Assembly: GCA_949471785.1 (NCBI GenBank)
Contig: CASWRE010000002.1
Location: forward strand, 88,821-152,820
DNA from: an uncultured Lachnospiraceae bacterium
GTDB lineage: Bacteria; Bacillota; Clostridia; Lachnospirales; Lachnospiraceae
Direction of reading: 5' to 3'
Length of the DNA: 64,000 nt
A model generated the notes under the pieces. That model saw nothing but the letters and a program-made list of their open reading frames with translations, did no database searches and had not been told where the DNA came from. The translations under genes were made by a program, and so were the position numbers. Shown here in pieces: positions 1-64,000 of this stretch. Positions within the stretch are counted from its first letter, which is position 1; each line of letters begins with the position of its first letter.

Positions 1-1
1 T

Positions 2-1594
2 CAGAAAAGCGATGAGGTGACGGCGGAATGTATTTTCAATGATAATATTCAGGAAAGCCTGAAAGCCAGGCCCCTGGATGAACTGGCCAGAAGTACGCTG
101 AGCAAATACTTTACCTATATTGACTTGGATCAGGTGGCAGATTATTGTTATGTCGATAATAAGAATCATGTGTATACGCGTTTTTATTCCACCATATCCT
201 ACGCGGATTTTGAAAAAAGCGGGCTGGAAAAGTATTTGGACGGCACTTATGCCGAAACAAGATGGTTTTGGGCGAAAGATACACTGTTTGGCTCCGGTCA
301 GGATGCTCTTTTTATCGGCCGTTACGTCAGGAGTATGGAGTATGCCCACGAGCCGGGGATGCTCTTTTTTAAGATGAGCGAGAGTTTTCTGGAAAGGGGT
401 ATAGGCGGAAGAAACAGTATCTCGGAGGGCTGTGTGGCGGGTATATTGGACAGTTCGGGACAAATATGCGCTTTATGGAGCCCGGAGGGTTACGAGATGC
501 CTGATCAGTCTCTGGACAGCATACGAAAGCTGCTGCCGGCGGGAGACAGCACAGGAATGATATGGGAAGGAAAACGGACGCCGGAAGGAGTCCTGTCGGT
601 CTATCGTCAGGCCGCCGGAGGGTTGCTTATTTTTACTTTTGTCCCGGACATTGTATTGAACAGCGGCGCCGGCCGGATCATCCTTGTCCTTTCGGGAATT
701 TATCTATTTGTGGTGGCTGCGGCTGCAGCTCTGAGCCTTTATTTTTCCCGCCGTTTCACCAGGCCGATCCAGATGATCACAGAAACCATGACGGGGTTTG
801 ACGGGCAGGATTTCAGTCGGATGATCGAGCTGCACACCCATACAGAGCTGGATCAGATCGGTCAGTCCTACAATGAGATGCTGAGCAATATCGAAAAGCT
901 TCTGTCCGAGATCAAAGAGCAGGAAAAGTCGCTGCGGACCAGTGAGCTGAATATGCTGATCAGCCAGATCAATCCCCATTTCTTATATAATACACTAGAT
1001 ACGATCTATATGCTTGCCAGGATGCACAGGGAGGAAGCGGCCATGCAGATGATCCAGGCTCTGTCCAAATACCTGCGTCTGTCACTCAGCAAGGGCTGCG
1101 ATATTGTGACTGTGGAGGATGAGCTGGAAAACGTAAGAAACTACCTGGAGATCCAGCATATTCGTAACGAAAGACTGTTTCAATATGAGATCATCTGCCG
1201 GGTTGACGCCTCGCAAACATATGTTCTCAAACTGATCTTGCAGCCCCTTGTGGAAAATGCGTTTAAATATGGCTTTTGCAGTATATTCGAGGGCGGAGTG
1301 ATCCGGATTGAGGTATACAGCGAGGACACAGATGTGGTTTTCTGCGTCCGCAATAACGGCACGCCCATCCGGACGGAGATGGCGGAGCGTTTAAACCGGC
1401 TGGCGGATATGCCTTTTTCACAGATGAAAAAAGTGTTTCCCGACAAGACGCATGGCTATGGAACTGTAAATATTGTGACAAGGCTGCGTCTGAAATATGG
1501 AAACGGCATTCATTTTTTCTGTCATGCCCAAGAAGATGGTACAGAATGCGTGATCCGAATTCCGGAGGAAAGGATGGTTGTCCATGAGGAATAA
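2..1594 (+). CDS. Sensor histidine kinase, YesM/LytS type (5' end cut by window edge)
   Basis: ISQINPHFLYNTLDTIYML His-kinase motif, TM + HAMP-like region, C-terminal HATPase-like region. Frame is open to the window start, so the GTG at 17 is probably not the true start. Confidence 0.88.
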   Translation, partial: QKSDEVTAECIFNDNIQESLKARPLDELARSTLSKYFTYIDLDQVADYCYVDNKNHVYTRFYSTISYADFEKSGLEKYLDGTYAETRWFWAKDTLFGSGQDALFIGRYVRSMEYAHEPGMLFFKMSESFLERGIGGRNSISEGCVAGILDSSGQICALWSPEGYEMPDQSLDSIRKLLPAGDSTGMIWEGKRTPEGVLSVYRQAAGGLLIFTFVPDIVLNSGAGRIILVLSGIYLFVVAAAAALSLYFSRRFTRPIQMITETMTGFDGQDFSRMIELHTHTELDQIGQSYNEMLSNIEKLLSEIKEQEKSLRTSELNMLISQINPHFLYNTLDTIYMLARMHREEAAMQMIQALSKYLRLSLSKGCDIVTVEDELENVRNYLEIQHIRNERLFQYEIICRVDASQTYVLKLILQPLVENAFKYGFCSIFEGGVIRIEVYSEDTDVVFCVRNNGTPIRTEMAERLNRLADMPFSQMKKVFPDKTHGYGTVNIVTRLRLKYGNGIHFFCHAQEDGTECVIRIPEERMVVHEE

Positions 1595-2894
1595 AAAAAG
1601 GAAGACAAGGCGTTTCGGGGAAATGATGATCCGAAGCACGGCAGTACTGCTTGCAGGCATATGCCTCTTTGGGTGCCAGAACAGCCAGGAGGGAAAAGAG
1701 GATACAGTAACGGCGCCTGTGAAAATTCCCATTACTTTCATCGTTGACTCCTCTACCGGAAAGAAAAATGAAGAAAAGGTGGTAGAGGAATTTAATGAAG
1801 CGTATAAGGGGGTGTGTGAAGCCGACGTGGAGTGGATTATGGAAACGGAGAATGATTACCGGCAGAACCTGAAACGCCAAAACGTGACGGATAAGCTCCC
1901 CGCAGTTATTACAGACTTGCGTATGCTTCCCTCTTTTTATCAGATGATGATCACCGAAAAAAGGATCGAGGATCTTTCACCCTATATCTATGGCGACGAG
2001 GAGTGGAAAAACCTGATAGAACCCGTTGTGCTGGAGGGCTGCAGTGAGCCGGACGGGAAAATTTATCTGGCGCCCCTGAGCACGGCGGCTTTTTCCTGCT
2101 CGGGTATATTCTGGAACGAGGAGTTGTTTGCCAGGGCGGGCATTCAGGAATTTCCGGAGACATGGGAAGAATTCTGGGAATGCTGTGACCAGCTCATGGC
2201 GCAGGGCATTACGCCTCTGGCGCTCCATACGGACGGAACAGCCTGGGCTCCCATGCTCCTGGCCACGGCGGAGCTTGCCGACACCCGGGAGGGCATGGAA
2301 TTTATGAAAGAGTTGTACCCGGAAAGCTACCAAAATGAAAATGGGCTGCATCTGGCGGAGACATTACAGCGGCTGTTCCTCTACACGACAGAGGATGCCA
2401 TACACAATGACTTTGACGTGGCGTACAACAACTTTTTTTCCGGGGGGGCGGCAATGATCCCGAACGGTTACTGGATGATGGATCAGATCCCGGACGGCTG
2501 GAAAGAGAAGGTGCGGTTTTCCGCATTCCCGGGAAACAAACTGATATCATCACCGGAGACTTTCGGCTGGTCCCTGGTTTCCGCCTACGGGGAGGACGTC
2601 AAAGAGGCGGTTTTGGCCTTTTTTAAATTCAGGACGGCATTAAATAAACAGGAAAAGGATGAACTGTTCTCCCGGAGCATGGCACAGTTATCCTCCACGG
2701 CGGAGGGAGATTATATCAGGGCCTATCAGAATGAACCGCAGATTGTCCCCAATTATCAGGTGAAATGGAATTCTATTTTTCAGGAGGAAGTCTTGGGGCA
2801 GACCCTGCCGGAGCTTATCAGCGGGAAGATTTCCGCGAATGAATTTGTGCAGATGGCGGATGAAAGCATCCGGCAGTTCAGGGAAGAACAATAA
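1584..2894 (+). CDS. ABC transporter extracellular substrate-binding lipoprotein (sugar family 1-like)
   Basis: Lipobox LFGC; SBP-like fold motifs (WNEELFARAGI..PETWEEFWE). Overlaps the end of the histidine kinase gene. Confidence 0.8.
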   Translation: MRNKKRKTRRFGEMMIRSTAVLLAGICLFGCQNSQEGKEDTVTAPVKIPITFIVDSSTGKKNEEKVVEEFNEAYKGVCEADVEWIMETENDYRQNLKRQNVTDKLPAVITDLRMLPSFYQMMITEKRIEDLSPYIYGDEEWKNLIEPVVLEGCSEPDGKIYLAPLSTAAFSCSGIFWNEELFARAGIQEFPETWEEFWECCDQLMAQGITPLALHTDGTAWAPMLLATAELADTREGMEFMKELYPESYQNENGLHLAETLQRLFLYTTEDAIHNDFDVAYNNFFSGGAAMIPNGYWMMDQIPDGWKEKVRFSAFPGNKLISSPETFGWSLVSAYGEDVKEAVLAFFKFRTALNKQEKDELFSRSMAQLSSTAEGDYIRAYQNEPQIVPNYQVKWNSIFQEEVLGQTLPELISGKISANEFVQMADESIRQFREEQ

Positions 2895-2988
2895 GAAAGG
2901 CGGAAGAAAAAGTATTTTTTTTAATAAATCATGTTTTGTAATTGTTATATGAATTTCCTTTTTGCTGGTAAGATAAGACTATCGAAAA

Positions 2989-3002
2989 GAAAACCGGTTT
3001 TC
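2989..3002. promoter_or_regulatory. Candidate LacI-family operator
   Basis: Perfect 14-bp palindrome GAAAACCGGTTTTC with central CG, about 50 bp upstream of the SBP gene; a LacI-type regulator is encoded at 6227-7234. Confidence 0.5.
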
Positions 3003-3052
3003 GAGATGATAAAGAAAATATATAGTTTTAGATTTCAGAAAAGAGGGAACAT

Positions 3053-4453
3053 ATGAAAAATAAAAAAAGATGGTTAGCCCTTGGTATGGCAGTAATGATG
3101 GCAGCGGCTGCATTCATGACCGGCTGCGGTGGCAACGGAGGAAGCAGTTCAGATAGCGGTTCAACGGGAAGCGCTGCCGGTGATGCAGGCAGCAGCGCCG
3201 CCGAATCAGCCGGAGAAGCATCCGACAGCGGCAAAGCCGACGCTTCCGGCGGTTCTGTGTACTATCTGAATTTCAAACCGGAGCAGGATCCCCAGTGGCA
3301 GGATCTCGCAAAGGCATATACAGAAGAGACGGGCGTACCGGTCACAGTCGTTACGGCGGCATCCGGAGAGTATGAGACTACTCTGATGAGTGAGATGGGA
3401 AAGAGCGGTGCTCCCACGCTGTTCCAGGTAAACGGTCCGGTGGGTCTGGCGAACTGGAAGGATTATTGCTATGATCTGTCCGGCAGCGATGTTTATAAAG
3501 AGCTGACCAGCGAGGGGCATGCGCTGAAAGACGGAGACGCAGTAGCAGGTATCGCTTACGTGGTTGAGTCCTACGGCATTATTACCAATGTAACCCTTCT
3601 GGAGCAGGCCGGATATAAAGTAGAAGATATCCAGTCCTTTGAGGATCTGAAAAAAGTGGCGGAAGATATCTCCGGCCGTTCCGGTGAACTCGGATTTACG
3701 GCGTTTACCTCCGCAGGTATGGACGGATCTTCCGACTGGCGTTACAAGACTCACCTTGCCAACCTTCCGATTTATTTTGAGGCACAGGATGCCGGCAGCG
3801 CCCTGCCCGAGTCTGTCCAGGGGACATATCTCGACAACTATCGCCAGATATGGAATCTGTATATCAATAACAGCACCTGCGATCCCTCCGAGCTTGCCGC
3901 GAAGACCGGCGATGATTCGAGAAATGAATTCCTGAACAAGGAAGCGGTATTTTTCCAGAATGGTTCCTGGGAGTATGGCAATCTGACCGGTGACGGCGGA
4001 TTTACAGATGATGATCTGGCCATGATTCCGATCTATGTCGGCATAGGCGATGAGGCCAGCCAGGGTCTGTGCACAGGTACAGAGAATTTCTGGTGCGTCA
4101 ATAAAGAGGCAGATGAAGCGGATATCCAGGCGACTCTTGATTTCATGTACTGGTGCGTAACTTCTGAGGCGGGCACAACAAGCATGGGACAGGATATGGG
4201 ATTTGTTATCCCCTTCAAGAGCGCCATCGAGACATCCAACCTGTTCGTGAAGCAGGATACGGAGATGACAGCGGCCGGCAAGACCCCCATCGCGTGGTCC
4301 TTCTCCATGATTCCCTCTGAGGAGTGGAAAAACGGCGTCGGTTCCGCACTGACCGCTTATGCTGCGGATCAGACAGATGATAACTGGGAAGCAGTGAAAT
4401 CAGCCTTTGTGGACGGATGGACGACAGAGTATGAGCTTGCCCATCAGGGATAA
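3053..4453 (+). CDS. ABC transporter sugar-binding lipoprotein
   Basis: Signal peptide with lipobox FMTGC, Ser/Gly-rich linker, SBP_bac_1-like sequence; followed by two permeases. Confidence 0.85.
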   Translation: MKNKKRWLALGMAVMMAAAAFMTGCGGNGGSSSDSGSTGSAAGDAGSSAAESAGEASDSGKADASGGSVYYLNFKPEQDPQWQDLAKAYTEETGVPVTVVTAASGEYETTLMSEMGKSGAPTLFQVNGPVGLANWKDYCYDLSGSDVYKELTSEGHALKDGDAVAGIAYVVESYGIITNVTLLEQAGYKVEDIQSFEDLKKVAEDISGRSGELGFTAFTSAGMDGSSDWRYKTHLANLPIYFEAQDAGSALPESVQGTYLDNYRQIWNLYINNSTCDPSELAAKTGDDSRNEFLNKEAVFFQNGSWEYGNLTGDGGFTDDDLAMIPIYVGIGDEASQGLCTGTENFWCVNKEADEADIQATLDFMYWCVTSEAGTTSMGQDMGFVIPFKSAIETSNLFVKQDTEMTAAGKTPIAWSFSMIPSEEWKNGVGSALTAYAADQTDDNWEAVKSAFVDGWTTEYELAHQG

Positions 4454-4469
4454 AGGACACGGATTTATG

Positions 4470-4500
4470 GAAGACAGGCGGGTACCTGCCTGTCTTCTTT
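4470..4500 (+). terminator. Intercistronic hairpin/attenuator between SBP and permeases
   Basis: GAAGACAGGC-8nt-GCCTGTCTTC, 10-bp perfect stem followed by TTTTAT. Confidence 0.7.
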
Positions 4501-4523
4501 TATAAAAAATCAGGAGTGAGACT

Positions 4524-5375
4524 ATGGAAAAAGCATTAAAGCGTTATGCACCGATATTTGTCCTCCCCACTTTTGCCGCTTTTGTTATCGGATTTATTCT
4601 TCCGTTTATACAGGGACTGTATCTGTCCTTTTGCAAATTTACGACGGTTGATAATGCAAGCTGGGTAGGCATATCCAATTACACAGCGGCGTTTACAGAC
4701 GCCTCCTTCATGAATTCATTCAAGTTTACGGTTCTTTTTGCGATAGTTTCCATTGTTTCCATCAATGTGTTGGCGTTTGTGCTGGCCACTTTGCTGACAC
4801 AGAATCTGAGGGGGACTAATGTATTCCGAACCGTATTTTTTATGCCCAATCTCATCGGCGGTATTGTGTTAGGATACATCTGGCAGATCCTGATCAACTG
4901 TCTTCTGGCGATCCTAGGACAGCCGCTTCTGGCACTGAACAGCACGGCTGGATACTGGGGCATGATCATCCTGATGTGCTGGCAGCAGGTCGGCTATATG
5001 ATGATCATTTATATCGCCGGATTACAGAATGTGTCTGATGATCTGATTGAAGCGGCGGAAATCGACGGCGCGGGAAAATGGGATATTCTGTGGCGGATCA
5101 AGATACCGATGGTTATGTCTTCCATCACCATCTGTGTATTTCTGACACTGACCAACTCTTTCAAGCTGTTCGACCAGAACCTAGCCCTCACGGGGGGAGA
5201 ACCCAGTCATGCGACAGAAATGATGGCGCTGAATATCTATCAGACCTTTTACGCCCGTTCCGGTATGCAGTGGAAGGGCTACGGACAGGCAAAAGCCGTT
5301 ATTTTCTGTGTGCTGGTCATTGCCATCTCGTTGATCCAGTTAAGAGCAACGCGTTCTAAGGAGGTGCAGCAGTAA
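4524..5375 (+). CDS. ABC sugar transporter permease (MalF/UgpA-like)
   Basis: Multi-TM; EAA-type loop EAAEIDGAGKWDILWRIKIPM. Confidence 0.9.
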   Translation: MEKALKRYAPIFVLPTFAAFVIGFILPFIQGLYLSFCKFTTVDNASWVGISNYTAAFTDASFMNSFKFTVLFAIVSIVSINVLAFVLATLLTQNLRGTNVFRTVFFMPNLIGGIVLGYIWQILINCLLAILGQPLLALNSTAGYWGMIILMCWQQVGYMMIIYIAGLQNVSDDLIEAAEIDGAGKWDILWRIKIPMVMSSITICVFLTLTNSFKLFDQNLALTGGEPSHATEMMALNIYQTFYARSGMQWKGYGQAKAVIFCVLVIAISLIQLRATRSKEVQQ

Positions 5376-6217
5376 TGAGAGAAAAAAACAGAGCGGGAAA
5401 AACAGTTTTGTCCATTCTGCTGGCGGCCGCCGCGATTTTATGGCTGTATCCGATCTTTATGATTCTGATTAACTCCGTGAAAAAGGAGTCGGCCATCAGC
5501 ACGGCCCTGGCATTTACCCTCCCGGATTCAGAGTCCTTTGCCGGATTCGCGAATTATGTGGACGCCATTACATCGAAAGGTTTTCTCGGAAGCTTGGGTT
5601 ACAGTACCCTGATCACGCTTACATCCGTCATTGCCATCCTGCTGTTTTGTTCTATGTGTGCGTGGTACATCACCCGCGTGGACGGGATCATTTCAAAAGC
5701 GCTGTATTATATGTTTGTATTTTCCATGGTGGTTCCGTTCCAGATGGTTATGTTCACCCTGTCCCAGACAGCGGATAAGCTGAAATTAAATACACCTTTC
5801 AATATCTGGATCATTTATCTGGGATTTGGCGCGGGGCTTGCCGTATTCATGTTCTGCGGTTTTGTAAAATCCATTCCCATCGAGATTGAGGAAGCGGCCC
5901 TGATCGACGGCTGCAGCCCCCTGCATACCTTTTTCCTGATCGATATGCATATTCTGAAACCGACGATGATCTCCGTAGGGATTCTGGAGGCCATGTGGGT
6001 ATGGAACGACTATCTACTGCCCACACTGGTTCTGGATATCAAAAAATACAAGACTGTGCCCATGCTGATCCAGTATTTCCGGGGAAGCTACGGGAAAGTG
6101 GAGATGGGGCCCATGATGGCCTGTATCATGCTGACAGTCATCCCGATCATTATCGTTTACCTGGCAGGGCAGAAGTACATTATCAAAGGCGTTGCAGCCG
6201 GAGCTGTCAAGGGTTAG
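5375..6217 (+). CDS. ABC sugar transporter permease (MalG/UgpE-like)
   Basis: Multi-TM; EAA motif EEAALIDGCSPLHTFFLIDMHILKP. Start overlaps the upstream stop by 1 nt. Confidence 0.9.
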   Translation: MREKNRAGKTVLSILLAAAAILWLYPIFMILINSVKKESAISTALAFTLPDSESFAGFANYVDAITSKGFLGSLGYSTLITLTSVIAILLFCSMCAWYITRVDGIISKALYYMFVFSMVVPFQMVMFTLSQTADKLKLNTPFNIWIIYLGFGAGLAVFMFCGFVKSIPIEIEEAALIDGCSPLHTFFLIDMHILKPTMISVGILEAMWVWNDYLLPTLVLDIKKYKTVPMLIQYFRGSYGKVEMGPMMACIMLTVIPIIIVYLAGQKYIIKGVAAGAVKG

Positions 6218-6226
6218 GCGTGCGCC

Positions 6227-7234
6227 GTGGATAAAAGAAGAGTCCGGATTGCCGATATCGCGGAAGAGCTGGGCGTGAGCACGGCCACAGTGTCCAATGT
6301 GATACACGGAAAGACAAAAAAGATATCGGACGAGACTGTAAAACGGGTACAGGAGCTGCTGGAAAAAAGGCAGTACATCCCCAGTATGGCGGGAATCCTT
6401 CTGGCACAGAATGATTCCCGGATCATCGGGATCGTGGTTAATAACCACGAAAAATATGAAAACCATGCGCTGGAGGATGCGTTCATCGCTTCGTCGCTGA
6501 ATGCGCTGTCACTGGAGCTGAATCGTTCCGGATATTTTATGATGGTAAAGGTGACGGCGGACTGGAATGAGATTCCCCGTTTTGCGTCTATGTGGAATAT
6601 GGACGGGCTTGTAGTCATGGGCTTCTGCGAGCAGGATTATCAAAAGTTGCGGGAGTCCATGCATATTCCGTTCGTTGTGTATGACGGTTATTTTACAAAG
6701 GCGGAATCCATATGTAATCTGATCATAGATAATTATGACGGCGGCCGACAGGTGGGCGCCTACTTGCGGGATATGGGGCACAGGCAGGTTCTGTGCATTG
6801 CCGATAATTTTTCCTGCATGGATCGTGAGCGGATCGAGGGCTGCCAGTTCGGTCTTGGAGAATCCCGGATTGACTTTATGCAGATCCCCATGATTCAGAA
6901 AGAGAGGCGTCAGTTCTACCAGGAAAAAGCATCATGCATGCTGCGGCATTCGGCCATATTTGCCGCATCGGATTATTATGCTGCCGAATTGATATACTTT
7001 CTTGCCGGGGCCGGTATCCATGTGCCCGGGGATATTTCCGTGGTGGGGTTTGACGATATCCCGCTGTGCGGACATATGTATCCGCCACTGACCAGTGTAA
7101 AGCAGGATGTGATGCTGCGGGCCAGACAGGCAGTTCGGGTATTGAATCAGTTAAAAGCGGGGATATGCGAAAGCACAGTGATCAAAATGCCGGTATCTCT
7201 GGTTAAAAGAGAAAGCGTAAAGCAGCTCGTGTAG
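6227..7234 (+). CDS. LacI-family transcriptional regulator
   Basis: N-terminal HTH RIADIAEELGVSTATVSNVIHGKTKKISDETVKRV; periplasmic-binding-like C-terminus. Confidence 0.95.
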   Translation: MDKRRVRIADIAEELGVSTATVSNVIHGKTKKISDETVKRVQELLEKRQYIPSMAGILLAQNDSRIIGIVVNNHEKYENHALEDAFIASSLNALSLELNRSGYFMMVKVTADWNEIPRFASMWNMDGLVVMGFCEQDYQKLRESMHIPFVVYDGYFTKAESICNLIIDNYDGGRQVGAYLRDMGHRQVLCIADNFSCMDRERIEGCQFGLGESRIDFMQIPMIQKERRQFYQEKASCMLRHSAIFAASDYYAAELIYFLAGAGIHVPGDISVVGFDDIPLCGHMYPPLTSVKQDVMLRARQAVRVLNQLKAGICESTVIKMPVSLVKRESVKQLV

Positions 7235-7278
7235 GACAGAGGATTTGTGATTTTTCATAAATCTGCTGTCCTTTTTTT
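7233..7278 (+). terminator. Intrinsic terminator after LacI gene
   Basis: AGGACAG...CTGTCCT followed by a T-run. Confidence 0.75.
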
Positions 7279-7364
7279 GGCGTGGGTTACGCGTTTAACG
7301 TATTGTGAAACAGCCTCCATGCGGATAAGATACATGTAGCGAAACACATGGAGGTTTAAGGATC

Positions 7365-8753
7365 ATGAAAAATCATTTTTATAGCCGTGTAGCCAGGATT
7401 GCGCTGCCGGTGGCTCTGCAGTCGCTGCTGCAGTCTTCTTTCAGTGTCATAGACCAGTTGATGATCGGGCAACTGGGAAGCCAGAGCATTGCGGGAGTCG
7501 GGCTGGGAGGAAAATTCGCGTCCCTCTATTCCGTGCTTCTGGGGGCTGTGGCGACAGCGGCAGGCATCATGATATCCCAGTATACCGGACAGAAGAATGA
7601 GCGGGAGACCAGCAGAAGCTTTTTCGCGAACACCGGGATTGCCGCCGGAGTCGCGCTGTTCTTTTTTTTCGTGTGCGTATTTTTTTCGGAAAATATTATG
7701 CAGCTGTATACCAAAGATGCGGGAACAAAGAGACTGGCGGGGGAATACCTGCGGATCTATGCCTTTTCCTATCTTCCCATGGCCCTGGGCAGTATCACGT
7801 CGGTATTGCTTCGCTGCATGGAAGCGGCATCCCTCCCGCTGTATGCAAGCCTGATATCCGTGCTTCTGAACACGGGGCTGAACTACCTGCTGATCTTCGG
7901 GAAGGGTGGATTTCCCGTTCTCGGCATAAAGGGCGCGGCGCTGGCCACTGTCATATCCCAGTTTGCGGCCTGCGGACTGATCCTGATTCTCTTCATCCGG
8001 CAGTATCGGAAACAGGATATGCGCCTTAGCTTTCTCTGGCGTTTTGACAGGGAAAGCAGGGTACAATATCTTGGGATTTTGTGTCCTCTTCTGATCTGTG
8101 AGTTTCTGTGGAGCCTTGGGGAAAATGTGTATGCCGCAATCTATGGGAATATGGGCACAGATCCCTGCGCCGCCATGACGCTGACTATACCCGTCCAGAC
8201 GCTTTTGATCGGTGCTCTCAGCGGAATTTCCCAGGCGGCGGGTATCATGATCGGCAAAACATTGGGAAAGGGAGAGTACGAAAGGGCAAAAAAAGAGTCC
8301 GTAGGGCTGATGCTTTTAGGGTTTGGGGGATCACTGATCTTATCGCTGTTCCTTATAGCGGCCAGAAGCTTTTATGCAGGAATATTCCGGGTGGCGAGTG
8401 ATGTGCAGGAGCTGGCCCGCCAGATCCTTCTGGCTTTTGCCCTGATTGCCCCGGTAAAGGTGCAGAATATGATTTTGGGCGGCGGGATCATTCGAAGCGG
8501 CGGAAAAACAAAATACATCATGTGGATTGATTTTATCGGTACATGGTTCGCGGGTGTACCTCTGGGGCTGTTGGCCGCCTTTGTGTGGAAGCTGTCCATC
8601 CCGTATGTATACTTTATCCTGTCTTTGGAGGAATGTCTGCGCTGGGGGATTTCCATGGCGGTATTCAAAAGAGGGATATGGATACATTCGCTGAGAACCA
8701 CAGAGGAAGGAAAAGCAGATTCATCCGTCTCTGCCGCAGATGCCGGAGCATAG
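7365..8753 (+). CDS. MATE family efflux transporter
   Basis: 462 aa, 12-TM MATE pattern (IALPVALQSLLQSSFSVIDQLMIGQLG). Confidence 0.9.
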   Translation: MKNHFYSRVARIALPVALQSLLQSSFSVIDQLMIGQLGSQSIAGVGLGGKFASLYSVLLGAVATAAGIMISQYTGQKNERETSRSFFANTGIAAGVALFFFFVCVFFSENIMQLYTKDAGTKRLAGEYLRIYAFSYLPMALGSITSVLLRCMEAASLPLYASLISVLLNTGLNYLLIFGKGGFPVLGIKGAALATVISQFAACGLILILFIRQYRKQDMRLSFLWRFDRESRVQYLGILCPLLICEFLWSLGENVYAAIYGNMGTDPCAAMTLTIPVQTLLIGALSGISQAAGIMIGKTLGKGEYERAKKESVGLMLLGFGGSLILSLFLIAARSFYAGIFRVASDVQELARQILLAFALIAPVKVQNMILGGGIIRSGGKTKYIMWIDFIGTWFAGVPLGLLAAFVWKLSIPYVYFILSLEECLRWGISMAVFKRGIWIHSLRTTEEGKADSSVSAADAGA

Positions 8754-8776
8754 ACAGAAATACAGGTTGAAAATGG

Positions 8777-8805
8777 TAACAGTTCAGACGAGGGCTGAAC
8801 TGTTA
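8777..8805 (+). terminator. Hairpin downstream of MATE gene
   Basis: TAACAGTTCAG-7nt-CTGAACTGTTA, 11-bp perfect stem; no strong T tract. Confidence 0.5.
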
Positions 8806-8835
8806 TTGAAAATGCGAAAACTCAGGGAAAATCGC

Positions 8836-8864
8836 TTGACTGGGGGATTTTCTTGTGTTAGGAT
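8836..8864 (+). promoter_or_regulatory. SigA-type promoter for rplU operon
   Basis: TTGACT-17 nt-TAGGAT. Confidence 0.6.
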
Positions 8865-8870
8865 ATTCGA

Positions 8871-8935
8871 GTATGCCGCACAGAGAGGTATAAGACTCTT
8901 CGGAGTCACCACATCTGGCGAGTAAGTTCATAGGA
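8871..8935 (+). ncRNA. Candidate L21 ribosomal-protein leader
   Basis: Nested pairing GCC..GGT..GACTC(UUCG)GAGTC..ACC..GGC between the promoter and rplU start; position fits the Firmicutes L21 leader family. Confidence 0.5.
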
Positions 8936-8943
8936 GGTGCCAT

Positions 8944-9249
8944 ATGTACGCAATTATTGCAACAGGTGGTAAACAGTACAAAGTATCCGAGGGTGACATT
9001 ATCAAAGTGGAGAAGCTCGGCGTGGAGTCCGGTGAGACAGTTACTTTCGATCAGGTGCTGGCCGTGAGCAACGAAGGCCTCAAGGTGGGCAGCGACGTTG
9101 CCGGAGCGACCGTGACGGCATCTGTACTTGGAAACGGTAAGGCCAAGAAAGTTATCGTTTACAAGTATAAGAGAAAAACTGGCTATCACAAGAAAAACGG
9201 ACACAGGCAGCAGTACACAGCTGTAAAGATCGAAAAGATCAACGCCTGA
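8944..9249 (+). CDS. rplU: Ribosomal protein L21
   Basis: [18 protein letters not shown]...[25 protein letters not shown]. Confidence 0.98.
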
Positions 9250-9259
9250 TCCCGCTGTT

Positions 9260-9580
9260 ATGATCCATATTCAGATAGCTGAAAAGAATCAGGAATGCAT
9301 AAAGGTCACTGTGAAGGGCCATGCCGGTTATGCAGGGGAAGGACAGGATATCATCTGCGCGGCCGTTTCCATTCTGATGGTCAACACGGTAAATTCCATC
9401 GAGACGTTTACGGAGGATGATTTTACCTGTGATGACGGAGACGGATTTATGGAGATCACCGTGGATGAGGAAGCGTCTCCGGGCACAAAGCTGTTGATGC
9501 GATCCCTTTGTCTCGGCCTTGAGGGCATTCGGCAATCGTATGGAGATACGTTTATACAGATAATGACCAAGGAGGTATGA
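9260..9580 (+). CDS. prp: Ribosomal-processing cysteine protease Prp (YsxB family)
   Basis: [20 protein letters not shown] catalytic His/Cys motifs; lies between rplU and rpmA. Confidence 0.93.
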
Positions 9581-9584
9581 AACT

Positions 9585-9872
9585 ATGATGAGAGTAAACC
9601 TTCAGATTTTCGCTCATAAAAAAGGTGTCGGTTCCACCAAGAACGGCCGTGATTCCGAGTCCAAGAGACTTGGCGCGAAGAGAGCTGACGGGCAGTTTGT
9701 AAAGGCCGGAAATATCCTGTACAGACAGCGCGGAACAAAGATCCATCCGGGCGTAAATGTGGGCATCGGCAGAGACGATACCCTGTATGCCAAGGCTGAC
9801 GGTATTGTACGGTTCCAGAGAAAGGGCCGGGACAAAAAACAGGTGTCCATCGTTCCGGTGGCAGCAGAATAA
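9585..9872 (+). CDS. rpmA: Ribosomal protein L27 with Prp-cleavable N-extension
   Basis: [37 protein letters not shown]. Confidence 0.98.
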
Positions 9873-9880
9873 GATTGGGG

Positions 9881-9920
9881 AGAGGGCTTCAGGCCAGAGT
9901 GGTCTGGGGCTCTTTTTTTG
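9881..9920 (+). terminator. Intrinsic terminator after rpmA
   Basis: Imperfect stem AGAGGGCTTCAGGCCA...TGGTCTGGGGCTCT followed by a T-run. Confidence 0.6.
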
Positions 9921-9954
9921 TTGATTTTTCCTGTTTTTTACAGCTATTTCGCTA

Positions 9955-10001
9955 TTGAAACAGAACATAAGTTCTGATAAAATACCAAGGAACATACGTT
10001 C
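9955..10001 (+). promoter_or_regulatory. SOS promoter with two LexA boxes upstream of Y-family polymerase
   Basis: TTGAAA(9955-9960)-17-TAAAAT(9978-9983); GAACATAAGTTC (9963-9974) in the spacer and GAACATACGTTC (9990-10001) downstream. Confidence 0.85.
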
Positions 10002-10050
10002 TTGCGATGTAACAGAAATCATCATATGGCAGGAGAGGAGAACTGAGAGA

Positions 10051-11580
10051 ATGGAAGATGGCGATCGGGTGTATGTGGCCATTGACTTGAAATCTTTTTA
10101 TGCTTCTGTGGAATGTGCTGAGAGGAAGCTGGACCCTTTAACCACGAATTTGGTGGTGGCGGACATAAGCCGGACGGAGAAAACCATCTGCCTGGCGGTA
10201 TCGCCCTCGCTTAAGGCTTACGGGATTCCGGGACGGGCAAGGCTTTTCGAAGTAGTGCAGAAGGTCAGGGCGATTAACGGAGAGCGTCGTTTAAGGGCGC
10301 CAAAAGGCGCTTTTACAGGAGAATCCTGGGATGACATGGCGCTTAAGTCGTCTCCGGAGCTTTCATTGACCTATATTACGGCGCCGCCGCGGATGGCTCT
10401 TTATATGGAGTATAGCGCCAGGATCTACGGCATTTATCTGAAATATATCGCTCCGGAAGACATTCATGTGTATTCTATCGATGAGGTTTTTCTGGACATA
10501 ACGGATTATCTGGTTCTCTATGGCCTCACAGCCCATGAGCTGGTAGAGAAAATGATTCGAGATGTGCTGCAGACCACGGGTATCACCGCCACGGCAGGGA
10601 TCGGCACGAATCTTTATCTGTGTAAAATTGCCATGGACATGGTAGCCAAACGGGTCAGGCCGGACAGGGACGGCGTGCGGATTGCCTGTCTGGATGAAAT
10701 GGCGTACAGGAAGCTTCTTTGGAATCACCGTCCTCTCACGGATTTTTGGCGGGTGGGGCCGGGATATGCGAAAAAGCTGGAACAGAACGGGCTGTTTACC
10801 ATGGGTGATGTGGCGCGGTGTTCTTTGGGGAGATCGACAGATTATTATAATGAAGATTTACTGTACCGTCTGTTCGGCGTCAACGCAGAGCTGCTCATTG
10901 ATCATGCCTGGGGCTGGGAGCCCTGTTCGGTTGCCGATGTAAAAGCTTATAAACCGCAGTCAAACAGCCTGGGCTCCGGGCAGGTGCTTCGCTGCCCTTA
11001 TGATTTTGTCCATGGCCGGCTGATTGTACGGGAGATGGCGGATCTTCTGGCATTAGACTTGCTGGATAAAGGGCTGGTGACGGATCAGATTGTGCTGACG
11101 GTGGGATACGATATAGAAAATCTGTCTGATCCTGAAATCAGAAAGCTGTATAAAGGCCCTGTTACTATTGATCATTTTGGACGTCGTGTGCCCAAACATG
11201 CTCACGGTACGGTAAATTTGGGACGGCAGACTTCTTCTGCAAAGCTGCTGATTCATGCGGCGGACGAACTGTATGACCGGATTGTAGATAAAAGGCTTCT
11301 TGTCCGGAGAGTCGCGATCACTGCGGGCCGTGTGGTGGAGGAGAGCAGAGCGATGCAGGAGATTCGCTATGAACAGCTGGATCTTTTTACAGATTATCAT
11401 GGGTTGGAAAAGCAGAAAAAGGAAGAAGAGGACGAGCTGGAGCGGGAGAGAAAAATGCAAAAAACCATGCTGGATATCCGGAAAAGATTTGGAAAAAATG
11501 CCGTTCTCAAAGGAATGAATCTGGAGAAAGGAGCCATGACGATGGAGCGGAACCGGCAGATAGGAGGACATAAAGCATGA
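10051..11580 (+). CDS. Y-family DNA polymerase (UmuC/UvrX-like)
   Basis: VAIDLKSFYASVEC, YSIDEVFLDIT catalytic motif, C-terminal QLDLF beta-clamp-binding motif; SOS boxes upstream. The ORF-track start at 9955 is the -35 element. Confidence 0.93.
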   Translation: MEDGDRVYVAIDLKSFYASVECAERKLDPLTTNLVVADISRTEKTICLAVSPSLKAYGIPGRARLFEVVQKVRAINGERRLRAPKGAFTGESWDDMALKSSPELSLTYITAPPRMALYMEYSARIYGIYLKYIAPEDIHVYSIDEVFLDITDYLVLYGLTAHELVEKMIRDVLQTTGITATAGIGTNLYLCKIAMDMVAKRVRPDRDGVRIACLDEMAYRKLLWNHRPLTDFWRVGPGYAKKLEQNGLFTMGDVARCSLGRSTDYYNEDLLYRLFGVNAELLIDHAWGWEPCSVADVKAYKPQSNSLGSGQVLRCPYDFVHGRLIVREMADLLALDLLDKGLVTDQIVLTVGYDIENLSDPEIRKLYKGPVTIDHFGRRVPKHAHGTVNLGRQTSSAKLLIHAADELYDRIVDKRLLVRRVAITAGRVVEESRAMQEIRYEQLDLFTDYHGLEKQKKEEEDELERERKMQKTMLDIRKRFGKNAVLKGMNLEKGAMTMERNRQIGGHKA

Positions 11581-12005
11581 GCAGAGGAAAAGAAAAGTCT
11601 TACGAAGATATCCTGCAGCTTCCCCGTCATGTTTCCGGTTCCCATCCTCCTATGCCCCTGCCTGACCGGGCGGCTCAGTTTTCCCCTTTTTCGGCTCTTG
11701 CCGGTTATGAGGAAGCCGTGCGGGAAGAGGAACGGATTACCGGTGAGAGAAAGGAATTGAACGAGGATGCGAAAAAACTATTAGATGAAAAATTGCAGGC
11801 GGTTTTAGCTCGGGGGAAAGATGCCGGGGAAACCGTATTTACCTGCTTTCGGGCAGACGCGAGAAAAGAAGGCGGCGCCTGTATCGTACTTGAGGGGCGT
11901 GTGAAAAAGTGGGAACCCTATGAGAGATCCATTATTCTGACGGATGGAACTCGCATACCGGCAGCGGAAATTGTGGATATACAGGATGTTACTGTGAACG
12001 GATAG
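11577..12005 (+). CDS. YolD-like protein
   Basis: PLPDRAAQFSPFSALAGYEEAVREEERIT; ATGA overlap with the polymerase gene. Confidence 0.85.
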   Translation: MSRGKEKSYEDILQLPRHVSGSHPPMPLPDRAAQFSPFSALAGYEEAVREEERITGERKELNEDAKKLLDEKLQAVLARGKDAGETVFTCFRADARKEGGACIVLEGRVKKWEPYERSIILTDGTRIPAAEIVDIQDVTVNG

Positions 12006-12179
12006 AACAGAAACAAAGAGTTGATGGACAGAACTGCATATAATAATTTTTATATTGTATTATTTTTATTTGTATTTTGTGGTAAGTTAGTGTAGAATTG
12101 GTATGGCAACTGGGAACAATAGAAGTATCATTGTTCAGACAATCTGAATACGGTTCTGAAATTATAGAAAAGAGGTATT

Positions 12180-13472
12180 ATGTTTGCAGATAGAGCGACG
12201 ATAAGCATCCGTTCCGGGAAAGGTGGAGACGGCCATGTGAGCTTCCGCCGGGAGCTGTATGTGCCCAACGGCGGCCCCGACGGCGGAGACGGAGGCCGGG
12301 GCGGAGACGTCATATTTGAGATTGATGAAGGTCTCAATACTCTTTCGGAATTCCGCCATAAGAGAAAGTACGCGGCGAAAAACGGTCAGGAGGGCGGCAA
12401 ACGCCGCTGTCATGGCTCCGACGGAGAAGACATTATTTTGAGAGTACCTGAGGGCACGGTAATTATTGAGACCAGCACCGAAAAGATCGTGGCGGATATG
12501 TCCGGCGAAAACCGCAGACAAGTGGTGCTAAAAGGCGGACGTGGCGGGAAAGGCAATATGCATTATGCCACCGCCACTATGCAAGTACCCAAATATGCGC
12601 AGGCCGGGCAGGCGGCTCAGGAGCTGGAAGTACGTCTGGAACTCAAGGTGATCGCTGACGTTGGTCTGGTGGGATTTCCAAACGTGGGTAAGTCCACATT
12701 CTTGTCCCGGGTGACAAACGCCAGACCCAAGATAGCCAATTACCATTTTACGACCCTTACGCCCAATCTGGGAGTCGTGGATCTGGAAGGCGGCGGATTC
12801 GTTATTGCGGATATCCCGGGATTAATCGAGGGCGCCTCCGAGGGGCTGGGCCTGGGGCATGAATTTCTGCGTCATATCGAGCGCACCCGGGTCATCGTTC
12901 ATATCGTTGATGCGGCTTCTACGGAAGGGCGCGATCCGGTGGAGGATATCCATAAGATAAATGATGAGCTTCGTGCTTACAATGAACGGATTGCGGACAG
13001 GCCTCAGGTTATTGCCGCCAATAAGATGGATGCCGTTTATGAGAACGGAGAAGACCCCATTGCCCGCCTGAAAGCCGAATTTGGGCCTCAGGGCGTTGAA
13101 ATATATCCGATCTCGGCGGTTACCGGCCAGGGTGTCCGGGAGCTCCTGTTTTATATACAGAAGCTGCTTGCGGCCTGTCCCGCGGAACCGGTAATCTTTG
13201 AGCGGGAGTTTTATCCGGAGGATATGCTGCTGACCGAGTCTTTACCCTATACGGTAGAGAGGATTGAAGAAAAGGAAGGGCCTGTGTACGTGGCGGAAGG
13301 GCCAAAGATTGAGAAAATGTTGGGCTATACCAACCTGGACTCGGAAAAAGGTTTTGCCTTTTTTCAGCGTTTCTTAAAAGAAAGCGGTATCCTGGCAGAT
13401 CTGGAGAAGGCCGGTATCAGCGAGGGCGATACGGTACGGATCTACGGTCTGGAATTTGATTATTACAAATAA
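12180..13472 (+). CDS. obgE: GTPase ObgE/CgtA
   Basis: Gly-rich Obg fold, GFPNVGKSTFLSR, DIPGLIEGASEGLGLGHEFLRHIERT. Confidence 0.98.
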   Translation: MFADRATISIRSGKGGDGHVSFRRELYVPNGGPDGGDGGRGGDVIFEIDEGLNTLSEFRHKRKYAAKNGQEGGKRRCHGSDGEDIILRVPEGTVIIETSTEKIVADMSGENRRQVVLKGGRGGKGNMHYATATMQVPKYAQAGQAAQELEVRLELKVIADVGLVGFPNVGKSTFLSRVTNARPKIANYHFTTLTPNLGVVDLEGGGFVIADIPGLIEGASEGLGLGHEFLRHIERTRVIVHIVDAASTEGRDPVEDIHKINDELRAYNERIADRPQVIAANKMDAVYENGEDPIARLKAEFGPQGVEIYPISAVTGQGVRELLFYIQKLLAACPAEPVIFEREFYPEDMLLTESLPYTVERIEEKEGPVYVAEGPKIEKMLGYTNLDSEKGFAFFQRFLKESGILADLEKAGISEGDTVRIYGLEFDYYK

Positions 13473-13513
13473 CGATAATGCCAAATATGCAGAGAAAGAA
13501 AAGGAGAGTACAG

Positions 13514-13804
13514 ATGACAAGTAAGCAGAGAGCTTATTTAAAAAGTCTTGCCATGAATACGGAGCCGATATTTCAGATGGGGAAATCCAGCCTGACGCCG
13601 GAGCTCACGAAAGCAGTGGATGAAGCTCTGGCCGCGCGGGAGCTGGTTAAAATCAGCGTGCTGCAAAACTGTGCGGATGATCCCCATGAGTTGGCCTCCA
13701 TTCTGTCAGAGCGAACCCGCTCTCAGGTGGTGCAGGTGATCGGCAAAAAGATCGTCCTGTATCGTGAGGGCAAGGATAAGAAAAAGAAAATCATTTTACC
13801 CTGA
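13514..13804 (+). CDS. yhbY: YhbY family RNA-binding protein (CRM domain)
   Basis: MTSKQRAYLKSLAMNTEPIFQMGKSSLTPE; start with upstream AAGGAG. Confidence 0.9.
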   Translation: MTSKQRAYLKSLAMNTEPIFQMGKSSLTPELTKAVDEALAARELVKISVLQNCADDPHELASILSERTRSQVVQVIGKKIVLYREGKDKKKKIILP

Positions 13805-13816
13805 TATGAGGATCTT

Positions 13817-14446
13817 ATGAACGGCGGCAGAAAAAAAATCGGAATTATGGGCGGAACTTTTGATCCTATCCATATCGGCCATCTGGTGATTGCGGAGAAT
13901 GCCCGTCAGCAGCTTGACCTGGAAAAAGTTTTGTTTCTACCTGCGGGAAATCCTCCGCATAAAAAGGAGCGAGAGGGACGGGCCACGGACAGCCAGCGCG
14001 TCGAGATGGTGCGGCGGGCTATTCAGGGGAACCGTTATTTTGAGTTGTCCTTACGGGAAATGGAGCGGGAGGGCTACAGTTATACGTATCAGACACTGGA
14101 ATCTCTAAAAGAGGAGCATCCGAATGAAGCGTATTACTTTATCATCGGTGCGGATTCTCTATATGATTTCAAAGGCTGGCTGCATCCGGAGCGGATCTGT
14201 GCCTGCGCCTCTATCGTGGTGGCAACGAGGGATCATACCGACGAAGAACTGCTGAATTACGAAATCAGGATGAACAGCCGGTATTTTTGCGGCGAATTTA
14301 TCCGACTGAATACACGGGATATTGATATTTCATCGCGCCAGCTCAGAGCATGGGTGGCTGAGGGACGAACCATTAAATATTATGTTCCTGATTCTGTGAT
14401 TGACTTTATAGAGGAAAACCATATATACTGGAAACGAAAGGACTGA
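13817..14446 (+). CDS. nadD: Nicotinate-nucleotide adenylyltransferase
   Basis: GIMGGTFDPIHIGHLVIAENA; DISSRQLRAW. Confidence 0.97.
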   Translation: MNGGRKKIGIMGGTFDPIHIGHLVIAENARQQLDLEKVLFLPAGNPPHKKEREGRATDSQRVEMVRRAIQGNRYFELSLREMEREGYSYTYQTLESLKEEHPNEAYYFIIGADSLYDFKGWLHPERICACASIVVATRDHTDEELLNYEIRMNSRYFCGEFIRLNTRDIDISSRQLRAWVAEGRTIKYYVPDSVIDFIEENHIYWKRKD

Positions 14447-14451
14447 TACCA

Positions 14452-15084
14452 TTGGCAGAATATGACCTGACGCATTTGCAGAAGCTTATGAAAAAAGAAT
14501 TGGATTATGACCGCTATCAGCATACGTTGGGCGTTATGTTTACGGCCGCTGCGCTGGCTATGGCTCATGGTGAAAATATGGAACGCGCCGAGGTGGCCGG
14601 GTTACTTCATGACTGTGCAAAATGTATCCCAAATAAGAAAAAACTGAAAATATGTCGGAATCATCATATTCCAGTCAGTAGTTATGAAGAGCATCATCCA
14701 TTTATGCTTCATGCAAAACTGGGGGCCTGGATGGCTAAACATAAGTACCATATCAAGGACCCGGATGTTTTGCAGGCCATTCTGTGGCATACCACAGGAA
14801 AGCCCGGAATGTCTGTGCTGGAAAAAATTATTTTCATTGCTGATTACATGGAACCGGGAAGAATAAAAGCATCCAACCTCCCGGAAGTGCGCCGGCTGGC
14901 TTTTCAAGATCTGGATCGCTGTATGTATGTAATTTGCCGGGATACATTGGAGTATCTGCACGGTTCAAATGCTGATGTGGAGGAAAACACGAGACGGGCC
15001 TGCGATTATTATCGCTCGCTGTATGAAAAACAAGGAGGAGAGTGTGATGAATCAATCCCTGGAAATGGTTCGGATGGCCGTTGA
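14452..15084 (+). CDS. yqeK: HD-domain hydrolase YqeK (Ap4A hydrolase-type)
   Basis: AGLLHDCAK HD motif; between nadD and rsfS. Confidence 0.93.
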   Translation: MAEYDLTHLQKLMKKELDYDRYQHTLGVMFTAAALAMAHGENMERAEVAGLLHDCAKCIPNKKKLKICRNHHIPVSSYEEHHPFMLHAKLGAWMAKHKYHIKDPDVLQAILWHTTGKPGMSVLEKIIFIADYMEPGRIKASNLPEVRRLAFQDLDRCMYVICRDTLEYLHGSNADVEENTRRACDYYRSLYEKQGGECDESIPGNGSDGR

Positions 15085-15403
15085 GGCGCTGGAAGACAAA
15101 AAAGCAGAAAACATTAAGGTAATCAATATCGAAAAAATATCTACCCTGGCGGATTATTTCCTGATTGCCGGAGGCAGCAATCGCAATCAGGTGCAGGCTT
15201 TGTGTGACAATGTGGAGGAAATCCTGGGCCGGGCCGGGCATAAATGTAAGCTGGAAGGTTATGATACGGCTAATTGGATTTTGATGGATTACGGTGATAT
15301 TGTTATTCATATCTTCGATGAGGAGAATCGTCTTTTCTATGATCTGGAGCGCATCTGGGGAGACGGAAGTCTTATGGCTGTAGAAGATATCAAGAAACTT
15401 TAA
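15047..15403 (+). CDS. rsfS: Ribosome silencing factor RsfS
   Basis: STLADYFLIAGGSNRNQVQAL...WILMDYGDIVIHIF; ATG at 15047 with GGAGGAG upstream, overlapping the yqeK end. Confidence 0.96.
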   Translation: MNQSLEMVRMAVEALEDKKAENIKVINIEKISTLADYFLIAGGSNRNQVQALCDNVEEILGRAGHKCKLEGYDTANWILMDYGDIVIHIFDEENRLFYDLERIWGDGSLMAVEDIKKL

Positions 15404-15476
15404 CACGTTACTCGTGTATGAGCGGAATATTTCCATAATATAAAAAATATATCAGGGAAATGAACAGCAGAAGGGC

Positions 15477-15511
15477 AGGATATGCAGCATATACATATGC
15501 TGTCCTTTTTC
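15477..15511 (+). terminator. Intrinsic terminator after rsfS
   Basis: CAGCATATacATATGCTG extended by AGGA/TCCT, followed by T-run. Confidence 0.65.
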
Positions 15512-15581
15512 GTGTGCAGCAAAGCACAGACCTGTCTGAACGGTAGTTATCCTATGTATGTAGAAATTATGGCATAATTGA

Positions 15582-15610
15582 TTGACTTTAGTTCCTGCAT
15601 CTACTATACT
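15582..15610 (+). promoter_or_regulatory. SigA promoter for MATE gene
   Basis: TTGACT-17-TATACT. Confidence 0.6.
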
Positions 15611-15656
15611 GGACTGACATTCGCAAAAAATACATGTCTATGTTGGAGAGAACACT

Positions 15657-17045
15657 ATGCAAAGGATAAGAGAAAAATATTTCGGCGACGGCCGGTTTTA
15701 TAAAAGAGTATTCATGATCGCCATTCCCATTATGATTCAGAGCGGTATTACAAATTTTGTAAACATGCTTGATAATATCATGATCGGACAGATCGGAACC
15801 GAATCCATGTCCGGAGTGTCGATCGTAAATCAGATATTATTTGTATACAATCTCTGTATTTTCGGAGCCGTCTCCGGTGCAGGGATTTTTACGGCCCAGT
15901 ATTATGGCCAGCAAAATACAAAGGGGATTCAGTACACGGTCCGATTTAAATTGCTGTTAGGTATAGCGGCCACTTTATTGGCTTTTGGCATATGTATTGC
16001 CGGCGGCCCAACCCTGATCAATATGTATTTAAAAGGAGAGGGGACTGCCGAGAGTATCCGGGCTACTTTGTACTATGGCAGACAGTATATGCTGATCATG
16101 CTGGTCGGACTTCCTTTTTACATGATTACTCAGGTATATGCCAGTACCCTGAGGGAATGCGGAAAGACGATATTGCCAATGAAAGCAGGAATAGCCGCCA
16201 TTTTAATTAATCTGGCGCTGAATTATCTGCTGATTTACGGGAAATTCGGTTTTCCGGCCTGGGGTGTGCGGGGAGCGGCGGTTGCGACCGTTTGTTCTCG
16301 AATAGCGGAGACGGCGATTATTGTTATGGCAACTCATCAAAATCCTGTGGATAATCCTTTTGTAACAGGCTTATACCGTACCATGTCTATTCCCCGGGAT
16401 GTGATCAGAAAAATTGTTATAAAAGGAACGCCTCTGCTTCTGAACGAAACTTTCTGGGCTGCAGGAATGGCATCTCTGGCCGGATGCTATTCTTTGAAGG
16501 GATTACATGTGGTCGCCGCCCTGAATATTACCAATACAATAGCCAACCTGTTCAATATTTCTTTTGCGGCTATGGGAGAGGCCGTAGCCATCATTGTGGG
16601 GCAGATTCTGGGTACGGGCGATATGAAAAAAGCAAAAGATACAGACAGAAAATTGATTGTTTCCTCAGTGCTCTTATGTAGCGGTGTGGCCGTTTTGATG
16701 TTTGTTATCGCTCCCGTATTCCCGAGATTTTATAATACATCCGCAGATATACGATCGACAGCCATGCGGCTGATTATGATTACGGCTTTGTTTATTCCGC
16801 AAAATGCGTTGCTGAATGCCTTGTACTTTACGCTTCGATCCGGGGGCAAAACCATGATTGCTTTCTTTTTCGACAGCGTATTTATGTGGTGCGTCAATGT
16901 GGTAACGGCCTTTTCCCTGGCGACATGCACGACATTATCGATTCTGTGGATTTATTTTTTTGTGCAGCTTACGGACAGCCTGAAAGCAGTTATTGGCTTT
17001 ATACTGGTGAAAAAGGGAGTATGGCTGCAGAATATTGTGGATTAA
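15657..17045 (+). CDS. MATE family efflux transporter (second copy)
   Basis: FMIAIPIMIQSGITNFVNMLDNIMIGQIGTESMSG; 12-TM MATE pattern. Confidence 0.92.
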   Translation: MQRIREKYFGDGRFYKRVFMIAIPIMIQSGITNFVNMLDNIMIGQIGTESMSGVSIVNQILFVYNLCIFGAVSGAGIFTAQYYGQQNTKGIQYTVRFKLLLGIAATLLAFGICIAGGPTLINMYLKGEGTAESIRATLYYGRQYMLIMLVGLPFYMITQVYASTLRECGKTILPMKAGIAAILINLALNYLLIYGKFGFPAWGVRGAAVATVCSRIAETAIIVMATHQNPVDNPFVTGLYRTMSIPRDVIRKIVIKGTPLLLNETFWAAGMASLAGCYSLKGLHVVAALNITNTIANLFNISFAAMGEAVAIIVGQILGTGDMKKAKDTDRKLIVSSVLLCSGVAVLMFVIAPVFPRFYNTSADIRSTAMRLIMITALFIPQNALLNALYFTLRSGGKTMIAFFFDSVFMWCVNVVTAFSLATCTTLSILWIYFFVQLTDSLKAVIGFILVKKGVWLQNIVD

Positions 17046-17054
17046 CACAATTTT

Positions 17055-17675
17055 TTATTTAAAAAAACGGAATACACCGATGACCTTGCCCAGAATTTGC
17101 AGTTCCCCATATACAAGAATGGGCTCCATATAATCGTTTTCCGGCTGCAGGCGATAGTAGCCGTCTTCCTTATAATAGGTCTTTACCGTGGCGGAATCAT
17201 CGATCATGGCTACTACCATATCACCGTCGGAAGCAGTGGATTGCTTCTGCACAAGAACGTGATCCCCATTCAGGATGCCGGCATTGACCATACTTTCCCC
17301 TTTGACCTGAAGCATATAAAGGTCTGCATTGGGGAGGTATTCTGTGGGAATAGGAAAGTAGTCCTCGATGTTCTCCACGGCCAGCAGCGGCTCTCCGGCA
17401 GCCACACGACCCAGGATGGGAACATTGACCACCTCGCGGCGTGACAGATTGAAATCATCATCCAGGATTTCTATGGCGCGGGGTTTGGTGGGGTCCCGGT
17501 GGATAAAACCATTTTTCTCCAGAGTACCCAGATGAGCGTGAACGGAGGAGGTGGATTTCAGATGAACCGCTTCGCAGATATCCCGCACAGAGGGCGGGAA
17601 ACCTCTGTTTAAAATTTCCTGTTTAATAAAATCCAAAATTTCCTGTTGCTTAGGTGAAATATTTCCGTTAGACAT
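17055..17675 (-). CDS. lexA: LexA repressor
   Basis: N-terminal wHTH, cleavage site VAAGEP, catalytic GESM(V) and VKTYYKE Lys region. Confidence 0.98.
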   Translation of the reverse strand: MSNGNISPKQQEILDFIKQEILNRGFPPSVRDICEAVHLKSTSSVHAHLGTLEKNGFIHRDPTKPRAIEILDDDFNLSRREVVNVPILGRVAAGEPLLAVENIEDYFPIPTEYLPNADLYMLQVKGESMVNAGILNGDHVLVQKQSTASDGDMVVAMIDDSATVKTYYKEDGYYRLQPENDYMEPILVYGELQILGKVIGVFRFFK

Positions 17676-17747
17676 AACCGAACTCCTGATTTGTATGTGG
17701 TATAGTTTATAGAAATGTCATGTATTATCTGATTTTACCTATCTTAA

Positions 17748-17844
17748 CATACATACGTTCCGAATGCAAGTTCGGAAATTTTTTTCTATATTGACAAACA
17801 TACGTTCTGCTGTTATACTTCAACAAGAAAGGAACGCATGTTCG
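17748..17844. promoter_or_regulatory. Divergent SOS promoter region with four LexA-box-like sites
   Basis: Boxes at 17748-17761, 17761-17774 (CGAATGCAAGTTCG), 17795-17808 (CAAACATACGTTCT) and 17831-17844 (GGAACGCATGTTCG); + strand TTGACA(17791)-17-TATACT(17814). Confidence 0.88.
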
Positions 17845-17860
17845 ATATGGGAGGAAAGGT

Positions 17861-18193
17861 ATGATGGTGAAAGATGCGGAAAGAAAACAGGAGAGCAGGA
17901 TGGTGGTTGCCATGATCAGTTTGTTTTTGCTGGCAGGGCTTATGCTGACTATATCATTATGTATTCACAGTACCGTGGATGCAGCAGAAACGAAGCGATA
18001 CAAGTATTACACGCATATTCTGGTGGAAAAAGGTGATTCTCTGTGGGATATAGCGGGAGAGTACGTCTCGGATGAATATGACAGCCGTGACCAGTATATA
18101 GAGGAAATGTGCAAGATCAATCATTTATCCGGTAAGACTATCTATGCGGGAGAGATGCTGGTTGTTCCCTATTATGATGAAGAATATAAATAA
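17861..18193 (+). CDS. LysM-domain single-TM protein, YneA-like SOS cell-division suppressor
   Basis: N-terminal TM, LysM-like YYTHILVEKGDSLWDIAGEY...INHLSGKTIYAGEMLVVP; divergent from lexA. Confidence 0.8.
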   Translation: MMVKDAERKQESRMVVAMISLFLLAGLMLTISLCIHSTVDAAETKRYKYYTHILVEKGDSLWDIAGEYVSDEYDSRDQYIEEMCKINHLSGKTIYAGEMLVVPYYDEEYK

Positions 18194-18398
18194 ACAGATT
18201 TGGAAAAGCTGTTTATAGATTAGCGTTGTACCGCCATACCTGTAGGCTCCCCGGAAGATATGGCGGATGAAATTAAATGGTTATACTCCCCGTATAGCCA
18301 CACGGTTTCCAATGAAACTCCCGTTAGAAGATTTGCTTTTTTATATATCTTCAGAAGGAACCGTGTGGCTATATTACAGAAACAAACGCTTTTTTATC

Positions 18399-18677
18399 TC
18401 AAAAGCGCCCATTTCTGTCTATGGTATCACCGGATTGGACGGGCAGATAAGGATAAAGTTGTTCATAGGCTTCCAGATCTTCATCTGTGATCCCGGCGGG
18501 GATCAATCCGGTACAATCTGTGGCGCTGCAGGTGCACAGAAGATCGTCAACAACATCAGTATGGTAGAGATCCCGCTCAGGATTTTTTGATAATTGTGAG
18601 CGGCTTTGGGTTTGTTCTGTGGTTTTATTCTTGTCTTTTTTTTCTTGTTCTCTTTGATGGGAATCCTGATATTCCAT
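18399..18677 (-). CDS. Uncharacterised small Cys-containing protein
   Basis: 92 aa with a strong RBS (AGGAGGTATTTATG) on the minus strand; C-terminal DLLCTCSATDCTGLIPAG. Confidence 0.65.
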   Translation of the reverse strand: MEYQDSHQREQEKKDKNKTTEQTQSRSQLSKNPERDLYHTDVVDDLLCTCSATDCTGLIPAGITDEDLEAYEQLYPYLPVQSGDTIDRNGRF

Positions 18678-18879
18678 AAATACCTCCTAAATAATTATGT
18701 TTTATGACCTGTATAGTAAAATACAATTACGGTGAGCTTTCTATATAGAGTATTTCCTTGTGGACAGGTATTACACTGGAGATTTTTCCCTTGCGAAGCA
18801 TATGAAGATATGGTATAATCTATTCGCCAAACACGAGTTTTTGGAATAGATTAAAAGAAAAATGAGGAGAACAGGAATT

Positions 18880-19941
18880 ATGGCTGATCGAACTACTTAT
18901 CATACGCAGCGTGACCGGGAAAATATTTTAAAACTTCGGGAGGTTCTACAGACGCTTCCGCAATTTTGTCGGGATTATTTTCGGGCCATTGATGCTACAA
19001 CGACAACACAGACCAGGATTTCTTATGCCTATGACATACGGATATTTTTTCAGTTTTTGTTGACGCAGAATCCGTCTCTGGAGGGCGCTTCCATGCAAAA
19101 TCTGCCTGTCGATATCCTGGATCAGGTTAAGGCCATCGACATCGAGGAATATATGGAATATTTGAAGCTGTATGATACCCATGAGGATCAGGTCATGACG
19201 AACGGTGAACGGGGCTTAAAACGCAAAATATCGGCTCTCAGAAGCTTTTACGCTTACTATTTCCGCAAAGAAATGATTCAGACTAATCCTACCGTTTTAA
19301 TTGATATGCCCAAGATTCATGATAAGGCTATTATTCGCCTGGACGCTGATGAGGTAGCCTCCCTGCTGGACTATGTGGAATCTTGTGGGGAAAAGTTAAC
19401 CGGGCAGAAAAAAACGTATTATGAAAAGACAAAAGAAAGGGATCTGGCGCTAATCACATTGTTCCTGGGCACAGGTATTCGTGTATCCGAATGCGTAGGC
19501 TTGGACATAGAGGATGTAGATTTTAGGAACAATGCAGTCAAAGTTACGCGAAAAGGCGGAAATGAAATGTTTGTATACTTTGGCGAGGAAGTGGAAAAGA
19601 CTCTCCGAAAGTATCTGAAAATTCGTGACGGAATTACGCCTGTTGCCGGACACGAGCATGCTCTCTTCTACTCTACCCAGAGAAAGCGAATTAGTGTCAA
19701 AGCAGTGGAAAACCTGGTGAAAAAATATACTCGTGAGATTACCGGTACAAAAAAGATCACTCCCCATAAGCTTCGCAGTACATACGGTACATCCCTGTAC
19801 CAGGAAACCGGCGATATTTATCTGGTAGCCGACGTGCTGGGTCATAAAGATGTCAATACAACCAGAAAACATTATGCGGCCATGGATGACAATCGGCGCA
19901 GGCGGGCGGCCTCTGCAGTTCGCTTGCGGGAAACGAAATAA
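18880..19941 (+). CDS. Tyrosine recombinase (XerC/XerD-like)
   Basis: GTGIRVSECVGLD, HKLRSTYGTSLYQ, LGHKDVNTTRKHY: R..HxxR..H..Y active-site pattern. Confidence 0.92.
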   Translation: MADRTTYHTQRDRENILKLREVLQTLPQFCRDYFRAIDATTTTQTRISYAYDIRIFFQFLLTQNPSLEGASMQNLPVDILDQVKAIDIEEYMEYLKLYDTHEDQVMTNGERGLKRKISALRSFYAYYFRKEMIQTNPTVLIDMPKIHDKAIIRLDADEVASLLDYVESCGEKLTGQKKTYYEKTKERDLALITLFLGTGIRVSECVGLDIEDVDFRNNAVKVTRKGGNEMFVYFGEEVEKTLRKYLKIRDGITPVAGHEHALFYSTQRKRISVKAVENLVKKYTREITGTKKITPHKLRSTYGTSLYQETGDIYLVADVLGHKDVNTTRKHYAAMDDNRRRRAASAVRLRETK

Positions 19942-19945
19942 AGGA

Positions 19946-20395
19946 TCAGTCAAAAAGATGCTCATCCAGCAAAATCGTAAAGGGTCCGTCGTTTACCAGG
20001 CTGACTTTCATCTCGGCTCCGAATATTCCGGTTTCGACCACCGGAGTCTGTTTCCGGCATTCCGCAATGATATAGTCGTAAAGAAGTTCTGCTTTTTCAG
20101 GCGCTCCGGCTTCAATGAAACTGGGACGATTGCCTTTGCGACAATTGGCATACAGAGTAAATTGGGATACTAATAACAGCTCGCCGTTCACGTCTTTCAG
20201 GGAGAGGTTCGTTTTACCGTTTTCATCCTCGAATATTCGCAGATTCAGCAATTTACGAATATAGTTATCGGCAATCTTTTCTGTATCCCTCTCTCCTACG
20301 CCAATCAGGACAAGGAGTCCTTTACCAATCTGTCCGGTTATTTTCTGATCTACGGTAACAGAAGCTTCTGTAACCCGCTGAATGACCAATTTCAT
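19946..20395 (-). CDS. dtd: D-aminoacyl-tRNA deacylase
   Basis: [16 protein letters not shown]...[20 protein letters not shown]. Confidence 0.97.
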
Positions 20396-20451
20396 TTATC
20401 AATTGTTCCTTTCATACTGGTTTGTATTCAGATATAAAGTGATTTCAATTA

Positions 20452-21930
20452 CTATTTTTTGGGTTTGTGGATTTTCGTACCCATATCTTCCTCAATCTCT
20501 CCAAACTCAGAAGCTTTGCGGATCTCCACAAAGCTGTCTTCCCGTAAATACGGGATATCTGCCTGCCGTCCCTTTCTTGAAGCCTTTCGGATAATATATG
20601 CCGGCAAGATCTCATCGTCCGTATCCGGATCAGAAAGGCGGTTCCCCCGCACACCGTAGCGGAACACCTGAGAGCGGTCAAAGGGCTGCATGGCATCTTT
20701 GCATGGCTTTCTGGTTTGTTCGTCTACGTGATTGAGATTGTCATAATCTTCTACTTCGAGTGGAAGCTGATGTTTTTTCAGGCGGCGTTCGATGGCATTG
20801 CTGCAGATCTGGCTGACTACGGCAAACAGCGGAACACCGATAATCATACCGACTACCCCAAAGAAGCCGCTGCCTACCAGAATCGCTACCACTACCATGA
20901 AACTGGATAAGCCCGTTGAATTGCCGAGAATCTTAGGCCCGATAAAGTTTCCGTCACATTGCTGAAGCACCAGGATAAATATTACAAAATAGAGGCATTT
21001 CAATGGGTTGACTAATAAAATCAGCAATGCACAGGGAATAGCGCCAATAAAGGGACCAAAAAACGGTATAATATTTGTTACTCCCACCACCACGCTTACC
21101 AGCAACGCATAAGGTATGCCCAAAAGCGTTGTGCCAATGTAACAGAGCAGACCGATAATTGCCGAGTCAATGATTTTTCCCACGAAGAATCCACCGAAAG
21201 TGCGCTCCACGAATCGAAGATCCCGCAAAATATTATTGGCGATCTCTACCCTGGGAATGCAGGCATAGAGCAATCTTTTTCCCCTGGCCAAAAAAGTTTC
21301 TTTACCGTATAGAAAATATATGGAAATCATACTGCCGATAATCGCATTTTTCAGAAATACCAGAATATCAAATACCCGCGAAGAAAAAAGCTTCATAATA
21401 TCCTGCAGCCGCGGAAGAAGGGAATTCAGCCAGGACTCCGCTTTCTCAATGGCCGTTTCCATCAGTCCGCTGGCCGAACTTTCCAGATCCGGATTATCGC
21501 GGAATAACTGAATCAGCCAATCCTGTATATTTACCGCATAGCGAGGGAAACTGTTGATCAGATTGATGATGCTGTCCATGAGCTGAGGAACCAGCATGGC
21601 AAAAAGAGCATAAATACAGGCATAGAAAAATACCAGGGATAAAATCACACATACCAGGCGTATTATTTTTCCCAGCCTTTCTCTTGGCTCAAAGCCTCGC
21701 CATTTGCAAAGCTTCCCCACATCTTTTTCCAAAAATTTCATTACCGGATTTAAGAAATAAGCGATCACCGCTCCGAACAGAATAGGAGCCAGAATATTAT
21801 ACAGTGAGCCCAGCCTTCGGATCAGGCCGTCCAGCCGAAAGATCAGAGAATAGAAAATAATGCTTGCGGCAACCACACAAAAAGCGGTCACCCCCCAATT
21901 AATATACTTTTTGTCGATTTTGAATTTCAT
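20452..21930 (-). CDS. AI-2E family transporter (YtvI/PerM-like)
   Basis: Multi-TM with GVTNIIPFFGPFIGAIP motif; start ambiguous (ORF extends to 21996). Confidence 0.88.
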   Translation of the reverse strand: MKFKIDKKYINWGVTAFCVVAASIIFYSLIFRLDGLIRRLGSLYNILAPILFGAVIAYFLNPVMKFLEKDVGKLCKWRGFEPRERLGKIIRLVCVILSLVFFYACIYALFAMLVPQLMDSIINLINSFPRYAVNIQDWLIQLFRDNPDLESSASGLMETAIEKAESWLNSLLPRLQDIMKLFSSRVFDILVFLKNAIIGSMISIYFLYGKETFLARGKRLLYACIPRVEIANNILRDLRFVERTFGGFFVGKIIDSAIIGLLCYIGTTLLGIPYALLVSVVVGVTNIIPFFGPFIGAIPCALLILLVNPLKCLYFVIFILVLQQCDGNFIGPKILGNSTGLSSFMVVVAILVGSGFFGVVGMIIGVPLFAVVSQICSNAIERRLKKHQLPLEVEDYDNLNHVDEQTRKPCKDAMQPFDRSQVFRYGVRGNRLSDPDTDDEILPAYIIRKASRKGRQADIPYLREDSFVEIRKASEFGEIEEDMGTKIHKPKK

Positions 21931-22189
21931 AAAAGCAGTCACCTGTCCCATTTCCATATAGCTCGTCCGCGATAGGCTTTTCCCCTGTCGGTTCAAAACA
22001 AAGCTTATTTTTCATTATAGCACAGCTTTTGATTTCTGCATCTCTTTTATGAAATTTTTATAGTCGATAGAATGTGAAGACATTATTCTTCACACCCTTT
22101 TCAAGCATTTCTAACTCTACGATACTTTTTTCATACGATGTGTTATAATAGTCAAAGTTTCGAAAAAAATCTAAGGGGGGAATTGTACC

Positions 22190-22927
22190 ATGAATACGCA
22201 AAAGCTACTGAGTTATACGAGAAAAGCCGTAGATGAATATCGGCTGATTGAGGACAATGATAAAATAGCCGTGGGCATTTCCGGGGGAAAAGACAGTCTG
22301 ACATTGCTTACGGCTCTTTACGGTCTTATGCGTTTTTATCCTCATCCTTTTACGCTGGAAGCCATTACGGTGGATCTGGGCAATCCCGGTTTTGATACAG
22401 ATGGCATTCAGGCCTATTGTGATAAACTGAATGTCCCCTATACTTGTGTAAAAACAGAGATTGCCCGGATTATATTCGAGGAAAGAAAGGAGAAAAATCC
22501 CTGCTCACTCTGCGCGAAGATGCGGAAGGGCGCGCTGAACGAGGCCATAAAAGCACGGGGATGCAATAAAGTGGCCTACGCCCATCACAAGGACGATATT
22601 ATTGAGACGTTGTTTATGTCTTTGATCTATGAAGGGCGCATAAATACCTTCTCTCCGCGTACTTATCTGGACAGAACTGATCTTACAGTTATACGTCCCT
22701 TGCTATTCGTTGATGAAGCGGAGATCGCCGCATACAGCCGCGATGCAGCCCTTCCTGTGACAAAAAGCTATTGTGCGGCAGACGGTTTTACCAAAAGGGA
22801 ATCTACAAAAGAATTGCTCTCCGGCATTTACCGGGATAATCCGGGCGCCAGAGAGCGAATATTCGGAGCCATATTAAATCAGGAATTTCCCGGATGGCCC
22901 GAAAGAATCAACAGATATGAAAGATGA
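22190..22927 (+). CDS. TtcA/TilS-like PP-loop tRNA thiolation family ATPase
   Basis: GISGGKDSLTLL PP-loop, CSLCAKMRKGAL CxxC. Confidence 0.85.
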   Translation: MNTQKLLSYTRKAVDEYRLIEDNDKIAVGISGGKDSLTLLTALYGLMRFYPHPFTLEAITVDLGNPGFDTDGIQAYCDKLNVPYTCVKTEIARIIFEERKEKNPCSLCAKMRKGALNEAIKARGCNKVAYAHHKDDIIETLFMSLIYEGRINTFSPRTYLDRTDLTVIRPLLFVDEAEIAAYSRDAALPVTKSYCAADGFTKRESTKELLSGIYRDNPGARERIFGAILNQEFPGWPERINRYER

Positions 22928-22974
22928 TTGGGGAGAAACACAGACTACTGCCGGAAACATGTTTACATATTTTT

Positions 22975-23880
22975 TTACAGCTTATCCAGTAATACTTCAA
23001 AATATTCCGGCAGGGGAGCTGCGCATTCTATATAAGTCCCTGTACGGGGATGCATAAAGCCCAGCGTCATGGCATGAAGACACTGTCCTTCCAGGTGATG
23101 GAAGGGGGATTTTGAAGGTCCATAGACGGTATCGCCCAGCAGAGGATGACCCAGTGAGGCCATGTGAACCCGAATCTGGTGGGTACGGCCTGTCTCCAGA
23201 CGGCACTCAATATAGGTGAAAGAAGAAAAACGCTGTAATACCTGATAATGAGTCACGGCATTTTTTCCATTTTTATAATTGATTGCCATTTTTTTCCTGT
23301 CTGTGGGATGGCGGCCGATGGGAGCGTCTATGGTTCCCTGATCCTTTGAGAGCTGTCCCCACACAATGGCCCGATAGCGGCGATTGACAGTATGATCTTT
23401 TAGCTGTCCGGCAAGGGCCTGATGGGCCATATCATTTTTGCAGATAAGCAGGGAACCTGTGGTGTCCCGGTCTATGCGGTGGACAATACCCGGCCGCAAG
23501 ACGCCGTTGATTCCGGACAGACAGCTGTCACAATGGTATAGAAGGGCATTGACCAGAGTACCACTATAATGACCGGCTGCTGGATGTACCACCATTCCTT
23601 TTGGTTTATTGACCACCAAAAGGTCGTTGTCTTCATAAAGAATATCCAGAGGAATGGGTTCCGGTCGGATGTCCGGCTTCACATTATCCGGTATTTCTAT
23701 AGCTAGGATATCATTCCCAACGAGCCGGTAGCTGCTTTTTACCGATTTTCCGTTAACATTCACACACCCGTTTTTAATCAGTTTCTGTAAATAAGAGCGA
23801 GAGAAATCGGGAATCCGTTCGTTTAAAAATACATCGATCCGCTCTCCGTTTCCATCGGCAGTAAACACCATCCGGTTCAT
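22975..23880 (-). CDS. rluD: 23S rRNA pseudouridine synthase, RluD family
   Basis: S4 domain, GIVHRIDRDTTGSLLICKND, RTHQIRVHMASLGHPLLGD. Confidence 0.95.
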   Translation of the reverse strand: MNRMVFTADGNGERIDVFLNERIPDFSRSYLQKLIKNGCVNVNGKSVKSSYRLVGNDILAIEIPDNVKPDIRPEPIPLDILYEDNDLLVVNKPKGMVVHPAAGHYSGTLVNALLYHCDSCLSGINGVLRPGIVHRIDRDTTGSLLICKNDMAHQALAGQLKDHTVNRRYRAIVWGQLSKDQGTIDAPIGRHPTDRKKMAINYKNGKNAVTHYQVLQRFSSFTYIECRLETGRTHQIRVHMASLGHPLLGDTVYGPSKSPFHHLEGQCLHAMTLGFMHPRTGTYIECAAPLPEYFEVLLDKL

Positions 23881-24398
23881 GGCGTTTTCCTCTTCTCTTT
23901 ACCAAACAGAAAATCAAATTCTTCGTCCTCGTAGTAAAAAAATATCAGAATCAGAGCCAACACACAGGAACATGTCACATAAATATCCGCCACATTAAAA
24001 ATCGGAAAATCAATCAGGCAAAAATAGATAAAATCGACAACATAGTGATGAACAATCCTGTCAATCATATTTCCAATAGCTCCGGCAGCCAGCGCCACCG
24101 TGATCAACCGCAGGGGCAGCATACGTCGGGATACAGGCATACGTGTCCAGAAAAAGACGGCGGCAATCAGAAATACCACTGCCAGAATCAGGGATATCCA
24201 CTGTTGGTTCTGAAATATGCCAAAAGCGGCTCCCCGATTTTCCAGATATTCCAGACGCAGAACGCCGGAAATCAGATTTATTCCTGCGGAGCCTTTGAGA
24301 CAGGCGACAGCCATGGCCTTCGTCCATTGATCAAGGCAGACCAACAGAAAAAGCAATGGAATTCCCCACCATCCATGCAATTTATTTTGTTTGCGCAT
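23877..24398 (-). CDS. lspA: Prolipoprotein signal peptidase II
   Basis: LDQWTKA, ENRGAAFGIF, GNMIDRI, FPIFNVADIYV. Confidence 0.96.
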   Translation of the reverse strand: MRKQNKLHGWWGIPLLFLLVCLDQWTKAMAVACLKGSAGINLISGVLRLEYLENRGAAFGIFQNQQWISLILAVVFLIAAVFFWTRMPVSRRMLPLRLITVALAAGAIGNMIDRIVHHYVVDFIYFCLIDFPIFNVADIYVTCSCVLALILIFFYYEDEEFDFLFGKEKRKTP

Positions 24399-24462
24399 AA
24401 TCCCTTCTCCTGGTTCTTATAACTTCATTGTTCATGTAACTTCATTTGTGATATGACTTTCT

Positions 24463-25566
24463 TCAGACGTTTTTCTGTTCTGAGTCGTCGATATAGTGAA
24501 TCGCAGCCAGAAGCTCCTCATTGGTTACTGTATCGTCTATAAAGGCGTTACCCACCGCATTCAGGAGAATAAAGCGTATTCTTCCGCCGGCAGCTTTCTT
24601 ATCTGATTTTGTCGCTTCCAGAACCTTTTCGGCTGACAGCCCCTCCACACGATTAGGCAGACCATAGGCGCTGTTCATTTCCTCAATCCATGCAAGATCT
24701 CTTTGATCCAGGAGACCGCGCTGTACAGACAGCCATGCGGCCCCCACGATACCCACGCCGACACAATGACCGTGGAGCATGGAAAAATCTTTGAGTTTTT
24801 CTACAGCATGGCCGATGGTGTGCCCCAGATTCAAAATCGCTCTCTCACCCTGCTCCATGGGATCACGTTCTACTACGCCGGATTTTACTTTACAGCATTC
24901 TCGGATCATGTAGGCCAATGCCTCCGGCCGGCGGTTCAACACATCGCTGCGCCGCTGATCCAGCCAACGGTAAAGTGATCCGTTCCGGATTAACCCGGTC
25001 TTTAACACTTCGCCCATACCGCAGGAAAAAAGAGTGTCGTCCAATGTGGATAAAGTCGACATGTTCATATAGACAATGCGCGGCTGATGGAAAGCGCCGA
25101 TCATATTTTTGAATTGACGGAAATCCACGCCCGTCTTCCCTCCCACGCTACTATCCACCTGAGCCAACAGTGTGGTGGGAATCTGAATGAAATCAATGCC
25201 TCGCAGATAGGTGGCGGCTGCATAACCTGCAAGGTCACCCACTACGCCGCCGCCCAAAGCCACGAGGATGTCTTTTCTGGAATATCTTTTTTCGATCAGA
25301 AAATGATACAGTTCATTTACCGTATCCAGATTTTTTTGTTCCTCTCCTGCCGGGAAAACAAAAAGATCTGCCTGTATATCTCCCGGTAGTGCGGATAGCA
25401 AAGATTCGGCATATAGTTTTTCTACGTGGGAATCCGTTACCACACAGATTTTCGTGCAGGATAAATGTAAATCAGCCATGTGGTCGGACAGTGAATTGAA
25501 ATCTTCGGCCCATACAATGGGATAATCAAAAGCATGTGCTCTCGTCACGCGCAGTATTTTTTCCAT
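24463..25566 (-). CDS. aroB: 3-dehydroquinate synthase
   Basis: FPAGEEQKNL, GGGVVGDLAGYAAATYLRGIDFIQIPTTLLAQVDSSVGGKTGVD. Confidence 0.97.
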   Translation of the reverse strand: MEKILRVTRAHAFDYPIVWAEDFNSLSDHMADLHLSCTKICVVTDSHVEKLYAESLLSALPGDIQADLFVFPAGEEQKNLDTVNELYHFLIEKRYSRKDILVALGGGVVGDLAGYAAATYLRGIDFIQIPTTLLAQVDSSVGGKTGVDFRQFKNMIGAFHQPRIVYMNMSTLSTLDDTLFSCGMGEVLKTGLIRNGSLYRWLDQRRSDVLNRRPEALAYMIRECCKVKSGVVERDPMEQGERAILNLGHTIGHAVEKLKDFSMLHGHCVGVGIVGAAWLSVQRGLLDQRDLAWIEEMNSAYGLPNRVEGLSAEKVLEATKSDKKAAGGRIRFILLNAVGNAFIDDTVTNEELLAAIHYIDDSEQKNV

Positions 25567-25589
25567 TTTTTCGTTCTCCCAGTTTTATC

Positions 25590-26339
25590 TTAAATATATC
25601 GCAGCAGACGGATTCGTTGCTTTCCCTTTTTACTCTGGTTTTGCACTCCCAGATACTGGCATTTACCCTCCCCTCGCACGGAAATGCGGTCCCCTTCCCG
25701 TAAGGTATAGCCATTAGATAAGATCTGCCTGCCGTTGACATAGACAGCCCCTCCCGCAATATAGGGTACCGTCTTGCTTCTGGATAAACCGAAAGCCAAC
25801 GCCGTCACAGAATCCAGCCGTACGGAGCTGACGGTTCCGGATAATTCCTTATATTTTGGAGCAGGGATGGCTTCAGGCAGCTCAATGCGGGTTTTAACGG
25901 ATGTGTGCCGTATACGGCTGATCTCGCTTAATATGAGCGGCGTCATTTTCCGTACGCAAAAGACATAGGCTTTTGTATGGTCCATGAGAATATCTCCCAG
26001 GCAGGAACGCTCCATACCAATGTGCATCAGGGCGCCCAGATAATCTCTATGCGTCAGAGATTCGGCATACTTTTCCTGAAGAGGAGTGATAGATACACAG
26101 TCCATTGGAAAACTTGCCTCAAAGATAAGAGCATCAGGTAGGAAGGCTGCCATCTGACGCTCTGCTGCTTCGTATCCGCCGGAAAGCACAAGATTTACAC
26201 CAAAGCTTTCTACAGACAGACACTGTAAAATATGAAGTTCATGTAAATCAAGAAAATCAGAATACACCGCCATGTTTCGGCTATAGGCCCTGTGGGCCAG
26301 ATCCGTGAGGTGGCGTCTGATTACTTCATCCGCATTCAT
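25590..26339 (-). CDS. ylmH: YlmH family RNA-binding protein (S4 domain)
   Basis: Domain order and VYVNGRQILSNGYTLREGDRISVRGEGK S4 motif; adjacent to sepF. Confidence 0.88.
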   Translation of the reverse strand: MNADEVIRRHLTDLAHRAYSRNMAVYSDFLDLHELHILQCLSVESFGVNLVLSGGYEAAERQMAAFLPDALIFEASFPMDCVSITPLQEKYAESLTHRDYLGALMHIGMERSCLGDILMDHTKAYVFCVRKMTPLILSEISRIRHTSVKTRIELPEAIPAPKYKELSGTVSSVRLDSVTALAFGLSRSKTVPYIAGGAVYVNGRQILSNGYTLREGDRISVRGEGKCQYLGVQNQSKKGKQRIRLLRYI

Positions 26340-26341
26340 AA

Positions 26342-26932
26342 TCAGTAACTCATACGGGCAGAAGGCATCTCTGAGCCATTATCCATAATCTGTTGGAAAT
26401 CGCCGGAAATATCTACATTGGCAGGGGCCATGATGAAAATATAACTGGATGCTTTCTGTAAAGTTCCGCCTACCGCATAACATGCGCCACAGCAAAAATC
26501 AAAAATTCTTTGGGCCATATCTACATCGACACCTTCCAAGTTCAGAAATACGGTACAACCCGCAAGAAGGGTATCGGCAATCTCCTGTGTATCATCCATT
26601 CCTTTCGGTTTAATTCCACATACCTCCATATTGGGGACGTTGGAACGTCCTGTCATTGGTGTTATTTTTGAGCTGTTCCTGGGTTTTGCTGCAAGTTTGC
26701 CCTTGGACGATGTTGTTGTCTTTGCCGGCTCCTTTACGTTCCGGGCAGAAGCGGTTTTTTTCGGAGCCAGGTCATCGTCAAAATCATCGTCATCGTCCAG
26801 TTTTTTGAAAAAACGTTTTCTGGGTCTGGCATCTTCCTGAATATCGTCTTCTTCATCAAAGAATTCGTCATCATCATCATAATCATCATTAAGTTTAACT
26901 GCATTTAAGAATTTGTCGAATATACCCATCAC
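26342..26932 (-). CDS. sepF: Cell division protein SepF (acidic linker)
   Basis: MGIFDKFLNAVKL N-terminus, C-terminal ADTLLAGCTVFLNLEGVDVDMAQRIFDFCCGACYAVGGTL. Confidence 0.93.
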   Translation of the reverse strand: MMGIFDKFLNAVKLNDDYDDDDEFFDEEDDIQEDARPRKRFFKKLDDDDDFDDDLAPKKTASARNVKEPAKTTTSSKGKLAAKPRNSSKITPMTGRSNVPNMEVCGIKPKGMDDTQEIADTLLAGCTVFLNLEGVDVDMAQRIFDFCCGACYAVGGTLQKASSYIFIMAPANVDISGDFQQIMDNGSEMPSARMSY

Positions 26933-26948
26933 ACTCTCCCATCTCTAC

Positions 26949-27647
26949 TTACTGTCTTGCCGTGTAATCACGTTCTCCGAATACTCCTGTGCCCACACGG
27001 ACCATTGTGGAGCCTTCCTCTATAGCCACTTCATAATCATTTGTCATACCCATACTTAAAACACGCATGCTGACATTATTGATGTTTTTCATGGCAATGT
27101 CAACACTTAATTGTTTTAATTTAGAAAATACAGGCCGATTTTCCTCCGGATTGTTTACAAAAGGCGCTATCGTCATCAGTCCCTCAATTTTCAGGTTGGG
27201 GAGAGCTGCCATACTTTCCACCAGTCCGATGGTCTCTTCCGGCGTCACACCGAATTTTGTATCTTCCCCGGCCACGTTGACTTCCACAAGAACGGATACA
27301 GTGCAGCCTTTTTTAACAGCTTCTTTGCTGATAATCTCAGCCAGGTGCAGGGAATCTACAGAATGGATCAGACAGGTTTTGTCTATCGCTGTACGGACTT
27401 TATTTGTCTGCAGATGGCCGATCAGATGCCAGCGGATATCCTTGGGGAGAAGATCACGTTTCCGAATCAGCTCCTGTACCTTGTTTTCTCCGAAATCCCT
27501 CTGGCCGACGCCATAAGCTTCCTCAATCATGACTTCAGGTTTTGTCTTACTGACAGCAATCAGGGTCACATTTTCCCGTCTGCGGCCGGCTCTCTGGCAG
27601 GCGGCGGAGATTTTATTCTCCACCGCCGTCAAATTCTCAGCAATCAT
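26949..27647 (-). CDS. yggS: YggS family PLP homeostasis protein
   Basis: LIAVSKTKPEVMIEEAYGVGQRDFGENKVQEL...LSMGMTNDYEVAIEEGSTMVRVGTGVFG. Confidence 0.97.
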   Translation of the reverse strand: MIAENLTAVENKISAACQRAGRRRENVTLIAVSKTKPEVMIEEAYGVGQRDFGENKVQELIRKRDLLPKDIRWHLIGHLQTNKVRTAIDKTCLIHSVDSLHLAEIISKEAVKKGCTVSVLVEVNVAGEDTKFGVTPEETIGLVESMAALPNLKIEGLMTIAPFVNNPEENRPVFSKLKQLSVDIAMKNINNVSMRVLSMGMTNDYEVAIEEGSTMVRVGTGVFGERDYTARQ

Positions 27648-27658
27648 ACTTGTCTCCT

Positions 27659-29014
27659 TTAAAATAGTATTTCATCTTCCTGTACAGTATTGCTGTCCAG
27701 TACAATGTTGTCGTACAACGACAGTCCATAGGAAGTACCTGTGGCCACAATACAGTATTCCTCATTCTGATCAATGATCTCTATTTTACGGAATACCGCA
27801 TAGCCTTTGTTTACGCAGTACACTCCCTCCAGCTGGGCGATATCTTTCACCGTGAAGGTCTGGTTAGAGTTTTCCATAAGCAGGACGTCTCCGTCTGCAA
27901 ACTCCTGGGTATCTACATAATAATACTCTTCATCGCTTTCGTAAATTGTGGCATTGATAAATTCCGTGGATGTATTCCCGTCTTTATCCGTCACTCTTTT
28001 GAGAAATCCAATGTCCGAACTGTTCTCCACATTCACGGCAAATTTTTTGGAAATCAGATAGAAATCCTTCGAAACAACCGAAGAAACCGGTATCTTTAAT
28101 CCGGTTTCAGAATTGGTTACCAGTTCTATATCCAGAAAACGTTCTGTAACAAACCGGATCATACCGGAACTGAACGTGATCATGGCATAAATACCATCTG
28201 ACTTGGTGAGCAGTTTCAATTCACCATTCATGGATGAATCATCTTTCAAAAATTTAACTTTAATGCTCTCCCGCCCTTCCAGGCGGGACGCCTGGGAGGA
28301 GGTAAGCTGAATCAATATGGACCAGGTATCGTTGTCAATCAGCTTGTACACCGGAGCTCCGGCAGTCACTTTCTCTGCGGTTTTTAGATTTCGGTATTGA
28401 TAAGAGGAACGGTCAAAATCTGCTGATGTGACACTCTGCTCCGTCACATTTTCATATCCGTCCTCAGAATAAACGATTACGCCGTTTTCCGGTGACTGAT
28501 AAACAGTACCCTGTCCCGAAAGCATAGCTGTGCTGCTGCCGCCCTCCAGTCCCGCATAATTTAAAATACTGCCGGATAGGGCATACTTAAATGCATATAC
28601 ATCATTAAAATGAGCCGGGTCAAAGGAATTGGCAAACTGGGCCACCAGGGATCTCACCCCATTTAAAGATTCCTCAGACAACTTTGTTTCCCCAGTGGTT
28701 TTTGGGGGTGTCTGGCTCAGAGAATAGACGGCTCCGGCCTTGCGTACTTTACGCCCCTCCAGGGCATAATAATTCACATATCCTTCATTATTGGCTGTAA
28801 TCAGTGTTTCGCTTCGTACAGCAATAGCCGTATAAGTCTGATTACGGGCCAGAGGCCCTGCTGTCACCTGGCAGGTAGAAATATGCGTAGTCGTGGCATA
28901 TATGAAAATACATATGATAATATAGACCAGAATGGCTCCGAACAGTATAATACCGATATTCAGAGTGAAAGGAGAACGCCGCTGCTCCTTCTCTTTCTTT
29001 TCGCCTGACTGCAA
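27659..29014 (-). CDS. HlyD-like single-TM membrane protein, division-locus associated
   Basis: N-terminal TM, HlyD-like barrel sequence; TTG start with AAGGAG; downstream gene is yggS-sepF. Confidence 0.75.
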   Translation of the reverse strand: MQSGEKKEKEQRRSPFTLNIGIILFGAILVYIIICIFIYATTTHISTCQVTAGPLARNQTYTAIAVRSETLITANNEGYVNYYALEGRKVRKAGAVYSLSQTPPKTTGETKLSEESLNGVRSLVAQFANSFDPAHFNDVYAFKYALSGSILNYAGLEGGSSTAMLSGQGTVYQSPENGVIVYSEDGYENVTEQSVTSADFDRSSYQYRNLKTAEKVTAGAPVYKLIDNDTWSILIQLTSSQASRLEGRESIKVKFLKDDSSMNGELKLLTKSDGIYAMITFSSGMIRFVTERFLDIELVTNSETGLKIPVSSVVSKDFYLISKKFAVNVENSSDIGFLKRVTDKDGNTSTEFINATIYESDEEYYYVDTQEFADGDVLLMENSNQTFTVKDIAQLEGVYCVNKGYAVFRKIEIIDQNEEYCIVATGTSYGLSLYDNIVLDSNTVQEDEILF

Positions 29015-29162
29015 TGCAAAATCTCCTTACCATAAATGTATTTACGATTTTAACATTTTTGTAATATTATTACAAGAAGAAATTCAATTTTTTTCATACC
29101 AATGTATAAAAATGGAAAAAAAGTACATCCTAAGAGAAAATTCCATCAGGAGGACATTAGTA

Positions 29163-29384
29163 ATGAATGTAAAAGGTTTAGATTACACTGCATTGACAAT
29201 TGCAATTATCGGAGCGGTCAACTGGGGCCTGATTGGCTTTTTCAGTTTTGATCTGGTAGCCTGGATTTGTGGCAATATGTCCTGGCTGTCCCGTGTCATT
29301 TATGCCCTTGTGGGGCTGAGTGGTCTGTATATTATCAGCCTTTACGGTCGTGTGACCGGCATGTCTGCTCAGCATCAGGCATAA
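29163..29384 (+). CDS. DUF378 family (YuzA-like) membrane protein
   Basis: TIAIIGAVNWGLIGFFSFDLVAWI...SRVIYALVGLSGLYIISLYGR. Confidence 0.9.
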   Translation: MNVKGLDYTALTIAIIGAVNWGLIGFFSFDLVAWICGNMSWLSRVIYALVGLSGLYIISLYGRVTGMSAQHQA

Positions 29385-29410
29385 AAAATGATGAATTTTC
29401 CGACGTTCTC

Positions 29411-29449
29411 AGTACGCAGAAAAGCTGCCATTGGCAGCTTTTCTGTACT
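29411..29449. terminator. Bidirectional terminator between convergent genes
   Basis: CAGAAAAGCTGCC-att-GGCAGCTTTTCTG, 13-bp perfect stem. Confidence 0.85.
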
Positions 29450-29462
29450 TTATAGCAATTCA

Positions 29463-29882
29463 TCAGCATTCAATATGGATTTTATCAGCAATGGTTTCCG
29501 GAATCTCATGTCTGTCCAGAGATACGCTCAAAATAAAGGTCAGATCAAAAATTTTGCCAATCTTGTCCAGTTCCTGAATCGTGGCTGTGATGTCTTTCCC
29601 TTCCAGGTGGGCAACTTTCAGAAAACTGTCAAGATACATTTGCTCAAGATCATGATCCTGAGAGATAATACCGAGGATGAATCCGATAAACTCATCAGAA
29701 TTTCTGAGTCCAAAGCTTGAAGCATCGATCAGACGAATCTTATTATTCAGTTCCAGCATGTGCTTGGAGCTCTTATCAATATATACAATATTACCGTTCG
29801 CAGTCTTAATTGAAGTGTTGGCTCTGTCCAAAAGCTGCTTAGTCTTTCCTTTCCCTTTATTGCCGATAATCATTTGAACCAT
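29463..29882 (-). CDS. Small P-loop ATP-binding protein, uncharacterised
   Basis: Walker A GNKGKGKT near the N-terminus; 139 aa. Confidence 0.7.
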   Translation of the reverse strand: MVQMIIGNKGKGKTKQLLDRANTSIKTANGNIVYIDKSSKHMLELNNKIRLIDASSFGLRNSDEFIGFILGIISQDHDLEQMYLDSFLKVAHLEGKDITATIQELDKIGKIFDLTFILSVSLDRHEIPETIADKIHIEC

Positions 29883-30013
29883 AGCAGTTTCCTCCTTAGA
29901 TACTTATGTAACAGCCGCGTTATGTGCCGTTCCATTGCTTACTAAAATTATAGGATATTTGTCACATAATTACAATCTTTTTTTGGAATTTCTCATAAAA
30001 TTTATGAAGTTAT

Positions 30014-30046
30014 GTTACTGTTCGTACCTGAGGAGCGAACAGTAAC
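30014..30046. terminator. Hairpin downstream of dacF-like gene
   Basis: GTTACTGTTCG-11nt-CGAACAGTAAC perfect stem. Confidence 0.55.
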
Positions 30047-30053
30047 GAGATGG

Positions 30054-31109
30054 TTACGAGTTTATTTGGTTTAAGAGTTGATTCATGTCATCATAAAGAT
30101 TATCCTTTGTAGTGGCCCGCATCACAATAGAGATATAAGGTTCGCCGTATTTATTCTGACTCAGAATGGCCAGGCAGTTGCCGGCCAGACTGGTTGTTCC
30201 GGTTTTTCCGCCGAGAACGGTCACGCCGTTTGGCATCGCTTCCTCTCCGGTCAGATAATGATCTGTGGAATCCAGATAAATATTCGCGGTTTTATTATTT
30301 CTGGATAAGGTCATGGTATAGTTGGGTAACTGCATGGTATCCACGAAATATTCGTATTTCAGAGCTTCATTCAACATGAGATAGATATCATATACTGTCG
30401 TATAGTGATTTTTGTCGTGAAGGCCGTGAGGATTTATATAATGGGTTCCCGTAGCCCCGATCGCAAGAGCCTCCTGGTTCATCATCTCAACATAGTGATC
30501 GATGGAACCGCCCACATGGCGGGCGATAGCCATGGCGCAGTCATTACCGGAATATACTAAAAGTCCATGGAAAAGCTCATCCATACTGACCCTGTCCCCT
30601 ACTTTCAACCCGGCCACCTGAGAGCCGGATTCCAATTTCAGATCCTCTTCTGTGATGGTTACGATATCATCCATATTGCCATATTTAATGGCTACAATAG
30701 AAGTCAGTATTTTGGTGATACTGGCGGGATATACTTTTTCAAACATACTTTTACCAAAAAGAACTGTTCTGCCTCCCACATCAAACAGAGCGCCAGATTC
30801 TCCTTCATGGATGCTGAGCTCCGCATTTTCCACATCTCCGTCGGACACACACAGCCCGGCGGCAAAGGGGGTAAAACGCATCACCTCGGCGGGGTCTCCC
30901 GCAGTATTTTTGTCGATTTGATCTGCGTATGCGTAAGTCAGATCAAGATTGCGCCCCTTTTGCAGATATAAGCCGGCCAGGATACAGATCATCACAAAAA
31001 TGGTCACAAGTATCAGCGAGGCAAAAACTCTGATCCAGATTTTTCTACGCTGCCGTTTACTTTTTTTGGCTTTTTTGTTTTTTTTAGGTGTTGTATCTAT
31101 AGATTTCAC
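30054..31109 (-). CDS. D-alanyl-D-alanine carboxypeptidase (penicillin-binding protein, S11)
   Basis: YPASITKILTSIVA SxxK, YSGNDCAMA SxN-like, GGKTGTTSLAG KTG. Confidence 0.95.
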   Translation of the reverse strand: MKSIDTTPKKNKKAKKSKRQRRKIWIRVFASLILVTIFVMICILAGLYLQKGRNLDLTYAYADQIDKNTAGDPAEVMRFTPFAAGLCVSDGDVENAELSIHEGESGALFDVGGRTVLFGKSMFEKVYPASITKILTSIVAIKYGNMDDIVTITEEDLKLESGSQVAGLKVGDRVSMDELFHGLLVYSGNDCAMAIARHVGGSIDHYVEMMNQEALAIGATGTHYINPHGLHDKNHYTTVYDIYLMLNEALKYEYFVDTMQLPNYTMTLSRNNKTANIYLDSTDHYLTGEEAMPNGVTVLGGKTGTTSLAGNCLAILSQNKYGEPYISIVMRATTKDNLYDDMNQLLNQINS

Positions 31110-31488
31110 GCCAGTCCAAATCTCCTCTTTCTAATGATTTGATCAGCATTTCTGCCGTGGCCAGATTGGTTGCCAGGGGGATATTGTATAAGTCGCACTG
31201 TTTGAACAGTGTATATACATCCCGGTCATTTCTGGGGGATATGGACGGTTCTTTGAATACGATCAGCATGTCTAACTGAGATTGCTCAATAAAAAGAGCC
31301 ATCTGCTGATCTCCGCCAATTTCTCCAGCCAGAAACTTATATACGGATAAATTTGCCGCCCGTTCAATGGTTCGACCTGAGGTACCTGTAGCAAAAAGCT
31401 GATGATCTATGAGAATGCCGCGGTAGGCAATGCAGAAATCCTCCAGCAGTCCCTTTTTTGTATTATCTGCGATAAATCCTATATTCAA
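31084..31488 (-). CDS. mgsA: Methylglyoxal synthase family protein (divergent active site)
   Basis: FATGTSGRTIE, GGDQQMALFIEQSQLDMLIVF, ATNLATAEML; downstream of rodA. Confidence 0.88.
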   Translation of the reverse strand: MNIGFIADNTKKGLLEDFCIAYRGILIDHQLFATGTSGRTIERAANLSVYKFLAGEIGGDQQMALFIEQSQLDMLIVFKEPSISPRNDRDVYTLFKQCDLYNIPLATNLATAEMLIKSLERGDLDWREIYRYNT

Positions 31489-32609
31489 GCTTTCTCACCT
31501 CCTGGATATGTTCGATTCTGCAACCCCACATTCAATATGAAGCCTATACCGATATACAGGCTGACAATGGACGTAAGGCCATAGCTTACAAAAGGCAAAG
31601 GGGTACCTGTATTAGGGAACAGTCCTGTAGCCACACAGATATTAATGAAACTCTGCAAAGCGATAACAGAACCGACGCCGCAGCAAATGAGCGTGCCGGA
31701 AAGGTCTTTCGCTTTCCGGCTCGTCACAATGCACTCGATACTGATCAGAAATTCGAGTATGATCAAAGCTGCGCTTCCCAAAAAACCTAACTCCTCTCCC
31801 GCTACGGCGAAAATAAAATCTGTCTGGATCTGGGAAACGAAATTACCGTTGTTGGCGCTGACTTCATTGTTTTTCAGTCCTTTTCCTTTCAACTGTCCTG
31901 AGCCAATGGCGATGATGGAATTTTCCTGCTGGGTATTATCCTGCTGATATTCCTCCTCGTCGGGATAGAAAAAAGCCATAACTCTGTTCTTCTGGTATTC
32001 TTTTATAATTGGCAGATCTGTCTGCGTGACCAGAACGAGATATATAATAAGGAGCGGTATCACTGCCAGGATTGTACCGCCGATAATTTTATAGCTCAAT
32101 CCGGACACATACATCAGGAGACCAAAAACTGCTATCAGTGTAATCGTATTTTTCAGATCCGGCTGTATCAGAACCAGTGTCAGAGGCAGAGCCAGCAGGA
32201 CAATAGACATAAAAATGGTTTTTATCGTATTCAAATTGTTTTCATGATCCATCAGAAACCGGGCAAAAAACAAGATCAGCATGATTTTCGCAGGTTCAGT
32301 GGGCTGAAATTGAAAACCGAAAATATTCAGCCATCGTGTTGCCCCTCCGGTGGTTTTGCCGGCCAGACGGACGATTAAAAGCAGCACGCTGTTAAAAATA
32401 TAGATCAGCCAGTAAAAATTCAATACCCAGCTATAATCAATCAACGACACAATGATCATGGCCACAATCCCCAGGGCCACGCCGAAAATCTGCCGGTTCT
32501 GCAGAGATTCTTTGGCGCTGCCGACTAAAGCCACGCCCATGGCGCTGGTAAGTAACAACCAGAAAACAAGCCGAAAATTATAGTTTTTTAAACGATATAG
32601 TCTTAGCAT
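31485..32609 (-). CDS. rodA: Rod shape-determining protein RodA (SEDS)
   Basis: FQPTEPAKIMLILFFARFL, GELGFLGS, PLPFVSYGLTSIVSLYIGIG. Confidence 0.95.
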   Translation of the reverse strand: MLRLYRLKNYNFRLVFWLLLTSAMGVALVGSAKESLQNRQIFGVALGIVAMIIVSLIDYSWVLNFYWLIYIFNSVLLLIVRLAGKTTGGATRWLNIFGFQFQPTEPAKIMLILFFARFLMDHENNLNTIKTIFMSIVLLALPLTLVLIQPDLKNTITLIAVFGLLMYVSGLSYKIIGGTILAVIPLLIIYLVLVTQTDLPIIKEYQKNRVMAFFYPDEEEYQQDNTQQENSIIAIGSGQLKGKGLKNNEVSANNGNFVSQIQTDFIFAVAGEELGFLGSAALIILEFLISIECIVTSRKAKDLSGTLICCGVGSVIALQSFINICVATGLFPNTGTPLPFVSYGLTSIVSLYIGIGFILNVGLQNRTYPGGEKA

Positions 32610-32647
32610 ACGTACACCTTATTTCTGTAAATCAAGAAACTTTCGCT

Positions 32648-32890
32648 TTACATATGGAACCTCTGGGCCGCCTCTTTTAACGGCAGATACGCCGTAATGA
32701 CCGGCGGTTTTTGAGAGACCCGGAAATCAACATGCTCCTGATCCACGGATATGTAACGGGACACAGAACTGATGATATCTTTTTTCAACATTTTCAGAAG
32801 ATCCGGGGAACAGCCCATACGGTCCGACAGAATCAGTATCTTTAAACGGTCTTTGGCAACGTGACAAGATTTTTTTCCGCGAAAAAACAT
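32648..32890 (-). CDS. minE: Cell division topological specificity factor MinE
   Basis: AKDRLKILILSDRMGCSPDLLKMLKKDIISSVSRYI. Confidence 0.93.
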   Translation of the reverse strand: MFFRGKKSCHVAKDRLKILILSDRMGCSPDLLKMLKKDIISSVSRYISVDQEHVDFRVSQKPPVITAYLPLKEAAQRFHM

Positions 32891-32911
32891 CGCACAGCAC
32901 CTCCGATACTT

Positions 32912-33691
32912 TTATTTTCTGAACAGACGGTTCCAGAAACGTTTTTTACCCTGAATATCCAGATAGGGAACCTCCTCTCCCATCAGCCTGCGGCTGATAT
33001 TCTGAAATGCGCGGCCGCTTAAAGAATCCTGTCCGGCCACCGTCTCTCCGCGATTGGTGGATATGACGATATCCTCATCGTCGGGAACCACCCCGATCAT
33101 GGGAATTGCCAGAATCTCTTCCACATCTTCTACGGACATCATATCTCCGTTTTTTACCATATCGGGTCGGATACGGTTGATAATAATATGGACTTTTGTC
33201 ATCTCATTGGCTTCCAGAAGACCGATAATCCGGTCGGCATCGCGGATGGCGGATACTTCCGGCGTGGTTACAACCAGAGCCCGGTCGGCCCCGGCAATGG
33301 CGTTTTTAAACCCCTGCTCAATGCCGGCGGGACAATCCAGAAGCACATAGTCAAATTCCTTGCGCAGATCATCGCAGAGCTTCACCATCTGCTCCGGTTC
33401 TACAGAAGATTTGTCCCTGGTCTGGGCTGCCGGAAGCAAAAAAAGATTGGTGTAACGCTTGTCCCGGATTAGAGCCTGCTTTAACCGGCAGTTTCCTTCG
33501 ATCACATCTACCAGATTGTAGACAATCCGATTTTCCAGGCCGATGACCACATCCAGATTACGCAGGCCGATATCCGTGTCCACCATGACGGTTTTCTTGT
33601 CTGCCATGGCCAGACCGGCCCCCAGATTTGCTGCGGTAGTTGTCTTGCCAACCCCGCCTTTTCCTGATGTAATGACGATTACCTCACTCAT
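32912..33691 (-). CDS. minD: Septum site-determining protein MinD
   Basis: VITSGKGGVGKTTTAANLGAGLA deviant Walker A; C-terminal amphipathic KKRFWNRLFRK. Confidence 0.97.
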   Translation of the reverse strand: MSEVIVITSGKGGVGKTTTAANLGAGLAMADKKTVMVDTDIGLRNLDVVIGLENRIVYNLVDVIEGNCRLKQALIRDKRYTNLFLLPAAQTRDKSSVEPEQMVKLCDDLRKEFDYVLLDCPAGIEQGFKNAIAGADRALVVTTPEVSAIRDADRIIGLLEANEMTKVHIIINRIRPDMVKNGDMMSVEDVEEILAIPMIGVVPDDEDIVISTNRGETVAGQDSLSGRAFQNISRRLMGEEVPYLDIQGKKRFWNRLFRK

Positions 33692-33736
33692 AAAACATCC
33701 TCCTCTTTTTACGCTGTCTTCTGTACATTTTGATTC

Positions 33737-36658
33737 TTAATCGTGCTGTTCATTAGAAGCGTCACTGATAGTCGCTTTACCTGTGAGTATTTCCTCGTCT
33801 TCTTTTAGCTTAAAGTAATAATTAAATACATCCTTGGCGATCATGGCCGCATTTGTTGAGGAGTAGCCATGGGCCACACGGACGCAGATTGCCATCTCGG
33901 GACTGTCAAAGGGCGCATATCCGATGAATACGCCGTGGGGAGAACGGTTTTTGCTCTCCTGAGCCGTTCCCGTTTTTCCGGCCACCTCCACATCCAGATC
34001 ATCGTAATAATTCTTTGTGGCGATCACCTGGCGCATGCCTTCATGAACGATATCCCATACGTTTTGATCCACTTCCAGAACACTTTCTACCTCCGCCTTA
34101 TAGTCTTCCAGCAGATTGCCGTCTGAATCGGTGGCTTTATCCAGGATGGTCATCTTATAGCTTACGCCACCGCTGGCTAAGGTGGATACATAGCGGGCCA
34201 ACTGTGAAGTCGTATAGTTATGGGTACCCTGTCCGATGGCGGAAGGGATCGGCATACTGTTGGAGATCTGAGGATCACTTTCGGAGATCTCAATACCGGA
34301 ATTTTTATCCATATTAAATACTTTACAGTATTTTTGGATCATATCCATAGCCTGCACTTCGCTGAACACTCCCTTATTGTTGGTGCCCAGCTGGTAAGCG
34401 GCGTCACAGAAAAAAACGTTGCAGGATTCTTTGATAGCCTCAACCATATTCAGATCTCCGTGACCCCAGCGGTTCCAGCACCGCAGCGGAGAACCGGTAA
34501 TTTTATCAAAAGTACCGGTACAGTCTATTTCCGTATCTTCTGTCAGAATGCCCTCTGTCAGAGCGCCCACCGCTGTCACGGGCTTAAATGTAGAGCCTGG
34601 CGCCGTCTTCTGCTGGGTAGCTTTATTATAGAAGGGTTCGGACAAATCATTCAACAGCTGATTGTAGTAATCAGCATCCATGGTGTTGGCCAGCTTGTTG
34701 TTATCATAACCCGGATAAGAAACCACTGCCCGAAACTCGCCTGTGTTGGGATCTGTAATTACGGCCGAACCGGAACAGGGGTCTAGGGCCAGCTGTGCCG
34801 GAGTAAGTTCAAGATTTGTGATTTTCGCACGCATAAAATCGTAGGCCGTCAGATCGCCGGATGAAAGCCGGTTATAAGTGTCGCTGTCTTCTTTCAGGAT
34901 GCCCTGGTCATACAGGGTCATACACAGTTCTGAGGGCCGAATCTTGTCATCCAACAGCAAATATTTGTAGATGATTTTGGAAAACCCGCTGTCGGATTTC
35001 AGATAATCCTGAACATAAGCGGACAGGGCGGCCAGAATTTCGTCTGTGGCCAGATAATCCGTGTTTTCTGCAATAATGGAGACATCCACCCAGTTTTTGC
35101 TGACTGCATAGCTCAGATAATCATAGAGGGAGATTTTTTCCTCTGTAGTCCATGCTTTGTAGGTGTCGTCGGATTTATCGACGGCATTACTGATCAGTAT
35201 TCCCGTATCCGACAACATTTCATTGACGATATAGCTCTGGTATGCCTTGTACTCGTTGGAAAGCTCCTTATAGGGAGTCTGTTCATCCCCGCTCAACTGC
35301 CTGTTCAATTTTTCAAAAATGTTTGCCTGCTCGTCTTCAAAAATGCTGTTGATCTTTTTTTCCTTTTCGCTGGCATCCGCTGCGGAAAAATGATGATAAT
35401 CTACAATATTGTTGTTGATCAGCGAAAAATAGGCATCATATATGGCAATGGGAATAGATGACGTATCCGTATCGTCCCCCACATTAAATTCTTTGATATT
35501 TTGCAGGTTCGTAAGCAGGATACCGGCAATTCTCTGTTCAAGGATATGGTAGGTGGCTATCTGAAGATTGGTATCGATGGTGAGGTACACATCGTTGCCC
35601 TGAACGGGAGCTACCCGGGATTCTTCGTCAATCTCCAATACTTTGCCCAGATTATCTACGGAAACTGTTTCTTTGCCGTCTACACCCTGAAGAACGGTCT
35701 CCATCTGCTGTTCGATACCGGATTTGCCGATGATGGAAGTAGAATTATATTTGTCACTCTCTTCTCTCAGCTCCTCCAGTTCCTCTGTGGACGCCTTTCC
35801 GGTGTAGCCGATAATCGAGGCAAAATAGAGACTGTCATTATAGACTCTTTTGGAATCCTCCACCACATCCACTCCCTGCAGGGTGGCCTGGCTTTCCATG
35901 ACTGCCGCCACTGTTTCTTCAGACACATCCGTGGCAATCGTAACCGGAAGATATTTCTGGTAACTGGTGGTAAAAAGCTGGTAACGGATACAGGCAATTT
36001 TCAGGATTTCTTCCTTGGTCAGTTCAGCCGGGAAGCCGACTTCCTCCAGTTCTTCGGCTGTATAAGGCTTTTTACTGGTGTCTGGTTTGCCGTCGGGCAG
36101 GATCATAAAAGAATTACTCAGACTGCTGCCAACCAGGCCCTGCATCAGCTCTTCTGCCGTGGCCTCCGCCTGTTGGGGCGTCATATCTTCAATCTTCTGT
36201 TTGCCGTAAACATCGGCTTTGAAACGGGCCAGAGTCACTCCCTCTACACTGTATTTATAATTTCCGTGCTCATCCAGAGCGATATGAAAATCTGTATTGA
36301 TCGTATCGCCATTTTCTTCAATAGTCTGGATCAGCCGGTATATTTCGCTGTTCAGGCTCAGATTTTTACTGCGGGTAGAGCTGTAGGAGCCATTATCTTC
36401 CAGAGTAACAGAATAGGATAAGACATTATAGGCCAACAGCTTGCCATTACGGTCAAAGATATTGCCACGGGTACTTTTTATACCTCTTTCCTTGGTAGTC
36501 TGAATGGAAAAACGGTTTGCATAAGTCGCGCCGTTGATAATTTGCAGGTCATACAGCTTATGAATCAGTATGCCTGCCAGACAGACGAAAAAAAGTATCA
36601 GTACGGTGGTTCGTTTCAATGCAATTTTTTTGAAAAAAGATTTTATTTTTTTAGCCAT
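33737..36658 (-). CDS. Penicillin-binding protein 2 (class B, elongation) with large insertion
   Basis: APGSTFKP SxxK, SCN, AGKTGTAQ; N-terminal TM and dimerisation region; between minD and mreD. Confidence 0.95.
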   Translation of the reverse strand: MAKKIKSFFKKIALKRTTVLILFFVCLAGILIHKLYDLQIINGATYANRFSIQTTKERGIKSTRGNIFDRNGKLLAYNVLSYSVTLEDNGSYSSTRSKNLSLNSEIYRLIQTIEENGDTINTDFHIALDEHGNYKYSVEGVTLARFKADVYGKQKIEDMTPQQAEATAEELMQGLVGSSLSNSFMILPDGKPDTSKKPYTAEELEEVGFPAELTKEEILKIACIRYQLFTTSYQKYLPVTIATDVSEETVAAVMESQATLQGVDVVEDSKRVYNDSLYFASIIGYTGKASTEELEELREESDKYNSTSIIGKSGIEQQMETVLQGVDGKETVSVDNLGKVLEIDEESRVAPVQGNDVYLTIDTNLQIATYHILEQRIAGILLTNLQNIKEFNVGDDTDTSSIPIAIYDAYFSLINNNIVDYHHFSAADASEKEKKINSIFEDEQANIFEKLNRQLSGDEQTPYKELSNEYKAYQSYIVNEMLSDTGILISNAVDKSDDTYKAWTTEEKISLYDYLSYAVSKNWVDVSIIAENTDYLATDEILAALSAYVQDYLKSDSGFSKIIYKYLLLDDKIRPSELCMTLYDQGILKEDSDTYNRLSSGDLTAYDFMRAKITNLELTPAQLALDPCSGSAVITDPNTGEFRAVVSYPGYDNNKLANTMDADYYNQLLNDLSEPFYNKATQQKTAPGSTFKPVTAVGALTEGILTEDTEIDCTGTFDKITGSPLRCWNRWGHGDLNMVEAIKESCNVFFCDAAYQLGTNNKGVFSEVQAMDMIQKYCKVFNMDKNSGIEISESDPQISNSMPIPSAIGQGTHNYTTSQLARYVSTLASGGVSYKMTILDKATDSDGNLLEDYKAEVESVLEVDQNVWDIVHEGMRQVIATKNYYDDLDVEVAGKTGTAQESKNRSPHGVFIGYAPFDSPEMAICVRVAHGYSSTNAAMIAKDVFNYYFKLKEDEEILTGKATISDASNEQHD

Positions 36659-37170
36659 GGTAATCTCTGACCTTCCCTTTCGTTTCCTGTTGTCAGATTA
36701 TTGATTCGATAATAGATTCGATAGAGAATCAGCGTCACTAGGGTTGTGTAAACCACTTCCGGGATTATGATGTGCCATACATAATAGAATGTCTGGGTCC
36801 TTCCCCGTAAAAGGAACTGAGATCCATAGATCACCAGTCCATATGCCAGATCGCTGATGGCAACCAGCACCATGGGCACCTTCACATCATCGTCATAGTA
36901 AACTTTGCAGAGCATACCGTTGAGGAAACCGATATACATGTATACAAGGGCATAAAAGCCCAGTAAGTCACCGTAAAAGATGTCAATCATCAGGCCGGAA
37001 AAAAAGCCGGTAAAAAGTCCCGCTTTCTTTCCGCGCATGAAACCGTTAGACACTGTCAGGATCAGCAGCAGGTTCGGGACCACCGAAGCGATGGAGATCG
37101 CCGGAAACAATGTGGTCTGCAGGAGAAAGGTTAAAAATATTTCAAGGGCTGTCACTACTTTTTGAATCAT
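36643..37170 (-). CDS. mreD: Rod shape-determining protein MreD
   Basis: Multi-TM 175 aa, PNLLLILTVSNGFMRGKKAGLFTGFFSGLMIDIFYG; between mreC and pbp2. Confidence 0.9.
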   Translation of the reverse strand: MIQKVVTALEIFLTFLLQTTLFPAISIASVVPNLLLILTVSNGFMRGKKAGLFTGFFSGLMIDIFYGDLLGFYALVYMYIGFLNGMLCKVYYDDDVKVPMVLVAISDLAYGLVIYGSQFLLRGRTQTFYYVWHIIIPEVVYTTLVTLILYRIYYRINNLTTGNEREGQRLPWLKK

Positions 37171-38024
37171 TTCTTTTCTCCAGTTTTCTTTAGTTCCTTA
37201 ATCACAAGCACTTCCTGCAGGTGTCGGAAATCTACCACCGGAATCAGATATCCGTATTTGGTCAGATTATTGGAATCGTAATTGATCTCGCTGATATAGC
37301 CAATCAGGATTCCTTTTAAAAATTTGTCGCTGATATTGGAAGTAACGATCTTGTCCCCCACGCTTACCAGATCCTCTGTGTCGCTGAGCTGGATGAAGTT
37401 CAGCTTGCCGTCCTCGATCAGTGTCAAATCTCCCGCTACCAGACAATTGTCCAGCGTGGAGGATACCATGGCGCTGACATTACTGGCATCGTCAATAATG
37501 GTGCGGACCGCGGCCCAGTCAGGACCCGCCTCGGTAACAATACCGCAGAGCCCGCCGCCCGCAATCACATTCATATCTACTTCAATGCCGTCTTTCGTGC
37601 CCTTATCGATTGTAAAGGTGTTATACCAGTTTCCGGGATTTTTCGATATGACAGAAGCAGCCACTTTATCATACTCTGCGTAATCCATATCCAGAGAATA
37701 CAGACTTTCGAATCTTTCCAGCTTGTCCTGATCCTGTAAAAGCAGATTGTTCTGCTCGGTCAGGGTATCCACTTTTTGCTGCAGCTCTTCATTTTCCTGC
37801 TGCAGAGCGCGGATATCCTCGAAGCCACGTCCCTGATTATACAGCCAGTTGCCGATGCTGTTGATTCCTTTCTGGAAAGGGACCACGGCATAACCGGCTA
37901 CGGATTGGACGGAATCCAGAGGAAGGCGGGCCGTATAGGCAAATAGGAGCAGAGCGACACAGAGAATCGTCATAACCACCAATATATTTTTACTTCTAAA
38001 GGACAGTTTTTTCCTGTTTTTCAT
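37167..38024 (-). CDS. mreC: Rod shape-determining protein MreC
   Basis: N-terminal TM, coiled coil, ASVISKNPGNWYNTFTIDKGTKDGIEVDMNVI. Confidence 0.95.
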   Translation of the reverse strand: MKNRKKLSFRSKNILVVMTILCVALLLFAYTARLPLDSVQSVAGYAVVPFQKGINSIGNWLYNQGRGFEDIRALQQENEELQQKVDTLTEQNNLLLQDQDKLERFESLYSLDMDYAEYDKVAASVISKNPGNWYNTFTIDKGTKDGIEVDMNVIAGGGLCGIVTEAGPDWAAVRTIIDDASNVSAMVSSTLDNCLVAGDLTLIEDGKLNFIQLSDTEDLVSVGDKIVTSNISDKFLKGILIGYISEINYDSNNLTKYGYLIPVVDFRHLQEVLVIKELKKTGEKK

Positions 38025-38042
38025 AAATAATCTATTCCCCGT

Positions 38043-39080
38043 TTAAAGATAGCTTTGTTTTTTACGTTTTTGCTTTTTTGCCGGAAAAGCCCAGGCTTTC
38101 CTCAGGTCATGAGAGAGCAGAATTTCCCTGAGGCCATGAATGGTACCCTCGTCAGAAAATTGGGATACAACCACAGGACAATCCAGCTCATCGGCCAGAT
38201 AGCGGTCGATACCGGGCATGGCTGAAGTACCTCCCATTAAATGAAAACCCTCTTTCTGGACATACTCCCTGACCTGAGGCGGCGTACGTTCCATAACCGT
38301 GCGGATTTCCTCTGCGATCCGTGCCATAGTACGGCGGCAGGCCTCGCTGACCACGCCCTCCGTCACCGGTATCTCTTTGGGAAGGCCGGTGACGGAGCTG
38401 ATACCGATAACTTTTCGGGCTTCTTTTCTGTCATGCCCCAGATCAGCCATGGATGTCTTCAGGCGGACAGCCGTGCGTCGACCGATAAAAAGCTGCTGTT
38501 TACGGCGTACATCGTCTACAATAGCCTGATCCAGCGTATAGCCACCCAGAGGACAGACACGGCTTAAGATCACTCTGGCATCCGCAATCACAGATATTTC
38601 CGTGCTTTGCGCGCCGATATTGACGATCATTTCACCTTTTGTAGTTTTGATGGAAATCCCCAGAGCCACCGCATCGGCAATGGGCCGATAGACGAGATAC
38701 ACTTTGCTTTTGCGAAGCTCACCGACCCTTGCAAGAGAATAGTAGGCTCTCTTTTCAATCTCGGTCATATCGGTTGGTACGGCAAAAAACAGCAGCGGGT
38801 CTTTACCAACGAACCGGCCTGTTTTTTTGAGAAGTGTATAGAGAATAATCTCCAGATGTGTGATATCTGCGATCATACCGTCTGCCATAGGGGTGGATAC
38901 ACGGATGTTTTCCGGCGTTTTTTCGTACATTTCATAAGCCTCGTTACCTGCAGCCAGGTAGGAGTCTCTGTCTATGACAGCAATCATATTCTTTTCTTTA
39001 ACGATGGTATCCCGTTTTACAGCGTAGATTTTCACTACGTCACTGCCGAGATCTATGCCATATTCCTGCCGAAATATCAT
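38043..39080 (-). CDS. MreB-family actin homologue (divergent nucleotide site)
   Basis: YGIDLGSDVVKIY, RPIADAVALGI, IVNIGAQSTEISV, VTGLPKEIPVT, HLMGGTSAMPGIDRYLADEL; first gene of mreBCD. Confidence 0.92.
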   Translation of the reverse strand: MIFRQEYGIDLGSDVVKIYAVKRDTIVKEKNMIAVIDRDSYLAAGNEAYEMYEKTPENIRVSTPMADGMIADITHLEIILYTLLKKTGRFVGKDPLLFFAVPTDMTEIEKRAYYSLARVGELRKSKVYLVYRPIADAVALGISIKTTKGEMIVNIGAQSTEISVIADARVILSRVCPLGGYTLDQAIVDDVRRKQQLFIGRRTAVRLKTSMADLGHDRKEARKVIGISSVTGLPKEIPVTEGVVSEACRRTMARIAEEIRTVMERTPPQVREYVQKEGFHLMGGTSAMPGIDRYLADELDCPVVVSQFSDEGTIHGLREILLSHDLRKAWAFPAKKQKRKKQSYL

Positions 39081-39101
39081 GTAAATCCTTTCAAAACCAA
39101 G

Positions 39102-39803
39102 TCAGATCAGATAACCTGCCTCTCGAAAACTGACATACCGATGATCTCCAATCACGATATGATCCAGTAAATGTAAGCCGATAATTTCTGCCGCCTGACG
39201 TATCCGTTCAGTCAGCAACGTATCCTCCCGGCTCGGCGCCGGGTCACCGCTGGGATGGTTGTGGAGAAGGATCAGATTGACAGCGTGATATTGCAGCGCC
39301 GTAATCAATACCTCCCGCGGTGTCAGTACAGAAGTGTTTGCCGTACCCATAGACATACACTGCTCTCCCAGCAATTGGTTCTTTGTGTTCAGCATCATCA
39401 GAAAAATCTTTTCCTGTTCTTCGTGACGCAGAATCTCCATATAGTAATCGGCGATGGTTTCGGGGGCGTCGAAAGATAATGTCCGTCGGGCCTCTGTCCT
39501 GGCCAAACGTTTGCACAGCTCGCCGATGCATTTTGTCTGTATTGCTTTTACAGTGCCCACACCCGGAATATCTGTCAGTTCCTGTAAAGATAAGTGATGT
39601 AAAGACAGAAGCCCTGTCTCACTGCGGGAACGGTACAGGATCTCCCGCGCCAGGTCAAGGGCTGATTTCCCCCGGGTACCCGTGCGCAGGATCACGGCCA
39701 GCAGCTCTGCGTCCTGCAGGGCTTCCGGGCCGTACTGCAGACATTTTTCATAGGGTCTGTCTTCTGTGGGCAATTCTTTCATTCGTAACCATTGTTTTTC
39801 CAT
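39102..39803 (-). CDS. radC: RadC/YsnA family JAB-domain protein
   Basis: LGEQCMSMGTANTSVLTPREVLITALQYHAVNLILLHNHPSGDPAPSREDTLLT. Confidence 0.96.
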   Translation of the reverse strand: MEKQWLRMKELPTEDRPYEKCLQYGPEALQDAELLAVILRTGTRGKSALDLAREILYRSRSETGLLSLHHLSLQELTDIPGVGTVKAIQTKCIGELCKRLARTEARRTLSFDAPETIADYYMEILRHEEQEKIFLMMLNTKNQLLGEQCMSMGTANTSVLTPREVLITALQYHAVNLILLHNHPSGDPAPSREDTLLTERIRQAAEIIGLHLLDHIVIGDHRYVSFREAGYLI

Positions 39804-39934
39804 TTGACCTCCTGTTTCTCTCTTCAGGCGTCAATGCTGTATAAATACAGTCACAGGAAAATACAATTATTCTAACATACAATCCAGGTAAAGTATACCA
39901 ATTCAAAAAAATTTCATACTTTTATTATGCTTTA

Positions 39935-41563
39935 TTACGAATTCACTCCTGCATCGCGGGTAACCCGATATTTTCTGCGGATGGCTTCTGCCACCCGGAT
40001 GCCGTCCATAGCTGCGGATGTGATGCCTCCGGCATATCCGGCGCCTTCCCCGCAGGGATAGATTCCCGCAATATTGGATTCCAGGGTCTCTCCCCGTTCC
40101 ATACGGACAGGGGAAGAGGTACGGCTCTCGATGCCGCTCAGCAATCCGTCAGGACGGCCAAAGCCGTGAATGAGATGATCAAAGGCGCTGACACCCTGTT
40201 CGATGGAGATTCCGATGGGTTCCGGCAGGATACTTCTCAGGTTTGTAAGACTCCAGTCTCCCTTAATACAAGGGGCCACGTCTCCCAGCACAGTACTGGG
40301 ATGATTGCGGCAAAAATCTTCAAAAAGCTGCACGGGAACGCGCCCGCCGGCCAGGGCATAAGCCCGCTCCTCCAGCTCCTGTTGGAAAGCTACGCCCCGT
40401 AGGGCAGCCGGCGTACCGTCAGAACCATAGGGGAGATAATCTTCGGGGGTCACCGTGACAATCAGAGCGCTGTTGGCATTCCGGCTGTCCCGAGCCTGAT
40501 AACTCATGCCATTGACAGCCAGACGATGGGGCTCTGACGAGGCGTTGACTACATAGCCGCCTGGGCACATGCAGAAGGAATAGACGCTCCTGCCGTTCGC
40601 AAGTTTTCGGGTCACTTTATAAGGGGCTGCTCCCACCTCTTTAGGGTCGGCCAACCCGTACTGGGCAAGGTTAATCATGGTCTGAGGATGTTCGATACGA
40701 ACGCCCACGGCAAAGGATTTGGCAGTCATGGCAAGACCATGGCTGTACAGCATGGAAAAGGTATCTCTGGCGCTGTGCCCGATGGCTGTCACGAGGATTT
40801 CTGTGGAAATCCATTCGTCATCGTTGACCACAATTCCTGCCAGTCTCCCTTCTCTTACCTCCAGCCCGGTCAGTTGATGGCGAAAGAGAAACTGACCGCC
40901 CAGCCGTTCTGTTTCTTTACGCATAGCTTTTACGATATCGATTAAAATATCCGTGCCGAGATGGGGTTTCTGGTCATAAACGACGGTGGGCGGCGCGCCG
41001 AAACGAACAAAGGTTTCCAGCACCAGCCGGTTTCGTCCGGCAGGGTCTTTGACGGAAGTGTTCAATTTACCATCAGAAAAAGTGCCTGCCCCCCCCTCCC
41101 CAAATTGGACGTTCGACCGGATGTCCAGCGTGCCTGTATCCCAGAAATGACCGACTCTCTCTTTCCGCCGGGAAACATCGTCACCCCGTTCCAGAATCAA
41201 GGGACGGTAGCCATGGGAAGCCAGCATGTACGCGCAAAAAAGCCCTGCCGGACCACTGCCTGCAATGACCGGACGGCCTGACAGGGGGATCTCTCCTTCA
41301 TCCGGAAAACGGTAGGGTGTTTCTTCATGTAGAAGGATCGTCCGTCCGTCGATCTTTTTTTTCAGCTTCTCTTCTCTGGATACGACGCAGTCCACGGTAT
41401 AAATATAGAAAAGTTCCGGTTTCTTTCGGGCGTCGATGGATCGGCGTACGATCCTGCAGGAAATCAGCCGGTCCGCAGAAATACCCAGGATTCGGCATAT
41501 TTTGTGCCGCAGATATTTCCGGTCATGGGATATGGGACATTTGATCTGCTGCAATCGAAGCAT
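39935..41563 (-). CDS. FAD-dependent oxidoreductase (YtfP/HI0933-related uncharacterised FAD protein)
   Basis: VIAGSGPAGLFCAYMLASHGYRPLILERGDDV; C-terminal PCGEGAGYAGGITSAAMDGIRVAEAI. Confidence 0.88.
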   Translation of the reverse strand: MLRLQQIKCPISHDRKYLRHKICRILGISADRLISCRIVRRSIDARKKPELFYIYTVDCVVSREEKLKKKIDGRTILLHEETPYRFPDEGEIPLSGRPVIAGSGPAGLFCAYMLASHGYRPLILERGDDVSRRKERVGHFWDTGTLDIRSNVQFGEGGAGTFSDGKLNTSVKDPAGRNRLVLETFVRFGAPPTVVYDQKPHLGTDILIDIVKAMRKETERLGGQFLFRHQLTGLEVREGRLAGIVVNDDEWISTEILVTAIGHSARDTFSMLYSHGLAMTAKSFAVGVRIEHPQTMINLAQYGLADPKEVGAAPYKVTRKLANGRSVYSFCMCPGGYVVNASSEPHRLAVNGMSYQARDSRNANSALIVTVTPEDYLPYGSDGTPAALRGVAFQQELEERAYALAGGRVPVQLFEDFCRNHPSTVLGDVAPCIKGDWSLTNLRSILPEPIGISIEQGVSAFDHLIHGFGRPDGLLSGIESRTSSPVRMERGETLESNIAGIYPCGEGAGYAGGITSAAMDGIRVAEAIRRKYRVTRDAGVNS

Positions 41564-41620
41564 GGCAATCTCCTTCCTGATAGGGTATGTCATAAGATCA
41601 GTCTTTTCATCTAAAGGATT

Positions 41621-42811
41621 TCAACTATTGTCCCGGTGGGAAGCTGCCCTTCCCGCCAGAGCTCCGGTGGACCAGGCCCATTGCAGGTTATAACCTCCGC
41701 AATCCCCGCAGACGTCCAAAATTTCACCGGCAAAATAAAGGCCGGGAACCAGACGTGATTCCATAGTCATAGGATTTACCTCGGACAGACTGACGCCGCC
41801 GCTGCACACCTGGGCCCGTTCAAGAGAATGGGCCCCCTTAACGGGGACAGGATAGGCTTTCAGCAGTTTTGCGTATGCCTCCGGTGTGCGGGGACTTTTT
41901 CCGGTTATGACACGGATCATTTTATCGGGAAGCAGCCCCACAAAGAGCTCCTGGTCCGTCAGGCCCCGTCGTGCATCCTTTCGATCCGCCAGGAAAGCTT
42001 CCAGCTCATCGTCTGTAAATTCCGGCAGTAAATCCAATGTGAGGAGGACATGGTGTCCTTTCTGGACGGCCCGAATGGCGTCTATACTGACCTGGAAAAC
42101 AGGAATGCCGGACACACCGTATTCGGTAAATTGGATCTCTCCCATTTCCCGTCGGCACTCTTTGTCGTTGATGTACAGTGTCACCATACCGTCCATACGC
42201 ACGCCGGCCCACTGGCTATAGGCCTTTCCCCTCCCCCGCAGAGGGACAAGAGCCGGCAGCGGCGGAACGATGCTGTGCCCCAGCCTGGCAGCCAGCTCCA
42301 TGGTATCTGCGGAAGAGCCCTGTACCGACGAGGCCGGCCCGCCGCCGCAGAGGATGATCCGGTCAGCCGGATACTGCCAGCCCTCTGTGTGTACAGTAAA
42401 CCCTTTTTCGAAACGGTCGACGCCGGTCACATGCTCCCGGGTTTTAATCCGTACTTTACGGCGGCGGGCTTCATCCTCCAGAAGTTTCAAGACGGCCTGG
42501 GCCTGTTCGCAGTAGGGATAGATCCAGCCGTTTCTGTTTTTGGTGAAAATGCCCAGTTTTGTAAAAAAACCGATTGTCTTTTGAGCGGTAAAGCGCTGCA
42601 GTACCACCTCGGCAAAGAGAGGATCGCCGCCATGGTAATGACGTATGTCCTGATCCGTGTTGGTTATATTGCATTTGCCGTTTCCGGTTACCAGGAGTTT
42701 CTTTCCCGGCCGGTCATTTTGTTCCAGCACAGTGACCCGGCTGCCGTTCTTTGCTGCCCACAGGGCGGCCATCAGCCCTGCGGGGCCTCCTCCTACGATA
42801 CAGATGTCCAT
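41621..42811 (-). CDS. HI0933-family NAD(P)/FAD-dependent oxidoreductase
   Basis: CIVGGGPAGLMAALWAAKNGSRVTVLEQNDRPGKKLLVTGNGKCNITN. Confidence 0.92.
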   Translation of the reverse strand: MDICIVGGGPAGLMAALWAAKNGSRVTVLEQNDRPGKKLLVTGNGKCNITNTDQDIRHYHGGDPLFAEVVLQRFTAQKTIGFFTKLGIFTKNRNGWIYPYCEQAQAVLKLLEDEARRRKVRIKTREHVTGVDRFEKGFTVHTEGWQYPADRIILCGGGPASSVQGSSADTMELAARLGHSIVPPLPALVPLRGRGKAYSQWAGVRMDGMVTLYINDKECRREMGEIQFTEYGVSGIPVFQVSIDAIRAVQKGHHVLLTLDLLPEFTDDELEAFLADRKDARRGLTDQELFVGLLPDKMIRVITGKSPRTPEAYAKLLKAYPVPVKGAHSLERAQVCSGGVSLSEVNPMTMESRLVPGLYFAGEILDVCGDCGGYNLQWAWSTGALAGRAASHRDNS

Positions 42812-42847
42812 AGATAATCTCTCTCCTGACGGAAATTCTTTACAACT

Positions 42848-44134
42848 TTACAGCTTTACAATTCCTGATTCATACAATTTCTGCAGGCTCATCAAGATAC
42901 CGATTTTCGCATGGTACCAGGTCAGCCCTCCCTGGAAATATACGGTATAGGGCGGCCTTATGGGGCCGTCGGCGCTCAGTTCGATGGACGAGCCCTGAAC
43001 GAAAGCTCCGGCGGCCATGATCACATCGCTGTCATAGCCGGGCATTGCCCAGGGTTCCGGCGTCACAAAGCTGTCCACCGGAGCGGCGGCCTGGATACCC
43101 TTGCAGAAAGCCACCACGCCCTCCGGTGTACCGAGCGTTACGGCCTGGATAATATCATGGCGGCTCTCGCTGCCGTTTGGCGTCACCGAGAATCCCAGTT
43201 TTTCATAAATGTTGGCGGCAAATACGGCACCCTTTAAGGCCCCCGCCGTCACTGTTGGGGCCAGGAAAAATCCCTGGTAGAAATCTTTATTTACATGCAG
43301 GGTGGCGCCCACCTCCCGGCCAAGTCCCGGTGAAGTCAGACGACAGGCACAGTTCTCAATCAGATCTGTCCGGCCGGCAATATAGCCACCTGTGGGAGCC
43401 AGGCCGCCTCCTGGATTTTTGATCAGCGATCCGACCAGCAGATCCGCGCCCACGTCGGACGGTTCGGACAATTCCACAAATTCGCCGTAGCAGTTGTCTA
43501 CCATGCAGATCAGATCCGGTTTCACGGATTTCAGAAAAGAGATCAGTTCGCCGATCTGCTTTACGGAAAAGGTGGGACGGGTCAGATAGCCTTTGGAACG
43601 CTGAATGGCCGCCAGTTTTGTTCTGGGCGTAATGGCGGCCTGTATGGCCGGATAGTCAAAGGAGCCGTCTTCCAGAAGCTCCACCTGACGGTAACGGATG
43701 CCGTACTCGGCCAGGGACCCCCGGGAAGGCCGGATACCGATGACCTCCTCCAGCGTGTCGTATGGCTTGCCCACCGGAGATAAAAGTTCGTCTCCGGGGC
43801 GCAGGTTGGCTGCCAGGGCCACTGCCAGGGCATGAGTACCGCAGGCGATCTGCGGCCGCACCAGCGCGGCTTCCGTGTGGAACGTGCGGGCGTAAACCTG
43901 CTCCAGCGTGTCTCTTCCTATATCATTGTAGCCATATCCGGTGGTGCCGTACAGGCAGGCCTCACTTACTCTGCTCTCCTGCATCGCCTGGAGGACCTTA
44001 AGCTGATTCACTTCTGCATGGACATCAAATTCGTCAAAACGATTCCGCAGATTTTTTTCTGTTTCCTCCCCAAAAGTCAATACTTTTCGACAGATGCCAA
44101 GCTGTTCGTATACGTGCTGTTTTTCCGTTGTCAT
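42848..44134 (-). CDS. Methionine gamma-lyase-like PLP protein (YnbB/'aluminium resistance' family)
   Basis: PQIACGTHALAVALAANLRPGDELL, AIQRSKGYLTRPT PLP-Lys region; adjacent to miaA. Confidence 0.88.
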   Translation of the reverse strand: MTTEKQHVYEQLGICRKVLTFGEETEKNLRNRFDEFDVHAEVNQLKVLQAMQESRVSEACLYGTTGYGYNDIGRDTLEQVYARTFHTEAALVRPQIACGTHALAVALAANLRPGDELLSPVGKPYDTLEEVIGIRPSRGSLAEYGIRYRQVELLEDGSFDYPAIQAAITPRTKLAAIQRSKGYLTRPTFSVKQIGELISFLKSVKPDLICMVDNCYGEFVELSEPSDVGADLLVGSLIKNPGGGLAPTGGYIAGRTDLIENCACRLTSPGLGREVGATLHVNKDFYQGFFLAPTVTAGALKGAVFAANIYEKLGFSVTPNGSESRHDIIQAVTLGTPEGVVAFCKGIQAAAPVDSFVTPEPWAMPGYDSDVIMAAGAFVQGSSIELSADGPIRPPYTVYFQGGLTWYHAKIGILMSLQKLYESGIVKL

Positions 44135-44236
44135 GTTTTCTCCTCTCCTTTACACACATCAGCGCCGTAGCCGTATGGCCCTGTGCCGATGCCCGTTCCC
44201 TGTACAAGCGGCAAAAGACAGATTTTCTGTCGGCAT

Positions 44237-45187
44237 TTATGCGCATATTCCCCGTTCTGTCAGGGTTTGAACCATAAACGCCAGCATCTGCCAATCGTCG
44301 TATTCGAAATCTGTTTTATCGACCCAAATGACATCCTTTTCCCGTTTAAACCAGGTGATCTGCCGCTTGGCGAAATGGCGCGTATCCCGTTTGATCCGGT
44401 AAACGGCTTCTTCATAACTGATCGTTCCGTCCAGATAATCCAGCAATTCCTTATATCCGAGGCCCTGCATGGAAACCAGCCGTCGTTCACAGCCCATGGC
44501 GGCCAACCGTCGTACCTCATCCAGAAGGCCCTGGGCCAACATGCTGTCCACTCGCCGATCGATCTGTCTGTACAGCCGCTCCCGCTCATCGTTGAGTACA
44601 AAATAGGCGAAGGCATATGGGGATTCCTTCCGCTGCTGCTCCTGATTATGGACGGATATAGGCTGTCCGGTCAGATGATAGTATTCCAGAGCCCGAATCA
44701 CCCGCTTGGTGTTGTGGGGATGAATGGCCTGGGCAGAAACCGGGTCCACCGCCCTCAGTTTGTCGTGCAGGGCCTCTGGTCCGTCTCTTAGCGCCAAGCC
44801 GTCACAGGCCGTCCGGAATGCCGGGTCATCTTCAGATTCCGTAAAGTCGATGTCCCGGACTACAGCCTGTATATAAAATCCCGTGCCGCCCACTAATATG
44901 GGGATATGACTCCGACTGTAGATCCCCTCCATGGCCGTTCGGGCCATCTGCTGGAAGGTGACCACATTGAAAGGCTCTCTGGGATCAAGTACATCAATCA
45001 GATGATGGGGCACGCCCGCCATCTCTTCGCGGGAGATCTTGGCGGAACCGATATCCATATATTTATAGATCTGCATGGAGTCTGCCGATATGATTTCTCC
45101 GCCGATCTGCTTTGCCAGCGCAAGGGAAAGCGCAGTCTTTCCCACGGCCGTGGGGCCTGTCAATATGACGAGAGATTTTTTCTCCAT
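44237..45187 (-). CDS. miaA: tRNA dimethylallyltransferase
   Basis: LTGPTAVGKTALSLALAKQIGGEIISADSMQIYKYMDIGSAK. Confidence 0.97.
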   Translation of the reverse strand: MEKKSLVILTGPTAVGKTALSLALAKQIGGEIISADSMQIYKYMDIGSAKISREEMAGVPHHLIDVLDPREPFNVVTFQQMARTAMEGIYSRSHIPILVGGTGFYIQAVVRDIDFTESEDDPAFRTACDGLALRDGPEALHDKLRAVDPVSAQAIHPHNTKRVIRALEYYHLTGQPISVHNQEQQRKESPYAFAYFVLNDERERLYRQIDRRVDSMLAQGLLDEVRRLAAMGCERRLVSMQGLGYKELLDYLDGTISYEEAVYRIKRDTRHFAKRQITWFKREKDVIWVDKTDFEYDDWQMLAFMVQTLTERGICA

Positions 45188-45197
45188 GATATCCTCC

Positions 45198-47135
45198 CTA
45201 TATGATCCTACGGAATTTTTTCTCCAGTTCCGCCTTGCTCATTTTAATGATGGTGGGGCGGCCATGAGGACACTGGTAGGGGTTGTCCAGCGTCAATAAT
45301 TCATCAATCAGCCGCTGCGTTTCCGGTATACTCATGCGGCTATTGCCTTTCACGGCAGCTTTGCAGGCCATGGTGGCAATTCGATGACCGATCATCTCCC
45401 GGCTGTCCGCTTTTTCCAGGCTGTCGGTACATTCACTGAGTAATTCCAAGAAAAGCCTGTCCGTGGCAATGCCGTAAAGATTATGGGGAACGGAACGGAT
45501 ACAGTAAGCGTCCGGGCCGAATTCCTCCACATCAAAGCCATACTCCGCGAACAGCTCCCTGTGGGTATCCAAAAGCTGCCGTTCCTGCATGGAGGGATGA
45601 ATGACAATGGGAGGCGATATCATTTGTGAGAAAATTTCTCTCCTTTTGTGCGCTCTGATCATCTGTTCATAGAGTACTTTCTCGTGAGCGGCATGCTGAT
45701 CGATAATGTACAGCTCCTCTCCTTTCTCAATAAGCCAGTATGTAGTAAAGAGCTGTCCGATGATCCGATAGACGGATCTGTCTTTTCTGGAGAAAGGAAA
45801 ATTTTCCTTCTTGTCGAAGAGAGACATTTGCTGAAGCCCGGCGGCTGCGGACGCGCCCTCTCTTACACCGTAACGCTTCTCATCTTCCCGCAATACAGAA
45901 GCCATTTGTCCCTTCTGGTTGACGGTATCTGTCCGGCTGACGGTATCTGCTGCAGGGACGGCGCTTTTTTCCTGTACGGATGCTCCTTCCCGACCGGGAT
46001 CATTTTGCGTTGACGGGATTTCTTTTTCCATCCTGCGCAGATATTCTTGCCGGCGTTTCTGCTCAAAGGGTTCCGGCATCTGCATGGGGGCCTGCGTTTT
46101 ACGGTCTGGTTTTTTTCCTTTTTCCAGCTGCACTTTGGGAATCAATACTGTCCCTCTAAGGGCGTCTGTCAGCACCTGCTTCACTGTCTGGTAAACGTCT
46201 TCCTGATCGGAAAAGCGCACTTCCATTTTGGAAGGATGCACATTGACGTCTACTGTCCCGCCGTCAAGTTCCAGGAAAAGACAGGTAAAAGGATACTGGT
46301 GCTGCATCAGAAAGCCACGATAGCTCTCTTCTATGGCCTTCATCAGAATGCGGTCCTTCACATACCGCCCGTTCACGTAATAATTCTCAAAATTCCGATT
46401 GCCCCGGGATACCGCAGGTTTGCCGATATATCCGTGAATAGATAATCCCTCTCTGCGATGACCGATTTCTATCAGTTCTCCGGTGATATCCCTTCCGTAA
46501 ATCTGATAAATAATTTCCTTTAGCTTACCGTTCCCCGCCGTCTGAAAACGTATCTGCCCGTTTAACATGTATTTAAAGGAAATCTGCGGATGAGACAGGG
46601 CCAGTTGTTCCATATACCCGGTGATGTAATTCCCCTCTGTGGCCGGCGTTTTCAGAAACTTTGCCCTGGCGGGGGTATTATAGAACAGGTTGCGCACCAG
46701 GATCGTGGTGCCGTCCGGCGCTCCCACTTCCTCGCAGGATTGTTCCCTTCCTCCGTCGATACAATAACGCACTCCGGTCAGATCCTCCTGCGGCTTTGTG
46801 ATCATCTCTACCTGAGCCACCGCCGCAATACTGGACAGAGCTTCCCCCCGAAACCCCAGAGAACCGATGGCCCACAGATCCTGCAATCTCTGCAGCTTGC
46901 TGGTGGCGTGGCGCAGAAAGGCCAGAGAAAGCTGTTCCCTGCCGATACCGCAGCCATTATCTGTAATCCGAATAAAGGTAATCCCCCCCTGCTTTACCTC
47001 CACAGTGATCGCCGTGGAATCGGCGTCAATGGCATTTTCCACCAGCTCTTTTACCACTGAAGCCGGTCTCTCCACCACCTCGCCGGCAGCAATCTGATCA
47101 ATGGTCTCCTGATCTAAAACGGCAATTTGTGCCAT
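45198..47135 (-). CDS. mutL: DNA mismatch repair protein MutL
   Basis: IAAGEVVERPASVVKELVENAIDAD, GFRGEALSSIAAVAQ. Confidence 0.98.
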   Translation of the reverse strand: MAQIAVLDQETIDQIAAGEVVERPASVVKELVENAIDADSTAITVEVKQGGITFIRITDNGCGIGREQLSLAFLRHATSKLQRLQDLWAIGSLGFRGEALSSIAAVAQVEMITKPQEDLTGVRYCIDGGREQSCEEVGAPDGTTILVRNLFYNTPARAKFLKTPATEGNYITGYMEQLALSHPQISFKYMLNGQIRFQTAGNGKLKEIIYQIYGRDITGELIEIGHRREGLSIHGYIGKPAVSRGNRNFENYYVNGRYVKDRILMKAIEESYRGFLMQHQYPFTCLFLELDGGTVDVNVHPSKMEVRFSDQEDVYQTVKQVLTDALRGTVLIPKVQLEKGKKPDRKTQAPMQMPEPFEQKRRQEYLRRMEKEIPSTQNDPGREGASVQEKSAVPAADTVSRTDTVNQKGQMASVLREDEKRYGVREGASAAAGLQQMSLFDKKENFPFSRKDRSVYRIIGQLFTTYWLIEKGEELYIIDQHAAHEKVLYEQMIRAHKRREIFSQMISPPIVIHPSMQERQLLDTHRELFAEYGFDVEEFGPDAYCIRSVPHNLYGIATDRLFLELLSECTDSLEKADSREMIGHRIATMACKAAVKGNSRMSIPETQRLIDELLTLDNPYQCPHGRPTIIKMSKAELEKKFRRII

Positions 47136-47150
47136 GGGTTTCTCCTTTCG

Positions 47151-49808
47151 TTACTGGTCACGGAGTGACCCCCACCGGTTCTTCAGTTTGTTTTGCAGCC
47201 GATAAATGGTATTCAGCGCATCCACGGGAGTCAGATTTCCCACATCGATATCTTTCAATTCCTGCAAAATATCGTCGTCCTTTGCCGTGTCAAAAAGCGT
47301 CATCTGCTTCATATCTACTTCATCATAATGGGGAACCTTCTTTTTGTTTTTTTTCACCCCGGCCATATCTTTCACCGTCTCGGTGATATCCGCATCTGAG
47401 AGCTGCTCCGCCAGTTCTTTGGCCCGTTCGATAACGGAATCCGGCACCCCAGCCAGCTTGGCCACCTGTATACCATAGCTTCGGTCCGCTCCGCCCCGCA
47501 CGATTTTCCGCAGAAAGACGATATTGTCTCCTCGTTCTTTGACGGCAATACAGTAATTGTTGACACCGGGAAGCTTGCCTTCCAGCTCCGTCAGCTCGTG
47601 ATAATGGGTGGCAAACAGTGTCTTTGCTCCCAGAAGCCTGGTATTGGCGATATGTTCAATGACCGCCCAGGCGATACTGAGACCGTCAAAGGTGCTGGTG
47701 CCCCGGCCGATCTCATCCAGGATCAGCAGGCTCTTCGGCGTGGCGTTCCGCAGGATATTGGCCACTTCCGTCATCTCCACCATAAAGGTGCTCTGACCGC
47801 TGGCCAGATCATCGGAAGCCCCGACCCGGGTGAAGATCCGGTCCACAATGCCGATCTTTGCCTTCTCGGCCGGAACAAAGGAACCGATCTGGGCCATGAG
47901 GACGATCAGGGCTGTCTGCCGCATATAAGTGGATTTTCCCGCCATATTCGGTCCGGTGATAATGGAAATACGGTTGCCGCCGTTATCCAGCCGGGTATCA
48001 TTGGCAATAAACATATCGTTGGGAATCATCTTTTCCACCACGGGATGACGACCGTTTTTGATATCGATGAGCCCTTTACCGTTTAAAGTGGGACGGACAT
48101 AATTGTTGTGCATGGCTACCAGGGACAGGGAGGCGTATACGTCGAGACGGGCCACTGCCTTGGCCGTTCGCTGAATTCGTTCCACCTGGGCAGCCACAGT
48201 ATCCCGAATCTGGGCAAACAGCACATATTCCAGAGAATAGAGCTTATCCTCCGCGCCGAGAATGGTATCCTCCAGTTCCTTGAGCCGGGGAGTTATGTAT
48301 CGTTCCGCATTCGTCAGCGTCTGCTTGCGGGTATAATAATCCGGTACCAGATTTTTGAAGGAATTGGTTACTTCCAGATAATAGCCGAATACTTTATTAT
48401 ACTTTACCCGCAGATTTTTGATCCCGGTTTTTTCCCGCTCTGTGGCCTCCAGCTCGGCCAGCCAGGTCTTGCCTTCGGTTTTAGCATGGCGGTATGTATC
48501 CACATCCGCATGGTAGCCGTCCCGGATAATGCCGCCCTCTTTCATGGCCAGGGGCGGTTCGTCTACGATAGCCGAACCGATCAATTCGCAGACATCTTCC
48601 AGAGCATCCATATCCTCGTAAATCTGTTTCATTTCTTTTGAAGAAAATTCCCGCAGTACATTCCGGATATGGGGCAGCATCTCCAGAGAAGAACGGAAGG
48701 CGAGGAGATCCCGGGGATTGGCCGACTGATAACTGATTCGGCCGATGAGACGTTCCATATCATAGATGGGATGTAAATATTCCCGGATCTCGTCTCTGCT
48801 CATGGCACTTTTGTTCAGTTCCTCCACGGCATCATAGCGGGCTTCAATATCTTCCGCGTCGATGAGGGGCTGCTCCACATATCCCCGGAGCATACGGGCC
48901 CCCATGGCCGTTTTGGTTTTGTCCAGCACCCAAAGCAGGGAACCCCTCTTCTGTTTTTCCCGCAGTGTCTCCACCAGCTCCAGATTTCTGCGGCTGGAGC
49001 TGTCGATCAGCATGAAATTATCGGTTACATAGGGGCTGATCCGGGTCATATTGGACAGATTACTTTTCTGTGTCTCTTTGAGATAGAGAAACAGAGCGCC
49101 TGCTGCAATGAGGCCGCTGTCATAGTCGGCCAGTCCCAGTCCTTCCAGAGAAATCAGCTGAAAATGCTCCAACAGTGTTTTCTTGCACAAAGCGTCGTCA
49201 AAATACCAGGCGTCCAGGCCGTTCAACACGATCTGCAGACGCTCCCGTAAATCCTCCACATCCACGCCGCTGACAAAAAAGGGCTGGTTGCAGATGATTT
49301 CCGAGGGGGTGAACTTCCCGATTTCATCTAAAAGCTTTCGGGACTTGTCAACCTCGGTGACATAGCAGTCTCCGGTGCTGATATCCGCGATGGACAGGCC
49401 GAAATGATCTTCCATATAGACGATTGACATAAGATAATTATTTCGCGATTCCTCAATCCCCATGGTATTCATGTTCGTGCCGGGCGTTACTACCCGGACT
49501 ACTTCCCGTTTTACCATGCCTTTAGCCGTTCGCGGGTCTTCCATCTGCTCACATACGGCCACCTTGTAGCCCTTGGCCACAAGCCTGTTTATGTAAGATT
49601 CCGCCGCATGATAGGGTACGCCGCACATAGGCGCGCGCTCCTTAAGGCCGCAGTCTTTACCGGTCAGGGTGATTTCCAGTTCCTTGGTTACCGTCAGGGC
49701 ATCATCAAAAAACATCTCATAAAAATCTCCGAGCCTGTAAAAGAGAATACAGCCCGGATTTTCTTCCTTGGTCTTCAGATAATGCTGCATCATTGGTGAT
49801 AATGTCAA
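47151..49808 (-). CDS. mutS: DNA mismatch repair protein MutS
   Basis: ITGPNMAGKSTYMRQTALIVLMAQIGSFVPA, DEIGRGTSTFDGLSIAWAV. Confidence 0.99.
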   Translation of the reverse strand: MTLSPMMQHYLKTKEENPGCILFYRLGDFYEMFFDDALTVTKELEITLTGKDCGLKERAPMCGVPYHAAESYINRLVAKGYKVAVCEQMEDPRTAKGMVKREVVRVVTPGTNMNTMGIEESRNNYLMSIVYMEDHFGLSIADISTGDCYVTEVDKSRKLLDEIGKFTPSEIICNQPFFVSGVDVEDLRERLQIVLNGLDAWYFDDALCKKTLLEHFQLISLEGLGLADYDSGLIAAGALFLYLKETQKSNLSNMTRISPYVTDNFMLIDSSSRRNLELVETLREKQKRGSLLWVLDKTKTAMGARMLRGYVEQPLIDAEDIEARYDAVEELNKSAMSRDEIREYLHPIYDMERLIGRISYQSANPRDLLAFRSSLEMLPHIRNVLREFSSKEMKQIYEDMDALEDVCELIGSAIVDEPPLAMKEGGIIRDGYHADVDTYRHAKTEGKTWLAELEATEREKTGIKNLRVKYNKVFGYYLEVTNSFKNLVPDYYTRKQTLTNAERYITPRLKELEDTILGAEDKLYSLEYVLFAQIRDTVAAQVERIQRTAKAVARLDVYASLSLVAMHNNYVRPTLNGKGLIDIKNGRHPVVEKMIPNDMFIANDTRLDNGGNRISIITGPNMAGKSTYMRQTALIVLMAQIGSFVPAEKAKIGIVDRIFTRVGASDDLASGQSTFMVEMTEVANILRNATPKSLLILDEIGRGTSTFDGLSIAWAVIEHIANTRLLGAKTLFATHYHELTELEGKLPGVNNYCIAVKERGDNIVFLRKIVRGGADRSYGIQVAKLAGVPDSVIERAKELAEQLSDADITETVKDMAGVKKNKKKVPHYDEVDMKQMTLFDTAKDDDILQELKDIDVGNLTPVDALNTIYRLQNKLKNRWGSLRDQ

Positions 49809-49899
49809 AGCTTTTACCGTCCTGTTCGTATTTTATTTCATTTATCAGTAACGTTCATACCGTATCGGTTTGCCAGGTAAAATGTTTTCTGACTTTCTG

Positions 49900-51348
49900 T
49901 CATACTCGGCTCCCCATATAGTAGAAACCCTTACAGGTATCCAGACGGATGGGAAGGAGCCTGCCGATGTCCGCGGCGGTTCCCGGAAAATGTACCAGAA
50001 GATTGTTGTCCATGCGACCGGTGATCAGCGAGGCATCCTGACTGTTTACCTCCTCGGCCAGTACCTCCTTCACCTGTCCCGTATAGCGGGAGGAAACCTC
50101 TCTGGAAATTTCCTGTACCAGTGAGAGCAGCCGGTCAAAGCGTCTTTTGACCAGATCTTCCGGTACCTGGTTTTCCATGGCGGCGGCCGGAGTTCCGGTA
50201 CGTTTGGAATATATGAAGGTAAAGGCGCTGTCATAGCGTACCTGCCGCACCACATCCAGAGTCTCCTCAAAATCTTCCTCCGTTTCCCCCGGAAAACCAA
50301 CGATAATATCTGTGGTGATGGAAATATCGGGAATGGCCCGACGGATTTTTTCCGTGAGCGCCAGGTACTGCTCTTTTGTGTAACGACGATTCATTGCCTT
50401 CAAGATACGGCTGCTGCCAGACTGCAGGGGCAGATGAATGTGGCGGCAGATTTTTTTACCGGACGCCATGGTCCGGATTAGTTCATCCGACAGATCCTTG
50501 GGGTGGGATGTCATGAAGCGGATTCGTTTCAGGCCTTCTATCTGCTCGACCATCTGCAAAAGCCGGGCAAACGTGACGGGTTCGTCCAAATTTTTTCCGT
50601 AAGAGTTGACGTTTTGGCCCAGCAGCATAACTTCCACAACACCGTCCGACACCAGGCGGCGGATTTCCTCAAGGATTTCTTTCGGTTTGCGGCTTTTTTC
50701 TCTTCCGCGCACATAGGGTACGATACAATAACTGCAGAAATTGTTGCAGCCAAACATGATATTTACCCCGGATTTAAAGGAATATTTGCGCTCCACAGGC
50801 AGATTTTCCACAATCTGGTCCGTGTCCTCCCATATATCCACGAGCATGCGGTCGCTGCTCTGCATCCGGTTGAGCAGTTCGGCAAACCGGAAGATATTGT
50901 GGGTGCCGAAAACGAGATTGACAAAGCGATAACTTTTCTTCAGCTTCTCTACCACTTGCTTTTCCTGCATCATGCAGCCGCAGAGAGCGATTTTTAAATG
51001 GGGCTTTTTCTTTTTCAGGCTGTGCAGATAGCCGAGACGACCATAGACACGCTGATTGGCATTTTCCCGTACCGTACAGGTATTGTAAATGACAAAGTCT
51101 GCGCATTCCTCCCGGTCGGTTTTCTCATATCCGGCCTGCTCCAGAATACCCTCCAGCTTCTCCGAGTCCCGTGCATTCATCTGGCATCCCATATTGACCA
51201 CGCAGGACCGGGGCAGACGGCCGTTTTCCCGCTCAAATTTTCTGGTCCATTCCCGGCATTTGGCTATGTAATAATATTGTCTGGCCGGTTCCTCCGTGGG
51301 CGCTTCCTGATTGTAATCTATCATGTCCCAATCGATTTCGTTATACAT
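49900..51348 (-). CDS. miaB: tRNA-2-methylthio-N6-dimethylallyladenosine synthase
   Basis: NMGCQMNARDSE, FGCNNFCSYCIVPYVRGREKSR radical-SAM motif. Confidence 0.98.
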   Translation of the reverse strand: MYNEIDWDMIDYNQEAPTEEPARQYYYIAKCREWTRKFERENGRLPRSCVVNMGCQMNARDSEKLEGILEQAGYEKTDREECADFVIYNTCTVRENANQRVYGRLGYLHSLKKKKPHLKIALCGCMMQEKQVVEKLKKSYRFVNLVFGTHNIFRFAELLNRMQSSDRMLVDIWEDTDQIVENLPVERKYSFKSGVNIMFGCNNFCSYCIVPYVRGREKSRKPKEILEEIRRLVSDGVVEVMLLGQNVNSYGKNLDEPVTFARLLQMVEQIEGLKRIRFMTSHPKDLSDELIRTMASGKKICRHIHLPLQSGSSRILKAMNRRYTKEQYLALTEKIRRAIPDISITTDIIVGFPGETEEDFEETLDVVRQVRYDSAFTFIYSKRTGTPAAAMENQVPEDLVKRRFDRLLSLVQEISREVSSRYTGQVKEVLAEEVNSQDASLITGRMDNNLLVHFPGTAADIGRLLPIRLDTCKGFYYMGSRV

Positions 51349-52264
51349 CTTTCCTGATGTTCTCCTTTTTCTCTCCTGTAAGTACTCCCAGCAGTTCCAG
51401 CGGCACCAGACGAATCTCTTCGTAAGCTTCCCGCTGATAGCTGCAGTCCAGCGGAAATTCCGCCTGATCCGGCAGAGTTTCGACGGTCAGCGCCGGGTGA
51501 TCAAACTGTTCCGCATAATATTGGACGGAATTGCCGCCATCCCCCAGTTTATTTCCCTCGTCGGCGGGGGCGCCCAGGGTATAGCCGGACAGACGTTTCA
51601 GACGTCGGGCGATCCTGGCGCTTTTTGTGTTAAAACTATAGGATTTTGCCCGGCGGTAATAATATATGATTTTTCCGCGGGAATGAAAATCCACATATCC
51701 TACGGTATGATACTCTTCAAAAATCCGCATAAGCGCCCGGGTCTCTTTCTCACTGGCGGGGAAATCGTCTACTGTGGCCGGTATATAACTCTGACAGGGA
51801 AAATTTCGGTTTATGTCCACCGCCCTGGCATTCATTTTCCATTGGTCGGCAGGTATCCGTTTCATACGGCATACTTGTGCCAGCATGGGATTATGTATTT
51901 GACCGAAGCCTTTTTGTGCTATTTCGTAACCGTCCGGATTCAGCAACGGGATCACGCACAGGGATGTATGTACGAACAATTCACAGATATCATATCCGTC
52001 GAATTTTTCTTCCTCCTGAAAGCATTGCAGGTACCGTTCCAGCATATGCAGCAGAATAACCGGATTGACGGATTCCCTGCCATGGATGCCTCCTGTCAGA
52101 ATCAGTGTGGGCTTTCCCATTCCGATCCGCACCATACCGATAGGTCTTCTGTCGTAACTGGCGCCAATTTCCCTGTACACGGCAATATCGCTGTATTCTT
52201 TCGCCAGAATCTGCAGCTTTTCACAAATCTCCCGGCTGGAATATCGTTTGTTCAAAACCACCAT
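51341..52264 (-). CDS. M14 family zinc carboxypeptidase
   Basis: GGIHGRESVNPVILLHMLE (HxxE), DFHSRGK. Confidence 0.88.
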   Translation of the reverse strand: MVVLNKRYSSREICEKLQILAKEYSDIAVYREIGASYDRRPIGMVRIGMGKPTLILTGGIHGRESVNPVILLHMLERYLQCFQEEEKFDGYDICELFVHTSLCVIPLLNPDGYEIAQKGFGQIHNPMLAQVCRMKRIPADQWKMNARAVDINRNFPCQSYIPATVDDFPASEKETRALMRIFEEYHTVGYVDFHSRGKIIYYYRRAKSYSFNTKSARIARRLKRLSGYTLGAPADEGNKLGDGGNSVQYYAEQFDHPALTVETLPDQAEFPLDCSYQREAYEEIRLVPLELLGVLTGEKKENIRKDV

Positions 52265-52390
52265 ATAGCTCCCTCCTGTCCGTAAGACATTTTATACGGC
52301 TGTACGACAGCCGAAAATCTGTACGTATTTTTCAGGTACGAATCTACTATATGATGCTGCCGGTTCAATTATGCATAGCGGAACAAAAGA

Positions 52391-52942
52391 TTATCTTCTG
52401 TAAATCGTATTCTCCGTAATGACCATATCTGGCAGAATATCGGTATTTTCCCAGGGCGCCGCTTCTACAATTTGGAACGAAAAAGCCAGAGCGACAGCGG
52501 GATGGCTGCGATGGCGGGACAGGTAACGGTCATAAAATCCCTGGCCATAACCCACACGATGGCAGTCCGGGTCGAAAGCCACGCCCGGCATGATCATCAG
52601 GGCATCCTCCCAGGTGACGATCTCTCCCCGGGCCGGCTCCGGAATACCGAAATACCCCGGCTCCAGTTGATGAAAATCTGTCAGCCGGTAAAAGTCCATG
52701 TCTTTACCTCGAACTCTGGGCACGGCAACCTCTTTATCGTCGGCCATGCAGCGGAGGATCAGGTCATGGGTCTCCACCTCGTGATTGAAATCCACATAAG
52801 TAAATACCCGGCGGGCATTTTTATACTCATTAGTTTCTGCCAGACTATTCAGAATAGTCAGGCTGTCGCTATGTACCTGCGCCTCAGTAATCTGACTGCG
52901 CAGTCGGAAGATCTGTTTCCTAATATTTTGTTTTGTTTCCAT
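52391..52942 (-). CDS. 5-formyltetrahydrofolate cyclo-ligase
   Basis: METKQNIRKQIFRLRSQI start; MIMPGVAFDPDCHRVGYGQGFYDRYL. Confidence 0.95.
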   Translation of the reverse strand: METKQNIRKQIFRLRSQITEAQVHSDSLTILNSLAETNEYKNARRVFTYVDFNHEVETHDLILRCMADDKEVAVPRVRGKDMDFYRLTDFHQLEPGYFGIPEPARGEIVTWEDALMIMPGVAFDPDCHRVGYGQGFYDRYLSRHRSHPAVALAFSFQIVEAAPWENTDILPDMVITENTIYRR

Positions 52943-53141
52943 ACTTTTCTCCCAGATTCGTGATGGTTCCGTCCTTCTCCCGTACATCGATAACATCGAG
53001 CTGTGCGCGCAGGTTCTTACGTACACTCTCAATATAGAGTCGGCGAAGCCGGGTCTGCTCCTCCTTCTCCTGGTCTGTCAGACCCACGGATTTGGATTTG
53101 CGGGCCAGCTCATTAATGCGGTCCAATTCTCTTTGATCCAT
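52920..53141 (-). CDS. DUF896 family (YnzC-like)
   Basis: RINELARKSKSVGLTDQEKEEQTRLRRLYIESVRKNLRAQLDVI. Confidence 0.95.
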   Translation of the reverse strand: MDQRELDRINELARKSKSVGLTDQEKEEQTRLRRLYIESVRKNLRAQLDVIDVREKDGTITNLGEKYGNKTKY

Positions 53142-53269
53142 ATTTTTTCTCCCACAATCAAAAATGACGAAAGGTATTAAACCGTTATATTGTACTACCC
53201 CCCGTCAAAATCAGCAAGGAGAAAAATTGACATAAACCAGTGTCTTGCCTGAATATATTGTAGGCAGTA

Positions 53270-53629
53270 CTAGCTGCTGTAGTTTTCCAGGAAACTGTAT
53301 ACTTCCAGAATACTGGACATGGGCTTTCCCTGACGGATTTCCTCCTGCAGGACAGCGGGAAGATGATTGAGGCTGATGTCCGTATACTCGTAGACCACAC
53401 CATTATGATCAACAACGGTCACGTATCCGTTCTCCTCAACCAGCCGGAAATCTTCGTCTGTCGGGGCGGCGGATGCCGTAGTCTGCAAAGCCTCCACGGT
53501 TTGTCCGGCCTCGGATTTTTGAGTTTCCTTTTTTTCCTTTCCGAATGTCAGGCCCACGAGCCCCAACATTAATACCGTCATGGTCAGCCAAAATACAAAA
53601 AAGCCAATACGCGAAAATCTGTGGTTCAT
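53270..53629 (-). CDS. Single-TM BofC-C-like protein
   Basis: N-terminal TM; LVEENGYVTVVDHNGVVYEYTDISLNHLPAVLQEEIRQGKPMSSILEVYSFLENYSS. Confidence 0.6.
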   Translation of the reverse strand: MNHRFSRIGFFVFWLTMTVLMLGLVGLTFGKEKKETQKSEAGQTVEALQTTASAAPTDEDFRLVEENGYVTVVDHNGVVYEYTDISLNHLPAVLQEEIRQGKPMSSILEVYSFLENYSS

Positions 53630-53723
53630 GGTGAACTCCTTTTTTTCTCAGTATTGGCTTTTTTGCTGTATCTATTCAATTTTTACAGTTGTTTTCCTGA
53701 AATTTCACAAATCATTCCTTATT

Positions 53724-54836
53724 TCATGAGATTTCCACCTTGTCCGCATCCTGATTCAGGATAATACCTACATACGTCTTACCGGGGTTCATTTTCAGTT
53801 CGGAACCGTCTTCCAGGAAGAAATGCGCAATGCCGGTATCCTTATCATAGGTCCAGGTCATATCCACCGCCACGCCGTTTGCGATATATTTGGCTTTTCC
53901 GCCGGATTTTGTGTCAATATTCAAAGACTTTCCGTCATCGTACATTTCATAATCGCAGTATTGCAGAACCAGGTTTTTGAAAGCCAGCTGGTTGCCGGTC
54001 TCAATATCCACCTGTTTATCACCGAACTGGCTGCGGTAATACAGGCCGTCTTCCTCATTGTAGGTAAAGGAGGGTGCATTGTGTACGTAGCCGGGTTTGA
54101 CCGTGGTGGCCGCTGCGCCGTCGTAAGAAGTACTCTCACCGGTGTGGACGAAATGGAAATAACCCCCGTAGCTGGAAGGATAATCCATATTAAAGCCCTG
54201 GGATTCAAGACCTTTCTGGATACCTTCCGTATTGGTATATGCGTTGTGAGGCGCTACACGGTCGTCGGTGCGGTAAAATACATTGGCGCCGGAACCTTCC
54301 ACGCCGTCCAGATTGTCTGTGGACTCTTTTTCCAACAGTTTTACGGCATATTTGGAATGACCGTAACTGATATAGACAGCGTCGTGGCCAAGAGCCAGCT
54401 CCACATAGTATTTTCTGGCGCTTCTCACGGAACCGATTTTTTCGAGATCCGCGTAATCCTCATACAGACCCATCAGACGAGTGATCCCGCCCTCCACCGG
54501 AGCCTCGTATACGATGGATGCTTTCTCAATCCCGGACTGAGGCACGGCATCCTTGACATTACTGAGCATGATAGCCACCGGACGTTTCTTTCCGATCGCT
54601 TCATCCACATACTCCCCGGTCAGGAAACTGGTCACCTGACCTTCGGGAGCGTCATCCTCTTCAATTTCCTCCGCAGCCAGCGTCGATTCCTCTGATACAG
54701 AACTCTCCGCCGCTACAGATGAAGATTCCGGCAATGTCTGGCTGGGCGTCTCGGACGCTTCTTTTTTACCGCATCCCGACAGACATAAAACCGCCGTTAA
54801 TCCAAGCGCTATACATTTTTGCATATTCAGTTTCAT
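53724..54836 (-). CDS. DUF3048 domain lipoprotein (YerB-like)
   Basis: Lipobox LSGC; RPVAIMLSNVKDAVPQSGIEKASIVYEAPVEGGITRLMGLYED. Confidence 0.92.
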   Translation of the reverse strand: MKLNMQKCIALGLTAVLCLSGCGKKEASETPSQTLPESSSVAAESSVSEESTLAAEEIEEDDAPEGQVTSFLTGEYVDEAIGKKRPVAIMLSNVKDAVPQSGIEKASIVYEAPVEGGITRLMGLYEDYADLEKIGSVRSARKYYVELALGHDAVYISYGHSKYAVKLLEKESTDNLDGVEGSGANVFYRTDDRVAPHNAYTNTEGIQKGLESQGFNMDYPSSYGGYFHFVHTGESTSYDGAAATTVKPGYVHNAPSFTYNEEDGLYYRSQFGDKQVDIETGNQLAFKNLVLQYCDYEMYDDGKSLNIDTKSGGKAKYIANGVAVDMTWTYDKDTGIAHFFLEDGSELKMNPGKTYVGIILNQDADKVEIS

Positions 54837-54847
54837 TTTCTTATCTC

Positions 54848-55342
54848 CTATCTTGTAATTTGCAAATCATTTAGTACCTGCCGCTGTCTGGCTTCCATAG
54901 CCTTCCTCTCCGCTTCTGTCATATGATCATAACCAAGCAGGTGAAGGACACTGTGAGCTACAAGAAACGCGAATTCCCTCTTTTCCCCATGTCCATATTC
55001 TCTGGCCTGGATTCTCATACGCGGTACACAGATCATGATGTCTCCGAGCAACAGTTCACCGCTCTCCGGATGGAAGGCGTCTGCAGATTCTTCCAGGAAA
55101 TCATAGACTGCCGGTTGTTCAAAATCCTGCATGGGAAAAGACAGCACGTCCGTCACCCGGTCTGTATCCCGGAAATTCCGGTTGCTTTCCTGTATTTCCT
55201 CCTCATCGACCAGACTCAGGCTTACCTCCGCCTCATAAGGACACCCCTCCTGATCCAGCACAGCGCTGATGACGGATTCTGCCAGGTTTCCGGCGTCGAA
55301 AGAAAAACAGTATTCATGTTCATTGTCATAACACAGCGTCAT
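54848..55342 (-). CDS. ybeY: Endoribonuclease YbeY
   Basis: TDVLSFPM; HSVLHLLGYDHMTEAERKAM. Confidence 0.97.
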   Translation of the reverse strand: MTLCYDNEHEYCFSFDAGNLAESVISAVLDQEGCPYEAEVSLSLVDEEEIQESNRNFRDTDRVTDVLSFPMQDFEQPAVYDFLEESADAFHPESGELLLGDIMICVPRMRIQAREYGHGEKREFAFLVAHSVLHLLGYDHMTEAERKAMEARQRQVLNDLQITR

Positions 55343-56334
55343 GATCTCGCCTTTCTCGCAGAGGTGCGTTTTTGGGGCTTAGCAGCTTTTTTCTCATAAG
55401 CCTCGTAAGCCTGTACGATTTTTTGTACCAAAGGATGACGGACTACATCATCTCCTGTCAGCTCACAAAAGGCGATATCCTCGATACCTTTCAGTACCTC
55501 GGCAGCTACCTCGAGTCCGGATTTCTGATCCCTGGGTAAATCTTTTTGGGTGGAATCGCCGGTGACGATCACTTTTGATTCAAAACCGATCCTGGTCAGA
55601 AACATTTTCATCTGAGCCGGCGTGGTATTCTGAGCCTCATCCAGAATAATGTAAGCGTTATCCAATGTACGCCCCCGCATATAGGCCAGCGGAGCTACCT
55701 CGATCAACCCTTTTTCCATATTTTTCTGAAAACTCTCCGGGCCCATGATCTGGTACAGCGCATCGTAGAGCGGACGCAGATAAGGATCTATCTTGCTCTG
55801 CAGATCGCCTGGCAAAAAGCCAAGCTTCTCCCCCGCCTCAATGGCAGGACGAGTCAGGATAATACGGCTCACTTCATCATTCCGAAACGCGGTGATGGCC
55901 ATAGCCATGGCAAGATAGGTCTTTCCTGTTCCCGCCGGACCAATACCGAACACGATTTTATTATTGTGTATGGCCTCCACATACTGCTTCTGCCCAAATG
56001 TTTTGGGCTTTACAGGCCTGCCGTTTATGGTGCGGCAGATACAGGATTTATCCATCTCCACATAGGCCTGGGCTTTCTCTTCCTCGGACAAGGCCAGAAG
56101 ATAGTTGACGTTCTGTTCATTGATCATATTTTTTCTTCGGGAAAGCTCCAGAAGCTGTTGCAGAACAATCGCCGCCCTGTGAACAGCAGTTTTGCTGCCG
56201 CTGATCTTAAGCTGCCCGTCCCGGGTAATCGCCGTAACCTGCAGAGTGCGCTCAATTTTTTTGATATGGCTGTCAAACTGGCCGAATACATTCTGCTCAT
56301 GTTCCGCAGGTATTTCCAAAATTTCTTCCACCAT
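55339..56334 (-). CDS. phoH: PhoH family protein
   Basis: VFGIGPAGTGKTYLAMAMAI; ILDEAQNTTPAQMKMFLTRIGF. Confidence 0.97.
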   Translation of the reverse strand: MVEEILEIPAEHEQNVFGQFDSHIKKIERTLQVTAITRDGQLKISGSKTAVHRAAIVLQQLLELSRRKNMINEQNVNYLLALSEEEKAQAYVEMDKSCICRTINGRPVKPKTFGQKQYVEAIHNNKIVFGIGPAGTGKTYLAMAMAITAFRNDEVSRIILTRPAIEAGEKLGFLPGDLQSKIDPYLRPLYDALYQIMGPESFQKNMEKGLIEVAPLAYMRGRTLDNAYIILDEAQNTTPAQMKMFLTRIGFESKVIVTGDSTQKDLPRDQKSGLEVAAEVLKGIEDIAFCELTGDDVVRHPLVQKIVQAYEAYEKKAAKPQKRTSARKARS

Positions 56335-56342
56335 AGACTGTA

Positions 56343-57572
56343 TTATTCAGCTTGTGTATTCCTTTCTATAATTTCCCCGCTTTTTTGAGCGGGCATCGAC
56401 ATTCCGATTTTCTCCTCGGCCTCGATTGTACCGAAGGCGATGGCGGACTGCCCCGTCATCTGTATTTTAACATTATTTGACGTAATCTGCATTACCTTTT
56501 TATCTAAATGTTCAAAAAAATCCGAAAAATGTGCATTTAAAATCATTTTCGCCTGAGTATCCGAGTATCTGGCGTTCACATAGTCGTATTTTTTTTCCCA
56601 GATCAGACCATGACTGACCGGAAGAAGAAAGGCATCTGACAGACGCCACTGGAAAAAATCCGTTTCCCATTCGGTCTGCGGTTCTCTGTCCCGCTCATGA
56701 AGAGTCAGATTTTTTTCCCCCAGACGAAACCATAATCCTTTAAATGTTTTTCCTGTATAGATTTTTTTTCTGTAGTTCATTTTCAGCTCATCATAATAGC
56801 TGTAGGCCGAGGCCAGAATGATATCGGCATCCGCCTGACAGTACTGATAGCCTACGACCGTTCCCCCGTCATCCAGAATCGGTATCTCGCCGTCCACTAG
56901 CAGGTCTCCCGGATATATATAATCCCCAGCCTGTACCTTTGGTATACCTGACCGAGTCACGACAGACAGAACCCGTCCCTCCTTTTCCGCATACAGGCTG
57001 CTGGCTTCTGCTTCCCCCTCGGTCTCGCCCTCCTCCTCAAAAAGGGCTTCTTTGACGGATACATTCAGGACGGTCCCCTCCTTTTCCACGGACACCCAGG
57101 ACAGCTGCGGACAGACCTCCCGCAGGGCGGCGGCAAGAGCTTTCGCGTCGATATCCGCCTTGCGTTTTCCGCAGTATACATCCTGTTCCCGCATATGGCG
57201 CAAAAGGGTCTGCGTGGAGTAGTAGCTGTTGCCCTCAATACGGATATCCCAGATGAACTGATAACAGATCCAGAGCGTAAACGCCGCCAGAAGTATACCA
57301 ACAAAAAATACCATTCTGGTCTGCATCTCACGCACCAGAAATGGTACTCCTTCCTTTTTGCATATATGTATCCGCACACGGGCCTTCCGGCATAGAGGAC
57401 GGATCTTCCGGAAATCATCCAGATACAGGGTACAGAAACAACAGTCTTCCCCCTCACAGACATCCATCAGCATCAATCCGCCCATCCGGCACAGGTTAAA
57501 GAAACGGACCGGCTCCTGCCCGTGGACGGAAAACGTAATTTTCCCCCTGGGCGAAATATGTTGTCCCCGCAA
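56343..57572 (-). CDS. yqfD: Sporulation protein YqfD
   Basis: Long N-terminal region, TM, FIWDIRIEGNSYYSTQTLL; next to phoH. Confidence 0.88.
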   Translation of the reverse strand: MRGQHISPRGKITFSVHGQEPVRFFNLCRMGGLMLMDVCEGEDCCFCTLYLDDFRKIRPLCRKARVRIHICKKEGVPFLVREMQTRMVFFVGILLAAFTLWICYQFIWDIRIEGNSYYSTQTLLRHMREQDVYCGKRKADIDAKALAAALREVCPQLSWVSVEKEGTVLNVSVKEALFEEEGETEGEAEASSLYAEKEGRVLSVVTRSGIPKVQAGDYIYPGDLLVDGEIPILDDGGTVVGYQYCQADADIILASAYSYYDELKMNYRKKIYTGKTFKGLWFRLGEKNLTLHERDREPQTEWETDFFQWRLSDAFLLPVSHGLIWEKKYDYVNARYSDTQAKMILNAHFSDFFEHLDKKVMQITSNNVKIQMTGQSAIAFGTIEAEEKIGMSMPAQKSGEIIERNTQAE

Positions 57573-57582
57573 AACTTTCCTC

Positions 57583-57846
57583 CTAATAAAAAGAAACTGC
57601 TTCCATCTGTCCGGTAATCTTCATTTCATCAGGGGTAAAAAAACAGATCTTGAGTTGTTTGCCCTGTATCCGCATCCGATAGGAGCCGGTCTGCACGCAT
57701 ATTTCCGTACAGGAAAAATACTGCAGCTTTTTAAAATTTTCTATGTAAAGCTCCGATCTGCCCTGGAACGTGGCAATCGTATGCGCCTTCCCAAATGGGG
57801 AAAACTCATCCTCCGGCGGCTTTTTACGACTCGTTTGTGTTCTCAT
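57583..57846 (-). CDS. yqfC: YabP/YqfC family sporulation protein
   Basis: ELYIENFKKLQYFSCTEICVQTGSYRMRIQGKQLKI; adjacent to yqfD. Confidence 0.8.
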   Translation of the reverse strand: MRTQTSRKKPPEDEFSPFGKAHTIATFQGRSELYIENFKKLQYFSCTEICVQTGSYRMRIQGKQLKICFFTPDEMKITGQMEAVSFY

Positions 57847-57949
57847 GACTCCCATCCGCCGGCCCACAACCTTTTTATCAACTATATGAGGCAAACACAG
57901 TATTCAGAACATGTAACTGTCCGCTATCTTCACAGGTACTGGAACAAAA

Positions 57950-58495
57950 TCAAAAATCATGTACATTTTTCAGGAAAATCAGTGAGAACCACAGCACATT
58001 CTGATCCCCCAGATAAAAATCCATGTGATACTTTTCAATGGCGTTCATCAGAACGATACCGTGGCTTTCAATGCAGGGGATCACGGCCTCCTTATGGCGG
58101 CACTCCCGCGGATAAGCACATTTATCACAGATAGAACAGGAATCCGAGGACAGCGTATAGCAGATCACGCCATGATCTTTCAGATGTTTTACGATTTGGC
58201 GGGTGATCAGCTCATGCTCTTCTTTGGATTCCAGAAGTTTGTCCATATCGGAATAATCTTCTACCTCTGCCACCGTGGAAAACAAGAGCGCTTTGGGATA
58301 ACTTAAGCAGAGGGTATGGCAGCTCTTCACACTTCCCACCGCCGGGGGACAGGACCAGGAATGGCCGTAACGGGAACATTCTTTTCGGCAAATGCTGCGC
58401 ACTTTATCCGAAAATTCCAGTTCTTCGGTCTCTGCGAAGGCATATTGATAGATAGGATACTGGCATATATATTCTTCTATTTCATCGTAAATCAT
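57950..58495 (-). CDS. DUF2284 Cys-rich metal-binding protein
   Basis: CRKECSRYGHSWSCPPAVGSVKSC ... CSICDKCAYPRECRHKEAVIPCIES. Confidence 0.88.
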   Translation of the reverse strand: MIYDEIEEYICQYPIYQYAFAETEELEFSDKVRSICRKECSRYGHSWSCPPAVGSVKSCHTLCLSYPKALLFSTVAEVEDYSDMDKLLESKEEHELITRQIVKHLKDHGVICYTLSSDSCSICDKCAYPRECRHKEAVIPCIESHGIVLMNAIEKYHMDFYLGDQNVLWFSLIFLKNVHDF

Positions 58496-58561
58496 AATAA
58501 CCTCTATTCATTGTCTAAAGGAAAGGGCCGGAGGATGCTCCTTCGGCCCGACCGTATAGTA

Positions 58562-58738
58562 TCATACGAGTATATCTATGTTCTGACCCAGATCCGGGGA
58601 TACAGAAGCAGTCAGCATCTCTGCCATCTCTGCTCCGGCAGTCTCCATGGTGTCCATCACCTTGGACGCGACGGCCACACTTACCTCCATATGCAGTCTG
58701 TCCATAGACATAGCCATCGATAATGCGGGAATATCCAT
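58562..58738 (-). CDS. YjfB-family putative motility protein
   Basis: MDIPALSMAMSMDRLHMEVSVAVASKVMDTMETAGAEMAEML...PDLGQNIDILV; GAGGTGGATGATTCT-ATG start. Confidence 0.82.
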   Translation of the reverse strand: MDIPALSMAMSMDRLHMEVSVAVASKVMDTMETAGAEMAEMLTASVSPDLGQNIDILV

Positions 58739-58807
58739 AGAATCATCCACCTCTTTCTGTACTTTAATTAAACTAATCATAGCAAGAACCGTGAAGAAAA
58801 GCAAGAT

Positions 58808-58834
58808 TAAGATTTCAGAATATTATGCCGATAG
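58808..58834 (+). promoter_or_regulatory. Sigma-D/sigma-28-like promoter
   Basis: TAAG-N15-GCCGATAG compared with consensus TAAA-N15-GCCGATAT. Confidence 0.65.
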
Positions 58835-58891
58835 TAAATATAAGCACTGTTATTTTATGACAAATCAAATACATGATTCGGGGAGGAAATT

Positions 58892-59554
58892 ATGCGTATC
58901 AACATTGGACAGACAAGAGATTTATTCTGTACCCAGGCAATCAACAACAGTCTGCGGCGAAACATTTCCCGGGAGGAGCAAAAAGCAGGCGTTCGAACAG
59001 ATCAGACCATCCTGTCGCCCCAGGGAAAATCCTCCGGCCTGCTGGCATCCCTGATGAACCAGAAAGAGCTGATTCAGATGAATAAGGAGTCACTGATTAA
59101 AAGAGAGCTGGGTGAGGACGGCATAAAAACCGGGAATTTCAGCAAGCAGCTTGAGGAATACGAAAAGCAGCTTGAGGAACTGGACGAACAGATTGCCAGA
59201 GAGATGGCTAAGCAGGCCCAGGGTGAAAAGGAAGAAGGTACGATCTATAAAGATCCCCGGGATGCGGATTCCGAAAAAACGCCGGAGGAGCACATCATGG
59301 AGTTGTCCACAGAAGATTCTGCCGCCATGGAAAAAGCCCAGACTCTGGAAGACGCCCGGGAAACGCGGGAGCGGGAAAAAAGCACGGCGAAGACCCAGGC
59401 AGGGGAAAGCCAATATGGCTCTCCTTCCCAATGGGGTTCTCCTTCGGCCGAGCGTCGGCTGAAGGAAGTCGCAGACAAGGAAAGGTTGGCCTCCCAGATA
59501 GCTCCCATCCTTGAGGATGACAAAGAAAAGTTCATGAAAGGAAGGATATTTTAA
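58892..59554 (+). CDS. Uncharacterised charged coiled-coil-like protein, first of coupled pair
   Basis: 220 aa, RBS GGGGAGGAAATT-ATG; Glu/Lys-rich helical middle. Confidence 0.8.
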   Translation: MRINIGQTRDLFCTQAINNSLRRNISREEQKAGVRTDQTILSPQGKSSGLLASLMNQKELIQMNKESLIKRELGEDGIKTGNFSKQLEEYEKQLEELDEQIAREMAKQAQGEKEEGTIYKDPRDADSEKTPEEHIMELSTEDSAAMEKAQTLEDARETREREKSTAKTQAGESQYGSPSQWGSPSAERRLKEVADKERLASQIAPILEDDKEKFMKGRIF

Positions 59555-60489
59555 TGAGAATTTATGGTGATCAAAAAGCTTACAGTCAGTATTCGTTTCT
59601 TATGAATCCCGCAAACAGTTTATCCAGGCGAGAGCCCACGAAGCTGGCGGAACTGGCGGACCGGCTGATGGGGAATTCCAGGCAGGATCAGTTCAGCCTC
59701 TCCGCGGAAGGCGCAAGCGCCATCCGGGACATGCTGACAAAAATGCAGGAGGACGGCGACGCACCAGTGAGCAGTCTGCCATCTGCGGATCAGCTGATGC
59801 TGGCCCATATAAACGATCATCTGGGAGAAGATCCCTACGCCAGGATGGAAGCATTATATGAGCAAAAACAATCAGAAAACGCGAATCAATTGGATATAGA
59901 CGGACACACGGAGAGCATGGGCTACGCATATGACAAAATGTATGACGAGATTGTCCAGGGATATAAAGACGGAACCAGAGAAGTATGGGTGCGGGATTAC
60001 AGCACCGGGGAGGATTTTGACGGGCTGGAATTTCAGATTGGCGACGAGACAGTACGCTACCGCAAATTGACAAAAGAGGAGGAATTAAAAAATCTGGAGG
60101 ACGCTTATGATAAACTGGCCGATACCGTGGCTCACAAGGTTACGGATTTATACATTAAGGCCACTTACAGTGAAGATGAAATCATGGCGGAGTTCAACGA
60201 GATAAAAGAAGCCGCTTCTCTCCGGGTGGATGAAATCAAGGATAAGCTGGAGGAAATGAAAAGGAGGATTCAGGAGGAAAAGGCGAAAAAAGAATCCGAG
60301 GAAGCCAAAAAGATTAAGGACCCGGGCGAGAGGATTGCCGAAGGCGCCGCCGCACATATGCAGGACACCATATCCAGAGGACAGTTAGTGGAAAATACCA
60401 ACCGCTATACCCAGATGAATGCGATACTGAATGATTTTTACGCTATGGGCAGTATGGTAAACGAAGCGGGTCCCTCAAAAACAGAATAA
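59554..60489 (+). CDS. Uncharacterised coiled-coil-like protein, second of coupled pair
   Basis: 311 aa, TAATG stop/start overlap with the upstream gene; helical C-terminal half. Confidence 0.8.
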   Translation: MRIYGDQKAYSQYSFLMNPANSLSRREPTKLAELADRLMGNSRQDQFSLSAEGASAIRDMLTKMQEDGDAPVSSLPSADQLMLAHINDHLGEDPYARMEALYEQKQSENANQLDIDGHTESMGYAYDKMYDEIVQGYKDGTREVWVRDYSTGEDFDGLEFQIGDETVRYRKLTKEEELKNLEDAYDKLADTVAHKVTDLYIKATYSEDEIMAEFNEIKEAASLRVDEIKDKLEEMKRRIQEEKAKKESEEAKKIKDPGERIAEGAAAHMQDTISRGQLVENTNRYTQMNAILNDFYAMGSMVNEAGPSKTE

Positions 60490-60514
60490 AAAAGCTTTTC
60501 TATTTCCGCACTTT

Positions 60515-60557
60515 CACAGAAAAATCCCATCGCTAAAAACGGTGGGATTTTTCTGTG
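60515..60557. terminator. Bidirectional terminator between convergent genes
   Basis: CACAGAAAAATCCCA...TGGGATTTTTCTGTG, 15-bp perfect outer stem. Confidence 0.9.
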
Positions 60558-60598
60558 CCTGAGTCATCTGCTTTCGGAGCTGTACAGTATCTCTGGTC

Positions 60599-61828
60599 TC
60601 AGGTCAAAATACCTTCCTGTCGCAAAAATTCCAGAATTCTGTCCTGAATCCCCGTATCCGCGAATTTGCTGGTAATACTGAAATGAAAAATATCATAACA
60701 GGAACAGGCGCAGATCTGAATCTTATCTGTACTGGTGATAACTCCGAAACGGTCAATATAAGGTTCATAGATTTCCGGCATGATCACCGCGCCCAGATTG
60801 GACAGCACAGCCGTCACGTTCCTGCTGCCCGCCCATATGCCTATTTTCAGAAAGAAGTTTTTCAGACCAAGGGGCATATACTTTAGAGCCGGATTCTTTT
60901 CAATATTGACCAGGCGGTTCATCCGGAGCGCTACCTGCTCCCGGTCCAGCTCTTCTTTAAAACGCAGCTTCACATGGGCGAGCACTTCTTCAAAAGTAGT
61001 ATCTTCACGGAAACGATATTCAATCTCCATCCAGCCAAAAAAATTGCCCATGGATTCGGAACGGTAATAGTTACGCAGATTGACGGGAATCATGATCACG
61101 ACAGGTCTCTTTTTCTGTTTTTCGGTCATGTCGTCCGCGATGGCCCAGAGCAGTACGGAAGTCATATATACTGTGATGGATACCCCCCTATCCCGCGCTT
61201 TTTCCAGAATTTTTCTGACGGATAAAGTGCATTCTGTGATTCCCATATCACTCTGCCGGACGCGTTTTCCCCTGATCTGATAGGCCAGACCACTTTTGCG
61301 CACCTGTTTGGGCCAGTTTTTCGGGGAATAATTCCGGCTGAAGCTGTCCTCTTCCTGAGCCGCCTCTGATACGGGCTCAGCTGAAGAGGATGCCGTCAGG
61401 GAATATTTCTTATCCAGATAGGCAGATACGATTTCTGAGAGAAATCGTATCGCGCCGGTTCCATCCGTCAGGGCATGGAACACTTCGAAATTGATCCGAT
61501 TTCCGTCGTAGCTCATCTCATACAGCAAAGTCTCCTGATCTTTCCGATAAAGGGGACTGCAAGGCGTCTTCCGATCCCTTCGTATAAAAGGTTTTATGTC
61601 CCTCTTTTCAAAATAAAACCAGAAATTTCCTCGTTTCAGAACACTCTGGAACATAGGATAGTGCCGGCGTACGTTTTCAAGCGCATTTTGCAGCAGCAAA
61701 GGATCTACAGGCTCTTTCAGTTCACAGTATACTCGAAAGACCCTGCTGTCTTTTTTTCCCGCCGCCACGGGAAAAGCCAGCGCAATATTGTCAAGTTTTC
61801 TTCTCTTCTTTGATTTCCCTGTCTTCAC
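60599..61828 (-). CDS. Condensation-domain-like / alcohol acyltransferase-like protein
   Basis: HALTDGTGAIRFL (HxxxDG). GTG start at 61828 with GAGGAAGG upstream, inside the 3' end of the hydrolase gene. Confidence 0.75.
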   Translation of the reverse strand: MKTGKSKKRRKLDNIALAFPVAAGKKDSRVFRVYCELKEPVDPLLLQNALENVRRHYPMFQSVLKRGNFWFYFEKRDIKPFIRRDRKTPCSPLYRKDQETLLYEMSYDGNRINFEVFHALTDGTGAIRFLSEIVSAYLDKKYSLTASSSAEPVSEAAQEEDSFSRNYSPKNWPKQVRKSGLAYQIRGKRVRQSDMGITECTLSVRKILEKARDRGVSITVYMTSVLLWAIADDMTEKQKKRPVVIMIPVNLRNYYRSESMGNFFGWMEIEYRFREDTTFEEVLAHVKLRFKEELDREQVALRMNRLVNIEKNPALKYMPLGLKNFFLKIGIWAGSRNVTAVLSNLGAVIMPEIYEPYIDRFGVITSTDKIQICACSCYDIFHFSITSKFADTGIQDRILEFLRQEGILT

Positions 61829-62771
61829 CGTCTGTTCCTTCCTCAAGAAAAGCATGAATTCTTTCCAGGCTGTCTAATACATGGATATGTTTGAATCCCA
61901 GAGCAAAAAAGCCGTGAAAAGCATTGGGAATTCGGCAGGCTTCCACTTCGTTTCCTGCGTCATGGAGCCGTCTGGCAAATTCCTCCCCTTCATCCCGGAG
62001 AGGGTCGTACTCCGCCGTCAGGATCAACGTACGGGGTAAATGATCCAGGCGGTCTGCCAGCAGCGGGGCAAAATAGGGATTCTGCCGATCCTCCGGCCCG
62101 TTCTGATACAGATTCAGATAGGATTCCATGCGGGATGCCGTCAGCAGATAATTTTTTCCGTTTTTTCTCACTGACTCAAACGGCGTATGCTCTGTGTAAT
62201 CATTCCAGAGAGCCGGATACACCAGAATCATCTGCTTTATGGAAAAGTCCCCCCGATCCCGGGCCATCAGGGCCATGGCAGCCGCCATATTGCCTCCCGC
62301 ACTGTCGCCGATCAACGTAATGTCCTCGGGTCGAATATGAGGAATCAGATGACCGGCATACAGTTCTCTGGCCGCGGCGTAACCGTCCATCAGTGGAATG
62401 GGAAAATGATGCTCCGGCGCGCGGCGGTATTCTACAGAGAGTACCAGCTGTCCCGTGCTCTGAGCCAATTGGGCGCAGATACGCTCATAAGTCTCTATAC
62501 TCTCCGTGGCCCAGCCTCCGCCGTGCAGGAAGAGAAGCACCTTTCTGCCATAACGGGAGATGTCTTTCTCTCTCATTTTCTTTCTGGAGGGAAAATAAAT
62601 GCGGATCGGAATCTCATATCCGTCATTGCTGATATGTACATCCACTTTTTCCATAAATATCCGGGTTATATCCAGTTTCTTTAATTCTGCGATTCGGCGA
62701 TCCCGCTCCACATCCACGCCCGGTTCGGATAACGCCTTCAATATCGTTTGCACCGCTTTGTTAAGAGCCAT
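61791..62771 (-). CDS. Alpha/beta hydrolase (HSL/esterase family)
   Basis: LFLHGGGWATES oxyanion motif, LIGDSAGGNMAAA nucleophile elbow. Confidence 0.93.
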   Translation of the reverse strand: MALNKAVQTILKALSEPGVDVERDRRIAELKKLDITRIFMEKVDVHISNDGYEIPIRIYFPSRKKMREKDISRYGRKVLLFLHGGGWATESIETYERICAQLAQSTGQLVLSVEYRRAPEHHFPIPLMDGYAAARELYAGHLIPHIRPEDITLIGDSAGGNMAAAMALMARDRGDFSIKQMILVYPALWNDYTEHTPFESVRKNGKNYLLTASRMESYLNLYQNGPEDRQNPYFAPLLADRLDHLPRTLILTAEYDPLRDEGEEFARRLHDAGNEVEACRIPNAFHGFFALGFKHIHVLDSLERIHAFLEEGTDGEDREIKEEKKT

Positions 62772-62844
62772 TTTTCATCCTTTTCTTTTTGTCATCGCAT
62801 TACTGTTCATCTATTCTGATTTTTTGTGACCATGAACTTCGCCC

Positions 62845-63324
62845 TTACTTATGGTACGGTGCATGATGCATGATCCTGTACCCTCTATAAATCTGCTCCA
62901 GCAGGATCACTCGCATCAGCTGATGGGGAAAAGTGAGACGGGAGAAACTGATAGAATCATTGCCTCGGCTCAAAACCTCATCAGAAAGGCCAAGGGAACC
63001 GCCGATGACGAAGACGAGACGGCTTTTGCCCTGGATGCCCAGAATTTCAATCTGACGGGACAGTTCTACGGAGTCGGGCATTCGGCTCTGGAGAGCAAGG
63101 GTAATCACAAAATCATCGGGGCGGATTTGACGCAACAGGCGTTCGCCTTCTGTGCGGCGGATCTGCGTTTCTTCCGCTGGGGATGATCGGTCGGGGGTAC
63201 GCTCATCGGCTACTTCCACGATTTCTAGCTTACAGTATCGGCCAAGCCTTTTGCTGTACTCTGCTATGCCGTCGCGCAGATATTTTTCTTTGATTTTTCC
63301 TACGCATAGTATGGTAATTTTCAT
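62845..63324 (-). CDS. rlmH: 23S rRNA (pseudouridine1915-N3)-methyltransferase RlmH
   Basis: MKITILCVGKIKEKYLRDGIAEYSKRLGRYCK...FVIGGSLGLSDEVL...LLEQIYRGYRIMHHAPYHK. Confidence 0.98.
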   Translation of the reverse strand: MKITILCVGKIKEKYLRDGIAEYSKRLGRYCKLEIVEVADERTPDRSSPAEETQIRRTEGERLLRQIRPDDFVITLALQSRMPDSVELSRQIEILGIQGKSRLVFVIGGSLGLSDEVLSRGNDSISFSRLTFPHQLMRVILLEQIYRGYRIMHHAPYHK

Positions 63325-63391
63325 ATTACTTCCTGAATTATGTATCACAGATCCCAAATGAATTTACTAATTGGGAAAGAAAAAGAAAGAG

Positions 63392-63461
63392 AAAATCCGG
63401 GCAACCCAATCCCCCGAAAACCAGCCGGTTTTTCGCAGGCCAACAGGCAAACCCGGATTTT
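63392..63461. terminator. Nested inverted-repeat structure, probable terminator of the right-edge gene
   Basis: AAAATCCGGG...CCCGGATTTT 10-bp stem enclosing CGAAAACC...GGTTTTTCG; minus-strand 3' side is CTCTTTCTTTTTC. Confidence 0.55.
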
Positions 63462-63500
63462 ATCAAGCAGACTCTGAAATGAATTTACAGAATATGCTTT

Positions 63501-64000
63501 TCAGGCGATGCCGGCTTTTTTTATAAGCCTTTTCATTTGGCGTACATCACTCTCCACACAATTCATGCGGATCAGGAGCATTTCTTTTTCTTCGTCCACC
63601 TTCAAAGCTTCATTCAATTTATGGTTCAGCGATAAATGATTTTCAGCCACGATCCGGATATTCTTATTGGTCACATTTTCAAGCACAAGATGTGTTTCCA
63701 TAACATCATCTTTTAATTCCGTGACGTCGGTTTTCAATCCCTCCACGTTATCCTTCAACACGGCTACGTCGCCCCTTAATTCCGTGACATCCCCTCGCAG
63801 ATCCGTAATATCATTTTTTAATGGTTTTATGGATCTTTCAACTGCTTTATCGACGGCTGTACCTACTGCACGATCAACTGCTTTATCGACGGCTGTACCT
63901 ACTGCACGGTCAACCGCTTTATCGACGGCTGTACCTACTGCACGATCAACCGCTTTATCGACGGCTGTACCTACTGCACGATCAACCGCTTTATCGACGG
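63501..64000 (-). CDS. Repeat-containing coiled-coil protein (5' end beyond window)
   Basis: Frame stays open from the stop at 63501 to the window edge: ...AVGTAVDKAVDR repeats, then heptads DITDLRG-DVTELRG-DVAVLKD-NVEGLKT-DVTELKD. The ORF track begins only at an internal GTG (63761). Confidence 0.8.
   Translation of the reverse strand, partial: VDKAVDRAVGTAVDKAVDRAVGTAVDKAVDRAVGTAVDKAVDRAVGTAVDKAVERSIKPLKNDITDLRGDVTELRGDVAVLKDNVEGLKTDVTELKDDVMETHLVLENVTNKNIRIVAENHLSLNHKLNEALKVDEEKEMLLIRMNCVESDVRQMKRLIKKAGIA
63839..64000. repeat. 36-bp tandem repeat, at least 4.5 units
   Basis: Units at 63839-63874, 63875-63910, 63911-63946, 63947-63982 and partial 63983-64000; unit caaccgctttatcgacggctgtacctactgcacgat. 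Confidence 0.97.

Follow-up and report, generated by a model that had tools for sequence, protein, structure and literature searches.

A candidate SigD-dependent, late-flagellar gene pair with FlgM-like N-terminal segments in the Lachnospiraceae

What is the function of a compact pair of genes that lies behind a SigD (sigma-28)-like promoter and beside a yjfB-like gene in an uncultured member of the Lachnospiraceae? The pair is located in a 64,000-nucleotide stretch of DNA (referred to here as the window), and an initial annotation, made from the letters of the window alone, had proposed that it may form an accessory motility, flagellar assembly or late-regulatory module, encoded next to a YjfB-family gene. 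The two plus-strand ORFs, designated P1 (positions 58892-59554, 220 amino acids) and P2 (59554-60489, 311 amino acids), are arranged as that annotation described, overlapping by one base (the A) at a TAATG sequence, and both have good ribosome-binding sites (GGGGAGG and AAGGAAGG). The SigD-like site, TAAG-N15-GCCGATAG, was located on the same strand at 58808-58834, with 57 nt between its end and the P1 ATG, and equivalent sites are seen upstream of orthologues. Downstream of P2 (60514-60558, plus strand) is a perfect inverted repeat forming a terminator-like hairpin (fold energy -29.8 kcal/mol, z -6.15) that is predicted to mark the end of the transcript and is common to a convergent gene. The latter (60599-61855, minus strand) encodes a protein with weak likeness to PapA/condensation-type acyltransferases (PF16911, E 7e-7, just under the cut-off).

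The yjfB-like gene (58565-58738, minus strand) encodes a 58 amino acid protein matching PF14070 (E 1e-18), has its ATG at 58738 and is divergent to the pair, as had been reported; position 58562, at which the annotated stretch begins, corresponds to the yjfB stop and is outside the P1-P2 pair. In other bacteria, YjfB has been reported to share a sub-module with sigma-28 (PMC11607428). This neighbourhood was seen only in the genome from which the window was taken: YjfB is absent beside every other P1/P2 locus fetched (with flanks of a few kb only), and no SigD site of good quality precedes the yjfB gene of the window. The idea that YjfB is part of the P1-P2 system was rejected for these reasons.

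A second question is whether the promoter match is meaningful. The sigma-28 consensus published for this bacterial group combines TAAA with MCGATAa (PMC3720852), and the match upstream of P1 might be fortuitous, with P1 and P2 having nothing to do with SigD and being ordinary housekeeping or accessory genes. In keeping with this, a strict form of the pattern (TAAR-N16-CCGATA) is not enriched in the genome, where 16 matches, mostly inside genes, compare with 20 for a reversed-pattern control; the strict pattern was rejected as stand-alone proof of SigD control on this account. The sites are nevertheless kept upstream of divergent orthologues: 14 distinct P2-orthologue sites all retain CGAT and the leading TA but have a variable spacer, and the N15 spacing, whose conservation the initial annotation had made a test of its proposal, is retained in orthologues. 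When sites were scored with fixed literature weights that had not been trained on these data (threshold at least 15, within 150 nt upstream), 25 of 49 operon-head P1/P2-family genes passed, compared with 23 of the 202 controls drawn from the same loci (p 8e-9, an optimistic value, as the sequences are partly close relatives rather than independent). A site as good as that of P1 lies within 150 nt upstream of 4 of the 202 controls. The threshold is passed by 23 of 24 flgM genes, included as a positive control, and by 15 of 19 P2 orthologues whose products start MKxYGD/N. Around half of the P1/P2-family genes have no recognisable site in the 150 nt interval; many sit inside operons. Within the genome of the window, SigD-like sites precede flgM (TTAT-N15-GCCGATAC), a flagellin gene (TTAA-N15-TTCGATAA) and a second flagellin gene (TAAT-N15-AACGATAG). 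Because it is conserved in relatives, the P1-P2 site is counted as more than chance, and a coincidental match is also difficult to reconcile with the strong co-occurrence with FlhA described below, leaving this explanation very unlikely. The sequence comparisons thus support SigD control of P1-P2.

A site very like that of P1 (TAAG-N15-GACGATAG, 52 nt upstream) precedes a second SigD-type pair elsewhere in the same genome (contig C16, L174:6913-8980), encoding an uncharacterised 304 amino acid protein and a DUF6033-like protein of 361 amino acids, beside csrA, fliW, flgL and flgK.

If P1 and P2 are connected with motility, their distribution should be informative. The assembly to which the window belongs (3.03 Mb, 84.5% complete) carries flhA, flagellin genes and flgM, together with a complete fla/che operon that ends near the gene for FliA/SigD (TIGR02479, E 3e-66); flgL, flgK, fliW and csrA were also identified by sequence. 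Against a background of 210 FlhA-positive genomes among 396 sampled Lachnospiraceae, the co-occurrence that the initial annotation had suggested examining was found for both proteins: 53 of the 56 genomes that match the P1 profile are FlhA-positive (Fisher 4e-13), as are 21 of the 22 that match the P2 profile (Fisher 1e-5), both values being optimistic for the same reason as above. The P1 matches in three non-flagellate genomes (G026, G090 and G267) are weak and confined to the coiled coil, and were discounted. The P2-positive genome G162 has neither FlhA nor flagellin; the P2 copy there, carried by a short contig, is almost identical to those of other genera, so that contamination or recent transfer is possible. 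A P2 match in G135 was rejected, as it falls on the coiled-coil part of a protein resembling SMC. The P1 and P2 families are therefore confined almost entirely to FlhA-positive genomes, with named carriers that include Sporofaciens musculi, Dorea sp. 5-2, a Hespellia MAG and many mouse-gut Lachnospiraceae MAGs.

The P1 protein comprises an N-terminal segment, discussed below, followed by a coiled coil and C-terminal helices. Comparison of a P1 profile with Lachnospiraceae FlxA proteins (assigned to PF14282 by Pfam) gave an hhalign probability of 98.2% (E 4.8e-14 over 172 columns), and P1 shares with this family the order of a coiled coil followed by an E-G-x-x-x-V-L-x-x-E-I-x-L region. P1 differs from FlxA proteins in that it has no match to the PF14282 model in a Pfam search (two of nine close relatives do, at E 0.007) and in that its N-terminus carries a FlgM-like motif. 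On the strength of the profile comparison, P1 is a remote, divergent FlxA-like protein. The structure model of P1 is poor (pLDDT 58), with the first 45 residues mostly of low confidence. In a sister species (L125:1-176), the P1 tail includes a short repeat, GSPAEAGSKY, akin to a YGSPSQWGSP stretch of P1, from which the C-terminal region is taken to be evolving rapidly.

The FlxA kinship bears on a further explanation, namely that P1-P2 is regulated by SigD and yet acts outside the flagellum, as a lifestyle factor of swimming cells. The flxA gene of E. coli is dependent on FliA (sigma-28), which parallels the SigD-type site of P1, and is not known to have a role in the flagellum (PMC4183435); the family nearest to P1 is thus itself under sigma-28 control, where a match to a known non-motility family would have pointed elsewhere. 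The spread of the two families is also patchy when set against that of FlhA (P2 in 22, P1 in 56 and FlhA in 210 of the 396 genomes). Their near-absence from non-flagellate genomes and the FlgM-like N-terminal segment both sit poorly with a role away from the flagellum, and we regard this explanation as unlikely.

P2 consists of a FlgM-like N-terminal segment and a confidently modelled helical core that includes the motif Y..MYDEIVQGYKDGTREVWV...YRKLTKEEEL. The core is conserved in the family as Y-x-x-[LM]-Y-D-E-I-V-x-G-Y-x-[DN]-G-T-R-E...R-K-L-T-x-E-E-E-L, and in the model approximately residues 75-250 are confident (pLDDT ~90) whilst the first 50 are of low confidence. The profile and fold searches that had been suggested as a route to an identity for P2 did not provide one: there was no match above cut-off in Pfam, NCBIfam or a PDB sequence search, and Foldseek found no match to the model in the PDB at E 0.001. 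Neither P1 nor P2 has a curated family above cut-off in Pfam or NCBIfam, and matches to NEMO, DUF2201_N, deoB, MARTX and others in these databases, all far below the cut-offs, were dismissed as artefacts of coiled coil or low complexity. P2 is an unnamed family without a known fold, and so the description of the pair as undescribed stands for P2 but has to be qualified for P1.

Arrays of uncharacterised proteins that are found in many Lachnospiraceae (L054-L078, L104-L124) include FlxA-like, DUF6033 (PF19498) and DUF3879 (PF12995) proteins, FliD_C-like fragments and relatives of P2, and the proteins in these arrays begin with similar short N-terminal segments. The DUF6033 and DUF3879 proteins resemble the pair in adjoining P2 relatives and in having SigD-like sites near several of their genes, but match neither P1 nor P2 in sequence; their own function is likewise undescribed, no paper in the literature searched naming them. 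Genera g9 and g95 share nearly identical cassette segments in which a P2 relative is found together with DUF3879 and DUF6033-like genes (L026/L003, L054, L055 and L027), the P2 relative also being nearly identical in g160, and one genome (G392) has two copies ~45 kb apart, which suggests recent transfer or duplication.

P1 and P2 are coupled in several ways. The sister species UBA11957 has the end of P1 immediately in front of P2, with an ATGA overlap, whilst at another locus (L126) the gene order is P2-P1. At eight loci (L145, L146 and L148-L153), the N-terminus of P1 is fused to the core of P2; in L146, P1 itself is followed after 11 bp by such a fusion. From these fusions the N-terminal segment can be read as a movable module, which suggests that it is able to sit on either a P1 or a P2 body. 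In P1, this module (residues 1-48, encoded by 58892-59035, plus strand) is predicted to be mostly disordered, reads M-R-I ... D-Q-T-I-L-S-P-Q-G-K and is interchangeable with that of P2 in the natural fusions. Direct comparison of the P1 and P2 N-termini gave an hhalign probability of 95%, a figure that is inflated by the inclusion in the P2 alignment of a fusion with the P1 N-terminus.

The N-terminal module has a counterpart in FlgM, which retains SigD up to completion of the hook and is thereafter exported as a late secretion substrate (PMC13344023). The FlgM proteins of the Lachnospiraceae have the same layout as the P1 and P2 N-termini, the likeness extending to the M-[KR]-I start, the flexible linker, the motif that follows it and the SigD-type promoter. 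A start of the form M-[KR]-[ILMV] is present in 32 of 75 P1/P2 relatives and in 20 of 462 controls, and the D-x-V-x-I-S-x-x-G motif, which was chosen after the family had been seen, in 48 and 12 respectively. A profile of 24 FlgM N-termini matched 19 of 645 ORFs at E <1, 17 of them being among the 76 P1/P2-family ORFs (p 4e-15), with matches that are individually weak in score and have an aligned core of ~15 residues. The shared motif occupies positions 1-11 of PF04316, the FlgM (anti-sigma) domain of Pfam, and, lying within the start of that domain, could serve either sigma binding or export.

Were it to serve sigma binding, P1 and/or P2 could be cytoplasmic regulators in which SigD (or the FlhA docking platform) is bound by the motif, as may also happen in FlgM, so that the SigD/FlgM checkpoint is tuned by competition, with SigD-driven expression providing feedback. 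The motif is short, however, and P1 and P2 differ from FlgM in having large helical bodies of their own, and the remainder of the FlgM sigma-binding domain is absent from them (there is no PF04316 match to either protein up to E 10). A regulatory role of this kind seems improbable to us.

We favour instead, with a probability of roughly 0.5, the reading that P1-P2 is a SigD-dependent, lineage-specific late-flagellar pair whose FlgM-like N-terminal module is probably for flagellar type III export. Export of FlgM after hook completion would free SigD-RNA polymerase, which would then read the promoter at 58808-58834 and so express both P1 and P2 alongside flagellin. The N-terminal module proposed for each protein (M-[KR]-I, 25-45 flexible residues, then D-x-V-x-I-S-x-x-G-[KR]) would most likely route the two to the flagellar type III export gate, delivery to the gate used by FlgM being the simplest reading of a FlgM-like module. 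Coiled-coil P1 and helical P2 might then serve as accessory factors, either exiting via the growing flagellum or acting at it. Sequence comparison supports the two-gene unit, the SigD-type promoter, the restriction to flagellate Lachnospiraceae, the coupling of P1 and P2, the shared N-terminal module and the kinship of P1 with FlxA; from these we infer export, the site of action and any effect on flagella. Of the accessory motility, assembly or late-regulatory module first envisaged, SigD control and the flagellar link are supported by site conservation and FlhA co-occurrence, whilst yjfB is a neighbour rather than a conserved partner.

More tentatively, P1 and P2 may belong to a modular class of Lachnospiraceae late-flagellar proteins that has so far gone unrecognised, in which various bodies (FlxA-like coiled coils, the P2 core and perhaps others) carry a common FlgM-like export tag and the flagellum serves as a secretion route for variable non-structural proteins; we consider this possible but doubtful. 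In the gut Lachnospiraceae, flagella are an important structure that the host senses, and the late class of flagellar genes is chiefly known for its flagellins. If the reading favoured here is true, a SigD-controlled family of non-structural proteins with a FlgM-like tag would make this class larger, and lineage-specific, and would raise the question of whether P1 and P2 exit by way of the flagellum or instead influence the SigD/FlgM checkpoint.
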